Shown here: piece by piece, positions 1 through 64,000 of the stretch | Numbering within the stretch: position 1 is the stretch's first letter | How the letters are laid out: each line of letters opens with the position of its first letter | Source: Thozetella sp. PMI_491 | Lineage: Eukaryota > Ascomycota > Sordariomycetes > Chaetosphaeriales > Chaetosphaeriaceae | Direction of reading: 5' to 3' | DNA: 64,000 bases | Assembly (NCBI GenBank): GCA_021432635.1 | Contig: MU270021.1 | Span: forward strand, 62,001 to 126,000 | Made by a program: the position numbers and the translations under genes | The notes under the pieces: model-generated | What the model saw: the letters and a program-made list of their open reading frames with translations, nothing else | Databases searched by the model: none | What the model was told of the DNA's origin: nothing

Positions 1-650
1 GTCCGGCACATCATCACTAATGGGCCAGTGCTGATTGGGCGTTAGCCAGGCTCCTATACTAACAGATGTGTTCTCACTTTCTGCGCCGGAGTGGCCTCTG
101 ATGGAGTTGTCATGATGGGGAAGGCGCAAAAACAGTAGTCAAAGACACGGCACCGGATCAAGTTTAAAGAGCGCGGTAACATAGATGAACAGTACAAGTC
201 CACCCAGCAAAAGAGAAACCTCTATTAAAAAGCTCAAGCTTAAGCTCTCCCTTACCTTGCGCCGATATCGCAATAGGCACCTAAGCCGTAACAAAGCGTA
301 GTGGGCCGCTACTCATTCGGGTACGAACACGTCTTATTGTGGTTCTCCACCGCTGGAGACGCCATTCCTTACGAAGACTAAGGTAGGTACCTCCTAGCTA
401 GAGCACCGGGTCTTCATATATCACCGCCTACCTAGATCCACTATAGTCTGAATCATGGCATAATCGCTGACCCACCTTCGATCCACGTGTTAAGTGGAAG
501 TAGTTAAGGCGGATTGAAGCTAACAGTTCTCACCATAATCACGACTAGATCCTACTATGAGATAGGGCGGTCGACCACAAGGCAGCCTATTAGGTAGAAG
601 GCCGGGAAAATCAGCTTAAGCCTAGCCACAGAGCTGTTGACGTAAATCTC
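1..650. other. Gene-poor left edge, nothing recognised
   Basis: All six frames are broken by frequent stops, and I see no conserved motif, repeat array or RNA gene in these bases. It probably belongs to the same degraded block as the repeat and gene fragment that follow it. Confidence 0.5.
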
Positions 651-755
651 GACAGTATAGTATTAGCTCTAGTATGCTGTACTCACGCTGGGATATAGGT
701 TTAGTATTCTAGCCAAGCCGCTCTCATCATCCTATCCTCTTACGGGTCGTCTTAT
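651..755. repeat. Fragment of a dispersed repeat (second copy at 7172-7280)
   Basis: About 100 bases match the tail of the repeat at 7172-7280. Both share the order 'ATTAGCTCTA', then 'GTATTCTAGCCA', then 'TCCTCTT-CGGGTCGT'. Most differences between the copies are transitions. It is a remnant of a repetitive element; no coding capacity or terminal structure remains from which to name the family. Confidence 0.6.
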
Positions 756-815
756 TGTGACCCGTTCGACGAAATTGGCACGCTGCCTATGCAGCAATAT
801 AGCGCTCTCTACATT

Positions 816-1122
816 CTACACCGCCTCCTTGATGCCGATCAATTTTTTCACAAAGCAGAAGTGGGTGTCGGGGCCTCTCGCGCTGGAATAGTCCCAGGTC
901 ACGCCGACACATTTATTGTTCAATGCGCAAGAATCCATGCAATCTTCCATTGTTTGGACCGTCGCATTGAATATATCGTTAAATAGGAAATCGTAATTGC
1001 ATAGTCGCTTGAAGGTCTTGTTCCCAGCAGCAGTATAACTAAGCCCGTCCGCTGAGGGACACTGTATCGAAATTCCGTCTGGCCCAGGGACGGTGGTGCC
1101 CTGATTAACTTGAGCGTAAATT
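816..1122 (-). pseudogene. C-terminal fragment of a PAN/apple-like secreted protein
   Basis: The minus strand holds an open frame of about 100 codons with no start codon, ending at the TAG at 816-818. Its translation has a six-cysteine pattern with the stretches 'QCPSADG', 'LCNYDF', 'DCMDSCALNNKC' and 'THFCFVKK'. This resembles PAN/apple-type carbohydrate- or protein-binding modules of fungal secreted proteins. The frame is cut upstream by a TGA and then by the AT-rich stretch at 1131-1340, so the signal peptide and most of the protein are missing. I see a fragment; calling it a decayed secreted protein is inference. A surviving short exon of a real gene is possible but less likely. Confidence 0.5.
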
Positions 1123-1130
1123 AAAACAAC

Positions 1131-1386
1131 GCTGCTATCCCGGCCTCAGTATCTACATCTATTATATATGATGGTATTTAATATTAATTTTAATTTCTAA
1201 GCCAAAGGACCTCTGTAAGAAAGTAAATAAAAACATGATTATTGACAAAGGTTTTTAACTTCTTATACTAAGACCCTTAAAAAGCCAGCTGAATATTAAT
1301 TGCTAATTATCGGCTTAAAAAGTCCTACATATAAGATAAGAGAAGTGTATTATGAGAGATGATCATGGGTTACCCCGTCCCTCTCC
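1131..1386. other. AT-rich spacer
   Basis: Strongly A+T-rich, with homopolymer runs and TTAATATTAA-like palindromes and no open frame. It separates the PAN/apple fragment from the 3' end of the otubain/C2H2 gene and looks like DNA mutated by RIP, although no unmutated copy is in the window for comparison. Confidence 0.45.
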
Positions 1387-4300
1387 CTATTTTAAGGTAT
1401 CCGAGTTATTCTTGTCGGGTGAGGTCTCATCCCTTCCGCCGCAATCCTGAACGTTTACCCTTGGTTCATCATTTGGAGCAGCGAACCATCTTGGCACAAC
1501 CGCTTCATTGTTATCCAAAAGGTGCTCTGACGAGACGAAATTCCGAATCCAGTCAGCCTGGCTTTCGAATAACTCTCCTGTTGCCGAAGTTTGACCCGGT
1601 CCAATGTTATTCTCATCTTCTATGATACACTGAAAATTTCGATTGGTCTCTGACCCGGGCTGCTCATCCCGACTAAAGCTAAAGCTGATGTTTGACGCGT
1701 ACCCTGAGTCCGACATCGGCTGATTAGCTCCCATGCTGTTGAATTCCAGTGAGCTCGAGAGATCCATGTGTGTCAGATTTGTGTTGTTGGCCGTTACCGG
1801 TGAGAGAAGAAACATGGCCGAGAAGTCAAGCGGAGGTGGCGGGTCTTGGTTTCCTGCCTGGTCTGGTTGATGGCTGTCCAACTCAGAATCCTCTTGTCCA
1901 GTAACAGGTAGAGTGACCTGCTGTTGACAATTTTGTCGATAGAAACGAAAAAGATCAGATTGTGAGTCTCTCACAATGTCTATGAGGTGATGTCTCAGTT
2001 GGCCTTCGAACGGCATAGCGAGTTGTGATACGACTGGCTCTAAGCGCCTCCGTACGAGTCGTGGCAATTCGCGCCGAAGGTACTGCTCATATTGGTCAAA
2101 TTCATCATCCCGCCGTCTCTCCCAATCGGAATCCTGTTCGTTGTAGTAGTCTTGCCGTCATCAGCGTCTGCAATACTCGTCCACCGCAGAGACAACTTAC
2201 AAGGAGTCGGGATCATGTCCTCGCCATCATCGGGGAATAACACCATGTACATGTCTCTCCACCTCTGCTCCTCGCTGCAGTCGATTTTCTTGCGCTTGCG
2301 GAGGGTCTTCTCCTGCTCTTTGTTGTATCCCTCTGGTAGCTCCGCGGATTGTACCGAACAGCCCTGTGGTAGACGTAGATGTCCAGTCAGTTCTGATTCG
2401 GTTTTGAAGACTGTGCAGCAGCGAACGCAATGAACAGGCAACGCGTGTTGTCGGTAGACATGTTCTCTGCAAAAGAATAAGTTTAACCGTTCGAGCCTCT
2501 TGATGTGTTATTTAGGAAAGTTACTTTACTCGATGAACTGAAATCCAGCCAGGCCCAGCACAAGACCTATGCTTCGTGTGTTTGCGAGAATTTCGTCGAT
2601 AGTATGGGCACGCAAATTTTCGTGATGCTGCAACTGGCGAGGGCGGTCCTATAGTAGAGCTCTGAGATCCGTCACCGTCTCCATCTCCTCCATCTCTGCG
2701 GGCGTTGGACCCGCAGTTATCCCCTCTCTTGCGTTTGCCTCCTCTGCCGAGGTTCTGAGATGGAGGTTGTTGCGGAGTCGACTGAGTTGTAGGTGAACCG
2801 CCTGAGGACCCAGCACTTTCAGCCCGGCTCCTTACTTCCAGATTGTGATTTAGAAGGAGTCTGAATTCTGTCATTAATCTCTCCAAAACACGCTTCCTCC
2901 ACACTTCAAGAGCCGAAGAGAGAAACGACTCATCAGACAAGGATTCTAACGAGATTGATATCGCGTCTGAGTCGTCACAATATTCGGAGTCGTCCTCGCT
3001 AAAATACGTCGTTGGAGTATAGCCACTCTTATCCGACGACACCTCAGCACCCAATGCGCACGTTTCACTATTAATGAGTTTATTAGACAGTTGCAGACCT
3101 TTCGAGACTTCAGAAGGCAGGTCCCCCATCTTGTGAACAGATTCCCCTCTTTCCCAAGAGGACTTTAGTTCAATTTCCGCCAGGTCAATCTCTGGGCAGA
3201 GCAACGTAGGGATAGGTGACAGTTTGTCGGGACTTGACAATCTTTCTTCGGCTTCATAAATAACTGGATTGTGGATCAATTCGAGACGATTTTCATCGCA
3301 ATGTCTTTCTCCTGCTATCTTCTGCCCATATCGAGTTGAAATGAGGCGCGAGGATAGTGCTACGGCACTAAGTGGCGACATATCTGGCCTCAACTCAGGT
3401 TCAGTCTCGGAACTATAGGCTGTACCTTCGTCATCGAGAAAGTCGGAGAAATCAGAGCTCGAGCAGTCGCTGGGTTCAATCTCAGATCCTTCCTCCAGTC
3501 TGGGTTTAGCTCGCGTAGCTTGCATAGGCGTCGGGTGTTGAGGAGTAGTGACTGCGGGTGTAGTGAAGTTGCGCTTGCGGCCCCCAGATTTTCTGCAGCG
3601 CAATGATTGTGGCAGCTCGACATCCTCGTCCAAGCAAGGGTTGTATATTTCCGGCTGGAAATCCGGATTATTGTAATGTGCCTTGTTGAAGTGACTGTTC
3701 TTAAACGTCGCTGTGGTAAAGGTCGGTTCGACCCACGTATCGTTCTCAATAAATTCGGGCAATTGGCAGTACTTGGTCATGCGAAGTGGATGTGCCTCAA
3801 ATGGCTGCCTTGGCGACACCGACGAACTCGGTTGGCCTAATCCCACTGGAGTACGTGGCTCAGGCTCGGCCATAGACTGCGATGCCTTCCAGCTTTGGCC
3901 CGGCCACGACAACTCTCCGCTCGCCATGGGAAAAGGGGTCTCAGTTGCAAAGCCTAGACCAGGGATCATTGACAATGTGCCCATTCCAGTAATCGAATAA
4001 CTGTCCGTAGTGGTTTGGTACTCGGATGAGAGCGAAAGATGCACTCGGATGTCGGAATCGCTGCTTCGGTACAAAATGTCATAGTGGCCCGGACGGTAAA
4101 GTAAGTATATAATAGGACCGAGAGACGCGGCATCTTGACCATTGGCATCTTCGGGAAAGCGATACGTATTTGCCTGCGCACCGGGGCTGCGGTCCAAGTA
4201 TGCCACCTCGAGGACGAAGCCAGCAGGCTTGATAAGCACGCTCGCCAGCAGGACTAGACCCAAGTGGTCAATCTCGATATCAGGGCACTCGAGAGTCGAT

Positions 4301-5443
4301 GTGATGTACTTGTCGGGGGTCCCGCTGGCGAGGAATGGCTCGTAGGTGCCGATGTTGCTCTTGAACTGCGAGCTGGCCAGCAGTCGGAAGTGGTACAATA
4401 TCGAGTTTCCCAGCTCGGGGGTGTTGAAGGTAGAAAGTAAGATAGCCATGGCCTCGTCCTGGGCCGGGAGGGCGACCGAGATGTTCTTCAAGAGGGTGAA
4501 GGTCTCCTCGACCATATCTTCGTAGATGTAGGGGTCGATGCCGCCCACATTCTTGATGAAATCATTGAGGCCGACCAGGCGCTCCACCTCTGCCCGGATC
4601 AGGGCCTGGTTGTTGTGCCGGACCAGGGTCTCGAAGTAGCCAAAGGCGATTGCTAATATATTTTTAGATAAATGACATACGGGAGGAACAGAGAACTTGA
4701 GACAAGGAGGCCAGAGGGCAGTCTGTCATTGTCATGAAGAAAAAGGTGATCACATAATGAATTTCCACATCAATGCAGCACTCACCTCGCCAGCCGCAGT
4801 TCCCATCACCTTGGATTGGTCGATAATGCGAGTACGTATGAGGAAGATTCTAGCACAATTCGTCTTAGTACACGGGCTTTGCCCTCTGAGACAGCTACCT
4901 ACAGCTGTCTTCTCGACGTAGACCGGGTCGGCCTTGGCATACTCTTCGGTGATAGCGTAGCTGGCTACCTTCTCTCCAACCTGATAATTCTGTGAGTAGT
5001 GTCCACAATTGGAGTGCTTCAGTTGGGTGATGCGGTAGGACCGATCATGGAACCGCAACGTGATGGTAGAATAGGAAAAATACAAGGAATGCTCTCACCA
5101 GTGCACCAGGCTCGCATTCCAGCACACAGGATTTCTTTTCGATCTTCTTGGCTTGTGAATATGCAGCTTCATAAAGGTTGGCGGTATTTCCTTCAGAAGT
5201 TTGAGGTGATAGCTGGTGCCGTACGGAAGAAGGGCTCTCTACAGTCACTATGCCAGCGCTACGTAGGCATGTAGAGATAAGCGAGCCCTCTGCCTCAGCA
5301 CTTGTTCTGTTATTGCAGAGGAGAGCTTCCGAATTTCCACCTTCGTCCGGTAATCTCCGCCGCGGACTGTAGTCTTGGAGAACATTCCAATGCGAATCAT
5401 ATACTCTAAAGGAGCCGTTCGGGTTTGTCAATCCTAGGAACAT
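1387..5443 (-). CDS. Otubain-like deubiquitinase fused to a C2H2 zinc-finger module
   Basis: Six exons (5443-5099, 4989-4903, 4849-4786, 4652-2525, 2466-2201, 2150-1387) give 1217 residues with consistent phases. Residues about 115-355 form a peptidase C65 (otubain) domain: GDGNCGWR at about 158-165 supplies the catalytic Asp and Cys, followed by AIAFGYFETL and, at about 350, YRPGHYDILY with the catalytic His. It should therefore be able to cleave ubiquitin from proteins. A long Ser/acidic linker (about 430-830) follows, then a fungal C2H2 module with CPYYRRN, RSCAGPGW and VHRVKEHVYRQHALPVHC, the last spanning the 2467-2524 intron. A LPRLVRRRLEP segment lies after it. The catalytic motif straddles a small exon and is invisible in unspliced frames. 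Family knowledge supports deubiquitinase activity; the target and role are unknown. Confidence 0.85.
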
Positions 5444-6663
5444 TGTAATAATACTCTAGTTGACAGTCTCGCCCTTTAAGATGCTTGTAACTATCGACAT
5501 GAGCAGCTCTCGAATGTTGAAAATCAGGGGTTTCCGCAGCTGCTTTTCTTTCGTCTCGCGGGCTTGTCTAAGAGATAGTATGCATCAATTAGATTCAAAA
5601 CAAGATGATGCGTTCATGAATATTGTGCCGTGTCAACAATTGCTCCTCGCGGCGAAGTTGTCCTTGTAAATGAGGCCTCCTTGAGTATGGTCCACTTGTA
5701 CTTTTTTTCGACTGCGCGACTGATTAATCCTTGTAATCAGATGGCGAAGAGAAAAGCATGTTGGACCATCGACCGAAGACGAGGAGTAGGAAGTGTACTG
5801 CGTGTACGGATGAAGTGCATTGAAAAATTGCAGACACTCGGCGTTGTGGCACTAGTCGAGAATATTGCAAACTAATAACGACGTGTAAGGCTTCATTGAC
5901 CAGTGGCATGGCCTTCTTTTATGTGAGGATGGCGTTGATAAACGAGCATACTGCATGTTATCAAAATTTCCTGCAGACCATATATGGGCTAGGGCCAAGA
6001 ACTGACTGCGCATTTGCGCAAACGAGGGTGAAGCGGGGCAAGTCAGGTCAAAGCTGATCAAATGAGCGGTGTGACAGGGAAGTCTACGCCTCTGTGGTTG
6101 GTGCTGCACATTATTCGCCGCGCGCAGCTGCATAACATTCTTATCACACACACCACTGCACCACAAATCTAGATATAGCTGAAAAGACCCTCGGCTTACG
6201 TTATAGGTAAAGCATGCGGAGCTGCATAGGCTAGGATGTTAAAGTTGGATTTTGAAAGGCTAATAAGTATCTGATTTTTAAAAATGAGACCATGAATCGC
6301 TTAAATTTCAGTGACTGGCCCTGTTGGCGATGATGCTGATCCTCCCGGGTGCTCACCTTGTGGCCACGGTGCACTACACGCGCCAGGTAGGCCGGCGAGC
6401 GTGGAAATCGAGGATTGTGCCTGTTACCTTCCTGGGATTAGGAAGATCAAAGATGGACGGCATTTCATATGGACAGAAAATGAATGAGAGCTGAGGGCAG
6501 GGGATGTAGGGAAGTCCTTCGTCAGGTTTCAAGATAACCTAGCTGTGTTCAAGTGTAATTAATATACTCTCACATGGCCGAAACTCATGGATTATACCTC
6601 TTGTTGACGATATAGTAACTAATAAGAACATTCCACTTTTCGTGTTCCGGGTTAAGTTGTTCG
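5444..6663. other. Upstream region of the otubain/C2H2 gene; no gene seen
   Basis: Only short overlapping open frames on both strands occur, without recognisable domains or paired splice sites. The part next to 5443 is likely the promoter and 5' leader of the minus-strand gene. The rest looks neutral. Confidence 0.5.
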
Positions 6664-7170
6664 TAGATCTTCCACGCACTGCACTCCTCTCGAGGGCGTG
6701 AGCGGCGGGGCCAGTCCCTTCGCCTTGTTCAGCCGGCCAATCATATTTCAGCTAGGATCCGTGTGCCACGATGAAAGCCAACAAACTGGTCGATGGGAGA
6801 AAAAAATACCGCATGGTATTGTTTATTGTCTCGGACAACAAGTATTAACTCATCCACTGGAATAAACTGATTGGAATAGCGATAGAAGATACGGGAAGGT
6901 AAGATCGGCCTGATTCGCCCGGCTACAGAACAAGAAATCCGAAAACGCTCGCTTATCGTCAAGCAGCTCGCTATATACTTCCCTCGTTCGGCTCTGGAAA
7001 GAGGCGCTCTCCACACGGCCGATACTCTGCAACCAGGGGATATCCTCGATTCCGTCCGTGAAGCACGGGTGAAATCTATATCTAAAATCTATGTAAACTC
7101 TATCTTCAACTCTGCTTATTATTGCCCTATACATAAAGGGCATGCCTAGCCCTTCCAGCCTCAGCTCCAG
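6664..7170. repeat. RIP-mutated dispersed repeat, copy A
   Basis: About 500 bases align end to end with 13891-14374, from TAGATCTTCCACGC to CCTCAGCTCCAG. The copies differ mainly by transitions. Where copy B reads CCGTG or CGCCCC, copy A reads CTATA or TGCCCT, with G-to-A changes as well. This is the pattern expected of RIP, with copy A the more heavily mutated. On the minus strand the two copies encode related 80-100-residue frames that I cannot assign to a family. Confidence 0.75.
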
Positions 7171-7171
7171 A

Positions 7172-7280
7172 GACATAGTATAACATTAGCTCTACCATAC
7201 TATACTCAAGTTAGAATATAGGCCTAGTATTCTAGCCACGCTACTCTCATTACAATATCCTCTTGCGGGTCGTATTGTAC
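7172..7280. repeat. Dispersed repeat tail, related to 651-755
   Basis: Directly follows repeat copy A and matches 651-755 over about 100 bases. Copy B at 13891-14374 lacks this tail, so it is either a second element or a part of the element lost from copy B. Confidence 0.55.
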
Positions 7281-8025
7281 TTCCTTGGCGTCCATCGTTG
7301 CTAGCCTAGTAATAGCTTGATCGGAGGTGTCTCTTGCGAAAATACGTCTAAGGACTATCAGAGTGTAAGCTAGATCAGTTATAGTGGATTAAACCAGTTG
7401 GTATACTTCATCAAACATGGTCTTCCCACTTCCATTTAGGGTTTAAATAAGACCCTACAGCAAAGTCTATATCAAGGTAATCAAGAGTGAGCATTGCAGG
7501 GGCTGAAGACCTTCTCTCCCAATAGAAGTAAGGGCTCTCCCAGCGTCTGGGGTAAAAGTCTGCCAAGCGCCCAAGGAGACACCACAGAGAATCAGAATGC
7601 GTCCCTCCGTAGTGATAGTCGAAACATACCACTACTAGTGGGCTCGCAGAAGGTCTACTTGGCCAAAGCGTTTTGCAGATGAGACACTTGATTCTGACTC
7701 CCAGCCATGGTCTGCATGCGCATTGATTGTGGCGCGGGTAATGCCGTTTTTGATATAGGAACAAGCAAGTAGAGTTTTCAGCGTGGCTGTTTTGAGAAGG
7801 GGCGTCGTAGCTTTATTGGCGTAAACAGTCTAAAAGCTAATGCGAGAGAAAGCCACAAGAGAGCAATATAGAGACTCGTTAAATTGAAGATACACTTGTA
7901 CGTAAATTTGGCAGCGCCTCCATCTCCTCAGCCTCACTTACCAACCATTTAACTCAGACTCGCCATGCTCTTCTACATCAGAAACTCTCTTGTCGTTTGC
8001 TCGTGCACCACCTCCAGAAGCTACA
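7281..8025. other. Spacer with an unidentified open frame on the minus strand
   Basis: A 117-codon minus-strand frame spans 7411-7764, and a second minus frame partly overlaps it with two adjacent stops. Neither shows a domain I recognise, and nearby codons suggest decay. The last 100 bases form the promoter of the gene starting at 8026. Confidence 0.35.
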
Positions 8026-8674
8026 ATGGCTCGTAATCTCGCCCTAATTCTTTTCACGCTGACTTCGGTTCGGGCTGTTGGCGAACCGACCAAGCCTACT
8101 GAATGCGGACGTGATAGTAAGCCTCTCCCTCCCCCCTCTCCCCGTGGTCTTCTTCTAACACGGTTACACGGCGGCCGTGACAGCATCGGGTCAAGTTATT
8201 ACCTGCCCTAATGCGGGTATTTGCTGTCCAAAGCCTGGTTCCTGGAACTGCGCGCCACTCGATGGCACCTGTTGCAAAGATTCCAATGCAGTGGGCGAGG
8301 GGTTATACTGTGCCGCGGGGGGCTCGTGTCTCGACACCAAGAACTGTATCGACGACAAGGGCAATATGTCTCCGGCCCTTTCGTCGTCTGCTGCAGCAGG
8401 TACAACTGGAACCGCTAGTGCGACGAGTATTCCGGTCAAAACTATGATGGAGCCATCGGGGGCATCGGCCACGGGATCGGTACACTCGACGGGATATAGC
8501 GAGAGCACAAACAGCGCCACCCCGACAGCGTCGGGCGCACCACAGGGTTCAGCAAAACCGAATTCTGGCCCCAGGGTCCAGGCGGGTTGGCAAGGAGCTT
8601 GGTCAGTAGTCGCATTGTTTAGCGTGGTGCTCATTGCCACCGGGTCTTCCGGTATACAATTTGCGGCGCCTTGA
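8026..8674 (+). CDS. Small cysteine-rich GPI-anchored cell-surface protein
   Basis: Two exons (8026-8116 and 8184-8674, intron 67 nt) encode 193 residues. Residues 1-18 (MARNLALILFTLTSVRA) form a signal peptide. Residues about 34-75 hold a compact cysteine-rich domain (CPNAGICCPKPGSWNC, then DGTCC, YC, SC and NC), probably disulfide-bonded. A Ser/Thr/Ala/Gly-rich stalk of about 85 residues follows, then a hydrophobic C-terminus (VVALFSVVLIATG) typical of a GPI attachment signal. Expected location is the plasma membrane or cell wall. The start is fixed by the signal peptide. The family is a generic fungal one and no biochemical function can be assigned. Adhesion, signalling or wall roles are guesses. 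Confidence 0.8.
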
Positions 8675-9161
8675 CAGGCGCCTCGCCATCTGCTACTTGT
8701 ATACTTAAATTGCCTAGCAACTGTATAGATTAGGATTTGCTCACACGCATCCTCGGATAGCGTTAGTGGTATAAGAATAGGACCGAAAATGTTGCTTCAC
8801 AAGCCCGGGTACTTTTTGTTGTGTGAGGCCACTACCTGTGTTTCTGAGCACGTACGCGCTGAAGATAGCGATGATGAAATAGCTTTGCTAGTCCGGCTAT
8901 GAGTGTGCCAGATGCTTTACAACCCATTATACAAAATAAGCCAGAGTATCCTGGCGTAAGTTGAAGACAAGCCTTGGTTGGCGAATTTTGATGTGACACT
9001 CTCGATATTGGTTCGAATACTGCTCTCAAACTAGAAAACAGTGACAGTCCTAGTATCTGAGTATCTCTTCTAGCTCATAACCGCCTTGTGAAATTTCTGT
9101 ATATAGAACCCCGCTAACCTCTTCTGTACTTCCTCCTGTGAGATCTAGAGACACGAAGATC
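8675..9161. other. Convergent 3' intergenic region
   Basis: Lies between the 3' ends of the GPI-anchored protein gene and the UbiA gene. It contains only short frames without motifs; presumed polyadenylation regions of both genes. Confidence 0.6.
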
Positions 9162-10258
9162 TCATGCTATCCATTGAATGGGTGTAGACCTCCCCAAGAC
9201 CAGTTGGCCTAGTGCGTGCTCCAGAGGATTCTCTTGCGAGAGCAGGCCCGATGACTCTAGAGAGCTGAGCAGGCATAGCAAACAGTAAATGCAACAGTAT
9301 AGCTGTAGATTGTTACCCTCGGTTCATCTATCTTGATATGATTTGGTGGCGGTGTGGAATAACTCACCATGTATGTATCGTGGTCCGCTTTCTGACTCCG
9401 CATGGTGAGAAATCGATACGAGATAGCTGCGTGGGATCCTGTGAGAACCCAAGGAGCGAGTTGGTTAAGACCAAAATACCACAAGGCTCCATAGCTCATG
9501 GGTAAAAGGATCACACTGTAGATCCATCTAGCATGATTGTCCCCCAAAGCAATGGGCAGCGTCCATGTGTTCGTCTTTTTGTCGCCATCAATGTCCCTAA
9601 AGTCCTGCGCATTGATGGATAGTGGAACCCAGGCTGTGATTCCGATCAGATGATCGCGCGTGTTTAGGAGCGGTGCTCCCATGAGCTTCCGGGGCGCCGA
9701 GAGAAGGCCCCAGCACATAACCGGCATGCAGATGCAGTCTTTGACTATCCAGTGCCGCCCGAAGCAAGCTGGGACTCCAGCACCCGCCAGCACAGCAGTT
9801 CCCACTATGTGTATGACGACCTCGACGGTCAAATCCGGACGGTAAATTGCGAAGCTAGTCCAGAGCAAAGCTAGCACAATGCCCCGTCGCTTGGTGCTGT
9901 CACGGGAGGTGACGCCCGAAGGAATGGGCCGGTCTGGCTTGTTGATGCGGTCCTCTTCGACACTTGTGTACTGCGTCCACGTGCAGAAGAAATATATATA
10001 AATTGCGAGGTTCAGAGAAGTAATAGCCATGTTGAGCATGGCAATATGTATAGGCAAGGAGGTTAAAGCACCGGCCGCAAACAGTGACGCTGGTATGGGA
10101 GCTGCTCTCCAATCTCGCCAGGTCGTGCGTTTGAACACGTCCACTTCGTGGAGGACGACCTTTGCTAGAGTCATATTTTGCCCTAGAACTGGTCTATTTT
10201 CATACCCATGAGTGACACGTTGAGTGGACTTCGTTGAGTTTGAAATATGACAAGGCAA
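9162..10258 (-). CDS. UbiA-family prenyltransferase or UbiA-type terpene cyclase
   Basis: Exons 10258-9368 and 9302-9162 (intron 65 nt, GTGAGT...CTACAG) encode 343 residues. Two acidic motifs of the UbiA superfamily are present: EEDRINKPDRPIPSG at about residue 100 and QDFRDIDGDKK at about 218, which bind Mg2+ and the prenyl diphosphate. Seven or more hydrophobic segments mark an integral membrane enzyme. The EDxINKPxRP form recalls the fungal UbiA group that includes the membrane sesquiterpene cyclase of fumagillin biosynthesis, so the product could be a cyclised terpene rather than a prenylated acceptor; the sequence alone does not decide. Splicing restores a last membrane helix (YMLYCCIYCLLCLL); the unspliced frame would end at 9257. 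It is divergent from the P450 gene at 11055, suggesting joint use. Confidence 0.85.
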
Positions 10259-11054
10259 CTATCATTTGGAGGGGCCGTGTAAAGTCACGCAGGGCAGAGG
10301 ACGATACCTCCTGGATATATTTGCGCCACGAACGAAGCGCGACTCAGTTTTGCCCGGGGTTCTAGTTCCCTTGGTAGAGCCGGGTAACCGAGATAATCAT
10401 CAAAGAAAGGCTAGAAAGTCCTGCAAGTAGGCGCCGTTCTTGTCTTGAGATACACAGCTACCGCCATGCGGTAGTTTCCAGATACATGCCGGTGCGGCGT
10501 GGTGATCCGCACCGACTGTCCAATGCAAGATAATGACTTCAACCAGTCAGATATCCGGAATCGTCAATGATTTGTCGTTGAATACTAATCATAATTCCGT
10601 AGCCCGCATTAGTTCACAACAACTGCACGTAAGCAAGTCCTCAAATCCTGCCAAGGCAGTAGTATTCGTCAAGCCGAAACCGCTGCATCGGATTAGTCGA
10701 GGTCAGTGAAAAAGAATCGAACAAACTACCTGGGATACGCTGATAATCTAGACCATGGCATTATACTGCTACCTAAGCTGGTGCCCACAGGCCTGCACAG
10801 GTTAAATTGGCTCGCGTATATCAGTATCTCCGAAAAACATATCAAACAGTTCCATCTGACCCAGGCCGAAGGAACATAAATACATTCCCGGTATAAAACT
10901 CCTTTATATCTCCTATGAAGTTCTCTCACTCAATTCCTATATTCAGAATTTATCGAAACCGCTCACGTCCGCTATTATTGCACCGTGCGCCTTTCCACCT
11001 TCAGCTACCTCTTCACCTACGACTCCATACTACTCTCCCGCTCTAAATTGCAGC
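10259..11054. promoter_or_regulatory. Bidirectional promoter between UbiA and P450 genes
   Basis: About 800 bases separate two divergent start codons. The region has no convincing gene. It would be the place for shared control of the two genes, but I find no repeated operator that I could defend. Confidence 0.45.
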
Positions 11055-12776
11055 ATGGCCATATTAAGCTCCATTTTCTCCGCAGGGCCTCCCTGGGGCC
11101 TCTTTGCATTGCTGGCGCTCTGCATCCTAGTCGCACGACGCGTTTGGTATGCATTTTTTGGGCCACTTTCCCATTTTCCGGGCCCAAGGCTGGCGTCTTT
11201 GACGGGCATCTGGGAGATGTACTATGATATTGTAAAAAATGGCAAGGGTGTCCACCGTGTCATGGAACTTCATCAAGAATATTCCTCTTCCATCGTCCGT
11301 ATTCGACCCGATTTCCTCCATATATCAGACCCAGATCTATTTGATGAGTGAGTTTCCTAGCCGGGTTTTAGGCCGTTGGTATATAATATGAAAGCATATC
11401 ATCTTAGGATCATTTCTGCCCAAGATACATATCCTAAGGATCCCACTTTCTATTCCCGATTCGGGATCCCGGGCTCGATGATCACAGAAACAGACCCAGT
11501 GATCCATCACGCGAAACGAAAGTTATTGGAATCATGCTTCAAATCCAAAGCTGTCGAGGATCACAGTCCCAAAATCCAAGCAAAACTACAGGTTCTGTAC
11601 CATGTGCTCAAACGGGTTGAGAATGCTGACAGCAGCATCGACCCGTTTGACATCTTTGCACGACTTTCCTGGGATCTTATCTACGGCCTCTCATTCAATG
11701 AAGAATACCACTATACCGAAAACTTCGACAAAGAAGCAACCTGCTTAGTGGACATGAAGCGCAGCTTCACTGCCGCCATGTACTTCAAGTGGATTCCAGG
11801 GCTCTGCGCTCTAGTCTTTAAGCTCCCGTTGTGGTTCGTCGGACAGACTTGTGGTGGATATGTCCAGTTCCGACAGCACGCTGCTAAGCGGGTCCAGCTT
11901 GCGTACGCCCGGATTCGCACCGAGAGTGATTCGGATAGAGAGCTGCCGGGGACTATTTTTGACGACCTCTTGCGATCCTACGCTAAACAGAGCAAGGATT
12001 TCAAGCTGACTTCCCGACAACTGGAGTCCTTGGTGGATGAAGTATTCATCTTTTTGTGCGCGGGAACCGACACAACCGCTATTGCAATCGCTATCACGAT
12101 TGTGTGTCTCTGCCAGAACCCCACTATGATGGCCAAGCTGAGAGAAGAAGTCGATGCTCTCAAGGGGATACCCATCCAGGAAATCGATGCGAAAACGATC
12201 ACCCGGATGCCGTACCTGGTAGGTTCCAAACGTGCCATATTCAAGACTGGCCACATATCCAACCCTACTGACATGCAAACACAAGGATGCTGTAATATAC
12301 GAAGGTCTCCGGATCGGCTCGCCAATTGCTACATACTTGCCTCGCTTTGTATCGACCAAAAATGCGAATTTGGGGGGACATTACATCCCGCGCGGTGTAA
12401 GTGACCAAGCAATATCAAAAGAAAGGCCGAGAGATAGATTTTACTAAGAGAATCAACGTAGACCAAACTCGGCATCAATTTTGATGTTATCCACCGGCAT
12501 CCAAAGCATTACCCAGAGCCCGACAGATTTATCCCGGAGAGGTGGCTGGGGGAGGAGGGTAAGCAACTTCATAAATGGTTCGTGGCATTCTCGAAAGGGC
12601 CGCGAAGATGTATCGGGATGCATTTGGCACTCCATGAGATGAAGCTCACCATCGCTGTTTTGGTATCCAAGTTTGACATATCCATGGTTAAACCGAATGC
12701 CACGTTAGCCTGGAGAAGCCAGATGTCTAAAATCTACATAGACAATCTTCGGATCAAGGTCAAAGAAGTCGTATAA
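11055..12776 (+). CDS. Cytochrome P450 monooxygenase
   Basis: Four exons (11055-11347, 11408-12218, 12286-12396, 12462-12776) encode 509 residues with correct phases. An N-terminal membrane anchor (LFALLALCILVA) is followed by the proline-rich hinge HFPGPRLA. The I-helix oxygen-activation motif is CAGTDTTAIA, the K-helix ExxR is YEGLR, the PERF-like segment is PDRFIPERW, and the haem loop FSKGPRRCIG carries the cysteine ligand. All catalytic elements are intact, so an active microsomal monooxygenase is expected. With the divergent UbiA enzyme next door it may oxidise a terpenoid, but substrate prediction is not possible from sequence. The ACC-synthase-like gene lies 1.7 kb downstream on the same strand. 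Confidence 0.92.
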
Positions 12777-13890
12777 GAAAGGCTAGGAAGCCGTGGTCAG
12801 ATATCTAACTCGGTACATCTCACTTTAGCACTCCAAGTTTGCACCATAATGTTGGAGAGAGCTAAGGCGGCTTGGCCTATCCGTGTATCAGTCCATGTTA
12901 TTGTGACCGTCGAAGTCGATATTTTGCATCGTGCTACATCTGTGTATAATATGGTTTCAGTTGTTAGCTACGATGCCGGCAATATGTAGGAGCTTGAGTC
13001 TTAGCTATACCTTTGAAGATTATCTAGTAAAGAATCTGGGGGTATAGCTCATGAGGTGGGACTGCCAAAGTTGTGCTTGTATTACTCGACATTTTCCCGT
13101 CTTTATATACAGGAAAGACACGGGTTACAGTATACCACGTAGTCTCGCCCAAAGCGGTAGTGCCGTTTCTGTCGTTGACCACACGCTCTTTGTTGCTCCT
13201 GCCCATGTCTGATTGTCTGAGTCGGTTCAGATAGATATATCTGAGAAACGCAAGTTCGCGGTTAGTGCACACGGCCTTGCCACTAGATTCTTACCTGTCC
13301 TTCACGAGGTAGCTGATATATGAGCAACAAACAGACTTAAACAGCTACCAAGATTTGACCATGCAAACTTCGGGCCTTGGAACTCAGTTATCTTCCCATG
13401 GAAAACACGGGGAAGAGCAGAGAACATCTCGTAGGCGGCGTATCTTGGCTGCTTGGTCACTACCATTGCCATTTCTCTCGAACTATTCCGCTGACAGCTA
13501 CTCAGCTACCCAAAGACCCGTAAACGTCACCGGCGGCAGCTCGGTTGCGTCGCGGTCTCAGAACTGTCCCGTGGTTGATATCAATACCGTCAGAGACGCC
13601 AATTTAAAGAGAGGTAGCTAAGGTAGACTACAATGGGTCTAAGCTGCCTTGATTGGCCTAACACTTTTGGTCCAGTAAATCTAGCTGTGCGGCTTATCCT
13701 CAACAGCGGTACCCTAGGTATATACAATAGCTTGCCCCTGGCGCCAATCATTTGTTTCCCAGTTTCACGTCTTTAGCTTTCTGCAGTTCATTTGCCAACG
13801 TCACGTCGAATGTGCATGCGACTCGAGACTTTGGGCGATCCAATAATCGGCAAGACTTTATATTTTGTGCTTTCTGGTCTAAGCTGCTCC
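12777..13890. other. Intergenic region, no gene supported
   Basis: Open frames of 82 codons (13024-13272, minus) and 88 codons (13355-13621, plus) occur without domains, signal peptides or convincing splice partners. I treat them as chance frames. Confidence 0.5.
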
Positions 13891-14374
13891 TAGATCTTCC
13901 ACGCACTGCACTTCTCTCGAGGTCGTGAGTGGCTGGGCTAGTCTCTTCACCTTGTTCAGCTAGCCAATCACATTTCAGTTGGTTGATGGGAGAAAAATAC
14001 CACGGGTATTATTTATCGTCTTGGACAACGAATATTGACCCACCTATGGGAACTGACTGGCGTAGCGATAGAAGATGCGGGGAGGTGTGATCAACCTACA
14101 ACGTAAGATCGGCCTGATTCGCCCGGGTACGGAACAAGAAATCCGAAAACGCTCGCTTATCGTCACGCAGCTCGCTATATACTTCCTTCGTTCGGCTCTG
14201 GGAAGAGGGGCTCTCCACAGGGCCGATACTCTGCAACCAGGCGATATTCTTAGTTCCGTCTGTGAAGCGCGGGTGAACTCCGTGTCTGAGATCCGTGCAA
14301 ACTCCGTCTCCAACTCCGCTTGTTGTCGCCCCACACATAAAGGGCGTGCCTAGCGCTTCCAGCCTCAGCTCCAG
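13891..14374. repeat. Dispersed repeat, copy B (less mutated)
   Basis: Aligns with copy A at 6664-7170. It retains more CpG and CpA sites than copy A, so it is nearer the ancestral sequence. It ends about 115 bases upstream of the ATG of the ACC-synthase-like gene and so forms much of that gene's upstream region. No terminal repeats or target-site duplication were evident. Confidence 0.75.
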
Positions 14375-14490
14375 AAGCTTGCCTTTCGAGTCACCATCCA
14401 GCACTAAATCAAGTACATTCCATTGGGAACCTAGTAAATTCACGGAACATAAAACACGCCTTCCCTGTGGACGACGATCAACGAGGCAAA

Positions 14491-16277
14491 ATGTTGTCAG
14501 CACGCAGCGCTACATGGGCAAAAATCGACTTCGCACACGGCAAGCAGGGCTTCTACCACTCCACCTCCAATCCGAAAGGTGTGGTGAGTTTTTCAAATGC
14601 TGAAAACGTAAGTGAGGAGTCATGTGGCACTGTTCTCGCGGCTGCTAAGGGAACAATCAGTGGCTAATGCACTCTGACCTGACCACTTTCATCAACGCTG
14701 TAAGAAGCTCCCTCTCCATCAAGCTGGCTGGGATAGCATTGATTCAAGAGATAAAAATTTCTAGGGACGGTTTGATGAGAAAACTTGCGCATATGGCGAG
14801 GGCTACACCGGCACACTTCGACTGCGTACGGCCATGGCACAACACATGAATGCTTACTTCAGTCCTGTGCAGCCGTTCGACGCCGAGCAGCTCACGTTCG
14901 CTGCCGGAGTGACGGACCTAAACGAAATATGTGCGCTAGTGACATGTAATCCAGACGCGAATGAGTCGATCATGCTCGGAGGACCCGTATATGGTGCCTT
15001 TTCCAGGGATCTGGTCATGAGAACGGGGTACGCCACAGCCTACCAGCCCTCATTCGGCTACGAGTACACACTGACGAACCCCTCATGAAAGAGTGGAGCT
15101 GGAGTATGTATCTCTAGGGGACATAGATCAGTTTTCTCTCGCATGTATACCAGCATTCGAAGCTGGTTTCGAAGCAGCGAAAGCACGAGGTGTGAGCATC
15201 AAAGCTCTCATCATCTGCAACCCGCACAACCCCTTAGGTGAGAGTAGATGCTGGAGCTTGTGGATTCCGTACCGTGTGGCTTAACCTTCTCCCAGGACAA
15301 TGCTACCCACGGGAAACTCTCGTGGGACTGCTTCGGCTCTGTTCTGCAAAGGGGATCCATCTCATCAGCGACGAGATCTATGCTCTCTCCGTTTATAGCC
15401 GAGAAGACCGCGACTCCGAAAAATTCGTGTCTGTAAGGGCGATCGATTTCACTGGAATCATTAATCCTGAGCAGGTGCATGTCCTCTACGGCATGTCAAA
15501 GGTAAGCGATTAGAATCTATTTCGATTGGTTGGTATCCGAATTATAATTTTAACCAAGTTTCAGGATTTTGGTGCAGCTGGAATGAGGTTGGGCTGCCTT
15601 GCATCCCAGAATCTCGAGTTTATCAAGGCCGCTCGCTCCATATGGTAGGTAATGACCACAAAATCGTCACCATGATCGTTAACAGCAGCCGCTTATGATT
15701 ACTGTGTTCCCTAGCCGATTCTCCTCTCCGTCTCATTTTTCCATGGAAATAGCAGCGAGGTTGCTTGAAGATCAAAACTTTGTGGCACAATTTCTGGAGA
15801 AGTCACATCGTCTCCTGCTCCAGACCCGCCTGCTTGCCGAAGAACTTGTTTCTCGGGAAGGGATCGCTTATCATGAGCCCGGGTATGTATCGCTGCCCAC
15901 GTCTCTAAACGACGGTCGAGAGACTTGGCAGTCGTTTGGCGCTGGATCATCTGACAGCTGGGTAGAAATGGTGGTCTTTTCCTCTGGATCGATCTGGGTC
16001 CCTATCTTCCCATCCAGGAGACGAACGGCGATGGCTGGGCTGCAGAACGGCTGCTGTCCGAACGACTGAAACGTGGCGGGGTTGTCATGTCGACCGGTGA
16101 GGCGTACCGTGCCCAGAAGCCAGGGAGGTTTCGTATGGTCCACAGCTTTGAAGAAGACGTCCTGAAAGAGGGCATCCGCAGGTTAGATTCTAATTTCCTT
16201 CTCCGGTACAATACGCCCACGACTTAAGCACATGCTAACTCACTATCTACAGGATATTGGCAGTCATTAAATCTTGA
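14491..16277 (+). CDS. PLP-dependent aminotransferase of the ACC-synthase-like group
   Basis: Nine exons (14491-14607, 14661-14699, 14765-15027, 15092-15237, 15296-15501, 15565-15644, 15715-15882, 15966-16181, 16253-16277) give 419 residues with all phases matching. Fold-type I aminotransferase landmarks are complete: AENWLMHSDL near the N-terminus, AYGEGYTGTLRLR, ICNPHNPLG, DEIYALSVY, the PLP lysine in YGMSKDFGAAGMRLG, and a C-terminal RFRMVHSF arginine that binds substrate carboxylate. It resembles fungal proteins annotated as 1-aminocyclopropane-1-carboxylate synthases. Many of these probably have other PLP roles, so ethylene-precursor synthesis is only one option. Despite heavy fragmentation into exons I find no stop or frameshift. 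It sits downstream of the P450 on the same strand. Confidence 0.87.
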
Positions 16278-16305
16278 CGATACAATGTAGCTGAAGTCGA
16301 GAGTG

Positions 16306-18487
16306 TCATGACTCAGCAATCCAATTCCCACTGATCTGCCAATTGGGATATTCGTCCTCGTTCTCCATAAACGTGGTGAGTTGTTCTGCGAATTGAGATT
16401 CCCAAGCGAGCTGGTCCATCCCATATACCGTCTCGCCGGGAGATGTTGCCGTGGTGCCATTCTCCCCCGGTACTTCAAAGTGATCTAAAGCGACATCCAG
16501 CGCATGTGCGAGCTTTTGGCGCGCATCTTGTATGGACCGAAAATTCCCATCTTGTTGCGGCACGATCCACTCGAGTCGCACGGTGAATTTGGTCAAAATC
16601 CGAATTATTTCGTCGGCCCGGAGTGATGGTAGTGAATTGCCCGTCCTATGGGGGAGGCCTTTGCCTAGTATATGGACTAATGCACGTGCGCTTGGTATGC
16701 CATAAACGAGTATCTGTGCTCTTTTAGCTATCACTTGTGGCTTAGGGGTTTGCCCGCAGTGCTCACGATCCATGAAAAACCTTTGGCCAGCGAGTCTGTA
16801 TTTGGCGACGACGTGCTAACTCCCAAGATTGTAGCTATTATCTTTTGAGCAATAGATGCCAGAGAGTCTTGTTCGGTGCTCTGGTAACGACAGAGTTCTT
16901 GCCGCGCCTGGAATTCGATGAACATGTAGTCTAGGTAGATTGAAGCTAGCAAAACTCGTCGTCTCGTGGTACAGTCGCTGGACTGAGTGGCAGGATAGCG
17001 CGTATGGCTTGGAAGCGCGTCCCACTCGGCGGAGCAGCGGCGTAGTATGTTTCTTCTTTTATCAGCAACAGTTACCGCCGTCCATGTAACCCAAGAATCA
17101 GGATGTTAGAGAATAAGCTACGCGAAGCCACTTACTGCAAGCTCTCAACTGAGTTTTCCTTGTCCGATTCGCGTAGAGCATTAAGCAGCTGCTCCCTGAA
17201 TGTACCTAGCAGATAGCGCAGTCTTATCCATGTGGAAACACAGTATCCTCCATCCAGTGACCACCCGCTGGCATCGAGTTGGATAGAAGGCGTCGTCAGA
17301 TCCGCCAAGCTCGCGTCCTGAAAGTTTATCTCGTCTATCTCCAACGGAAGTGTTGCCTGGCAGAAGTGGCGGGCAATCATTGGCGGGCGTCCTACCGCAA
17401 TACAAAGTGATTTGTCCATGCTGTAGGCTGATGCGAAGAGGCGTCGGCGCATTTCTACGAAATAGGGGGGGATTTCTTGGGAGTCGTGGGAATTCTGGTG
17501 GAGTCCTGCCTCAAACACGGCACCGGCAAGGTCGGCAAGGCGCCGCCATGTTCGGCAATCTAGTTTTAGATTCGGTTAATAACTAATATGTGTCGCTGTA
17601 CCCTCCTCTATGCTACTAGAACTAGAGAGGGGCAAGGAAGTCTCACCGGTATCCCCGTGGTGCAAGGAGAGGACTATAGCGTTTTGGTAGATAGACATAA
17701 CAGAGATGTCGTTTATGGATCCAGCATCACGCCAGAGCGCGATGCAGTGTGACGAAGCCTGCACCATTCTAGAGCTAAGGTCGGAAAGGCTGTTGACACC
17801 TTCTAACAATGGATCTTGGCCTGACAGGAGCATGGTGGACGACGCGATCAGTGAGAAAAAGATGCTTACTGCTTCCCAGCGAAGATTGTTCCCCACTAAT
17901 TGACCGAAATAGCCGTCGACATTACTGTCCAAGCCGTAAGCTACTTCCCGTGCTGTATTCATGCAGACTTTCTTGGCTAGATGTCTTAGTCGTGTTCCGT
18001 CTAAGCTCAAGGCGCCTTCTCCGGCGAGCGTCTCGAGCGTCTCAAAAGAGGACACTATCAGATCCGCGAAGACTTTTGGAACAACGCGTATCTGACTGGT
18101 CTGAAAATATCGCTCGACGAGCGAGCGATATAGGGGGATATTTCGGAGAGCGAGTTCCAGAGCCCACGACCCTGGTTCTGGCTCAAGTCGAGCTTCGTCT
18201 GGATTACTATTTGTTGGCGGTAGATGATGAGAGGTCCGATCTCTGCCCTTCGTGAGCGGGGACGTAGTAGAGCTAGTATCAAGCGGCACTGGGAGAAGCC
18301 CCTGTGGCCGCGTCATGGGCGCAGGATGGTAGAAACACTGCAACGCTCGACCTCTCCTCAGGCACTTGGCGCACACGGGTTTCCCATGGTCGCACCGAGT
18401 TTTGGCCTTCCGGCAAGGCTCACACGAGAACTGTTTACCGTTGCGGCGCAACATTGTGCCAGCCGTTGCTGGACTGTGATGACTCAT
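16306..18487 (-). CDS. Zn2Cys6 transcription factor (first of five)
   Basis: Four exons (18487-17647, 17559-17136, 17055-16767, 16713-16306) give 653 residues. The binuclear zinc cluster lies at residues 21-48: CEPC, then C after six residues, CAKC-type spacing and a final C at LQCFY. The middle part is a fungal-specific regulatory domain, including the 'FASAYSMDKSLCIAVGRPP' signature near residue 340. It converges tail-to-tail with the ACC-synthase-like gene, with only 28 bases between the stop codons. That closeness makes it a candidate pathway regulator for the UbiA/P450/PLP group, but this rests on position only. It should bind CGG-containing promoters in the nucleus. Confidence 0.88.
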
Positions 18488-19740
18488 GAGTGGGGCTTAA
18501 GTGGCGATCTGTCGCGTGAAGAGCATTGGTCGTCAAAATCCATCGGCTGCCTTAACGATGCAGAGAATACTCCCACTCGAGTGACTCTATGATGTGCCGT
18601 TTGCGGTGGAGCGGTTTCAGTGGATGGTGTAGATAGCGTAAAAGCTCTCCCAGTGCAGGCTGTGCGTTGTGCCGCCAGAGTACGGATACATTGGATGGGG
18701 CCGGTTTTTTGCAGCCAATCTAACCCATTTGAATGCTTGGCACGTCCGCTCTATCTAGGGACCTACCTACCTAGTCTACAATGTGGATTCAGCCCTCTCT
18801 GATGCGTACTGTAGGTATCAAGGAATCCCGCTACGCAAAATTGAGAAGTAACCCTTTAAGCATGGTAATCCCTAAAAGTAGTTTAAAGTCTGCTATTATC
18901 CTGCGATTACGAAGATGGATTGTTATAATCTCGTTCATCGCCAGGTTCACCCGCAGGTAACAGGACATTCAAGTTAGCCCTTTTTTCCACACGGGTTGCT
19001 ATTCTAGACTTTACTAGTTTCTTAACCACTCTTATGAATTTAAGGTACCGCCGTATCGGTACCTAACAAGCGTTCGATCTCCCTGATTTCAGCTGGCCGA
19101 AACGCTTTATCAACATGCTTCGCAAAGAGTCTTCCGACGCCTAATCTCACGAACTGTCCCCCAGGGAAGCCCCTCAGCTTGCCACGCTGATCTAGTCATA
19201 AGTTGGTCATCTCAGCTCCCCCCGTTTACTCGGGCCTCGTGAGACCTTCAGGACTGTTGCATTATTGTAGCGCCCTCGCAGCCGTCCTAGCTCTTTCGAA
19301 AGTTCCCGATCCTCCGTCCTGATTCTAAGAGCATTTATGAAGCTATCAAATAGTTGGCTCAAAACGACCAGAAGAGCAGAAAATTGGCTGGGCTGCAAAT
19401 GATCATTTATTGCCAATATGTATGAGTTGGATGCAGAGGCCAATCTAAGCCCTCTCCTATCTACCATCTTCCAATGGTGTATTGGCTCACGCATCGGCTA
19501 GAATTGGTGTGTGCCACTTTAGTCGGTAGTTGGACATCATGGACAGGACGCGCGTGTAGGACGGATATTTGCCGACAATCCAACAATCACCTGGGGTATT
19601 TGCCACACACATATAGGGTAATTAATTCGCCCTATCGCTGGGTAATCATCCCCACAATGCGATCATTCGCAGAAGACTCGCAGCCATCCTGCCTCTCCTT
19701 CATTACCCATCCACTCTCTGATGCCCTCCGGATATATGTA
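18488..19740. other. Intergenic region, no gene supported
   Basis: A 95-codon minus-strand frame at 19207-19494 has no recognisable domain. Part of the region (18830-19080) is AT-rich. The right end is the promoter of the DUF1996 gene. Confidence 0.5.
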
Positions 19741-19748
19741 TATAAATC
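19741..19748 (+). promoter_or_regulatory. TATA-like box of the DUF1996 gene
   Basis: TATAAATC lies about 155 bases before the ATG at 19899, a plausible core promoter position for a fungal gene with a leader. Confidence 0.4.
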
Positions 19749-19898
19749 AGCGGGGTTTAGGGTAGATCAGAGCCAAACGTATAAGAGCGGATCGGATACC
19801 GGGCTGCGCCACCTCGCTTCGCTTACTTAGGTTCTCCTTACCTCTCTTCTACAGAAATCAAGTCCCCGAGTACGAGACCGCCTTTGGTAACCGCCAAG

Positions 19899-21053
19899 AT
19901 GAAGTTGTTTGTCGCAGCCCTAGCGCTCGGCGCGCTGGTTCAGGCTGGCTTGCGCTTCCCATGCTCGACTTTAACCTTCCAGCGCCTTGACCCCGCCGGC
20001 CAACCAGGCTCCTTGCCATCTGCCCATCTTCATCACATTGTCGGCGGAAATGCCTTCAACGCTACCATGACAGGCGATGTCGGCGAGAGGGCCACCTGCA
20101 CGACCTGCCAAATGGCGGAGGATTTCTCCAACTACTGGACGGCTGTCATGTACTTCAAGGATCCTAAGAATGGATCCTATCACCGCGTGCCGCCTGTCTA
20201 TATCGGCCCAGGCCAAAACGGCGCCCAAGGTGGAATTACAGTCTACTATACTCAGTACGACTTGTCCAGGGACAACATCAAGCAGCAGCCTATCAAAGCC
20301 TTCCCGGCAGTACGCAACTTCGCTACTTGCCGTAGCTCTAGTTAAGATTCTAATTTTCTCTAGGGTTTCCGCATGACAGTGGGTGCTCCAGGTATAACTG
20401 GACGTCCGCATGCTGGCCTGAGCTACCAGTGCATGACTCAGTCTAGCAGAGGCGCATTGGTTAACGACTTCCCCAAACAAGCATGCCCAGTCGGTATCTT
20501 CACTACCCATCACTTCCCTGCGTCAGTAACCCTCCTTTTTATCATAAGTCGTGTGATATACTGACTAGGCCTAGATGCTGGAACGGCAAGGACCTTGACA
20601 GCCCCGACCACCAGTCTCACATGTATAACACTGTCTCCTCCGAGGGCTTCCCCAATGCCGGTAAATGCCCAGACTCACACCCGGTCCGCATGCCTCAAGT
20701 TACCTTCGAGACGCAGTGGGATACTCCAAAATTCAACAGTCTCTGGCCTTCGGGAACTCCGAATCCTTTCGTCTGGAGCTTCGAGGGTGTAGGGGCTGGT
20801 ACCCATGCCGACTACCTGTTTGGCTGGAAGGGAGATGCGCTCCAGCGCGCTATGGACAAGTCCGAGTGCTTCTATGACGGCTGCGGTGCCATTAAAAAGC
20901 AGGTCATGGCGACCGCCAACCAGTGCACCGTTAAGGAGATGGTTAATGAGGTTACTGATGGATGTACGTCTGAGAGTCCGTTGATGACTATGACACAACT
21001 GCTAACTTTTCGCAGGGCTCACCGCGCTTCCGGGTATGCAGAAGATGACCTAG
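19899..21053 (+). CDS. Secreted DUF1996-domain protein
   Basis: Four exons (19899-20309, 20364-20521, 20575-20963, 21016-21053) encode 331 residues. Residues 1-16 (MKLFVAALALGALVQA) are a signal peptide. The rest is one DUF1996 domain with its usual landmarks: RFPCSTLTFQRLDP, SAHLHHIVGGNAFN, ATCTTCQMAEDFSNYW, GFRMTVG, FPACWNGKDLD and KCPDSHPVRMPQ. A conserved Cys and His set suggests disulfides and perhaps metal binding. The start is set by the signal peptide. The family is widespread in fungi and partly linked to wood or plant-material growth, but its activity is not known to me. The next gene is a Zn2Cys6 regulator on the same strand. Confidence 0.9.
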
Positions 21054-21544
21054 GTTAGCAGGCTTGTAATAGAGCTCGAGTGGATTCGTTCTGGCTCTTG
21101 ATGAACCGTACAGCCTGACCGGCTAGATCTTACGGCCAACCCCTCCCGACTACATTTGATCAGTGGTTGTCGGATATTTAAATTTGTCGCTTTAGCTTCC
21201 GTTCTTTTAGTTTACTGAATTTTACTGCGACGATTACGCTCACCCTCGGTGTAAGGAATATATTCTAGGATTTTCGCACTGTGGGCTACGAAAGTGACAA
21301 TTTATTCTTACCATCAAGATGTTTTTGAGCCTATGAGTCATACACTGGTTCTGGTCCACCCAGCATTCTTTGCGGGGTAGTATTGCTACATTTACTACTC
21401 TCTGCTAGGAGGAGACACTCATTTGCGTGCCGCGCCCATTTTGGATCTATATTTGAAGCGCGACTTGCCTCTTCTCTGTAGCCATCATTGCATATCTGGA
21501 AAGTCTCGACACTGTATTTCTCGCAGGTCCTGCTGCCAGTCAGG

Positions 21545-23148
21545 ATGATGGCTCGACTAAGAACATCAAATGGCTGTCTTGCATGTACGTATCTCATCGC
21601 AATATGATAGGCTGTGAAAAGCCAAGGAAGGACTGTGTTCCAATTTCTAAAATATCGCCACGTGCAGGCCGTGAACGCCGCAAGAAGTGTGATGAAGCGA
21701 AGCCTATTTGCCGCGCATGTACTCAACGAGATGTGGCGTGTGTGTGGCCGTCGAAATTGCTCGTGGACCGTCGTCGGCGCCGTGTTGCCCATTCTAGAGC
21801 ATCCCCATCCCGCCACACCGACCACGAAAGGGGTCCTCCCATGCCGTATCTAGGGTCGTCCCCTCTCCATATCACGGCCACGGTTGTAGAGGGTTCACCA
21901 CCAGAAGCACTAGGGGTCGACCCGACCTTCCTCTTTCAGTACTGCATCAAATTCTTCCTTCCCGCTCAGTTCCATCAACCAAACTTCATACCCGTTACCA
22001 ACATCGCGTACCTGATTTCCATGTGCCTGAACTGCCAATTTGTGAGGGACGCAGTGGTTGCGTGCGCCATGACTACCGTCGCCACCGATCGGGACGCCTG
22101 GCAAGCAGCAGCCCGTGAACGGTACCTTGCTGCCGTGCGCGGTACCTCGGTCGCCATCGGAGAGGGGGGGCCCGAGGGAAAGAACTCAGAGCAGTTGATG
22201 ACGGCCATGACCTGGCTGTGTGTGTTTGAGAACTCGCAGCTCGAGGCGGGCCTCCACTGCGGTGTGCATCTCCGAGCGCTGGCCAAATGCCTGGCGAGAC
22301 ACACTGCACTTGACCAGAGAACAGCCTCCCCGGCGGCATTGGATTGGGAGCGCCAGTGCTTCGAATCTTTCATCTACCACAGCGTTGTCACGATGCTCTT
22401 CGACGGCGATCTAGACCTCACGAACGAGGTACAGCAAGTGGTGGCCAGGATCCATCCTTGCCTGTGTCAAGACCAGGGGCCGCTAAGTTTAGAAACGATC
22501 GAGCGAGGCGTGTTCTGCTCACCTGATCTGGGTGTTCCGTGCGAGATTTTTCTCATTCTCATGAGAGCTATACGTACCATACGCGCTGCCCGGCCGCCTA
22601 GCGTGTCGGAGGAGATAGCAATATGGTCCGATTACTTCCGGGTGCGCGACTGGCAGGCCAAGCTTGACCTAGCCTGCACTCGCTCGGCCGATTTCGATAT
22701 ATGGATGGGGAAGCCCTACGTCATTGCTGCCCGTATCGTTTTGTTGCAAGCGGTACTCTTAGCAAACCCAGCTGCAACACAGATGGATATTTTCCAGAGA
22801 GAGTGCGAAGGCGTCTCAGCTGACACCACAGCTCTCCTTGCCACTTTGCAAGACTATCTGCATCGAACATGGGGAAAGTTTTTATTGTTACCACTCGCCG
22901 TCATAGGAGCATCGACAACACGTCAGGAAGGCATTGAGGCCGTCCGCACTATCCTCCAGCAGATCGTGAAGCGCAGCGGAAGTACCACGGTGTCCCTTAT
23001 CGTTCAGGCTCTGGAGAGAGTTTGGAAGAGACATGAAGGCTATACAAATCAACAGCTAGCTGCTAAGCTATGCTCATTGGGCTTGCGGCAGATTATGGAT
23101 GTCAACTATATAGCTGGAGCCGGGGGCGGTCTCTCTTGGAAGGACTAA
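21545..23148 (+). CDS. Zn2Cys6 transcription factor (second of five)
   Basis: Exon 1 (21545-21584) and exon 2 (21668-23148) encode 506 residues. The 83-nt intron splits the first zinc ligands: exon 1 ends in GCLA plus one base and exon 2 completes CRERRKKC, so the cluster reads CX2CX6CX6CX2CX6C only after splicing. A fungal-specific regulatory region follows. A continuous frame starting at 21583 would lack a proper cluster and is not the real start. It lies 130 bases from the 3' end of the PNPOx-like gene, and close to the divergent PNPOx/amidase pair that it may control. Confidence 0.88.
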
Positions 23149-23282
23149 GCTAGCCATCTCCATGTCTTTGTTTATATGGAAGCTGTACGGGCAAGGCTGA
23201 AGCGCCGTCATTCTCAACTAGCTAATGCTCGGACAGGCTCTATCCGGAAAGACTATTTACGGTAGCAACACCTTAGTCTCAT

Positions 23283-24383
23283 TCAAGCTTTCAGTTCCTT
23301 TGCCGCCTCTTGCGCTTCCACTCGGTTTGCCAGATTCCTTTTTTCTATAAAACTCGACACATGACGAGGCACCGACAGCTGGGTTTGGGGCGCAGGGAGG
23401 GGGTCACCCAGCATCTCCCACATAGGGACCACGCCAGACCAGTACTTTTGCAAGACATCAGGGTTCTTGAGATCACCACGGTCGCCATTTGGCCCCCCCA
23501 ATCGCACCTTGGCGCTGCCAGAGAATACTTGCACGCGCAGGATGTGCGTTGACTCTAGCTCGACCTTGTTTGGTGGGGTTCGCGTGTTCTGCCACCGCTC
23601 CGGCACAACCTTGTTCGTGATGAGCTCCAGGGCATACATCTTCTCGCTCAGATCTTGGACAACCTGTCCATGCCCATGTAGCACCGCCGAGCGGAAATTG
23701 TAGCTGTGGTGGAACGGCGTCAATGCCAGCACGAGGCCGTCGACTCGGGTCGCTGCGATGCAGAGAGGCAGGCCCACCTCGCCTCTCTCAAGAGCTTCCT
23801 GACAGAGGCGCATCAGGTGAGAGCTTATGGACCCGTGTAGGTAAAGGTCAAGCGGTTGACCTAGGTCGAAGGTGGCAGCGCGATCATCCGAGAATAGCCC
23901 CAACTGTCCGATCATGGGCAGGACGATGGGAAACGGATCAGAGGGATCTGGCACGAAAGACACGTGTAGCACCGTCGCCCCATTGATGATCTCATGCACG
24001 GTCTTGAAATCATAATGGCCTGCGAAAACGGTGAGACGGGTTTTTGGCGTTGATGGAGACCCTACCTCGGTTACGCAACCGATGGATCTTGTTGCGAGAT
24101 GTCTGGCGGTACTCAGTGTCACCCATGTTCGTCGCAATTGTTTATTTTCCAGGATGGGAAAATTGAATGAACCCCCATCTAAGCTGGTAGGGTTGACTGA
24201 GACTATATAGGCAGTGAGAGCGTCTCTAGACATGGATGTAGCCTTATACTCAATGGAAGGGCTTAGAAGAGCAACCAATCGCGTGCATTTGCGCTTGTGT
24301 ATGTACAATGTCGGAAATGTACGCGATTGGTGAGCTATCGGGTCTAGTATCTCCATCAAAGGCGCGAGGCGGGGCGGTAACAT
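23283..24383 (-). CDS. FMN-binding pyridoxamine-5'-phosphate-oxidase-like protein
   Basis: An uninterrupted frame of 366 codons. Residues about 125-340 match the Pyridox_ox_2 type split-barrel family: VHEIINGATVLHVSF, FPIVLPMIGQLG, DLYLHGSISSHLM, PLCIAATRVDGLVLALTPFHH, NFRSAVLHGHG and WSGVVPMWEML. These usually bind FMN or F420 as homodimers and reduce small substrates or act as flavin sensors. The N-terminus is uncertain. The first ATG is at 24383, another in frame at 24233, and conservation begins only near 'TPKTRLTVFAGHYDF', so translation may begin later or on an upstream exon. It is divergent from the amidase at 24510, with 126 bases between the start codons. Confidence 0.82.
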   Translation of the reverse strand: MLPPRLAPLMEILDPIAHQSRTFPTLYIHKRKCTRLVALLSPSIEYKATSMSRDALTAYIVSVNPTSLDGGSFNFPILENKQLRRTWVTLSTARHLATRSIGCVTEVGSPSTPKTRLTVFAGHYDFKTVHEIINGATVLHVSFVPDPSDPFPIVLPMIGQLGLFSDDRAATFDLGQPLDLYLHGSISSHLMRLCQEALERGEVGLPLCIAATRVDGLVLALTPFHHSYNFRSAVLHGHGQVVQDLSEKMYALELITNKVVPERWQNTRTPPNKVELESTHILRVQVFSGSAKVRLGGPNGDRGDLKNPDVLQKYWSGVVPMWEMLGDPLPAPQTQLSVPRHVSSFIEKRNLANRVEAQEAAKELKA

Positions 24384-24509
24384 AAATCGTGGGCTTCGCT
24401 ACTGCCTCCGGCCTCTATCCAATTATCCAAGAGAGTCAGCTATAGTGGAAAGAACGATTTTCAAGTAGAGTCTCTTCTAGCTCAGTATATCCGACTTACG
24501 ATTTCGAGA

Positions 24510-26510
24510 ATGGCTGACGACGCAACAGCTCCCTGGGCGAAGAAAGCTGGCGCAAGTGGCTATTCTGTCAAGATTACATGCCGTGATTATTAACTGCAAA
24601 GCAGGATGTGCAAGCAATATTGCTCAAGAAAGCGATGGCGCAATGCCCACTCGACGTCCGGACTTCTCGGACCCGCAACGTGCTGCCCCTATTTCGCTCC
24701 ACCGGGAAGCTCTCAGCCACCGAACTAGATATCACGGAAGTCGAAGACGCCACGGCTCTCCTGAGCTACATTCACAGGGGACGGTGGACGGCCGAACAGG
24801 TCACCACCGCTTTCTGCAAACGTGCCGCCCTTGCTCATCAACTGATCAACTGCCTGATGGATGCCGACTTCGACGCGGCTATCCAGCGGGCTCGGGAGTT
24901 GGACGCTTACTTTGCCAGGACGGGGAGTATTGTGGGGCCACTCCATGGTCTTCCGATTAACATCAAGGATTTGACAGAAGTCAAGGGGCTTCATTACACA
25001 ATGGGTTACGTCAGCTGGGCCGATTGTGTCTCAACAGAGGACGCCGTGGTCGTTGCGAGCCTGCGCAAGGCTGGCGCAGTGATTTATGTGAAGACGACCA
25101 TGCCGCAGTCAGGAATGGTCAGAGAGACCCGCCACTACTGAGCGGAGAGCGATGCTGATAAATAAATAGTGCCTGGAGACAGTCTCGAACCTATTTGGGA
25201 GAACTCTCAGCCCCTTCAACACGTCACTCGCCGCCGGTGGATCGTCCGGCGGTGCGGGCGCCCTGACTGCGTGCCGCGGATCGCTCGTAGGGATCGGCAC
25301 CGATAGCGGCGGCTCGATCCGCGTCCCTGCCGCCTTCAACGGACTTTACAGTTTGAAGCCCACGAAGGCCCGCTTGTCTTACAAGGGTAACGCGAATAAC
25401 TCGCCCGGACTCGGGTCAGGTTCAGCGATAGGACCCATGGCGCACAGCGTGAGGGACCTGACGCTTATCACAAAGGTCTTGCTAGACGACCAGCCTTGGG
25501 ACTCCGATGCGGCTGTGGTCTACAAACCATGGTCGGACGACCAGCTTTTGCATAGCAATATCACCATTGGGCTAATAGAATGGGACGGTGTCGTGATGCC
25601 GCACCCACCCATTAGACGGGCCATCAAGATAGCAAGAGCTCGGTTGGAGGCAGCTGGGCACAAAAGTGAGAATCGCATTATCTCAGCATTAGCTGTACCG
25701 CAACTATGATAGACTAACGGTTCGCAGTTGTGATGCTCGAGCCGTTCCAGTTTGCAACTGCCTATGAGATATCGGTTAGTTCGGCGGCCAAAGACCCCCC
25801 GCTTACTATTGCAGGCTAACCATGTTTCAACCAAGTCTCGGATGTTCTACACAGTCGGAACTGGCTTCATAAAGGATGCCCTTAGCCAGTCAGGCGAGCC
25901 TCCCATACCTAGTATCAAGCACAAAGTCGACGTGCCCAGTGGCACCGTTGAACAGCTTGCAGAAGCCCACAAGTATGTCATGTGCAAAATCTAGTTGCAA
26001 TTCTCGTCGAGTTCCAGCTTACATGTCAAAATCAGAAATTGGAACGCATACAAAGATGCCCACCTGCAATGGTGGATGCAAACAGCGCGCCAGACTAGCA
26101 CCGGGCGTCCAGTTGACGCGCTGCTCCTTCCTGTTTGCGCCTCAGTTAGCTTCCCCCACGACTATGTCCAGTAGGTCACGTTGCATCTGCCCAATTACCC
26201 TCTTGGAGGTGCAAAACACTCATGCAACGATAGGCTCTGGGGTTATAATTCGATTTACAACATGCTAGATCATCCTTGCGTCACCCTTCCTGTTACTGAG
26301 GTGGACAAGACAATCGACCATACCGATCTGACCTACGAGGCGGTCAGTGACAAGGATAGGTCCAATCATCATATGTACGACCCGGAGCTGTTTGACGGTA
26401 TGCCAGTTGGCTTGCAGCTAGTCGGGCGGCCATATACAGAGGAGAAAGTCCTTCACATCGCGGGGCTGGTAGACGAGGCAATCCACTTTGGCAAGGAAGC
26501 AGGCCACTAA
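24510..26510 (+). CDS. Amidase-signature family hydrolase
   Basis: Seven exons (24510-24551, 24605-25117, 25170-25665, 25728-25774, 25815-25972, 26018-26170, 26234-26510) encode 561 residues. The Ser-cisSer-Lys triad is intact: Lys in LPINIKD, cis-Ser in AGGSSGGAGA, nucleophile Ser in GTDSGGSIRVPAAFNG. The C-terminus GMPVGLQLVGRPYTEEKVL is standard for acetamidase-like fungal members that hydrolyse aliphatic or aromatic amides. Intron 1 appears to use a GC donor (GCAAGT...CAG), because only that choice keeps the frame. Intron 4 is just 40 nt. It is probably a cytosolic enzyme. The divergent PNPOx-like gene and the adjacent regulator suggest a small catabolic or detoxifying unit. Confidence 0.9.
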
Positions 26511-26917
26511 CAGTGGGAAAATGGGCTGGATTGGATTGGAATTAGCTAGAGGGACAATTGTGAAATTTTGATCTCTATTAAAGGAAGTGCATCCAGAAAC
26601 TATAGTTCCAGAACTTGTGACGACCCGAGGACTTTTGGCAGGCGACTATCCCACCAACGTTGGTGCGGCGCGCTCGTTTGCGGATCCGATAGGTGCTCGC
26701 TGGGGGTGGCTGAATCCACCTACGGCCAACAGTGGAGTGGCTGTAGAGCAAACTGCTAACGGCGACCCGAACAGGGGTCCCCAACCTGCTGCCTGCCAAG
26801 CTCTACTGCCCTCACCCCTGCAATCCTGCTTAGCTATAAATACGGCAATTCCTGCTCCGTCGCGTTGGCTGCCCGTTCCAAGGTGCAGCCCCGCGTCCTC
26901 TCCCAAGATCGCACGAC
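26511..26917. other. Promoter region of the PQ-loop gene
   Basis: A stretch of 407 bases between two same-strand genes. Open frames here are short and carry no motif. Confidence 0.5.
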
Positions 26918-27908
26918 ATGTTCAACGCTACGTCGCCGCCGGACGAGCCTCAGCTCGGCGGCATGGATATCCTGCCAAATTGGCTGCGGATGTAAGAGAG
27001 CTCCAATCACTAGCTAAATTAGCATGCCAAATGAGTCGCTGACACGAAAACAGCGTCCTGTCCATTCTGAGCCTGCTCTCCTTTCTCCCCGAGCTTCTGC
27101 ACATTAAGACAAAGAAGGATAGCACGGGCGTCTCTCTATACTATGTTCTATGGAACTTGGTATCCGTTACGGAGCAGTTCGCCCTCGGCTTCCTATCCAT
27201 TGTCAACGACATCGATGCGCCGACCTTCTTTGCCGGTTTCCCGCGGACTCTCGGTGACTGGCTCAATCTTTGGCAGCTTACATTAGTTTGGCTAGTGTTC
27301 CTGCTATTGTAAGTTGATTCCTGTTCTTTGCATCTATATCCCTGAGCAGGTGTCCTGCTATACTGTTCCTTGCTAACTCAAACCCAAGTTTCGGGGTATG
27401 TCTGCACTACTCGCCCGCTTCGGCCACTTCCAAAGCCGGCGTGGTCGCTATTTACATCTCATTTCTTCTCGGATCGGTCGTCCCAGCCTTTATGGATGCT
27501 CTTGGGCTACTGGAAGATCCTAATGGACGTGAATGGGCTCTCGCTGTCTTCAGCGCCGTGCATATAATATTGGTCAACCCGGTTGTCACAGGACTTGGCA
27601 TCTATTCCTTGTTCCTGCAAAAGTCAAACGCGGCAGCGCTCAGCCGCGATGGCCTCCTCGGCCAAGCCATCGTTTTTACCCTGGTTGCAATGTCGTGGAT
27701 ATGGAGGGTTAATTTTCCCGCCATCCCACCTAATCAAGTATCATGGAGCGTTTTTGTCTCGTGGTATCAGGTAGCGGGGTTTGCAGCTGTCGATAATGGC
27801 GTATTTGCCCTCGTCCAGCTTATCTTGTTCTCTCTGGCCGGCCGCCATCAACAAACCGAAATAAGCGACGAAGTTCCTCCCGAGGAGCAGCCACTTCTGC
27901 CCCACTAG
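26918..27908 (+). CDS. PQ-loop-like membrane protein
   Basis: Three exons (26918-26991, 27054-27308, 27389-27908) encode 282 residues with about seven hydrophobic segments. Residues 26-65 (SLLSFLPELLHIKTKKDSTG then VSLYYVLWNLV) resemble the first PQ-loop of the SWEET/cystinosin-like superfamily, with the PQ pair replaced by PE. A second, less clear loop follows. The acidic C-terminus (PPEEQPLLPH) resembles a dileucine-type sorting signal, suggesting vacuolar or endosomal location. Some fungal members are transporters or receptors for small molecules; the substrate is unknown. The start choice rests on splice phase and a short N-terminal tail. Confidence 0.75.
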
Positions 27909-27976
27909 CCAAGAAAGTCATCGGCCGGGCCACGAAGAAGTGTCGACAAGACAGTACTATGGGCGCGTATCTTGTA

Positions 27977-29323
27977 TTAAGGAGAGTCAAGAGCCTCTTT
28001 TGGAACAACCAACCACTCTTCCCAGTAGCGGCCCAAGTACTTAGAAAGAGATTCTATCATGAACTTCCCGGCATCGCCAAACACCCAGAATTCGCGGTCG
28101 AAGTGCAGTAGCATGGCCCAATGAGCGAGTAGTGCCAAGGATGCAGGTTGCCGCTGTTCTAACAACTCGACGAACTCAGGAGTAATGAGGATCGGCCAGG
28201 CCATTGTAATGTGGGTTGGATATGGCTTGGGTAGCGCATGCCGAGAGCTCATCACCCAGCGGAGAACGCGGAGAGCGGAACAGCATGCGTCATATGCTTT
28301 CGGATCAAGCTTGTCTCGGTACGTTTCGAGAAGGCCCCCAACATGATCGCACTCATTCCCAGAGTGTCTCTCCCTCGACGGGTATTTGTTGCCATCCTCT
28401 ATAGCGTTGACAATCTGTTTTATCTCGCTTTCTCTGACGAATTGCCAGCCCTGGTGGACAATAGCTTGAACGCCGTGATGTAGTTTGAGGAACTTGATGG
28501 TGTTGTCAAGAAAATCGGTGAAATCGTCGCGAGATGAGACTGCGACAAATAGGCAGTGCAAGCCAACCAACGAGGAAAATATTAGCATAGCCATGGCATT
28601 TTCCTCGTTGACTTCGGGCTTTTCCATGTTGAAGAGCTCGAGAGCACGGGTCTGGAGTTTCGATGCCTCGCGTAGATGGTCTGCTTTCTTGGCATCGTCG
28701 GGCTGAAGAGTGCTTAGGTGGAGAGCGGAAAAGGCCAGCAGCTGGTCCATCAGATAAGGGACCTTCATTGCAGATCTGAAAATGGCCTCATAACAGAGTT
28801 TTGTGCCCGCGAGATCTGCTACGAGCCAGCCTTGGCGCGAACTTGCTATCTCGTTCTCGAGGTGGTGAAGAAGCCCAAGGTGGTATATATCAAAGACCCT
28901 AGGGGGGAGGAACCCCGATGAATGGTCGGTGACCGCATCAATGCCATCCGTGGTGGCCTCGGAACTTTCTGCACGCAAACCTGGCGAACAGGATGCAGAC
29001 GACGCAGCAGTTTCAGAAAGCGCAGGCGTCACGGACGGCGAGAGTCGAGATAGAAAGGTCTCCGTTGCCGATTGTGAGGGTGTTTCATGGCTGGTAAGCC
29101 CACGTGAGTGGTAGAGATCGATATAAGAACATCGATGATTCGTCCTGGTGCAGTTGACGCAAGATGGGCGATTCTCGTCGCATTTCAAGTGGCGACGTTT
29201 GCACTCTGCTCGGCCGGTGATGAGTCCATGCGACTAGTTCTCAATGGCAGGTCGCTTACCTTTACACCCATTGCGAGACTTCTTGTGCGATCGTCTCGCA
29301 GGTTTTTTGCCCTCTGCGGCCAT
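27977..29323 (-). CDS. Zn2Cys6 transcription factor (third of five)
   Basis: Exon 1 (29323-29260) and exon 2 (29205-27977) encode 430 residues. The zinc cluster is split by a 54-nt intron: NGCK before, ECKRRHLKCDENRPSC after, giving the GCxxCKxRHxKCDExxPxCxNC form common in sterol-uptake-type regulators of the UPC2 kind. The C-terminal part (ALLAHWAMLLHFDREFWVFG...WEEWLVVP) matches the usual end of that group. It is convergent with the PQ-loop gene (68 bases between stops). A role in sterol or lipid control would fit the nearby RTA1 protein, but that is inference. Confidence 0.88.
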
Positions 29324-29695
29324 TGTAGGTTGGAGAAACGATGTTTGAGATGGAGGCTGGCGTGTTGGGCGATTAAAAGCAGTGCGCTTCATCATTCATC
29401 TGTGGCTTAGAATAACAGTGGGCCTCCTCGCCTTGGCAAAGTATCGCATGAAATCCATTAATCCTTAAAAGGCTAGCGTTCAATTTTCTACAGTGCCCTG
29501 CGGGACACCCACCATCTCTACGCACTGTTCTAGAACCATGCAAAGCGAGTACCCAAGTTCCTTCTCGATTACGCCCGAATGTGTCGAAAGAAAAAAATCC
29601 GTCCTAAGGATATGACATAACAGGCCGCGATACTCTCCTACCTCCCTTCATACCTCGACTCCTTCCTATCAGGAAACCTCCTATCAGGACTTCTA

Positions 29696-30726
29696 TCAGG
29701 AGCTAAATTTAGGCAATCCACTCCACTTAGACTTGGATCCGAGAAGTTCGAGGCCATTTGTGTAAGCTGGCTCTCCACGAAGCAGCATTCCAATCTCGCC
29801 CGGGTGCTTCCAGTGCAGATAAACCACGGCCAGAAACATGAGGAGTGCGTCAAAGATGTAGAAATAGGCTTCGCTCCGCTGGATTGCTGATGAAGTTCCC
29901 TCTATGAACTCTATCGCCCGAAAGAGCGAACGTACCATAACCAGAAAGCTGACAGTGTAGAGGGTGCGAAGGTAGCTCTCCCATCTAATTTCGGGTCGGT
30001 TGGCAGATGCTGTCGGAACAAGACGCATGGATCGGTGGAACATGAAAGCCACGACGACGAAGAACGCGAACCAGACGAGTTGGAGGATGAGACTGGCGAT
30101 AACAACGCCGTTGCCAATCTGAGCCAGGCTGGGGACCGCACGTGACCCTCCCATGAGCCCGCCAGCTGCACTGGTTAGCCTTCAAGGTCAAAGGCAGAGC
30201 TTCCACTCAAGCTTACCAGCACACTGCATGAAAAGGCAGACAAGATCGCCAGTGACGAAAATTTTCGTGATCGATCGATTCTTGACGAGGATGTGGGATT
30301 CGCCGTCCGTCAGCCGAACAATCCGTCCAAGAATAACATAAATCGAGGCCGAAAACAATGCGGGGCTCAGAAGGATGAAGACACTCTGGATAATGTATGG
30401 CATCATTCTCCAGCATCCCGGCTCCTGTCTTGCAGATGCTGTTCGAGCGGCATATCCTATGAACTCGGCTGTAATTTCCGAATAGGTCAGTTATATCCCC
30501 TTTGAGCGGTCTAGACGTCAGAAAGATGTGAATGTAGAATCCACTAACTGAAACAGCCCCCGACTAACGCTCCCAAGAACCATGTCTTCGTCTTGTACAT
30601 TTGCCAGAAATGTACGAGGGTTGAAGCCAAAAAAAGAAGACAAAAGATCACCGCCGCTGCGACAGATGGGACATATCGATAAAAGGAAAACGTGGCATTC
30701 TGCCAGTCAGGATTGCAAGTCGACAT
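29696..30726 (-). CDS. RTA1-like seven-transmembrane lipid-stress protein
   Basis: Exons 30726-30549, 30468-30217 and 30165-29696 encode 299 residues. Seven hydrophobic helices and family landmarks are visible: YRYVPSVAAAVIF, EFIGYAARTAS, YIIQSVFILLSPALFSASIY, GDLVCLFMQ, GNGVVIASLILQLVWF, LYTVSFLVMVRSLFRAIEF and YIFDALLMFLAVV. The family covers RTA1, RSB1 and RTM1-like proteins, linked to lipid translocation and resistance to sterol-targeting or long-chain-base stress in the plasma membrane. It lies upstream of the UPC2-type regulator on the same strand. All phases agree; the second intron ends at GTGCAG. Confidence 0.9.
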
Positions 30727-31410
30727 GTTGGATATCGTTGAAGCCTAGGCTAAAAAGTGCTGAGCGGAATAGGTTCAAATGTGGTCGTGAAGATGATACG
30801 GATTAGAACACACATGCGCAATTTGGTCGATGGCTGCAATACATATATACGTGAAGAACTAGAGCTATCTTTCCCGATTGCCCGCCCTCCTTCCCCTAAA
30901 GATTGCAGCAATAATGGACCTTGCTGGAGGTTGATAGCTCTGGTCCTGGGACTGGCATTGCCAATACGTCGCGCGAAACTAGCGGGGCTTGGCGAGAGCA
31001 GGACAGGGGGCGTATTAGGTGATGTTTGATTGGCCAGTTGGTGGGTTGTGGCTATAAGTGGGCCTGGCCTCTTCATCTTGGACAAATCAGACTGCAGCAA
31101 ATACGGATACTGACTACGGCGAATACGGGCAATACCGTTGGGTTTGTTTCGTAACGATCCCGGCGTCCCGTATCATGGAGATGAGCATTTTGCCTTGGTC
31201 TCCAAGACTGGCAGTACAGAGGCATACACTGCCCACTCAATGACGCGTGTCGTCATGGCATTGCTGATTAGTACAAATTTCCTTCGCGATGTAAACATAT
31301 ATAATTGTCGGCATCCAACAGTCTCGGTCGCATTCTACCAAGTAATGGCAGCTTTCGAATCCAGTGACATACACCTATTATCACTCTTCTAACGATCGTT
31401 ACCCGCCATC
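30727..31410. other. Divergent promoter region between RTA1-like and tannase-like genes
   Basis: A stretch of 684 bases with only chance-level open frames and no recognised operator. Confidence 0.5.
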
Positions 31411-33163
31411 ATGATCTCCTCTCTTTTCAATGGCTCTATCTCGGCAACTGCCTGCTCAACTTCTGCAATCCCCTTTCCGAGACTCTTCGGTGCCGAGTTC
31501 TTGTCTATGGAAGCCAATTTTGTTGCAAACCTCTCTCAGAATGTCCATATCGGGCTTTACTCCAATCACGGGGCAGTTTCTGTGAAGAATCTGAATTACT
31601 GCAACGTCACGGTTTCCTACACCCATCCGGGCCAAAATGATACCGTTGTTGTCCAAGTATGGATGCCATCAGACACCTGGAACGGAAGACTCCAAGCCAT
31701 CGGCGGAGCTGGCTTCCAGGCAGGTCTCCACTACGCCGGGCTGCAGGGTATGATTGGCGCCATGGGTGAAGGTTACGCGACTGTTGGGACCGATGCAGGA
31801 CTCGGCTCGGCAGTATATCCGACCACTTGGGGGCTTATCAGCGAAGGAAACGTCAATTTGTACCTCCTCCAGAATCTGGCCTCTGTTTCTCTCAACGATG
31901 CTGCCGTCATTTCTAAAAGCATCATAAACTCCTTCTACGGTCAGCCTCCCAAGTATTCTTACTTTAATGGTTGCTCTCAGGGAGGTCGTCAAGGTATGAT
32001 GCTCGCACAGCGGTATCCGGAAGCCTACGACGGAATTGCCTCTAGCGCTCCAGCCATTAACTGGAACGAACTATTCACGGGATTACTATGGCCGGCATTC
32101 CTGATGGACAACCTTGGAGAATATCCGCCGTCTTGTGAGGTTGACGCGTTGACCCAGGCAGCGATTGCCGCCTGTGACGGCCTGGATGGGGTCATAGATG
32201 GCGTTATAACCGACCCTGACACCTGCACATTCGACCCTACAACACTCGTCGGCACCGTTATCAACTGTACCAATTTTGGTACGGAAAGACCTATCTCGGC
32301 CGCGGCCGCGACGATTGTCAAGGGCGCAGTAAGTGACATCCTATTCATCGCGTTTTTAGCATCATACGAAACACACAAGCATTGAGATGCCTTCCTATGC
32401 ACACCTATGTGCACGGAAAAGAATCTGTTGGAATTTGATACTGATATGAAAGAAGTGGGACGGTCCGAAACGAGTCGACAACTCGAGCATCTGGTTTGGC
32501 GTAGGCCAAGACTCCGTATTGACTGACACGACAATACAACCGGGATTAATATCCACGACGTGCAGCAGCAACGAGACTTGCACAATAAACGAGGTGGAGC
32601 TAAGCGGTGTCTGGGTCCAATATTTCCTTAACAGGAACTCGAGCTCGAGCACAAGATTTCTCAGCCATGAAGCATATGACCAGCTCTCGCATGCTTCTGT
32701 TCAGATGTATCAGTCTATAATCGGCACCCAGGATCCAGATCTCTCGGTTTTCCGTAACAGGGGAGGTAAAATTGTTGGATATCACGGAACGGTAGTGCTG
32801 TCTTTCAAAATGTTAGAGGCTGGCTGCTAATCTCTGCCTTAGTCTGACAATGTCATCCCTCTCAAGGGCAGCACGAGCTACTACGACAAGGTTATGGCGC
32901 TTGATCCCAATTCCCAAGACTTCTATCGAATGTTTCTTGCACCCGGAATAGGGCACTGCTTTGGGGGATCTGGGGCATTTCCAGACACTACTTTTGACGC
33001 TATGCGACAATGGGTAGAAGAAGGAACTGCCCCTGACACTTTGATGGCCACAAGCGTGTCTACTTCACCAATTATTAAGCGTCCTCTATGCCCTTACCCG
33101 AAGAAGCAGATGTACGACGGTGTTGGTAATGTCACGGCTGGGGAGGGATTCTTCTGCGTTTAA
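31411..33163 (+). CDS. Tannase/feruloyl-esterase family hydrolase
   Basis: Three exons (31411-32328, about 32456-32791, 32843-33163) give about 524 residues. The acceptor of intron 1 may be three bases earlier without changing the frame. The alpha/beta-hydrolase triad is visible: nucleophile Ser in NGCSQGGRQGM, Asp in HGTSDNVIP (made by intron 2 splicing), His in APGIGHCFGG. Paired cysteines fit the lid and the Cys-linked triad of the family, which cleaves galloyl or feruloyl esters of plant phenolics. There is no clear signal peptide at the first ATG (MISSLFNGSISATACS), unusual for a family that is normally secreted. A missed upstream exon is possible. Confidence 0.88.
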
Positions 33164-33401
33164 CCGTTTTTGGGGCGCAGCTCAGTGGGCTGCAAGCTAC
33201 AGCCGCGAGGCTTGGGGCGTCTAACCTAATTGCTCTCTGGGTGTACCATACGAATTGGTCTCATGTCTGGCACTAAATCACTTGACTGGATGCACCACGG
33301 ACATGAAAATCTTTGTAGGATGGGCTTGCTAGGTCTCTATATAGTACTCAAGTCTCTGTATTGTACTCAATGCACGAACAAATATACAAACTGCCCAGCT
33401 A

Positions 33402-34847
33402 TCATTGGCGTCCGACCGAGTTACCCCTGCTCCCGCCCTTGCCTCCTTGCCTCCCTTGGGTGGTCCCAGTGGATGCAGTTGTGCTAGTTCCTGCTCCTGC
33501 ACCGCTCCCGGTGGCGGCAGTTGAGCTGGAGCCCGCGTTCGAGCCCTTGCCCGAGCCCTTCTTCTTCTTGCCAGCAGCCGAGGAAGTCGTCGCTGCGGCA
33601 GCGCTGGTCACCGTCTTGCTCGCCCAGCCGAGTTGCTTGGCGCCACCGTCGAAGACCACGAAAGCTGCCTTCAGCGCAACGTCGCCGAAGATGGAGAATC
33701 CGACAGACGAGTCGCTCTGGATGCCGCCATAGCAGGTAGTGCCCGAGGTATCCACGGGAGCATAGTTGATGAAGGTGCCGGGGACAGTGATGCTGTTGTT
33801 GCCCACGGTGAAGGAGAAGTCCGGTAGCGTCGCGCTGCACGAGAAGGTGACACCGCCCTGGGATGTACTGTATGCGGCACCGCTAACCTGCTTGTAGTAG
33901 GCGTTCACCACGGCGTCCGGGAGCAAGAGTAGAGTAGTGCCGGTGTCGGCAATGCCGGTGATGCTCGTGGTGGATGAGGTTGAGCCGACGGAGAAGCCCG
34001 AGGCGGTGAATGTCCAGAATCCTTTGCTGCTGTCCACCGGGACGTAGCTTATGCCTCCAGTGAAGGCGGCGTTGTCGATGAAGCCAAAGTTGTAAGTTCC
34101 GTTGGCGCTGTGCTGCAGATCCACTGTAAACAGATTGGAGTCCAGGTTGCTGGACGCGCTGTCGTAAAAGGTCTTCTGCGACGTAGGCGTAACCGTGTTA
34201 AGCGTGCTAAAGGCCAGTCCCAGCAGCCCGTCACTGTCGCTGTCGGACGTGAAAGCCGACGAAACCGTCTGGGCTGGCTCAACGGCTTGGTTTGTCACCG
34301 TTAGCCCTCCAATGGTGACCGTGTCCGTAAATACGTTTCCGCTTGAGCTGCTGCCATCACCGTAGGTGATGGACCATTTTGAGCCTTGTAGCTGGGTCGC
34401 TGTAGTGCTCGAGGTGGGGTCGTAGCGAGTCTGCCCGCTCACCTCCTTGGTGGGCAGCTCCGTGCTGAATACCCACAAGTCGCTAGAACCAGTGTCGAAG
34501 TCAAGGTTGAACTCCTGGGCAGGAGTTCCAATGGACACAGGCGTAAGGTATTCACTGTCGAAGGAAGTCGGCGTGTTGGCGGCCGAGCCGGTGGCACGCT
34601 TCTTCAAGGCGGCGTTGATTCTGGCCACAGCAACGGCCGTATCGTTCGGGACGCTCTTTCCGAATTTAAGGGCGGCCTTGGCCAGCGAGTGAGGCCCGCT
34701 CGGGGTGAAGGATGGGTTTCTCTTGGCATAGACGGAGCGGGAGTTCCCCGAAGTAGAAGTGGAGGCGGATCGGCGGGGGTTGGGGACCACGGCAGCCAGG
34801 CCATCGGTGGCAAGGAGGGCCGCGACCCAAAGGTAGGAGGTATGCAT
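33402..34847 (-). CDS. Secreted A1-family aspartic protease with extended C-terminus
   Basis: An intronless frame of 481 residues. It begins with a signal peptide (MHTSYLWVAALLATDGLAA) and a propeptide ending near the dibasic LKKRATGS at about 85. The mature domain has both catalytic motifs, DFDTGSSDLWVF and IADTGTTLLLLP, plus the flap tyrosine in ITYGDGSSSSG and the two C-terminal lobe cysteines (FSCSATLP, TTCYGG). It is close to penicillopepsin-like endopeptidases, which normally end soon after the VFDGGAKQLGWA strand. Here about 60 more residues follow, rich in Ser, Gly, Lys and Thr, with KKKKGSGKG and a basic last section, and no hydrophobic GPI signal. Confidence 0.93.
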   Translation of the reverse strand: MHTSYLWVAALLATDGLAAVVPNPRRSASTSTSGNSRSVYAKRNPSFTPSGPHSLAKAALKFGKSVPNDTAVAVARINAALKKRATGSAANTPTSFDSEYLTPVSIGTPAQEFNLDFDTGSSDLWVFSTELPTKEVSGQTRYDPTSSTTATQLQGSKWSITYGDGSSSSGNVFTDTVTIGGLTVTNQAVEPAQTVSSAFTSDSDSDGLLGLAFSTLNTVTPTSQKTFYDSASSNLDSNLFTVDLQHSANGTYNFGFIDNAAFTGGISYVPVDSSKGFWTFTASGFSVGSTSSTTSITGIADTGTTLLLLPDAVVNAYYKQVSGAAYSTSQGGVTFSCSATLPDFSFTVGNNSITVPGTFINYAPVDTSGTTCYGGIQSDSSVGFSIFGDVALKAAFVVFDGGAKQLGWASKTVTSAAAATTSSAAGKKKKGSGKGSNAGSSSTAATGSGAGAGTSTTASTGTTQGRQGGKGGSRGNSVGRQ

Positions 34848-37475
34848 GTTGAAAAAAAGGCAAAAGAATGACCGTCAACGGCACGAAAGTATGTAAGAAT
34901 GGAAAATATACAACGGGAATATCGAAAAGAATGAAAAGACAACGAGTGGCCTACTGTCGAAGGGACACAGAAAAACCGCACAAAAATGGTAGGCCTCCCA
35001 ACTGTGACGACCTCCCACGATAGTCTTATACGGAGTACAGACCTGGCAGAAGCCCAACATCCTTCCATCGCATCAATGCTTAGCGGCTAGCGCCCCCGCA
35101 ACTACAGCAAGGGGCTCTTTCGGGACGCACGCCACCTGAAGCTTCGTCGCAATTCGAGCCCCTAGTGGGCTGGCCCACCCGGTCAAAACTAGGAACGCGC
35201 CGTCATCGGTGGAGGTTTGCAGGGCTTGTACGGGACGACGACTCTTAGCTTCTGGCTCCTGGCGCCTTAGCATCGAAGCGAGCCGGGCGCACGCTCGGGA
35301 AGAGCTGCCGTGGGCTCACTGCTGCGTGCGTGTGTGCGTAATGCGGATCCACCACCCACGCCATCTAGACGATTTCCACAGGGGTCACCCCCTGTTTCGG
35401 CCCCACGCTCCCGCCAAATCTCTTCGATCATTGCTTGGCGATGAAACAAGATGCCTGCCGTCCTTTGCGAGATTTCACGAGTCGAGCCCCTCCTACATCC
35501 CAATCGGCCTGGATAGCTCCCCCTCCAATAAATTGCAGCCCATCATCGTGCTGACTGGCCCCTTGTTTTGCATACCGCGCAATCTGGAGCCTCATAGCTC
35601 CTGCGATTTATCCTCCAGCGCTCCTGTCCACTCAAGGGGACCCGTCAGCCCACTCCTGCGACCACTTCAGGGAGGGTAGCAAATACTGAATGATTCTGAT
35701 CGCTCGCACTTAACAACCGGCCAGCGCACGCATAGCTTAGCTGAAGTGTTATTCAGAGGGTGGGCAAATGTCATAATTCTGCTTCCTGGCTGCAGATTGT
35801 AATCCCAAACCCCAAGCCCCCGCTTCCTTCATGGGTGAACGACATCCAGCCACATGGAGTGTGGCGTTTGGGAAACGTCACCGCTGCCCCTGGCCGCCCA
35901 TCTGCTCAGTCTTTTGCCTTGTCCGACTTCGCCACGGGTCATTGCGTAAGACAAAGGCAGTCTAGCCTCTTCGCGATTCAGGGGCTTCCAGTCCCCCCGG
36001 CGTGCTGCTAACCACAACGCGGCTCAGCCTAAAGCAGCCCCGGGCCACTTCCCAAGGTGGAAATAGTCTACTGGAGAAGCATGAAAACGGGTGATCGACA
36101 AGGTGCCATGTCTCATAAACGACCAGGTTAGGGCTGCTTGACAGCGGTCGAGGACGCCACGAAGGTGTTGCAGATAAAAGAGTTGCCAAATTGAGCTACC
36201 TACTGTACATTCGCACTCATTGCACTGCTTCCTACGGTGGTGCAGCTACTATATCCGAGGATAAGAGTGTTCTAGGCGACTCGAGCTTCCAGATTTCAGT
36301 CGTTCGCTTTAGTAACATTGCATGCGTTTGAGTTGGCCTGCGAAGCGGCCCAATACAAACCAGTGTTCCACCACTAGGAAGGCCTCGGTGTATTTACTTT
36401 CCTCTCCCTACTTATTACTGATCTAGGCCCGAACAGTGTTCGATAAGTTTGGAGCGCGCATGAAGAACCGGGGTCTCATCGCGATTACACCGAGACCCCG
36501 ATAGGACGACGCAGGGAATACAATAGAATAGCCGCGGATTCATTAATTACTAAACCCCACGCTCACCAAGCCTTACCAACCCGACTCCATAACCATTCCT
36601 CATCACACTTTTAAGAACCCTTTCCTACACCCGCAAGTAGCTCTCGCTCGGCACCTGGAAACCCAGTACATACAATCCAGGGGCCATTGATGTTCTCAGC
36701 ATGTGGGGTTCTAACATCACGGATCCTCCCTGCTGCAAGCCTGAGTCGATGCCACTTAGTGCGGTTGGGTGGGTGGCCGGGTCGGCGCAGGTCGAGCACA
36801 AAAAGAGCCTCCACGCTCTAACGCTATACTTCGACTGTAGAGACATTCATGATTTGCAACTCGATAGTATATTTGCCAATCTCGCGTTGGATTATATCTA
36901 TCTTAGGCATCAAATCGGTCTCGATCCACTCACTGCTAAGGAAGTAGCGAGGCTGCGTGTGGCACGTCGCAATCCATCATGCATACTTAGGTAACGTATT
37001 AAGGTATAACAGGCTTTAATAATATGCAGTTTTATGTGCGGTACTTTGCGGTGGAAAGCAATAGACCATTCAAAATGTGAATTTTGTCACCGAGAGCAAC
37101 TGCATACCCTGGCCGATGGCGGTCGGTCTATGAATTTGGTTGGCCGATTATCGTAGCTGAGCTGGGAGGCTTGCTTTGGCGTCATTGACACAAGACCTAC
37201 TACTGTTTCGTCATTGGGCATGTCACAGCCTGGTATCGATGTCCCGCTTGTGCACTTCCATGTGCGTTGTTTTTGAGCAATGATTGCATGGGAATGGCAG
37301 GCTCCTACACTGGTACTGCTGCAGCAGAGGTGTCCTTTACATATATGTGTACCTAGTGCTTTCCCATCAAATACCTCCCTAGTTCGAATACATAGCCTTT
37401 TAAAATATTCTGCCTAGAAACCCCTTTTTTTCTAAAGCTACTGTCTAATAAGTAAAATTAGGTAGCGGTTGATCG
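34848..37475. other. Long gene-poor spacer
   Basis: About 2.6 kb without a supported gene. The first 200 bases are the likely promoter of the protease. GC-rich DNA at 35100-36200 gives long accidental frames (for example 35209-35679) with no domain. Overlapping plus and minus frames at 36611-36994 also carry no recognised motif. 36998-37470 is more AT-rich and leads into the promoter of the next gene. Confidence 0.5.
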
Positions 37476-38345
37476 ATGCCGCCTCGACGTCGAAGATCGC
37501 TGGATTCTGAGAGGTCACGGTCACGCCACAGGGTGCCGCCTCGACGTCGGACATCGCCGGATTCTGAGAAATCACGCGACAGGGACCGTTTCGTACCTGA
37601 GAAGATAGAACGGCGATGGACAGAGCGCGTCGATCAACAATTTGGGACCCAAACGGGGGTACGCGTGAGAGAGCGCCACACACAAGGTTTTGTGAGTTTG
37701 GCGCCCGGAGCCCTGAATCGTGAATCGGTACAACCGAATACACTAGAACGAAAGCCGTACGCAACGAAATCCACGTATACAAGCCTAGCCGATGCTATCA
37801 TCCCCATAGCAACGTTCGCCGGTGGCTTTACGCTTGCTACTCAGGTCATTGTTAGCTGTCCAAACACGCGGCTCCAAGCACTGTTGTCTACAGCTTCCCA
37901 GTTGTTCCTGGATGTGCCGCTGGTACTCCTTGTGATACATATTCTTCTTTACGGCAAAGGAGAAGACGATGAAGTCGTCAGAAAGCGTGGATATCGTGCC
38001 GCTATCATTGGGCAATTCTTCGTCGCCGGCATAATGCTGATAACGGCTTTTCTTCTCCTCACTTGCGCCATCTACGCCGCTGACACGAGTTCCAACTCTC
38101 CCACTGTATGGGGAATTGCCCTTATGGGTCTCACCTCTGCGATTACGATTGGAGCCAGTTGTTATCCCGTATTCTTTAGACGAGAGGAGTTTTGGTTACT
38201 TGAAAGCTGGGAGGAAGATATGGGAATAATAGTCTTCTTAGGGGTTGTTATTTCTCAGCTCTTGTTTGCGGGGATTCTCGTCGGCTATGGAGTACGTGCA
38301 GCACTAATTGCTCCTGTTCAGTTTGGCTGCACCCCATCTAGCTAG
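37476..38345 (+). CDS. Four-helix membrane protein with duplicated RS-like N-terminus
   Basis: An intronless frame of 289 residues. Residues 1-19 and 20-38 are a direct duplication (MPPRRRRSLDSERSRSRHR and a diverged copy) encoded by a 57-nt tandem repeat at 37477-37590. Four hydrophobic helices follow (about 110-130, 140-160, 182-205, 212-232) and a fifth weaker one (about 255-280), with a charged loop GKGEDDEVVRKRG between helices two and three. I do not recognise the family; the topology resembles small fungal integral membrane proteins of unknown role. The highly basic Arg/Ser tail could be phosphorylated or bind nucleic acid or acidic lipid. Confidence in it being a real gene is moderate. 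Confidence 0.65.
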   Translation: MPPRRRRSLDSERSRSRHRVPPRRRTSPDSEKSRDRDRFVPEKIERRWTERVDQQFGTQTGVRVRERHTQGFVSLAPGALNRESVQPNTLERKPYATKSTYTSLADAIIPIATFAGGFTLATQVIVSCPNTRLQALLSTASQLFLDVPLVLLVIHILLYGKGEDDEVVRKRGYRAAIIGQFFVAGIMLITAFLLLTCAIYAADTSSNSPTVWGIALMGLTSAITIGASCYPVFFRREEFWLLESWEEDMGIIVFLGVVISQLLFAGILVGYGVRAALIAPVQFGCTPSS

Positions 38346-39296
38346 CAAACGTGGTGGTTTACACCTAAAGGAGCTGCCATTATATGCTTCGTTAACGGTA
38401 TCTGGGACGACAATGATCAAAATAAAGATTAAACACCGCTTGAGTCTTTTTCGGCACCAATGACTATTTCTCTGCGCTTTCATACGGCTGCATAGCCAGC
38501 CCTTTGTAACGTACATACCTCCTCGACATTAAAAACGTCGCCTACTTCTAAGGAGGGGGCGTTCATATCTGCTCCATGGTCGAGGAGGACAGGGACTAAC
38601 TCCTCATGTCCGCGCTGCAGGGCCCAGTGACGAGGGCCTAACCTAGCGCCTTACTGGCAAGTTCAGGTAAGGTTAGGCGCCGTGTACTAGATATTAAGAT
38701 CTCCAATAATAGTAAAGCGTAGAGAAATAAACCAGACCCCTATCTCCTGGGGCCGGACTGTATGCGTTGACTTCGGTGTCCTTGAGACTGGACAGACTTA
38801 GCATGAGGAACAGTTGCCGGTGAGACAACGGCTGCGGGGATAAGTTAGCAAGCATATTTGAAGATACCAAGTAAAAATAGAATTCACCGTACTTCACCTA
38901 ACCGTATATTTTACAACGCGGATGCCGCCTCCGTCAGCCTGACATGGCTAGAGCTTTGACAATTTCTGGGCTTTGAGGTGATAGTTGGAGTGAGACACAA
39001 TCGCCAAGCCCACTAAGGTTGTTTCGCTACCTCATTGGGAGCTAATTATTCCGAGAGAACCCCCCCAAAAACATGGTGCTTTACATTCAAGTTATAAGGG
39101 TCCTCGGTACCTAATCGAGGCCTTACTGCGAACAACAACGTAGTACTGAGTGCTGGGCATCCATTCACTACATGCTCGTCCGTGATCCATCGGATTCGGC
39201 TTCCGCTGTACCTGTACGGTCAACTTAATTCTGTTAACCACAAAATGGGTCATGTTGCGGTCAATATTAGGGCTGCCTCTTCCTTTAAAGTCAAAA
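38346..39296. other. Spacer with gene relics
   Basis: Contains an ankyrin fragment (see 38520-38645) and an imperfect inverted repeat near 38638-38684 built on 'GGCCTAACCTAGCGCC' and 'AGGTTAGGCGCC'. No complete gene seen. Confidence 0.45.
38520..38645 (-). pseudogene. Ankyrin-repeat fragment
   Basis: One minus-strand frame reads HWALQRGHEELVPVLLDHG then ADMNAPSLEVGD, a recognisable ankyrin repeat (helix-turn-helix plus HGADxNAP). It has no start codon and no neighbouring repeats. It looks like a remnant of a larger ankyrin protein. Confidence 0.5.
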
Positions 39297-39950
39297 TTAC
39301 ATCTTAGCTTCTATATCCACCACAGGCATGGGCCGTTGCCTTGCCTCCTCCCATCTCGAGTGGACGAGTAGCAACCTTTCTTCTCGCTCAAATAGGTTGT
39401 TAGGAAGGACATAATAGGGAAGGCCTTGCTCGCTCAAGATCTTGCAGAATGCTTCATGCATCAAATACCAGTCCTCCGCGTCTTGTGGCATCAATCGTAC
39501 GCCGTCATCCACCAGGAACTTCACGCCGGCCTCGCAAACAACGATCACTGAGTTCGCCATTCTTGCCCTCAGTATTGACCAGTCTGCCGACTGAAGAAGT
39601 GACTCCGGTGCCCCAGGACCGGCATATCGGCTGGCGTATACGATAGGGTCGATCCCAGAACGGTCTGACACAAACCAAGGGGCCTGCCGGAGCGCTGCCT
39701 CTTCGGCTTCTCCCTGTGCCGCTAGTATTAACTGCTGCAGAGACAGGCACGCGTCGAAACTGGCTAGGATGTCGTCTCGGGTGAAGTTATGCTGCTTCAG
39801 CACGGTGCGGGCTACTTCGGTGACAACAGCGGGTGCGTCAACGCCCGGAATCACCGAGGCATTGAAGTGTTTTTGCAGATCGTCCACAAGAGTCGACTTG
39901 CCGGTGCTCGGGGCGCCGACGATGTAGATGCTCGGTGGGCGGCGGGACAT
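39297..39950 (-). CDS. AAA_28-like P-loop ATPase/kinase
   Basis: An intronless frame of 217 residues. The Walker A motif GAPSTGKSTLVDDL is at residues 12-25. A VSDRSGIDPIVYA segment near 95 resembles the Walker B/lid region of NadR-type nucleoside or nicotinamide-nucleotide kinases and of the fungal AAA_28 family. MPQDAEDWYLMHEAF and GLPYYVLP near the C-terminus also fit that family. It is probably a cytosolic nucleotide-binding enzyme; the substrate is unknown. The start codon lies 197 bases from that of the divergent RdRP-helicase gene, so they may share a promoter. Confidence 0.82.
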   Translation of the reverse strand: MSRRPPSIYIVGAPSTGKSTLVDDLQKHFNASVIPGVDAPAVVTEVARTVLKQHNFTRDDILASFDACLSLQQLILAAQGEAEEAALRQAPWFVSDRSGIDPIVYASRYAGPGAPESLLQSADWSILRARMANSVIVVCEAGVKFLVDDGVRLMPQDAEDWYLMHEAFCKILSEQGLPYYVLPNNLFEREERLLLVHSRWEEARQRPMPVVDIEAKM

Positions 39951-40147
39951 GCTTGCTAGTTCGGTCTCGGTGAGGTGTCAAGCGGGGAAAGCGGCGATAT
40001 GTCGAGGTAGAGCAAGGCTGAAATGGCTGCTGTGTAACAAGAAGATTCGCAAAGTGGGGGGCAAGGTTCGTAGCACATCTAGCAACCCAATCTCCCTCTT
40101 TTCCTCGCCCAAGATCGAACCCTTAAAGCACAGAGCCGTTTCGCACA
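39951..40147. promoter_or_regulatory. Short bidirectional promoter (ATPase / RdRP-helicase)
   Basis: 197 bases separate two divergent start codons. There is no room for a further exon of the RdRP gene unless transcripts overlap, which supports 40148 as its start. Confidence 0.5.
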
Positions 40148-43100
40148 ATGCCACAAGAAAAGGAGAACCTCAAAACCTTTAGGCGCAAGCTAAAGGACCA
40201 GCTCAGTCTAGATGACTGCGAATGGCGATTCCATGTTCCCGATCTTCCCAGCCCCGAGGTTCTCCACGTGCAACAGCTCATCAAGACGGTTTCAATTGCC
40301 ACCGTAGGCCTGCAGCATGAAGCCCATTTGAGCCTCGTTCCTGCTCATACGAACCGAGCCATCAGAGGCAACCCTTTACACAAGTTCGTCCTCTTGTCGT
40401 TTGCCCGGTTTCGTCCAGTCAAGACGCCACTGGGTGCAGCAACGCCCTCTTTCCAACCCGCGACGCCCCGAGAGTGCACCGACTACAAAATACGGCTTCT
40501 AAAAGCCGGGATATGGCTGCAAGGGACACATTACAACTTCTACGGCCATAGCAATAGCCAGCTCAAGTCAGCGACATGTTTCCTTTACGCCGGCACACCG
40601 GCAGAGTGCGAGAAGAAGATACAGGCACAAGGCGACTTTACCACGATGAAAACAGTCGCCAAAAAATCGAAGCGCATTGGTTTGTTGTTCTCACTTGCGC
40701 AAATTGCCGCTACTGTTGAGCCGGATAGGTGCGAAGACATTGTCGACATCGAAAAGGACGGCTACGTCCTGACTGACGGGTGCGGCCTCATCGCGCCTAG
40801 CCTTGCCCACGAGCTTGCCAGACGCCAGAAAATGGCTTTTCGAGACCGTCGATACACGCCTTCCGTCTTCCAAATTCGCTATCGCGGCTACAAAGGGGTG
40901 GTCACAGTAGATCCTCGAATGCGAAGTGGTCAGACGTTGCTTAAATTGCGGAAATCAATGAAAAAGTTTCAGGACGGCCAGGATTACTCTTTTTCGGTGG
41001 TGGGGCATTCTTCGGTGAGAATATAGACACCTAAGCAGTGAGGTTATGCGAGCCTTGTGAGAAGCTTGCTAATGATGATGGAGTAGCCCTATACATTCGG
41101 GTTCCTCAACGACGAGGTTGTGCTCTTGTTACATTCTCTTGGTATTGACACGGATATCTTGATGCGCAAGCAGCAACAACACTTTAAATTGCTGTCGGAA
41201 GCGTCAGACGACCCCCGCGCCGCCTTTCGTTTCTTGTCGTATGCGAATATGCCCGCGCTTGCAGAACAGATGCTGCTTAGCGAGTCTCTTGCAGGTTTAC
41301 AATCTAGAATTCAATCTCAGATCCGCAGTGAATTCTCCAAGATGCTCAATAAGCGAGACGAGCAGAAATGCCGCATACTAGTGTTGCAATCAAGGCTTTT
41401 GTTCGGAGTCTGCGATGCTTGGGATGTCCTAGAGGAGGGAGAATGTTATGTCAAGATCACCATGGATAGCGATGGCGTTCCTAGGGCTTTGACCAATACC
41501 GAAGTCTTGGTGACACGAAATCCGTGCCTGCACCCCGGGGACCTGCAAAAGTTCAAAGTTGTCGACCGACCCGAACTATCACATCTCATCGATTGTATTG
41601 TCTTTTCGACACGAGGACGGCGACCAGCGGCCGACCTAATGTCGGGCGGGGACCTGGATGGTGACAAGTGTGAGTCTGGCCAAGAATAACCGGCGCTTCT
41701 ATAGTTCCACTAATTCGTCATCCAAGTCTTTGTTTGCTGGGATCGCGACCTCATTCCTTCCACTATAGCGGATCCAGCCGAATACCCAGGTGGTCGAGAG
41801 CCTCTCACCTTCAAGGCCATCACTCGAGACGATCTCCTTGAGTACTTTGCAAGATATACGAATGCCTCCTTGGGCCGCGTGAAGAGCCTATATCTCGAGT
41901 GGGCGAGGCGCGAGGGCCCGATGAGCCCTCCATGCCAAGAGCTCAACCGGCTCTTCTCTCAATGCGTAGATGGCAATCGAATCAAGATCCCGAAAGCACT
42001 AGAAGAACCGCCAACGGTTGATATGCCTCCTTTCGTGCTCGACGACTTGCATGCCGATGCCCTCATGCAGACCCAACGTCATTCGGTTACCAAGGCGGGA
42101 GCGTGGGATGGATTCTCCTTCAATGCCATCGAGCTTTTGTTAAGTCATGACGATATGGCTATTTCTGAGTTCGAGATTGTGCAAGTGCTTGCCAAGTGGT
42201 GTCAAGACAACAAATCGTGCCTTGAACAGTTCCTCGACTACATCGATTTCAACATTCTTGATGCCACGGAAAAGGCTTGGGTGCTTGGCCAGTTACCGGA
42301 AACCTGCTGGACACCAAGTCAGGTGCTGAACGCGATTTGCACTTCCAAGATATTAGGAGTGCATGAACTGGGTCCGTTTGAGCTCGACTCTCCAGGCACC
42401 AAGTGGAAACGTGTTTACGATTCGTCCCGGGATCGGCTCGCAACATTCTTGGAGACGGTATCTAGCACATTGGACATATTCCACAAAAAGATGATTGTGC
42501 TCTCGGTCGATGAGCGGCTCTCTATCGCTCTGTACATACCTCGAAAGATCGAGCAGCATCGAGACGTCGAAGTCGGCACAGACATACGGGTTTTTGCCTT
42601 CCCACATACACAGGGCACCGAACGACAGAGCCGATTAGTCCTCCCGACCAAGACCAACTATAAATTATACCACGACGATGCTACCTTCCAGCTATTCGAT
42701 AATAAGCGCGGGAACACATGGGTCTATCTCGCCCGTGGCCAGTTCGACGACAGAACCTATCGAAACGTGCGAGAGACAGGAGAACGGCGCAGAGCACAAC
42801 AAGTCACCATCGACAGCAAACAAAACTTTGACTGTCGGGCGAGCATTGCCTTGGACAAGTTTAGCAAAAGTTTACAAAGGCATGTTGGCAGAGTGAATCG
42901 GCACGGCATCCAAGGAGCAGAGATCTATGTCATCAGCAACCGAGACGTCCGGTCAATGCAAAATCTCGATCGCTGGCTCGAGTACGTTGACACGCAAAAG
43001 ACCATGCCCTTATTTGAAAGAGAAGGGCGAGAGTACACTGTTCCGACTATTAAAGACCTGAAGAATCTGTCAGATGAGGACCTGGTGGTGCAAATTGCGA

Positions 43101-45537
43101 AGTACCAAAACTATGATGCATTTAACACAGTGGAAACAGAGAATCAGCTTCTGGATCTCTTCAACTGGCTTCATGAGAGAGACAAGAAGGATATCCTGCT
43201 CGCGGCCTTCGAACATCTACTAGTTGCCATGAGTCAACCTTCAGAACACACATTGAGGCTTGACTTGCCGAGCATAGTCGAGGTCTTGCTTCAGGTGCTT
43301 GCAAAAGCCCCCTACTTAGCTATTGCTTATGGAAAGCTCCTGATAAGGGACCTCAAGACTGACCAGATGAAAACAATAGTCAGCTTGTCGAGTAGAGCCG
43401 TCCTGCGAGCGTTCGTCCTCGCCGCCAACGAAGCCAACAACTTTGTTATTGCCCCTTTCCACGCATTCCTCTCCAGTATGCAAAGCATCTCCATGGAAGT
43501 TTTTGCCGAACTTGTCGAGCTCATTTCTCTCGCGATACGTCACCCCGAAATCGCCATGGAACTTCTTCTTGCAGGCCTCGAAGCAGAAAGCACCAGATTG
43601 CTCATTGGTAGGCCCGCCATCAATCGCTACTTTGTACGCAATCTCATCGGGATTGCGCTCGACCATATTGGAGAGGCTTTGGAAAACGCAAAGGAAAGAG
43701 AAGACATGCTGGACATAGAGCTGCTCCCCATTCGGGAAGGTGGCTTTGAGATGATCTCCGTCCGCTTTCGGATCGACGCTCCTGGAGGAACTCCAGAAGC
43801 AAACACACATGTACGACTCACAGCTGCGAACTTGCCTGTCAATATTACCTTAGGGCAGCCGTATTCGATGGATTGCCTTGTCATGCACACAGAGCAAGGA
43901 CAGGCGAAACTGCAGTGCTTGCACCCACTACCGCCTTTCTTTGCGGAATGCCACTGGATGTTAACATCTTGTGGGCCATTCGTAACCACCAAAACCATGC
44001 TTGATGCTGTTTACAAATTAGCAATACAACAAGAGAGCTGCTGCCATATTGCACCTCAGATTTTGGGTATCTCTGCCCCGGAAATGGCGACTGGGGTAGA
44101 AGAACAGTCAAGTTCTTTTCAATATCCTGAGCATTTCAACCAGCACCAGAAGGAGGCTGTTCAAGCAGTACTAGGCTCTCGTCTTGTTTGTCTTTGGGGC
44201 CCCCCAGGAACAGGGAAGACAGAAACGATTGTCGAGATGCTTCGTGCCCTCCAAGTGTCTTATGACCAGGCCCGCATATTGGTATCAACCCCTACCCATG
44301 CGGCCGTAGACAATGTGATGAGGCGCTATCTTGCCATGCAGGAGAGCAGAGATACTGAGAGTTGCGCCAAGTTTTCACCATTGAGAGTCTCGACAGACGT
44401 AAGCCATAAGTAATTATTTTCTTAGAGCATTAACTGATGTCTTCACAGGTACGAAAGGTTTCTGCAGATCTTCGGAAGTACACCTGCGACGCCATGCTTG
44501 GCAAAGAGATCTACATGGATCATGTCACGATGAGAAAAGCAAAACAGAGAGTCAAAAATTGCCGCATCATCTTCACCACCTGCATAGGCAGTGGGCTTGG
44601 ACTTCTGCGAGATCAAGACTTCGATGTGGTCGTTCTAGATGAAGCATCGCAGCAGACGGAACCAGCCGCTCTGGTACCCTTAGTTAAAGGTTGTAGCAGG
44701 GCAATCCTTGTCGGCGATCATGTCCAGCTTCGTCCGACTGTGCAGCAATTGGCCCTCTCGATGGACTTCGACGTGTCTCTCTTTGAGCGTTTATACCAGC
44801 ACCAGAACCTACCTGGCAGGACCAATGGAAGGGCAGCCAAGACGTCTATATCACGTCTCATGCTCGAAACGCAGTACCGAATGCACCCTTCTATCTGTGA
44901 AATTGCGTCGAGGGAGTTTTATGACTCGAAGCTTCGAACCGGTATTAAGGCAGAGGATAGACCATTGGCGAGGTCTTGCTTTCCCTGGCCGGCCAATACT
45001 GAAGGAGCTAAAACCGCCAAGAGAACTATCTTTGTGGAATGTTCGGCTCCGGAAGAGCCAGGCCGAAAGTCCAAGAGCAACACTGGCCAGGCCAAAATAT
45101 GCGCCGCTATCTGTAAACTACTCGTCAGTCCGCGTCAGGATTTCGAGGGTAGTCATATTGATGGAGGCGCCAATGGCAATGAGAAAGCAGTCAGCATCGA
45201 AATGCAGACTATCGCCGTTCTAACGCCATACGCGCGTCAGGCTGAGATTCTAAGAAGCGAGCTCTCGGCATTGTCTCAAGTGGAGGTGTCAAGCATCGAC
45301 GGCTATCAAGGTCGCGAAGCAGATGTTGTCGTATTCGTCAGTGTTCGTTGTAACCAGAAAAGGGAGATCGGCTTTTTGAAAGACCTTCGGCGAATGAATG
45401 TGGCCTTGACCAGATGTCGAGCAGGCCTGATTGTGGTAGGAAATAAGGCAACCCTCACGGAGGGAACCAAGGATACAGAGAGTACCGCCATGTGGAATCG
45501 GTTGCTGCAGACGCTCACACCTATCGAACTACCTTGA
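40148..45537 (+). CDS. RNA-dependent RNA polymerase fused to an UPF1/Hrr1-like SF1 helicase
   Basis: Four exons (40148-41014, 41087-41669, 41727-44398, 44449-45537) encode 1736 residues with exact phases. Residues about 60-560 are a cellular RdRP of the RNA-silencing type: GHSNSQLKSATCFLY, GYVLTDGCGLIAPSLA, VFQIRYRGYKGVVTVDP, SSPYTFGFLNDEVV, and the catalytic LMSGGDLDGDKFFVCWD at about 475-490 (DLDGD binds Mg2+; the intron sits right after it). The RdRP starts almost at its core and lacks the usual long N-terminal part. Residues about 700-1280 form a linker. Residues about 1290-1736 are an SF1 helicase: WGPPGTGKTETI at about 1307, VVLDEASQQTEP at about 1435, LETQYRMHPSI, SSIDGYQGREADVVVFV, RRMNVALTRCRAGL. 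In fission yeast the equivalent activities are separate RDRC subunits (Rdp1 and Hrr1), so this is a one-chain version likely making double-stranded RNA. Confidence 0.93.
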
Positions 45538-46265
45538 ACGTCGGAAGACATACTATGAGCGGCATTGGTATTTTCATATAAAGCAGCGACCGGCGCAGGT
45601 ATGCTGGCCATGTCTGAACAGCATATCCTTTGGATCGGCAGCCACGCATTGACAGGCATTTTCCTAACTTCCTAACTACTTGGCCCTGGTTTCGAACCTG
45701 GAAAATTCAATAGGGTATCTTAACGTTACAGAAATGGTTCGAATGGACACCGTCGTGATAATTCTCATTCACGATAACGAGGCACGTATGACCTATTCTT
45801 CCTAGCCGAGCTGTGTGTTGACGCACGTTACAAAGTACCCAGTGTCATTTGCAGTCTAGTCAGCGATGCTTCCGCTTGTTAAATCATTTTTTCTCTTGCG
45901 CACTTCGTTAAAGTCCACTACGAGGATATCCGTGAAGCTGGGGGAAAAGGCTCTCAGCTGAGCGCCAGCTCTGCTAGGTGCCAGCAAGAGCCAGGAAATC
46001 GTACATTTAAGTGAGGGCGAGCCTCCAAAGAATCCGGAGGGGGCAAGCAAGACTTCAACTTCTTTTCTTACGATCAGCTTTTGCGTCGGAGCTTTTCCCC
46101 GCGGTCTGTCGCGGGTGGCTGGGTAAGATGGGGCTATCGCAGATTGCTGCATGTGTGCAAAAGAGGTTGCATAAGCAAGACTTCATTAGCCTCATATCGC
46201 TCGGAAATCTGTAAGGTGGTATGGTTTGCTGAAAATCATAGCCTTGAGCCAGCCAAATCGGCAGT
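45538..46265. other. Convergent intergenic region
   Basis: 728 bases between the 3' ends of the RdRP-helicase and transporter genes. No motif-bearing frame was seen. Confidence 0.55.
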
Positions 46266-48472
46266 CTACCCCACGACACGTGCTGTTTCTATAGAATACC
46301 TCTCCCTTCCACTACACTTTGACAATAGCGGATTCATGGTCTGCGCCTTGGTAACATATTTGCCCATTTTGCGCGGGGGGACTCCCTTCTCGAACATCTC
46401 GTCGATCTCGGCAGCATTGCGGCGAGAGCATTCAGGAAGCATGAACCAGAGGGCCACGCACGCGATGCTTCCCGTGCCGAAGAACAGCCACGCAGTCTTA
46501 TACCCCCAGTTGGCCTTGTTTACATCGACTTCAGTACTGTTAGCAGAGCCTCAACTCGGTTTAGGTCTAGAATAGTGAGCAGCCTACGCATAAGTGGGAC
46601 GGTGGTGTTGAAAATAAGGCCAAAAACTACCGCCAAGCCCTGGGCGACACCTGCGGTTCTGGCGCGGAGCTTCTGCGCCCCGACCTCTCCAGAAAAAGCA
46701 CCCCCAAGGCTACCAACTAGAAGAAGACAAACGTTTAGTATGGGTTTCCATGTCGAGCAGCGGGGGTTGATATAAGATCCTTACCGATACTGTTGAAGAA
46801 GGACCAGACACAGGCAACAAAGATGAGGAAGTTCATGAGAGCGGGGGTCTGAGGCACGAGACCCAAGATGCCGACGACGAGCAAGGTGCACATACAGGCC
46901 CCGGCAGAAACTAGAACGAGAAGTCGGCGGCCAACCTTATCGGAACCCAGCATTAGACAGAAGGCAGCGAAGAGCTGGATGCAGCCTTTATTGGTATTAT
47001 CATATTAGCCAAACGCCAAGCGATAACGGGTGTTCATAAGGAGAGGCCGCGTGGCTCTATTGACGTACATTGAATTGTAGTGATGAGGAAGGCATTAGTA
47101 AATCCGCTTTGCTTAAAGAAAAGACTGGCGTAGACGTTGAGGAAAGACAGTCCAGAAAGCTGCTGCGAGCAGGACGGTAACGTGGCTCCGATGGTCCGGC
47201 GTAGGTTCGTGCCACGGAAGCATTCGGCATATGAGTTGAGGATTTCCTTGAAACTCTGATTTGACTTTTCTCCTCGCTCTTCGAATTGCAGTCTGCGTTC
47301 TTCCATAATAGTGTTCTTGATGATGGAATACTCGAGTTCGACATCATAACCTTCCACCGAGCCATTCACCCTGCGAAGCGTGGCCTTGCCCTTCTCGTCC
47401 ATATCACGCTCAGCGTAGTATGCTGTGATAGCGGTTAGTTCATCTTGTTCCTTGTAGCCGAGAAGCACCAATATGGCCTAGGAGACAAACCAGCCGTTTC
47501 AGGGAGCCACAAAAAGATCGGTAGCATCAATCCCAGTAAGCCCCATTGAGTTAGTATGGGGATCTTGTAGTTGAGAGGATCGCTCTGCTGGCACAGCATG
47601 AGGACGAGATTGGCCAGGAATTTGCCGATGGTATTCCAGAACCCATAAGTCACGATCATGGCTCCACGGATGTTGACCGGAGACCACTCGGTGATGTAGA
47701 TTGGCAGCGTAGCTTGGATGGCTCCGACACCGACGCCGGCCAGGACCTTAGCACCGGTCCAATCGCTCCAGTCACGCACAAGTGATTCGATGATGAGGGA
47801 CTGGCCGGATAGAACGCGCGTTAGATACATGCCAGGATATAGATGACCCGGTAACAGTGTTGCTTACGCCGGCAAGAAGCACCCACAAAACGTTTAACGT
47901 TTGCTTCCGTCCAAGTCGGTCAGAGATAGGATTCAGGAGCACCTGGCCAATAAGCTGGCCAAGGGACTGCATCGCTCCCCAGAGGGCCGTATATTCTGCC
48001 TTAAGAGTGTATACCCCAGCACTGTTCTGGAATCCAATGTGATTGGTGAATCCCTGATTAGCGATGATACCGCCTAGGTTAACGTAAGTTTTGGGTTGTT
48101 AGACTTCTAGCAATCAGGGGATTTGCAGGAAAGATGAGGGAGAGTTGTCTCTTACCATTCAGATTGATTTGGTAGCCGTCGGCTGCGGCTGCGATACACA
48201 TCAGATTACAAATGAGAACAGCCTAAGAATTACCAACTGTTAACCAACAGCCCTGCCTAGAACGTCACTCAAAGGTGGGCGTATGATGCGCTCTTGGTCT
48301 TATTCACCTTTGGGAACTTGCGAACTGTTTCCCACATTCCCAGCTCGTCGATAGCTGATTTCATCACCACGGCGACTTTAGCAGTGTCGTCGGAGCTCTT
48401 CTTCGCCCCGGATTCGACGTGCTGGATTTCGTCCTGCCCAGGGGCGACATTCTTCTCTAAGGCTATCGACAT
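46266..48472 (-). pseudogene. MFS sugar transporter, apparently interrupted
   Basis: Exons (48472-48308, 48222-48156, 48073-47868, 47800-about 47490, about 47477-47069, 46985-46795, 46716-46588, 46528-46266) rebuild a 12-helix sugar permease of the maltose/alpha-glucoside type: KFPKAVLICNLMCIAAAADG, NPISDRLGRKQTLNVLW, WTGAKVLAGVGVGAIQATLP, ITEWSPVNIRGAM, IFLWLPETA, QQLSGLSFLNVYASLFF, GSLGGAFSGEVGAQKLRART, NKANWGYKTAW. Between LPETA and AILVLLGYKEQ the frame shifts, and a TAG (47478-47480) follows WFVS. The residues normally found there are missing, and no intron can repair this. Either a deletion inactivated the gene or the assembly is wrong. Its promoter keeps two palindromes shared with the GH78 locus. 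Confidence 0.75.
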
Positions 48473-48771
48473 GTTGATACACGGATGTAACGAAATGGCC
48501 GAGAAGTTGATGCTGTACGGTCATAGAACAGTTTCGATTGAGATCGCCTGGTTGCTCGCTGGTCAACCTTATCGAAATGTCAGGCGCTCATTCTGCTTTG
48601 TTATATGCTTCGCGTGGTGCAGCTTACGTTCAGCAATCCGGGGTCACGCTCCAAAATCCTGGGGACTGATTCTGGAGATGTCGGCCCCAGACCACCCGGA
48701 ACCGAGTGATGGCGCACCCATCACCAGTTCGCGGGGCCCCAGAAAGTAATAGTCTGGACATGACGTCGGGT

Positions 48772-48787
48772 CTATTCCACGGAATAG
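48772..48787. promoter_or_regulatory. Palindrome CTATTCC-AC-GGAATAG
   Basis: Perfect 7-base inverted repeat with a 2-base centre, about 300 bases upstream of the transporter ATG. It shares the ATTCC-NN-GGAAT core with the sites at 48859, 52946 and 53023. Candidate binding site for a dimeric regulator, possibly the Zn2Cys6 protein at 51062-52886. Confidence 0.5.
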
Positions 48788-48858
48788 ATCTTATATCATC
48801 GTCCACAAAAGGAAGCTGCGGCGATATGATTGGTCATGTCTAAGTGGAGAGTGTCGCC

Positions 48859-48870
48859 ATTCCGCGGAAT
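48859..48870. promoter_or_regulatory. Palindrome ATTCC-GC-GGAAT
   Basis: Perfect 12-base palindrome containing CCGCGG, centred 85 bases from the previous site. CGG and CCG halves are typical contacts of Zn2Cys6 dimers. Confidence 0.5.
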
Positions 48871-49264
48871 AACTAGGCCGAGTCGGGACGGAGTCGCCGC
48901 ATACGAAAATGGGAAATGCGACCAAGCCCACGTGAGCTCATTACTTTATACGCGGCAGCTGCTTGGGGTTTCTCCAAGGCGGTGCGTTCTGTATCTGCAG
49001 CGGCATGATGTATTCCACCTCTAGCGATCTTATCTTGGCTAGCTCACTCCGCTCTGCCTGTGTGGACGGGCAGACGAGTGTAGTCATAGTGACGTGGGAA
49101 AAGATGTTGGGGTTGTTTCTCCACAGGCTCCACATTCAATAATACTAGTATTCTTTACGGATACGGCCGGAAAGCTGATAAATTTGGATTGACGCCTTCT
49201 CCCGGGCTTTTCTTCGCCGGTTATCATGCTACCGCAAGTTTGGTCTCAAATTACCAACCTTTCG

Positions 49265-49282
49265 GCCGAGGAAGATTCCTCG
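49265..49282. promoter_or_regulatory. Palindrome CCGAGGAA-GA-TTCCTCGG
   Basis: Perfect 8-base inverted repeat with a 2-base spacer, about 430 bases before the saponin-hydrolase-like gene. The half-sites have the opposite orientation to the ATTCC-NN-GGAAT sites. Confidence 0.4.
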
Positions 49283-49701
49283 GTACTGTCTTGGGCCGAG
49301 TTGCAACACACAGCCTCGGATGTACCGATTTGTTCTTCTTACCTAGCCAGCAAACCGACTAGGTAGGTACCTATTCCCCCCATACTGCCAAGACCGGGGG
49401 AGCAAACTTGAATCAGCTCTCTCCTTTGACAGGGGCAATAAGCGCGGTAGCATACACGTATATGACTGCTACCTTGTGTACGAAAGTGGATGCCAATGCC
49501 GACCCGTGCCTAGTCCGATCGTTCTGGTGGGATCGGTTCAACTACCCCTCTCTCACCTGGACACTTGTATATAAACTACCATTTAGTAGGAGTGAATGAT
49601 TCTCGACTTAGCGACATCTAATCGGAGTGGAGGCAACAAACAGTGTTCGAAGTGAAACTCTCTTCCTTCCATTTGACCCTCGGGACTTCCATTTTCCCAC
49701 C

Positions 49702-50970
49702 ATGAAACTTAATGCGGCTGTAGTGATGACGGCGGCATGGTATGCTTCAGCGGCCGAGGGCATTTCTAAATGCGCTGAAGCGGATTCCACTGACCCCATC
49801 CCCCCACCACCTGAAGCGGAACAGATCGAAGTGATTCGACTACCTCTGCCTCCTGGAATTCTTGATACGTCCGCAGGCGCCTGCACTGCGCAGATCAACC
49901 CACGCGGCACCGGCTGCATGCCCGTAAAAAGCTTGCGAACGTTCCAATCTGGCAGTTTCCTCCCAGATGGCAAGCATGTCCTCGCTCGGGTGGACTTTGT
50001 TGGCGCCCCTGCAGCGCCAGATCCTGCCAGCATCTACAATGGCTCGCAAATTATCGTTATCAAGACGGACAACTCATCCTTCAGCAACGGGGATCCGTGG
50101 AAGTGCCTGACCTGCGGCGTACCAGCCGAGAATGCGGTAGGCCAGACTGCTACCTACGACTACCCACAGACTTTCCATGACGGCAAGCGGATCTTGTTTG
50201 GCACCAACATTGCTGACTGTGGCGACTACTCGCTCGTGAGCGACGAATGCACTCCTGATCGACTCTACATCTACTCCATCCGCTGGAATACACAGGCGGA
50301 TGGCTCCGGTGCGAGCGGCAGCATCAGAGAGCTACGGATCCACCCCGACAATGTCCACTTGGGTTTCAGCTCCTTCACCACCACTGACAACAAATTGGGG
50401 CAACTCGGTTACTTCGGCCGGCTCCGCTTCAACCCGGCTCCCACAACTGGGCTACCGCTCGCTCCGCGATATGACTTGGAAAGTGTGAACACGCTCCATC
50501 GCGCAGATCTTCCAGCGCCCGTGTTTGTAGAAGGACCGGAGCTGTTCATCAACTACAGTGCAATCCTGGTCGGGGAGCTGCGGGGTTTCAGCGGCCGGGG
50601 CGACGAGGTGGTGTACATTGGCTACCCGGCCGAATCGTCTAACATCGATATATTTGCCGTAGGGATACAGAGCGGTATTGTCCGACGCATCACTTCCCAT
50701 CCCGAGTATGTCGATCCGGTAGACCAATCTCCGGATGGAAAGTGGTGGGCCATCGCAGACACGCGCGGTACTGACCGCCAAATGTTCATGGCTGGCTTGC
50801 GACACGTACCGCCGCTTACAGACTTGATCAGCGCAAGTGTGACGTCCGCCACCAGGAACAATGGCGACCGACGGTTCTTTGAACCTTACGTGATCGACAA
50901 CTACGTTTTAATTCTGTACATTTTTGGAGTGCTTTCGGGTAGTAGTTGTAGGTACATTATCAATCAGTAG
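49702..50970 (+). pseudogene. Saponin-hydrolase-like secreted beta-propeller protein, C-terminally truncated
   Basis: An intronless frame of 422 residues. It has a signal peptide (MKLNAAVVMTAAWYASAAEG) and then TolB-like propeller blades typical of fungal saponin hydrolases: CTAQINPRGTGCMPVKS, GSFLPDGKHVLARVDFVGAP, GDPWKCLTCGVP, DYPQTFHDGKRILFGTNI, SIRELRIHPDNVHLGFSSF, YVDPVDQSPDGKWWAIADTR. These enzymes remove sugars from plant saponins. Similarity stops abruptly after RNNGDRRFFEPYVIDNY, where relatives continue for about 200 residues. Here the last 20 or so codons (ILYIFGVLSG...) are unrelated and end in TAG. I therefore read it as truncated and probably inactive, although a shortened protein could still be secreted. 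The next gene on the other side is the Zn2Cys6 regulator. Confidence 0.78.
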
Positions 50971-51061
50971 GTAAATGACTGCATCGATCTCTTCCTAGGA
51001 CATAAGATATTTTTGGGGGTTATTCTCATTCTCTTCCGGTTTGGAGACATGTCTGTTAGGG

Positions 51062-52886
51062 TCAAATTGGCCCCCTCGCAAGCTCGTCTGAGGCCTTAGA
51101 GTCTAGTTTCGCTAGCAAGTCGAGCAGCTGTTCGAACTGGGACCTAGATACATTCTGGATCGTCTCGTTATTCTCATTGTGAATTAGTTCGAGCAGTGTG
51201 CTGCCGACACGACGGATACGCTCGACCTGTGGGCGCGGGACAGGACGATTAATAACTGAGTAGAGAGGAAGCGAAAATGAGGATGGCGCCAGCACGGATA
51301 CTTACCGCTGTTTCCCCTTGTACCTTGAAGCAGATGAATGGCACAATTTGCAGCTCGTGGAGAAATTCCTGCGAGATTTCGATTTTCCTTGTCGCCCAAG
51401 AGAGCGAGGTATTGTTCAGGCCCATGACGGCTGTGCAGTTGTGGTCGATGCACTTCTGCAAAATGACCAGCTTCATGCAGTGAAACACGGTCATAATGTT
51501 GCTTCTCTGCGCCCAGAAGCATGTCTTCTGGTAAGCTGCGACTTCTTCGTCGACGATCACGCCGTAGTTATCGGGCTGCCTTAGCCATGTCGGAAGTTGA
51601 TCGGCCAGGCCTGTGAAAAGCAGGTAGGCCTCGGTAAGCCTTGCTAGCTCAAGCTCCTCCTCTACAGGCTGGACCAAGCCTTGCTTCTTTCGACGCGAAA
51701 GTGCTTTCATGTCGCTCATTAAGTCGGCGGCAGCCGCCCAGATCCGCCTTTTCAGGTGGAAGCCGACGAAAATGCGAGCTTCCAACGAGCCCTGATTTAT
51801 GCTTTTTGAAGGATCCAACAGCGGTTCCTCTTTCTCACTGTTATCCAGCAAATCGAATTCACGGTCAAAAAGAAGTTCGTTCAAAATTGGTGGCCGCGTT
51901 TCCAGGGCGGAAGCGGTTTTATCCGCTAAGAAGAGAAGCCAGAATATAGCCCGAAGTACCTGTGATTCTACATTCGATTCCCGCTGTACTGCTTTCTCGT
52001 TGTACAGTCGGAGTCTTTGAGCGAGATATGCAGCCTCTGCATGGTAGTGATAGGAGGTACCAACTCTGCCAGTTCTATTCTGCGTAGCTGCTGAGTACCA
52101 CATCCGTATTGTCAAAGACGTTGAGTCTGGATACTGAAGATCGTACTCCTCGTACAGTTGGAGCGTTGCTCTCGAGGCGAGAAGGAATAGCTTTGAGAGT
52201 GGTATCTTTGGTGCCAGGCGAGTGTCGGGGATGACTGCTGTGACGAATGAGCAGAGCGCCGTAATGAGCGTAAATCTCCTCAGACATGCTATCTGCAGCT
52301 GAAAATCGGAAGAAGAAGAGAGATCAGCCAGGGTTGAGTGGCTTTCGGGTGCTAGCAAGATAGCTGCACCCCTAATCGTGGGTTCGTGGGCAATGGGTGT
52401 GTTTGGAAATAGGTACTGGAAGAAATACTCTACACATTCGCATGTCAAGTCGGTAATTGTTTTTGGGGCTAGTATAGCGTTGACCTCAACCACTAGGTTA
52501 GCCTGGATATAGCCAAGATCGTGGTGAAAGCTGCTGAAGATTGATGTCCCACTTCCAACTCCAAGATCAAAGATTAAGGCCGAGCCCGGGCTTTGATACG
52601 ACTGTGGGGATGGTTGGCGGGCGTCGCCTGGAACTTGCTGTAGTTGTTGGTGGGCAATAACTGGCACGCTTCTTGGCTGTTGAGGCAACTGGACAGCAAC
52701 ACCGGGGTCACTCAAACCAACGTTCAGGACGGAACCGGGAGGCAGGGCTGCTTTGCGAGGGCGCCTCCTCGGAGAGCCACTGTAGACGCAGCGAATCTCC
52801 GAAGTGCCACAGTTGGCACATGGCTCCACACCGTCACATTTCACTTTTCGTCGACGGCAGGCATCGCAGGCGTGAGATGGAGGCAT
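51062..52886 (-). CDS. Zn2Cys6 transcription factor (fourth), likely regulator of the glycoside module
   Basis: Exons 52886-51306 and 51226-51062 (79-nt intron) encode 581 residues. The zinc cluster begins at residue 7: CDACRRRKVKCDGVEPCANC and a last Cys at RCVYSG, followed by the basic linker SPRRRPRK. Residues about 155-500 are the fungal-specific domain. The gene is divergent from the GH78 rhamnosidase, with 525 bases between their starts that contain two ATTCC-NN-GGAAT palindromes at -60 to -148 of this gene. The same paired sites occur before the sugar transporter. It therefore probably controls itself, the rhamnosidase and the transporter, in response to a plant sugar. The ligand is unknown. 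Confidence 0.88.
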
Positions 52887-52945
52887 TTGCGCTACCGCTA
52901 CACATCAAGACAGAGACAATGACACTTCTCTGTGGGCGAGTAGTT

Positions 52946-52957
52946 ATTCCGAGGAAT
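52946..52957. promoter_or_regulatory. Palindrome ATTCC-GA-GGAAT
   Basis: Same core as the transporter-promoter sites, 60-71 bases upstream of the regulator ATG. Confidence 0.5.
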
Positions 52958-53022
52958 GGCGGGTCTGTCGAGATCTATGCCGCGGGGATGCTGCCCTCTC
53001 TAATGGAAGTCCTTGGGACGCC

Positions 53023-53034
53023 ATCCCGCGGAAT
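53023..53034. promoter_or_regulatory. Near-palindrome ATCCC-GC-GGAAT
   Basis: One mismatch to the core; centred 77 bases from its partner at 52946. Paired sites with 77-85-base spacing occur at both loci. Confidence 0.45.
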
Positions 53035-53411
53035 GCAATTCTGGGGCTGTGGGGTTTGCGGGGTACTGAACCTCAGCTAGCTTATAGAGGTTAGTGGTAG
53101 TCGCTCTGGAGCGGCGGGCCTAGACGCGCCAGCCTCCGCGTGATAGCCTTTCCGTATTGGCCCGGGGCTCTTCATATCCATGTTTTCCTTCTAAGTTACT
53201 TCCGGTTGAGAGTCCATGGACTGATTATGGATCTTGCTTATGGCGGCACCAACTCGGTTTATCTCGTAGCGATACGTGGTCACGCGTCATGCTGCTTCTC
53301 AGGACGTCCTTAAAAGTCTGACTCTAGCACCGTCTGAAATAAATATCCATGTGAATCCGTGGAAGTTAGATAGAACTCATCCAAGACGGCCCTAATTGTC
53401 TTACCACTGGC

Positions 53412-55949
53412 ATGTCGGCGACTTTCGACAGGAGTTGGATCTGGCACCCGTCCTTTACAGAAGATCGGACGGACACCGCAGGGCTATTTGTCCATTTCCG
53501 GAGAGAGTTCACCATCGAGGAAGAGATCCCGGAGTCACTTAAAGTACAAATCACCGCCGATACGCGGTATAAGCTCTATGTTAACCACCAACCGGTCTCT
53601 TTCGGTCCCGTCAAAGGCGACCATACCCTGTGGTTCTACGACGAGGTCGACATTAAACCATACTTAAAGCAAGGCAGGAATCATGTTGGAGTACATATTC
53701 TTCGCTTCTTTTTCTCCACCCAACACGCTCCATCCTTCCCCCGTCTTCCTATTGGGGGTCTCAGAATCACGCTCGCTAAGGCCGACGACTTCTGGTCCGC
53801 AAAACTGGCGAGCAACGCTTCGTGGGAGACGGCAATCGATCCCCTCGCCACACTGCGGGTTGACGAGCCTGAGGATGTGTTCCTGCACATCTACGAGTTT
53901 CATCGCATGGCTGAGGCAACTACTCTACTCAACTGGGTGCCTGCCAAAGTTCTCGAGCTTAAAAATTCGACTGGGAATGCGCCGCCTTGGAACTTGTCAC
54001 CCCGCCTTATACCGCCTTACAGGATAGAGAGGATTTACTTCACAGCAATACACAATCTTCAGAGCAGCTTGGACCTGGAGAAGTGGAGCAGATTACTCTT
54101 AAAGTCCGACCAAGATGAAGGGGGGTGCAATGAGCTTCATATTTTGCCGGAATCAAAGCATCAACTTGAGCTTGAGATAGCCAACCATACTACTGGCTTT
54201 GTTCGGGTTCGCTTCAGGCGCCCGAAAGAAAGGGGAGGTTACGTCAAGCTAACCTATGCCGAGAGCTACGAGGACGAGCCGGACCTCTACGCCGGCATCC
54301 GGAGGAAGGGGCATCGCCGAGACACGACCAAGAAGCTCCTTGGCCCGTACGACCTGTATCATTTCAGAGGTGCAACTAACCTGCCTGTTTTGGGATACTC
54401 GGAACACGAAGAAACAGAAGAGATTTTCGTGCCGTTCCACTTTCGGACATTTAGATTCATCAGGTTGGAGATCGTTGCCGGATCTGGAAGCTTGACTTTC
54501 CTGGGGATCGAAATTAGTTCTGCAAACTACCCGTTGAATGTCACGGCGAACTTCAAGGCCAGCCCAGACAACGGCGGCGTGGAGCAGCTGTGGAGGACAA
54601 GTTTGCGCACGCTAGTCAATTGTATGCATGACTGCTACGAAGACTGCCCTTTCTACGAGCAGATGCAATATGCTATGGATACAAGAAGCTCTGCGCTCTT
54701 CACATACTGCGTTTCTGGCGAAGACGCCCTCGCCCGGCAAGCCATCATCCAGATTTACAATTCCTTCCAACCCAGGATCGGCCTTACCACAGCCAGGGCG
54801 CCGACCCACAAGCAGCAGTTCATACCACCTTTCTCCCTATACTGGATTCTCATGCTCAACGATCACCTAGACTACTTTGGCGACATGAGCTTCTTGTCTC
54901 GGTTCACCCCCGTTGTAGATGCTGTCCTATCCTACTTCGGGTCCCGCGTCGATGCTGAGCTGCAGCTCGTGCGTTCTGAATTTCGACCGGGAACATGGAA
55001 CTTCGTCGACTGGACCGAGGAATGGAAGCCCTACGGCTACCCGGCTGTATGTGAGCGGACCGGCTTTTCTACCTACACGAATGCCATCTACGCGTACGCA
55101 CTGAAGATTGCAGCCAAGCTTGTTTTCGAGCTCGGCAGACCTGCTATTGCTGAAGAGTACACGACACGCGCGGATAGTATCGTCGCAGGGCTTCAGAAAC
55201 ACTGCTTCGACGGGGAGTTCTTCACCGACAGCCTCACAACTGTGTGTACAAGTGACGACGGGTCATATAGCCAGCACAGCCAAGTTTGGGCGGTGCTTAG
55301 TGGGGCAGTCAGCGGAAGTGAGGCACAAACACTCCTGAGGAAGAGTATACAGCGGGCAAAATCTTCCCAGCTTGTCCAAGAATCCGTTTCCATGTCCTTC
55401 TATACCATGCGAGCACTCAGCATCGCCGGTGGCAGCATCTACGAAGAGCACTTCCATCAGTTCTGGAAACCATGGGCCGCACAGCTCAACCAGGGCCTGA
55501 CCACGTGGGTGGAGGATAGCGTTGCGCAGCGGTCGGACTGCCATGCCTGGGGAAGTGTGCCCCTGTACGAGTACATCGCTGAGGTGGCTGGGGTCACCCC
55601 TGCTGAGCCTGGCTGGAAAACTATCGACATACGGCCGAGGCTGAACCTCTTCCCTAATGTGGATGCTACGATACCCTTGAAGATGGCTGATGGCATGGCC
55701 ATTGGCAAGGTACATGTCTCATGGGCGAGAACAGAGATGGTCACGGAACAGAGTGTGATTGTGGACTTGCGGATCCAGGTAAATATCACTACAATAGAAG
55801 CGGCGACCCTTCGCGTTTTTTTGCCAGGAAAAGAAGTTATCATGACAGGGAACAAGCAGGAGCTGAAGTGTACAGTCAATATAGAGAGTTGTTCGCTCTT
55901 CTACGGCAACAACTTTCCAACCAAAGCTTACCATAACAAAGATACCTAA
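53412..55949 (+). CDS. GH78 alpha-L-rhamnosidase, intracellular type
   Basis: An intronless frame of 845 residues with no signal peptide. An N-terminal beta-sandwich (residues 1-150) leads to the (alpha/alpha)6 catalytic barrel at about 370-740. Catalytic-region landmarks: NCMHDCYEDCPFYEQMQYAMDTR at about 396-419 (corresponding to the usual DCPxRxExxxxxD), WNFVDWTEEW at about 530, ERTGFSTYTNAIYAYAL, and SDCHAWGSVPLYEYIAEVAG at about 713. A C-terminal sandwich starts at GWKTIDIRP. The enzyme releases terminal L-rhamnose from plant glycosides. Lack of a secretion signal implies that imported rhamnosides are cut inside the cell, which fits a linked sugar/glycoside transporter. It is divergent from a Zn2Cys6 regulator. 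Confidence 0.93.
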   Translation: MSATFDRSWIWHPSFTEDRTDTAGLFVHFRREFTIEEEIPESLKVQITADTRYKLYVNHQPVSFGPVKGDHTLWFYDEVDIKPYLKQGRNHVGVHILRFFFSTQHAPSFPRLPIGGLRITLAKADDFWSAKLASNASWETAIDPLATLRVDEPEDVFLHIYEFHRMAEATTLLNWVPAKVLELKNSTGNAPPWNLSPRLIPPYRIERIYFTAIHNLQSSLDLEKWSRLLLKSDQDEGGCNELHILPESKHQLELEIANHTTGFVRVRFRRPKERGGYVKLTYAESYEDEPDLYAGIRRKGHRRDTTKKLLGPYDLYHFRGATNLPVLGYSEHEETEEIFVPFHFRTFRFIRLEIVAGSGSLTFLGIEISSANYPLNVTANFKASPDNGGVEQLWRTSLRTLVNCMHDCYEDCPFYEQMQYAMDTRSSALFTYCVSGEDALARQAIIQIYNSFQPRIGLTTARAPTHKQQFIPPFSLYWILMLNDHLDYFGDMSFLSRFTPVVDAVLSYFGSRVDAELQLVRSEFRPGTWNFVDWTEEWKPYGYPAVCERTGFSTYTNAIYAYALKIAAKLVFELGRPAIAEEYTTRADSIVAGLQKHCFDGEFFTDSLTTVCTSDDGSYSQHSQVWAVLSGAVSGSEAQTLLRKSIQRAKSSQLVQESVSMSFYTMRALSIAGGSIYEEHFHQFWKPWAAQLNQGLTTWVEDSVAQRSDCHAWGSVPLYEYIAEVAGVTPAEPGWKTIDIRPRLNLFPNVDATIPLKMADGMAIGKVHVSWARTEMVTEQSVIVDLRIQVNITTIEAATLRVFLPGKEVIMTGNKQELKCTVNIESCSLFYGNNFPTKAYHNKDT

Positions 55950-56327
55950 ATTTGGAGCCACTTAGGTGCAGAACCAACATGTGCATAGATGCGGGTCTAT
56001 CTGGATCAGAATGGAAGGGCAAACACGGGAAATGCGACATGACCGAAGTCCTACATTTCGATATAATCTAAGTATAACATACTTGCATAACGAGCTGCGC
56101 CCCATTGTATTTACTAACAACGTTTTTTTCCTTTTTAAAAATCGAAATGTTAGTCAAAATCTTTGAAAATACATGTATAGCTTCGATAGGGTTAATATAT
56201 CTAACCCTCGTCCGGCTTTCTTTTAATTGCTTGATTTAGACATATCTATATTGCTTAAAACATGTCTCTAGTTACAATATTGCTTACTTTGCGGACTTCA
56301 AGTTTCAAAGTAGAGTTTCCGTCGCTC
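55950..56327. other. AT-rich convergent intergenic region
   Basis: AT-rich 3' region (56050-56300 especially) between the GH78 gene and the DUF3632-like gene. No gene seen. Confidence 0.6.
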
Positions 56328-57285
56328 TTAAAACATCATGCCTTGCTCTATGGCCTCCATTACAGCAGCACCACGTCGCGCTAGAAGGCAATGCTCCTCT
56401 TCGGCTTCTTTGTCACCTCCGGCGGCCAATAGGGCGTCTTTCCAAAACCTCCAACGTTCTAGGCCCATTTCAGGGCCGTTATAAAGCTCCCCTGTCTTAT
56501 GAGCTTCTGGCGAACCTCGTGGATGGTTTGGCTCCTCGACGACTTGTGTATAAATAGCCTGACCAGCGAGTATAAACCACAAGGCGGCACTTCTGATAGC
56601 GAACTGGAACGCTCTATGATCTGTCATCTTCGTCTCGAGATGTGCTCGCATTTCCCAAATCGGAAAGGAGCTATAGTCGAGGAGACCACACTGAGTAAGA
56701 CGCGCGCAGAACGCTGAAAAGTTAAGACCGTTCTGGTATGAATCTGGAAACTCTGGATCATTGTCGTCAAAAGTCGCTGGAGAGTTTTCAGCTTTTTATG
56801 AATATAATTATGTCATACCGGGAAAGAAAGAAAAAGGAACTCACGGGGAAAATTCTCTCTAAGTCAAGCCTGGAAGCTCCCCATTCCAGTCCAGATTAGG
56901 TACCCCTGAAGTAAATTTAACTTGAGATATTAGATAATATATGGCAGAGATTAAAACACACGTCTATCTCCACTTGTAGGCTGATTTTTGCGGATCTCTG
57001 AAGCCTCTGGATCAATCGTACAAGTCGAGATTGGGACGGATGTGAATATGGAATTTGCTCTGCCATTCGGTACAAGAAATCTCCAAGTTGGTCAAATCCA
57101 AGTTCGTGAGAGTTCTCATTCTGAGCAGCGGGAAGTATTCCGGCGAATTCCCTGGCTGCACTACTGTCGGAGATACTGCCTTGAAGGTATTGCTGGAGGA
57201 TAGCCAGGGCTTGTCTATCAGAGTAACTTCCGTAGACGGCATCGGGGTAATCCGAATCCGCAAGCTTCAGCTGAAGTTTAGACAT
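56328..57285 (-). pseudogene. DUF3632-family protein, probably frameshifted
   Basis: Exon 1 (57285-56962) encodes a helical N-terminus starting MSKLQLKLADSDYPDAVY. The last exon (about 56790-56328) holds the conserved part: GLNFSAFCARLTQCGLLDY, IRSAALWFILAGQAIY, LERWRFWKDALLAAG. Between them, at 56840-56905, the best-matching coding words are GVPNLDWNGELPGL in one frame and LRENFPP in another, with stops (TAG or TGA around 56859-56866) whichever frame is used. A one-base insertion or two-base deletion explains it best. The function of DUF3632 is unknown. A start at 57420 would add 45 residues with no family support. Confidence 0.6.
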
Positions 57286-58385
57286 TTCGAAAAGAGGCGT
57301 TGATTTCCTACTGTATTCACTGGTTGGTTTGTAGTATGTAGCGGGGTGGTTGAGAGAAAATGAGGTTGATCGTGACGGAACTATATGCAGTTCCCAACAG
57401 TATTTTCTAACGGCGGCCAACAGCTAAGACCTAGTTCTGTTCACAGCATCAGGCCTCCTTGCTCGTCTACCTGTATGCGCTCCCTAAGGGACATAATCTG
57501 CGGGGGCAGGGTTGCTAGATAAAGAGAAAACCGGCGTTATGATGGCTAACAAAGCCACTGGGGCGGCGGGCAACTTCAGGAGGACAAATTGAGACACAGC
57601 GAGATCCTGACGACGATTTGGAGATCCAGCCACGTGCGGATGGATCGCGACACAGCACAGAGCGGCCGGCAGACTTCTATGGCACTGTAAGCGCCCAAGC
57701 ACTCTACATACACACTGTGTGCGGCCACCGAAAAGACCTTTTTAGTGGGACAAAGCAGGGGTGTTAGTACTAATGGGGATACTAAACAGTGCACTTGGAA
57801 CCAACAGACATTTTGAGGCCGTCTGTGCGGCCTGCCCGGTCAGGCTCTCTGATAGAACCGCCCGGGATCCCATGAACGTCGTGGGAGCCGAATCGCCGGG
57901 GGGACAGCCTGCCACCGGCAGTCGCTTAAGCTACGTTCTTACCTATAGGTGCCCATGCATCTATCGTGCCGGTCGCTTTATCTGTGATTTATTCATGAAA
58001 GCGGCTGTTGCTTTTGTTTTTTAAAACTGGCCGCCTCCAAGGGCTGCCGGGGTAGGCCGGCGGTTATCTGCAGCCCCCAATCCGTCCTACCCTTTACCAT
58101 GGCTGCTTGAGTGGCAATCCCTGCTAACGAGATGATCTAGAGCTACTCCGGAATATATTTAGTACCAACACGAGAAACCAACACGAGAAACCAACAACCA
58201 ACTACAGAAACCCCCTGCACACTCACGCAACAGGTCATCTCATTAGCCACATCGATTCCACCGCCAGTTACTCGTCAAGATGACCCGTAATCCTGCCGCT
58301 TCCCATATGTCTCCACACCAAAGACCGGCTGGCTAAGGCTTTACACCTCAATATCACACGACCAAGACGTCCAAAGCGAACCACA
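57286..58385. other. Divergent promoter region
   Basis: 1.1 kb between the DUF3632-like gene and the SGNH hydrolase gene. Short frames only. A short direct repeat, GAAACCAACA(C/A), occurs at about 58171-58196. Nothing else recognised. Confidence 0.5.
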
Positions 58386-59884
58386 ATGAAGCTCGACGAG
58401 CGGACAGGAATCCTCCTGGGATCAGATAAACGCAATAGTTCCATCATAGAGCTCGACGATCAGAGGGCAAGGCTCATAGACTTGAGCGAGCTCAGCAGAT
58501 CCCCCGTGAAACTCGAAGACCAGAAAGAACGCCTACTCGACTCAGATGAACGCGACAGCCTCGATTTCGTCGATGTCGAACAAAGCCCGTACCGCAACCC
58601 CTTATCAAATGGCAAAGAAGCAGCGCGAGGAGGATGGATGCGGCGGAGATGGCGAGACCAAAACTGGCGCGAGCTGGTCGCCGTGGCCATGCTCGTCGCC
58701 ATTATCTGCGGCGCCTTAGGATATGCAATCGGGGTATGGGCAAGAAATCGCTCTGGTACTGCACGTCGGCCGGATACCGCTTCCCTCCGCGTCATGATCG
58801 CCGGCGACTCGATATCTCAAGGATATGAGTCCATGCATACTTGGCGTTACCGACTGTGGGAGTGGTTTCAGTCGAACGATGTTCCTGTCCTGTTCGTCGG
58901 CCCGTTTCATCGCGCGGCGTCCCAGGCAGCTGACCTGACCCCTGGAGTTCCTCTGCCGGTCGCTCGCCCATACGAGGAATACGACAGCCCCGACGCCATG
59001 GACGACAGCTACGCTCTCGATGTAGACCCCGAATTTCTCCGCACTGGAAGCGCTCACTTTGCCATCTGGGGCAGAGAGGTTGCACAAGATCTCGATATAA
59101 TCGAGCAGCAAATCCGCGAATACCGCCCTGAGTATCTTCTGGTTGAACTGGGCTTTAACGATCTGGCATGGGGAGCGCGTGGATCGGACGAACTGCTGCT
59201 GCTCATGAAGCAGTTCGTAGACAAGGCGCGATCTGTCGCCCCGGAGCTCCGTTTTGCCATCGCCAACGTGCCGCAGCGGGAGAAGATTGGCGATTTAGAT
59301 GCTCGAACAAGGCAATATAACCAGAAACTCCGAGAAGCAATTCCCACGTGGTCACTGCCTTCCTCGCCGGTCTATTTGGTCGAGTTCAGAGAGACATATA
59401 CATGCAAGTGTCCATGTATCTCACACCGATCCCAAACATTCTTCTAACGCGATTTTCTATAGGCGATGACAAACACTGCCCTGCCGCTTTCGACGGTATC
59501 CACCCCAACAACCAAGGGGAGTTCGAGATTGCACATGCTTTCAGCAAGACTTTGTATGAAAGTTTCGGCTTAGGGCGGCAGGCGCTTGTCATTCCAGCCG
59601 AGTTCGCCCCTCGAAACTGTCCCGCCCCCGACAGCATTTTTGCATACCCCAGCCGAGAGCATATCAGACTGGCATGGGGATTCGTCTATGGCGCATATGG
59701 CTACGATGTTCAAGTTCGGCGAGAAGGCGCGGAATGGGAAGATTCGGCAAACTTTACCCAAGCACGACACCTGGACACCCCTTGGACATCGGATGGAGCC
59801 ACATGGGAGTTTAGAGTGAGATCGTATTGCGAGTCGACCGTCAGATCATCGTGGACTTCTTCGGTATCTGCCGCTGCGGTGTAG
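58386..59884 (+). CDS. Membrane-anchored SGNH/GDSL-type hydrolase
   Basis: Exons 58386-59415 and 59463-59884 (47-nt intron with TTCTAAC branch site) give 483 residues. Residues 1-95 are an acidic/basic cytoplasmic tail, followed by one transmembrane segment (LVAVAMLVAIICGALGYAIGVWA, about 98-120), so a type II orientation is likely. The SGNH blocks follow: IAGDSISQGYE at about 138 (nucleophile Ser), VELGFNDLAWGA at about 255 (Asn), and FDGIHPNNQGEFEIA at about 358 (Asp and His). The last 80 residues (HIRLAWGFVYGAYGYDVQVR and WEFRVRSYC) look like a fibronectin-III-like module. It is probably a wall- or polysaccharide-directed esterase at the cell surface. The tail contains two further copies of a 'KLDERTGILLGSDKR'-like motif (ELDDQRARLIDL, KLEDQKERLLDSDER). 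Confidence 0.86.
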
Positions 59885-60548
59885 TATGCTTTGTCTCGAA
59901 CTCGAGCATTCTGCGCCGGCACTTTGGGCTGCGTCAAACATGGTCGTCTGCCCCAGGCACGAATGCCCAAAGAACAACAGAGGCTATTACAGATTCGCAT
60001 ACTGCCTAGCCTCTACGGCGCGCTTCGCCTACGATGCCCAACAAAGAGGTCCTCGTGGGTTCATGCCGAGCTATCGTCGGGCCGTTTCTATGACCCACCG
60101 CGTCAAACCTAGTGGCGGGGCCACGCACACCACCATTAGGCTTTGCCACGCAATACTAGTACCGGCCGGGGCTGGTGGGAAAGTGCTACCGGATGGCATA
60201 GAAGCAGTGCTACATGAGAGCGCAGCCGGTGGATAATGCCTCCTTCGGAATGAGTTAGGCTGAACCTTAAATGGGAACTGCCACCTTTCGAGGGACTTCA
60301 GCTTCATAGACTCTTGCTGCGCTATCGATTAACATTGTGTGGAGAACACGTCGAGGTATATGTACAGAGGTTGGCGGTCTGACTGGGTGAGACCGTCGAG
60401 TAACACGGAGATCCAGCCAAGTTTAGTCTAATACTATAACATGGATACCGACGCCCAATATGCCGATATTTAGAGTAACAAGCTGACGTAGTACTATTCG
60501 TCAACAGACTACATAACGAATGCCGTCATTTAGCAGACACATCCTAGC
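59885..60548. other. Convergent intergenic region
   Basis: 664 bases between the 3' ends of the SGNH hydrolase and the fifth regulator. A 116-codon plus-strand frame here has no domain and no plausible splice link to the SGNH gene. Confidence 0.5.
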
Positions 60549-63178
60549 TCAATGTCTGACACCCTCGGTGTTTTCCGTGTCAGGCCACATATAATCAAAG
60601 GTGTCGAGAATGTCAAAGTTGAAATCCAGTGGTGCGGGTAGGTCCCAGCCAGTCGTGTCTGTCATTTCTGAAGTTGTTGTCGTGTTCAGTACATGGTCAA
60701 GAACACGCTGGATGACCGACTTGCATCCATGGGAAATCTCGCGGTTTGAACCCCAGCTGCAAACCCAGTCCAAGCAAGTTACAAACACCAAGAGTTGTTG
60801 GATTATTGAGGAGCGTGTGATGACTGGTAATCTCCGATGCGTGCTAAAAAAGGTCGGACGGAGCAATTCCTTGCAGAGGATGCCCGCGGAAGGACCCCCA
60901 TAAGTAATCGACTGAGTTGGCTTTTAGAAAGCGCTTCAAGCGGCTTAGGAATGGAGTTGCTATCTCACCATCCACCCGATGTTTTCCTTGGAGCTTTCAA
61001 ACCGTTCCCTATTAGTCCAGATAGAATTAATCACCGATAGAAGTTCGCAGCTGGTTGCCAAGAGGTTCCCGTCATCGGTCTTCCCGTTTCGGATAAGGAG
61101 ACGATCCAAGTAGAATTCAGTTTGCAAAGAATACATTTTCACATTAGATCTGAAGTGGATGTCAATGGGCTTTAAAGACAGATCGAGAATATCACCCGCG
61201 GTATAGTGGAAACGCTTCGGCAATCCAGCCATCATCTCGGCGTGTAGGGATTTGAGCTTCCTGTAGGTTTTGTCAGGTCCGGCGTGAGGCCAGCAAGAGC
61301 GTAAACCGTGCTTACAAGATTTCCGCGACCGTGGACGTCGATACAGGGCCAAGCGCGATTTCGATGACTTGCTCGCGAAAACGGGCAGATATCATGCTGG
61401 CACGCGAATAAGTCCCGGAATGTATGTCGCCATCCTTGTTCCATCCATGTTCATCAGGCGTGTCTGCTGCTCGAGAGGCGAGAGTTTCTTGGTCCATGAA
61501 CAAATATTCGTCCTTCAGATCGAGTGGCATCGGGCTTGTGGTATATCTCTGGGCCAGCAGAGGTAGCCGACCTGTGAACGCAGCCAGCCTGGAGCTCTAC
61601 GAATTAGCGAGATGATCTCGACGGCCAGTCTGATCCGCATGGATTCCGGGATCGAGGGGGGGGCCCGAGAAAATTAAGGAAGATATCCAGACGCACTCCT
61701 TGTCTACGTCGATGATAGCCGCTAACACCCTTCTTTTGGCCTCGGAAGCCAGCGACGGCCGACGCAGAGGATCCTCTTTTTCAGCATGAATTCCGAAGAA
61801 GGTTACAGCTGAGACTGTGGCAGCATGAGATCTCCATACTTGGCGACCTGGGTGATTTTGCCCAAATATGCTCGTCAGTCCACGCGTGTAACATTTTCAG
61901 CGCCATCCAAGCCTGACTCCTATCGCAGCCAAGGACTTTACTCACTGGCTTCTCCGGACACTAGATATTCGAGATTGGTCCGCCGATAATGGAGATACAA
62001 GAGCAACACGGTGCCTTGGGAAAACTCCTCGCTGAGGTTCAGACAACGAATTAAACACTCGTGGGCTAGTGGCGAATAGAGACCGGCGAGGGCTCGGACC
62101 TGTGGCGTGCTGGATTCTGGGTTTGCCGGGTCAGCCGGGAGATCCCAGAAGTTGAAGAGGATCCCTAAAAGAACGCAAAAACGTTAGTGCAACCCCCAGA
62201 TCTTGCGGCCATGCTCAGATTGCTACCCAGTGATTCCCATAGGAGATTTGGACCCTCGAACTGCGCAAGCCACTCCTCAGGGTCTGTTATGCTATCGGAG
62301 ATAGGCCTTGCGGTGTTCAAGCATATCTTGTGCGTAATTCTTTCCATCTCCGAGGGATTTCGATGTCTTCCGAGAAAGGCGCCATAGTCCCTGTACAGCG
62401 ATCGAAGAATTCGCGTGGCGATTATGTGCATCCAAGAGTCCAAGTGTTGGGGTTTTCGAAAGAGAGCGAAGCCATCTTCAGGGGTCGGAATATGGCTCAA
62501 GACCGCCACTCCGAGCTGCAGGACTTGTTGTGAGACAGCACCCTGGCCGCCGGCTACAACCTGACCACCACTGGCTGGTAAACTCAGGACGCTGCTTTCG
62601 GCGTTGCCGTCCAGAATGCATAACGTCTCTCTGATAACGCTGCTGAAACTAGTATAGCCAAGGTACCCGGTTGCTGCCCAAGTCGTAGGCCGCCTACTGA
62701 AAAAGCCTCCTCCGGCGGTGCTCGAAGGCTGTGGCACTGCCTCTGGGATCCACTGGGCCGCAGTGGCTCCAGGTACAGAGCTAGGTGGCGGAGTGGACAG
62801 TTGTTGTGCCGATAATACCGAACGCCCAGAAATGCTATATGAACAACCCCGGTTGCTCTTTTGACATCTCGAACACTGCGGCCAAGTATGGTCGCAAGAC
62901 ATCTGCCGCGGGTCAGGTTCGATTAGCTTTGCAACCTTGGGCCGCTGAGATCCCTCACCTTTCTGGCCCTGCATGGGCTACAAGCCTATAGGCGGCCATT
63001 GCGCTGGCGTAGCGGCTGCACCTCCATCGTGCTACTTCTTTTGCTCGCGATGCGTTGCACCAGGACTTTACCAGTGACGGAGGCGGGGTTGGATAAATGG
63101 GACATCGGCTTCGGCTTCGGCTCTCACTTGTTTGGCTGATGTGGTCCACAGGGGCAGCGCGAATCGTATTGCCACCAT
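60549..63178 (-). CDS. Zn2Cys6 transcription factor (fifth), eight exons
   Basis: Exons 63178-63128, 62985-62959, 62902-62227, 62164-61946, 61847-61697, 61588-61316, 61260-60969 and 60911-60549 sum to 683 residues with all phases in register. Exon 2 is a 27-nt micro-exon encoding ACSPCRARK, the first half of the zinc cluster; exon 3 supplies MSCDHTWPQCSRC. The regulatory domain shows WESLGILFNFWDLP, HECLIRCLNLSEEFSQGTVL, SHAATVSAVTFFGIHAEKED and FTGRLPLLAQRYTTSPMPLD, as in many fungal drug- or metabolism-linked regulators. Exon 1 and its ATG are the least certain part. Target genes are unknown; the DUF899 gene lies upstream on the same strand. Confidence 0.85.
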
Positions 63179-63456
63179 CTCAGTAGGGGAGGCAAAAGTT
63201 ACGATAGACAACAAGGCTAATTCCTTCCATACCTACGTTATTAGCCACTGCAGTTCCGAGCAAAATGATGCTGAGGTAAGTAGGGAGCCAAAGTAGTCTT
63301 GCTTCAGGTTGAAGATTAGTTATTATAGTGCAATCACATAGTGCAATTAATCTACGACTGACGTGTAGCGCGCGTAGCACGAGTTGTCACTTTCGTAGTG
63401 TCGCGCGTCTTTAGAAATAGAAAATCTTTACTCTCCTAAAGGCTATATCGATATGA
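63179..63456. other. Short intergenic region
   Basis: Between the start of the fifth regulator and the stop of the DUF899 gene; no motif recognised. Confidence 0.5.
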
Positions 63457-64000
63457 CTAGTACTGCAGATTGGGGTAGGCTGCGCGGTCCCCGCGCCCTT
63501 CCATTGTCACGTCGAGGACGCCGTATATTGTCCATATTGGCTCAAGAGAGCTAGTATCGCCGCGCTTGAAGACCGATTCGCTCGTCCAGTGGTGACGAAT
63601 GCCTTGTTCGCCACGCGAAAAGACGTGCAAGACCGCCCTCTGTGTCCCATCGGCCGTCTCTGCGAGATAGTCGCGATTAAAAGTGTTATTGCGCGATGAC
63701 AGGAGCCGGAGGTGGTGCCAGCCTCGTTCGTCTTTGTAATCATGGAGCCGGTCTGGGTTTGCCTTTGCCATGACAACTAGGTTAGTACGCTCGGCTAAGT
63801 GAAAGGCCGCCCCGGAAAGACCATCGACAAGTGATGTACATGATGGACACGGTTGTTCGATAAGCGGTAGCTCTGCGGTCTTGCCCCCTGGCACTGGTGC
63901 ACGTTTATCTTCTGCCCAGCGCGGGAACATCATGTTGTATATTACCAGCGAGTCCTTTCCTGGAGCAAAGAGCTCGGACAGTTTGACTTTGCTCCCATCT
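63457..64000 (-). CDS. DUF899 thioredoxin-like protein, 5' end beyond the window
   Basis: The frame runs from the window edge to a stop at 63457, and the first visible residues are DGSKVKLSELFAPGKDSLVI. DUF899 landmarks follow: MMFPRWAEDKRAPVPGGKTA, EQPCPSCTSLVDGL (a CxxC thioredoxin-fold centre), NLVVMAKANPDRL, GWHHLRLLSSRNNTFNRDY, GIRHHWTSESVF and LEPIWTIYGVLDVTMEGRGD. The family is best known from bacteria, with scattered fungal members, so horizontal acquisition is possible. A redox role is inferred from the fold. The N-terminal part is missing here. Confidence 0.88.
   Translation of the reverse strand, partial: DGSKVKLSELFAPGKDSLVIYNMMFPRWAEDKRAPVPGGKTAELPLIEQPCPSCTSLVDGLSGAAFHLAERTNLVVMAKANPDRLHDYKDERGWHHLRLLSSRNNTFNRDYLAETADGTQRAVLHVFSRGEQGIRHHWTSESVFKRGDTSSLEPIWTIYGVLDVTMEGRGDRAAYPNLQY

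Follow-up and report, generated by a model that had tools for sequence, protein, structure and literature searches.

The window analyzed here is a 64,000-nucleotide stretch of Thozetella sp. PMI_491 contig MU270021.1, and all positions refer to it. On its forward strand, at 40148–45537, lies a gene of four exons and three GT-AG introns whose spliced frame of 1736 codons contains a lone, terminal stop and predicts a protein of 1736 residues (computed mass ∼196 kDa). Exon 1 (40148–41014) encodes residues 1 to 289, comprising a short N terminus and the start of an RNA-dependent RNA polymerase (RdRP) domain. It is followed by intron 1 (41015–41086; 72 nt), whose retention brings in an in-frame stop, and by exon 2 (41087–41669), which carries the RdRP core up to DLDGDK. 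Intron 2 (41670–41726; 57 nt) sits directly 3′ of the DLDGD catalytic motif. Exon 3 (41727–44398) contains complete residues 485 to 1374 as a single open frame holding the end of the RdRP, a middle region of ∼700 residues, and the Walker A motif of a helicase. Intron 3 (44399–44448; 50 nt) falls within the helicase core, and exon 4 (44449–45537) encodes the end of AAA_11, AAA_12, which together with it supplies superfamily 1 (SF1) helicase motifs II to VI, and the stop. An earlier note on this DNA had proposed the same gene boundaries and introns 2 and 3, all of which were exactly reproduced; intron 1 was also required. Its claim that an RdRP and a helicase share one stop-free spliced frame likewise stands.

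The open frame of exon 3 spans 890 codons, begins immediately past DLDGDKF, and takes in the point where the RdRP match ends (42004) as well as Walker A (44198). When the locus was shuffled base by base 200 times, the longest frame free of stops reached 277 codons. Since one unbroken exon carries both the RdRP end and Walker A, splicing of these introns cannot part them. As predicted from the genome sequence, the RdRP–helicase fusion looks real and intact.

The RdRP half matches the Pfam domain PF05183 over residues 69 to 576 (E 4.5e-113; 379 bits against a cut-off of 23.8), and its metal-binding DLDGD, a DxDGD motif, is at residue 478. All four RdRP paralogues in the genome carry DxDGD in the same context (SGG, AGG, or GGG followed by DxDGD). 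The silencing-type core that the earlier note had recognized is borne out by the domain match and motif, and so is its description of an RdRP short of the long N-terminal region: the match starts at residue 69 in the fusion, whereas for three paralogues it starts at residues 478, 482, and 594 of their long frames, the fourth being left out of this comparison because its domain is split over frames. Upstream, a divergent AAA_28 ATPase gene on the reverse strand (39297–39977) has its first ATG at 39950, just 198 bp from the ATG of the fusion, leaving scant space for a long 5′ RdRP extension. The RdRP half scored ∼201 bits to Arabidopsis RDR2 versus 77 to QDE-1, and three of the four paralogues are likewise nearer RDR2. 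Judged by its sequence, the fusion carries an RDR-type eukaryotic RNA-dependent RNA polymerase domain.

The middle region (42005–44131, forward strand; residues 577–1285) has no Pfam match above cut-off. A BACK-like match at residues 593 to 663 (E 0.0023; 18.4 bits) falls under the cut-off of 20.9 and is not claimed, and an NCBIfam search matched helicase models alone, all far below their cut-offs. We found no second match to the region in the Thozetella sp. PMI_491 genome and none in a plasmid collection, and an AlphaFold2 single-sequence model was too poor for use (mean pLDDT 42.7). The idea that it represents a fungal PH-like domain relocated to a place behind the RdRP was rejected, as it shows no significant similarity to the long frames of the paralogues and no Pfam match. 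Exon 3 had no pattern match in a viral contig collection; in a prokaryotic genome contig collection, ten stretches were pattern-matched, of which none was confirmed. These searches for relatives covered viral, prokaryotic, and plasmid collections and are uninformative on how rare the fusion is.

The C-terminal helicase occupies approximately residues 1287 to 1707, in two parts (∼1287–1473 and 1482–1707). Its best Pfam helicase matches are AAA_12 (E 1.3e-49) and AAA_11 (E 2.2e-44); Pfam DEAD also passes its cut-off of 26, with 28.6 bits. DEAD-box helicases belong to superfamily 2. Using patterns of our own design, we located the core SF1 motifs in the spliced frame: GPPGTGKT at 1308, DEAS (motif II) at 1438, GDHVQL at 1463, QYRMHP at 1516, DGYQGRE at 1658, and NVALTRC at 1691. 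The helicase, which the earlier note had called complete, thus carries the core motifs expected of it. Its closest solved relatives are NAM7 (∼162 bits) and human UPF1 (144 bits), versus 77.5 bits to human ZNFX1. Of the earlier "UPF1/Hrr1-like" description, these scores uphold the UPF1-like part and not the Hrr1-like part. The UPF2-binding domain UPF1_Zn_bind (PF09416), which matches the true UPF1 gene of this genome at 240 bits, was not detected in the fusion at E 0.001.

Two or more ZNFX1-type helicases are encoded elsewhere in the genome by genes of their own, among them L036 (295.6 bits to ZNFX1) and L035 (263.2 bits). Pairing the fusion helicase with either was rejected (p-AU 8e-9 and 1e-6, respectively), as was pairing it with the third row of the ZNFX1-type group (p-AU 1e-4); placing it as sister to all three jointly was not rejected (p-AU 0.24). 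Pairing with UPF1 was borderline rejected (p-AU 0.054). A first tree of 13 rows, made from 14 AAA_12 places with the weakest (C17:803195) left out, grouped the fusion with L038 and DNA2 (80/85, unstarred), and long branches were flagged in it; a second tree was reduced to 8 of these rows by dropping L034, L038, L040, L042, and the Aquarius row. By score, the helicase is likely a UPF1/SMUBP2/DNA2-like SF1 enzyme, with no single branch picked among UPF1, SEN1, DNA2, and SMUBP2-like helicases, and it is likely neither of the Hrr1/SAD-3/ZNFX1 type nor a DEAD-box protein.

By domain matches, the genome carries the remainder of an RNAi system, with Piwi at two places, Dicer_dimer at three, and RdRP at five, the fusion included. 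The RdRP–helicase architecture is already known and not new. The earlier note had asked whether such a fusion might be a well-characterized paralogue, and two papers on Fusarium graminearum show that this is largely the case (PMC4515635, PMC11237814). FgRdRp5 (FGSG_09076) was described in 2015 as an RdRP with C-terminal DEAD-like and AAA domains, on its own branch separate from QDE-1, SAD-1, and RRP-3 (PMC4515635), and it was deleted and phenotyped, with small RNAs sequenced, in 2024 (PMC11237814). The domain order is the same and the helicase boundaries are near those found here (DEXDc 1277–1478 and AAA 1475–1677 in FgRdRp5; PMC11237814), the RdRP was reported as plant-RDR-like (PMC4515635), as it scores in the fusion, and both fungi have five RdRPs. 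Since three of the four Thozetella paralogues share the nearness to RDR2, it is no mark specific to the FgRdRp5 kind. We conclude that the fusion gene is probably intact and one of the FgRdRp5-type silencing genes of fungi, a kinship resting on architecture, that is, domain order and coordinates. The two descriptions differ in that the published helicase is termed DEAD-like, whereas the fusion has DEAS in motif II and AAA_12/AAA_11 (SF1) as best matches; the DEAD label of the Fusarium protein may be a misnomer, provided that the two proteins are the same. Fusarium fujikuroi also has five RdRPs (rdr1–5), and the legend of a figure covering its Argonaute, Dicer, and RdRP proteins lists RdRP, DEAD-like, and AAA domains, of which the DEAD may be that of a Dicer (PMC11130915). 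A helicase and an RdRP also share one chain in Dictyostelium, peronosporomycete oomycetes, Hydra, and Nematostella, but there an N-terminal DEAD-box helicase is joined, in contrast to the C-terminal SF1 helicase here, making it a distinct fusion (PMC4791657).

The most likely reading of our analysis is that the fusion serves sexual and antiviral RNAi as an accessory silencing polymerase that supplies Dicer with dsRNA. Its RdRP would use single-stranded RNA, either aberrant or viral, as the template for this dsRNA, and the fusion would work as an accessory paralogue next to the four other RdRPs. To judge from FgRdRp5, its main effect would be in sexual development and the antiviral response. 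In the deletion mutant of FgRdRp5, ascospore discharge was lowered to 47.6% of the wild-type level and 21 to 25 nt 5′-U reads were reduced by ∼32% (PMC11237814), and the mycoviruses FgV2 and FgV3 strongly induce FGSG_09076 (PMC4071046). On the other hand, the 2015 F. graminearum RNAi-component mutants showed no phenotype in the conditions tried (PMC4515635), sporulation raises all five RdRPs and not FgRdRp5 alone, and exonic small RNAs drop more upon deletion of two other RdRPs than of FgRdRp5 (PMC11237814). The SF1 motor may move along the template RNA and clear it of proteins or structure before the polymerase arrives, or may part product from template. Because both domains lie in one chain, a 1:1 coupling of unwinding and synthesis is predicted. 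Our literature search, with subscription journals mostly outside its reach, found no demonstration of a helicase contribution to silencing and no biochemical test of a fused RdRP–SF1 helicase.

The helicase half could instead serve RNA quality control, either UPF1-like surveillance or rRNA/mRNA processing, with defective mRNAs converted to dsRNA and then silenced. NAM7 and UPF1 being its closest solved relatives is consistent with this, as are the altered ribosome biogenesis genes of the FgRdRp5 mutant, whose authors consider NMD and rRNA processing possible (PMC11237814). We consider this unlikely, given that the fusion shows no match to the UPF2-binding CH domain of true UPF1 and falls on no single branch. 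A related and somewhat less probable idea is that the fusion converts surveillance into silencing, its UPF1-class motor recognizing and walking along aberrant or viral RNA and handing it over to the polymerase of the same molecule; if so, RNA quality control and RNAi priming would be one step.

The earlier note had likened the fusion to the fission yeast RDRC and to SAD-1 with SAD-3 of Neurospora. RDRC consists of Rdp1, Hrr1, and Cid12, and in both cases an RdRP acts alongside an SF1 helicase as a separate protein. A single chain replacing those subunits would suit the presence of both halves in one protein and the published silencing role of Hrr1 and SAD-3 in other fungi, including that of Hrr1 with an RdRP (PMC5384783, PMC9276528). 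Hrr1, however, is a ZNFX-1 orthologue (PMC9276528), and both the scores and the pairing tests put it on another branch of SF1 than the fusion. They largely refute a fused Rdp1-Hrr1, although the joint sister placement was not rejected; the separate ZNFX1-type genes and rejected pairings also indicate that the fusion seems no substitute for Hrr1/SAD-3, and we regard this reading as very improbable. That two adjacent genes were misjoined by the splice model or the assembly, as a model drawn from genome sequence with a middle region lacking a confident domain might allow, is rejected as exceedingly improbable by the single long exon 3 and by the same domain order annotated in F. graminearum (PMC11237814, PMC4515635).

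As a silencing polymerase of the FgRdRp5 kind, the Thozetella sp. PMI_491 fusion would be a further intact member of a little-studied class. The likely nature of its helicase is corrected to SF1, UPF1/SMUBP2/DNA2-like, instead of DEAD-box or Hrr1-type, and this correction makes it a testable question whether a helicase tied to an RdRP alters which RNAs become dsRNA.

The predicted RdRP–helicase gene at window positions 40148–45537 (+ strand) encodes, in our spliced model, an unbroken 1736-residue protein and contains three GT-AG introns, at 41015–41086, 41670–41726 and 44399–44448 (all + strand), the last two of which the earlier note had named. The exon 3 frame starts directly after the catalytic DLDGDKF and runs as one open frame of 890 codons with no stop and no intron; in a simple control using single-base shuffles, the longest stop-free frame in any of six frames over 200 shuffles of the locus was 277 codons. 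Because this one exon 3 frame takes in both position 42004, where the RdRP match ends, and the Walker A motif at 44198, we predict a single protein. The proposal that the polymerase and helicase are joined without a stop between them was borne out by this continuity, and at sequence level the fusion is real, unbroken and was rightly described.

Pfam models placed the RdRP at residues 69–576 (379 bits), AAA_11 with its best stretch at 1405–1473 (153 bits) and AAA_12 at 1482–1707 (169 bits), with further P-loop models starting at 1287. The DLDGD polymerase motif lies at residue 478, and the helicase motifs follow in the order GPPGTGKT, DEAS, GDHVQL, QYRMHP, DGYQGRE and NVALTRC, motif II being DEAS and not DEAD; the patterns and names are those in general use for SF1 helicases. 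These assignments show that both predicted catalytic motif sets are present in the unbroken gene. When the source assembly (72.3 Mb, 157 contigs, with the window on contig C7) was searched with the middle region, residues 577–1285, its sole match was itself. Directly after the RdRP domain there was a sub-threshold BACK-like match (E 0.0023; window 42053–42265, + strand; residues 593–663), which may reflect a genuine fold within the C-terminal part of the RdRP.

The N terminus is short, as had been claimed: only 68 residues precede the RdRP domain, which begins at residue 69, versus 478, 482 and 594 in three paralogues, each counted within its long frame; the comparison covers these three, the domain of the fourth (QDE-1 type) being split over frames. 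The fungal PH-like domain PF25358 occurs in two of the four paralogues and was not found by Pfam in the fusion protein or its middle region. With only 198 bp between the fusion ATG and the first ATG of the divergent neighbor, the gene is unlikely to lack a long stretch upstream. Elsewhere in the window, we noted pieces of a sugar transporter (PF00083) on two overlapping open frames (47034–47863, − strand) and a Zn2Cys6 transcription factor (51249–52904) adjoining an 859 aa open frame with a rhamnosidase-like domain, PF17389 (53370–55949, + strand).

Across the assembly, seven RdRP matches mark five places including the fusion, two genes each being split into a pair of matches; three Piwi matches mark two places, and Dicer_dimer occurs at three. 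The fusion RdRP shares 27–29% identity over 352–494 residues with its four paralogues, which places it, by sequence, on a separate, diverged branch. The four further genes (L044–L047) lie on contigs C52, C16, C69 and C6; the C6 gene is QDE-1-like (954 bits to Neurospora QDE-1), and those on C52 and C16 share 43% identity. Zn2Cys6 factors of the fungal type mark the assembly as that of a fungus, and the strong QDE-1 match hints at an ascomycete of Sordariomycete-like kind.

AAA_12 was found at 14 places in the assembly, fusion included (17 matches), among them the genes for UPF1 (which carries a UPF2-binding domain), SEN1, DNA2, Aquarius and SMUBP-2 (L037, 257.5 bits). A further locus, L034 (G000:C29:40500-48000), encodes a 1112-residue SF1 helicase whose best solved match was UPF1 at only 99 bits, and which may be MOV10-like. 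Two genes are ZNFX1-type: L036 (G000:C9:768500-776000) matched human ZNFX1 at 295.6 bits versus 117 for UPF1, and L035 (G000:C31:326500-334500) at 263.2 versus 74. A third locus, L039, clusters with them in the tree and has only a sub-threshold NF-X1 zinc finger match. PMC9276528 states that ZNFX-1 is the orthologue of fission yeast Hrr1, and L036 and L035 are candidates, judged by similarity, for this fungus's SAD-3/Hrr1 counterpart.

The earlier note had read the fusion as the Rdp1–Hrr1 complex (RDRC; SAD-1/SAD-3 in Neurospora) in one chain. The fusion helicase scored about 162 bits with NAM7, 144 with UPF1, 122 with SMUBP-2 and 104 with DNA2, versus 77.5 with ZNFX1. In an eight-row tree, the split between three ZNFX1-type rows and the fusion, UPF1, SEN1, DNA2 and SMUBP2-like rows had 100/100 support, and forcing the fusion together with any single ZNFX1-type row was rejected (p-AU 8e-9, 1e-6 and 1e-4). 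Counting against this separation, the test did not reject a position as sister to all three jointly (p-AU 0.24). Both helicase trees carried flags for long branches. Several candidates for nearest relative stay in play: UPF1 gave p-AU 0.054, SEN1 0.097 and DNA2 0.47, and the best tree joined the SMUBP2-like row to the fusion, though at a support of just 48/7. From the bit scores, the split and the pairing tests, the helicase appears not to be orthologous to Hrr1/SAD-3, and the fused-RDRC picture fails in that form.

The architecture itself is already published, and so is not new. As described in PMC11237814, FgRdRp5 (FGSG_09076) of Fusarium graminearum has helicase domains at 1277–1478 and 1475–1677 and occupies a separate branch. 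The gene is expressed about 10-fold more strongly during sporulation and 7 days into sexual development. In its deletion mutant, ascospore discharge falls to 47.6%, exon-antisense sequences make up 18.91% of small RNAs instead of 27.3%, and 21–25 nt 5′-U reads are ∼32% lower, a smaller drop than for two other RdRPs. Other papers report that mycoviruses FgV2 and FgV3 strongly up-regulate FGSG_09076 (PMC4071046), list it among predicted targets of hypovirus small RNAs (PMC4870495; PMC9693516) and table it with an antiviral defence role (PMC6764512). F. fujikuroi has five RdRPs too, with an RNAi domain figure legend naming DEAD-like and AAA, the DEAD possibly from a Dicer (PMC11130915). The fusion type may be patchy in distribution: three RdRPs are reported in C. 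higginsianum (PMC4890784), and two in V. nonalfalfae, with RdRP the sole domain named there (PMC6572790). The DEAD-box helicase N-terminal on the RdRP in Dictyostelium, oomycetes and cnidarians, as outlined in PMC4791657, is a different fusion.

By analogy with FgRdRp5, the Thozetella protein most likely has a hand in producing the dsRNA from which Dicer-dependent small RNAs of exons arise, and is probably tied to virus response. Its SF1 motor would translocate on template RNA, either clearing the template for the polymerase or freeing it from the polymerase; the literature listings and passages searched contained no test of unwinding–synthesis coupling in such a fusion. This gene usefully adds two points: by score, its helicase half resembles UPF1, SMUBP2 and DNA2 and not Hrr1 or the DEAD-box enzymes, and the fusion and separate ZNFX1-type helicase genes coexist in one genome.
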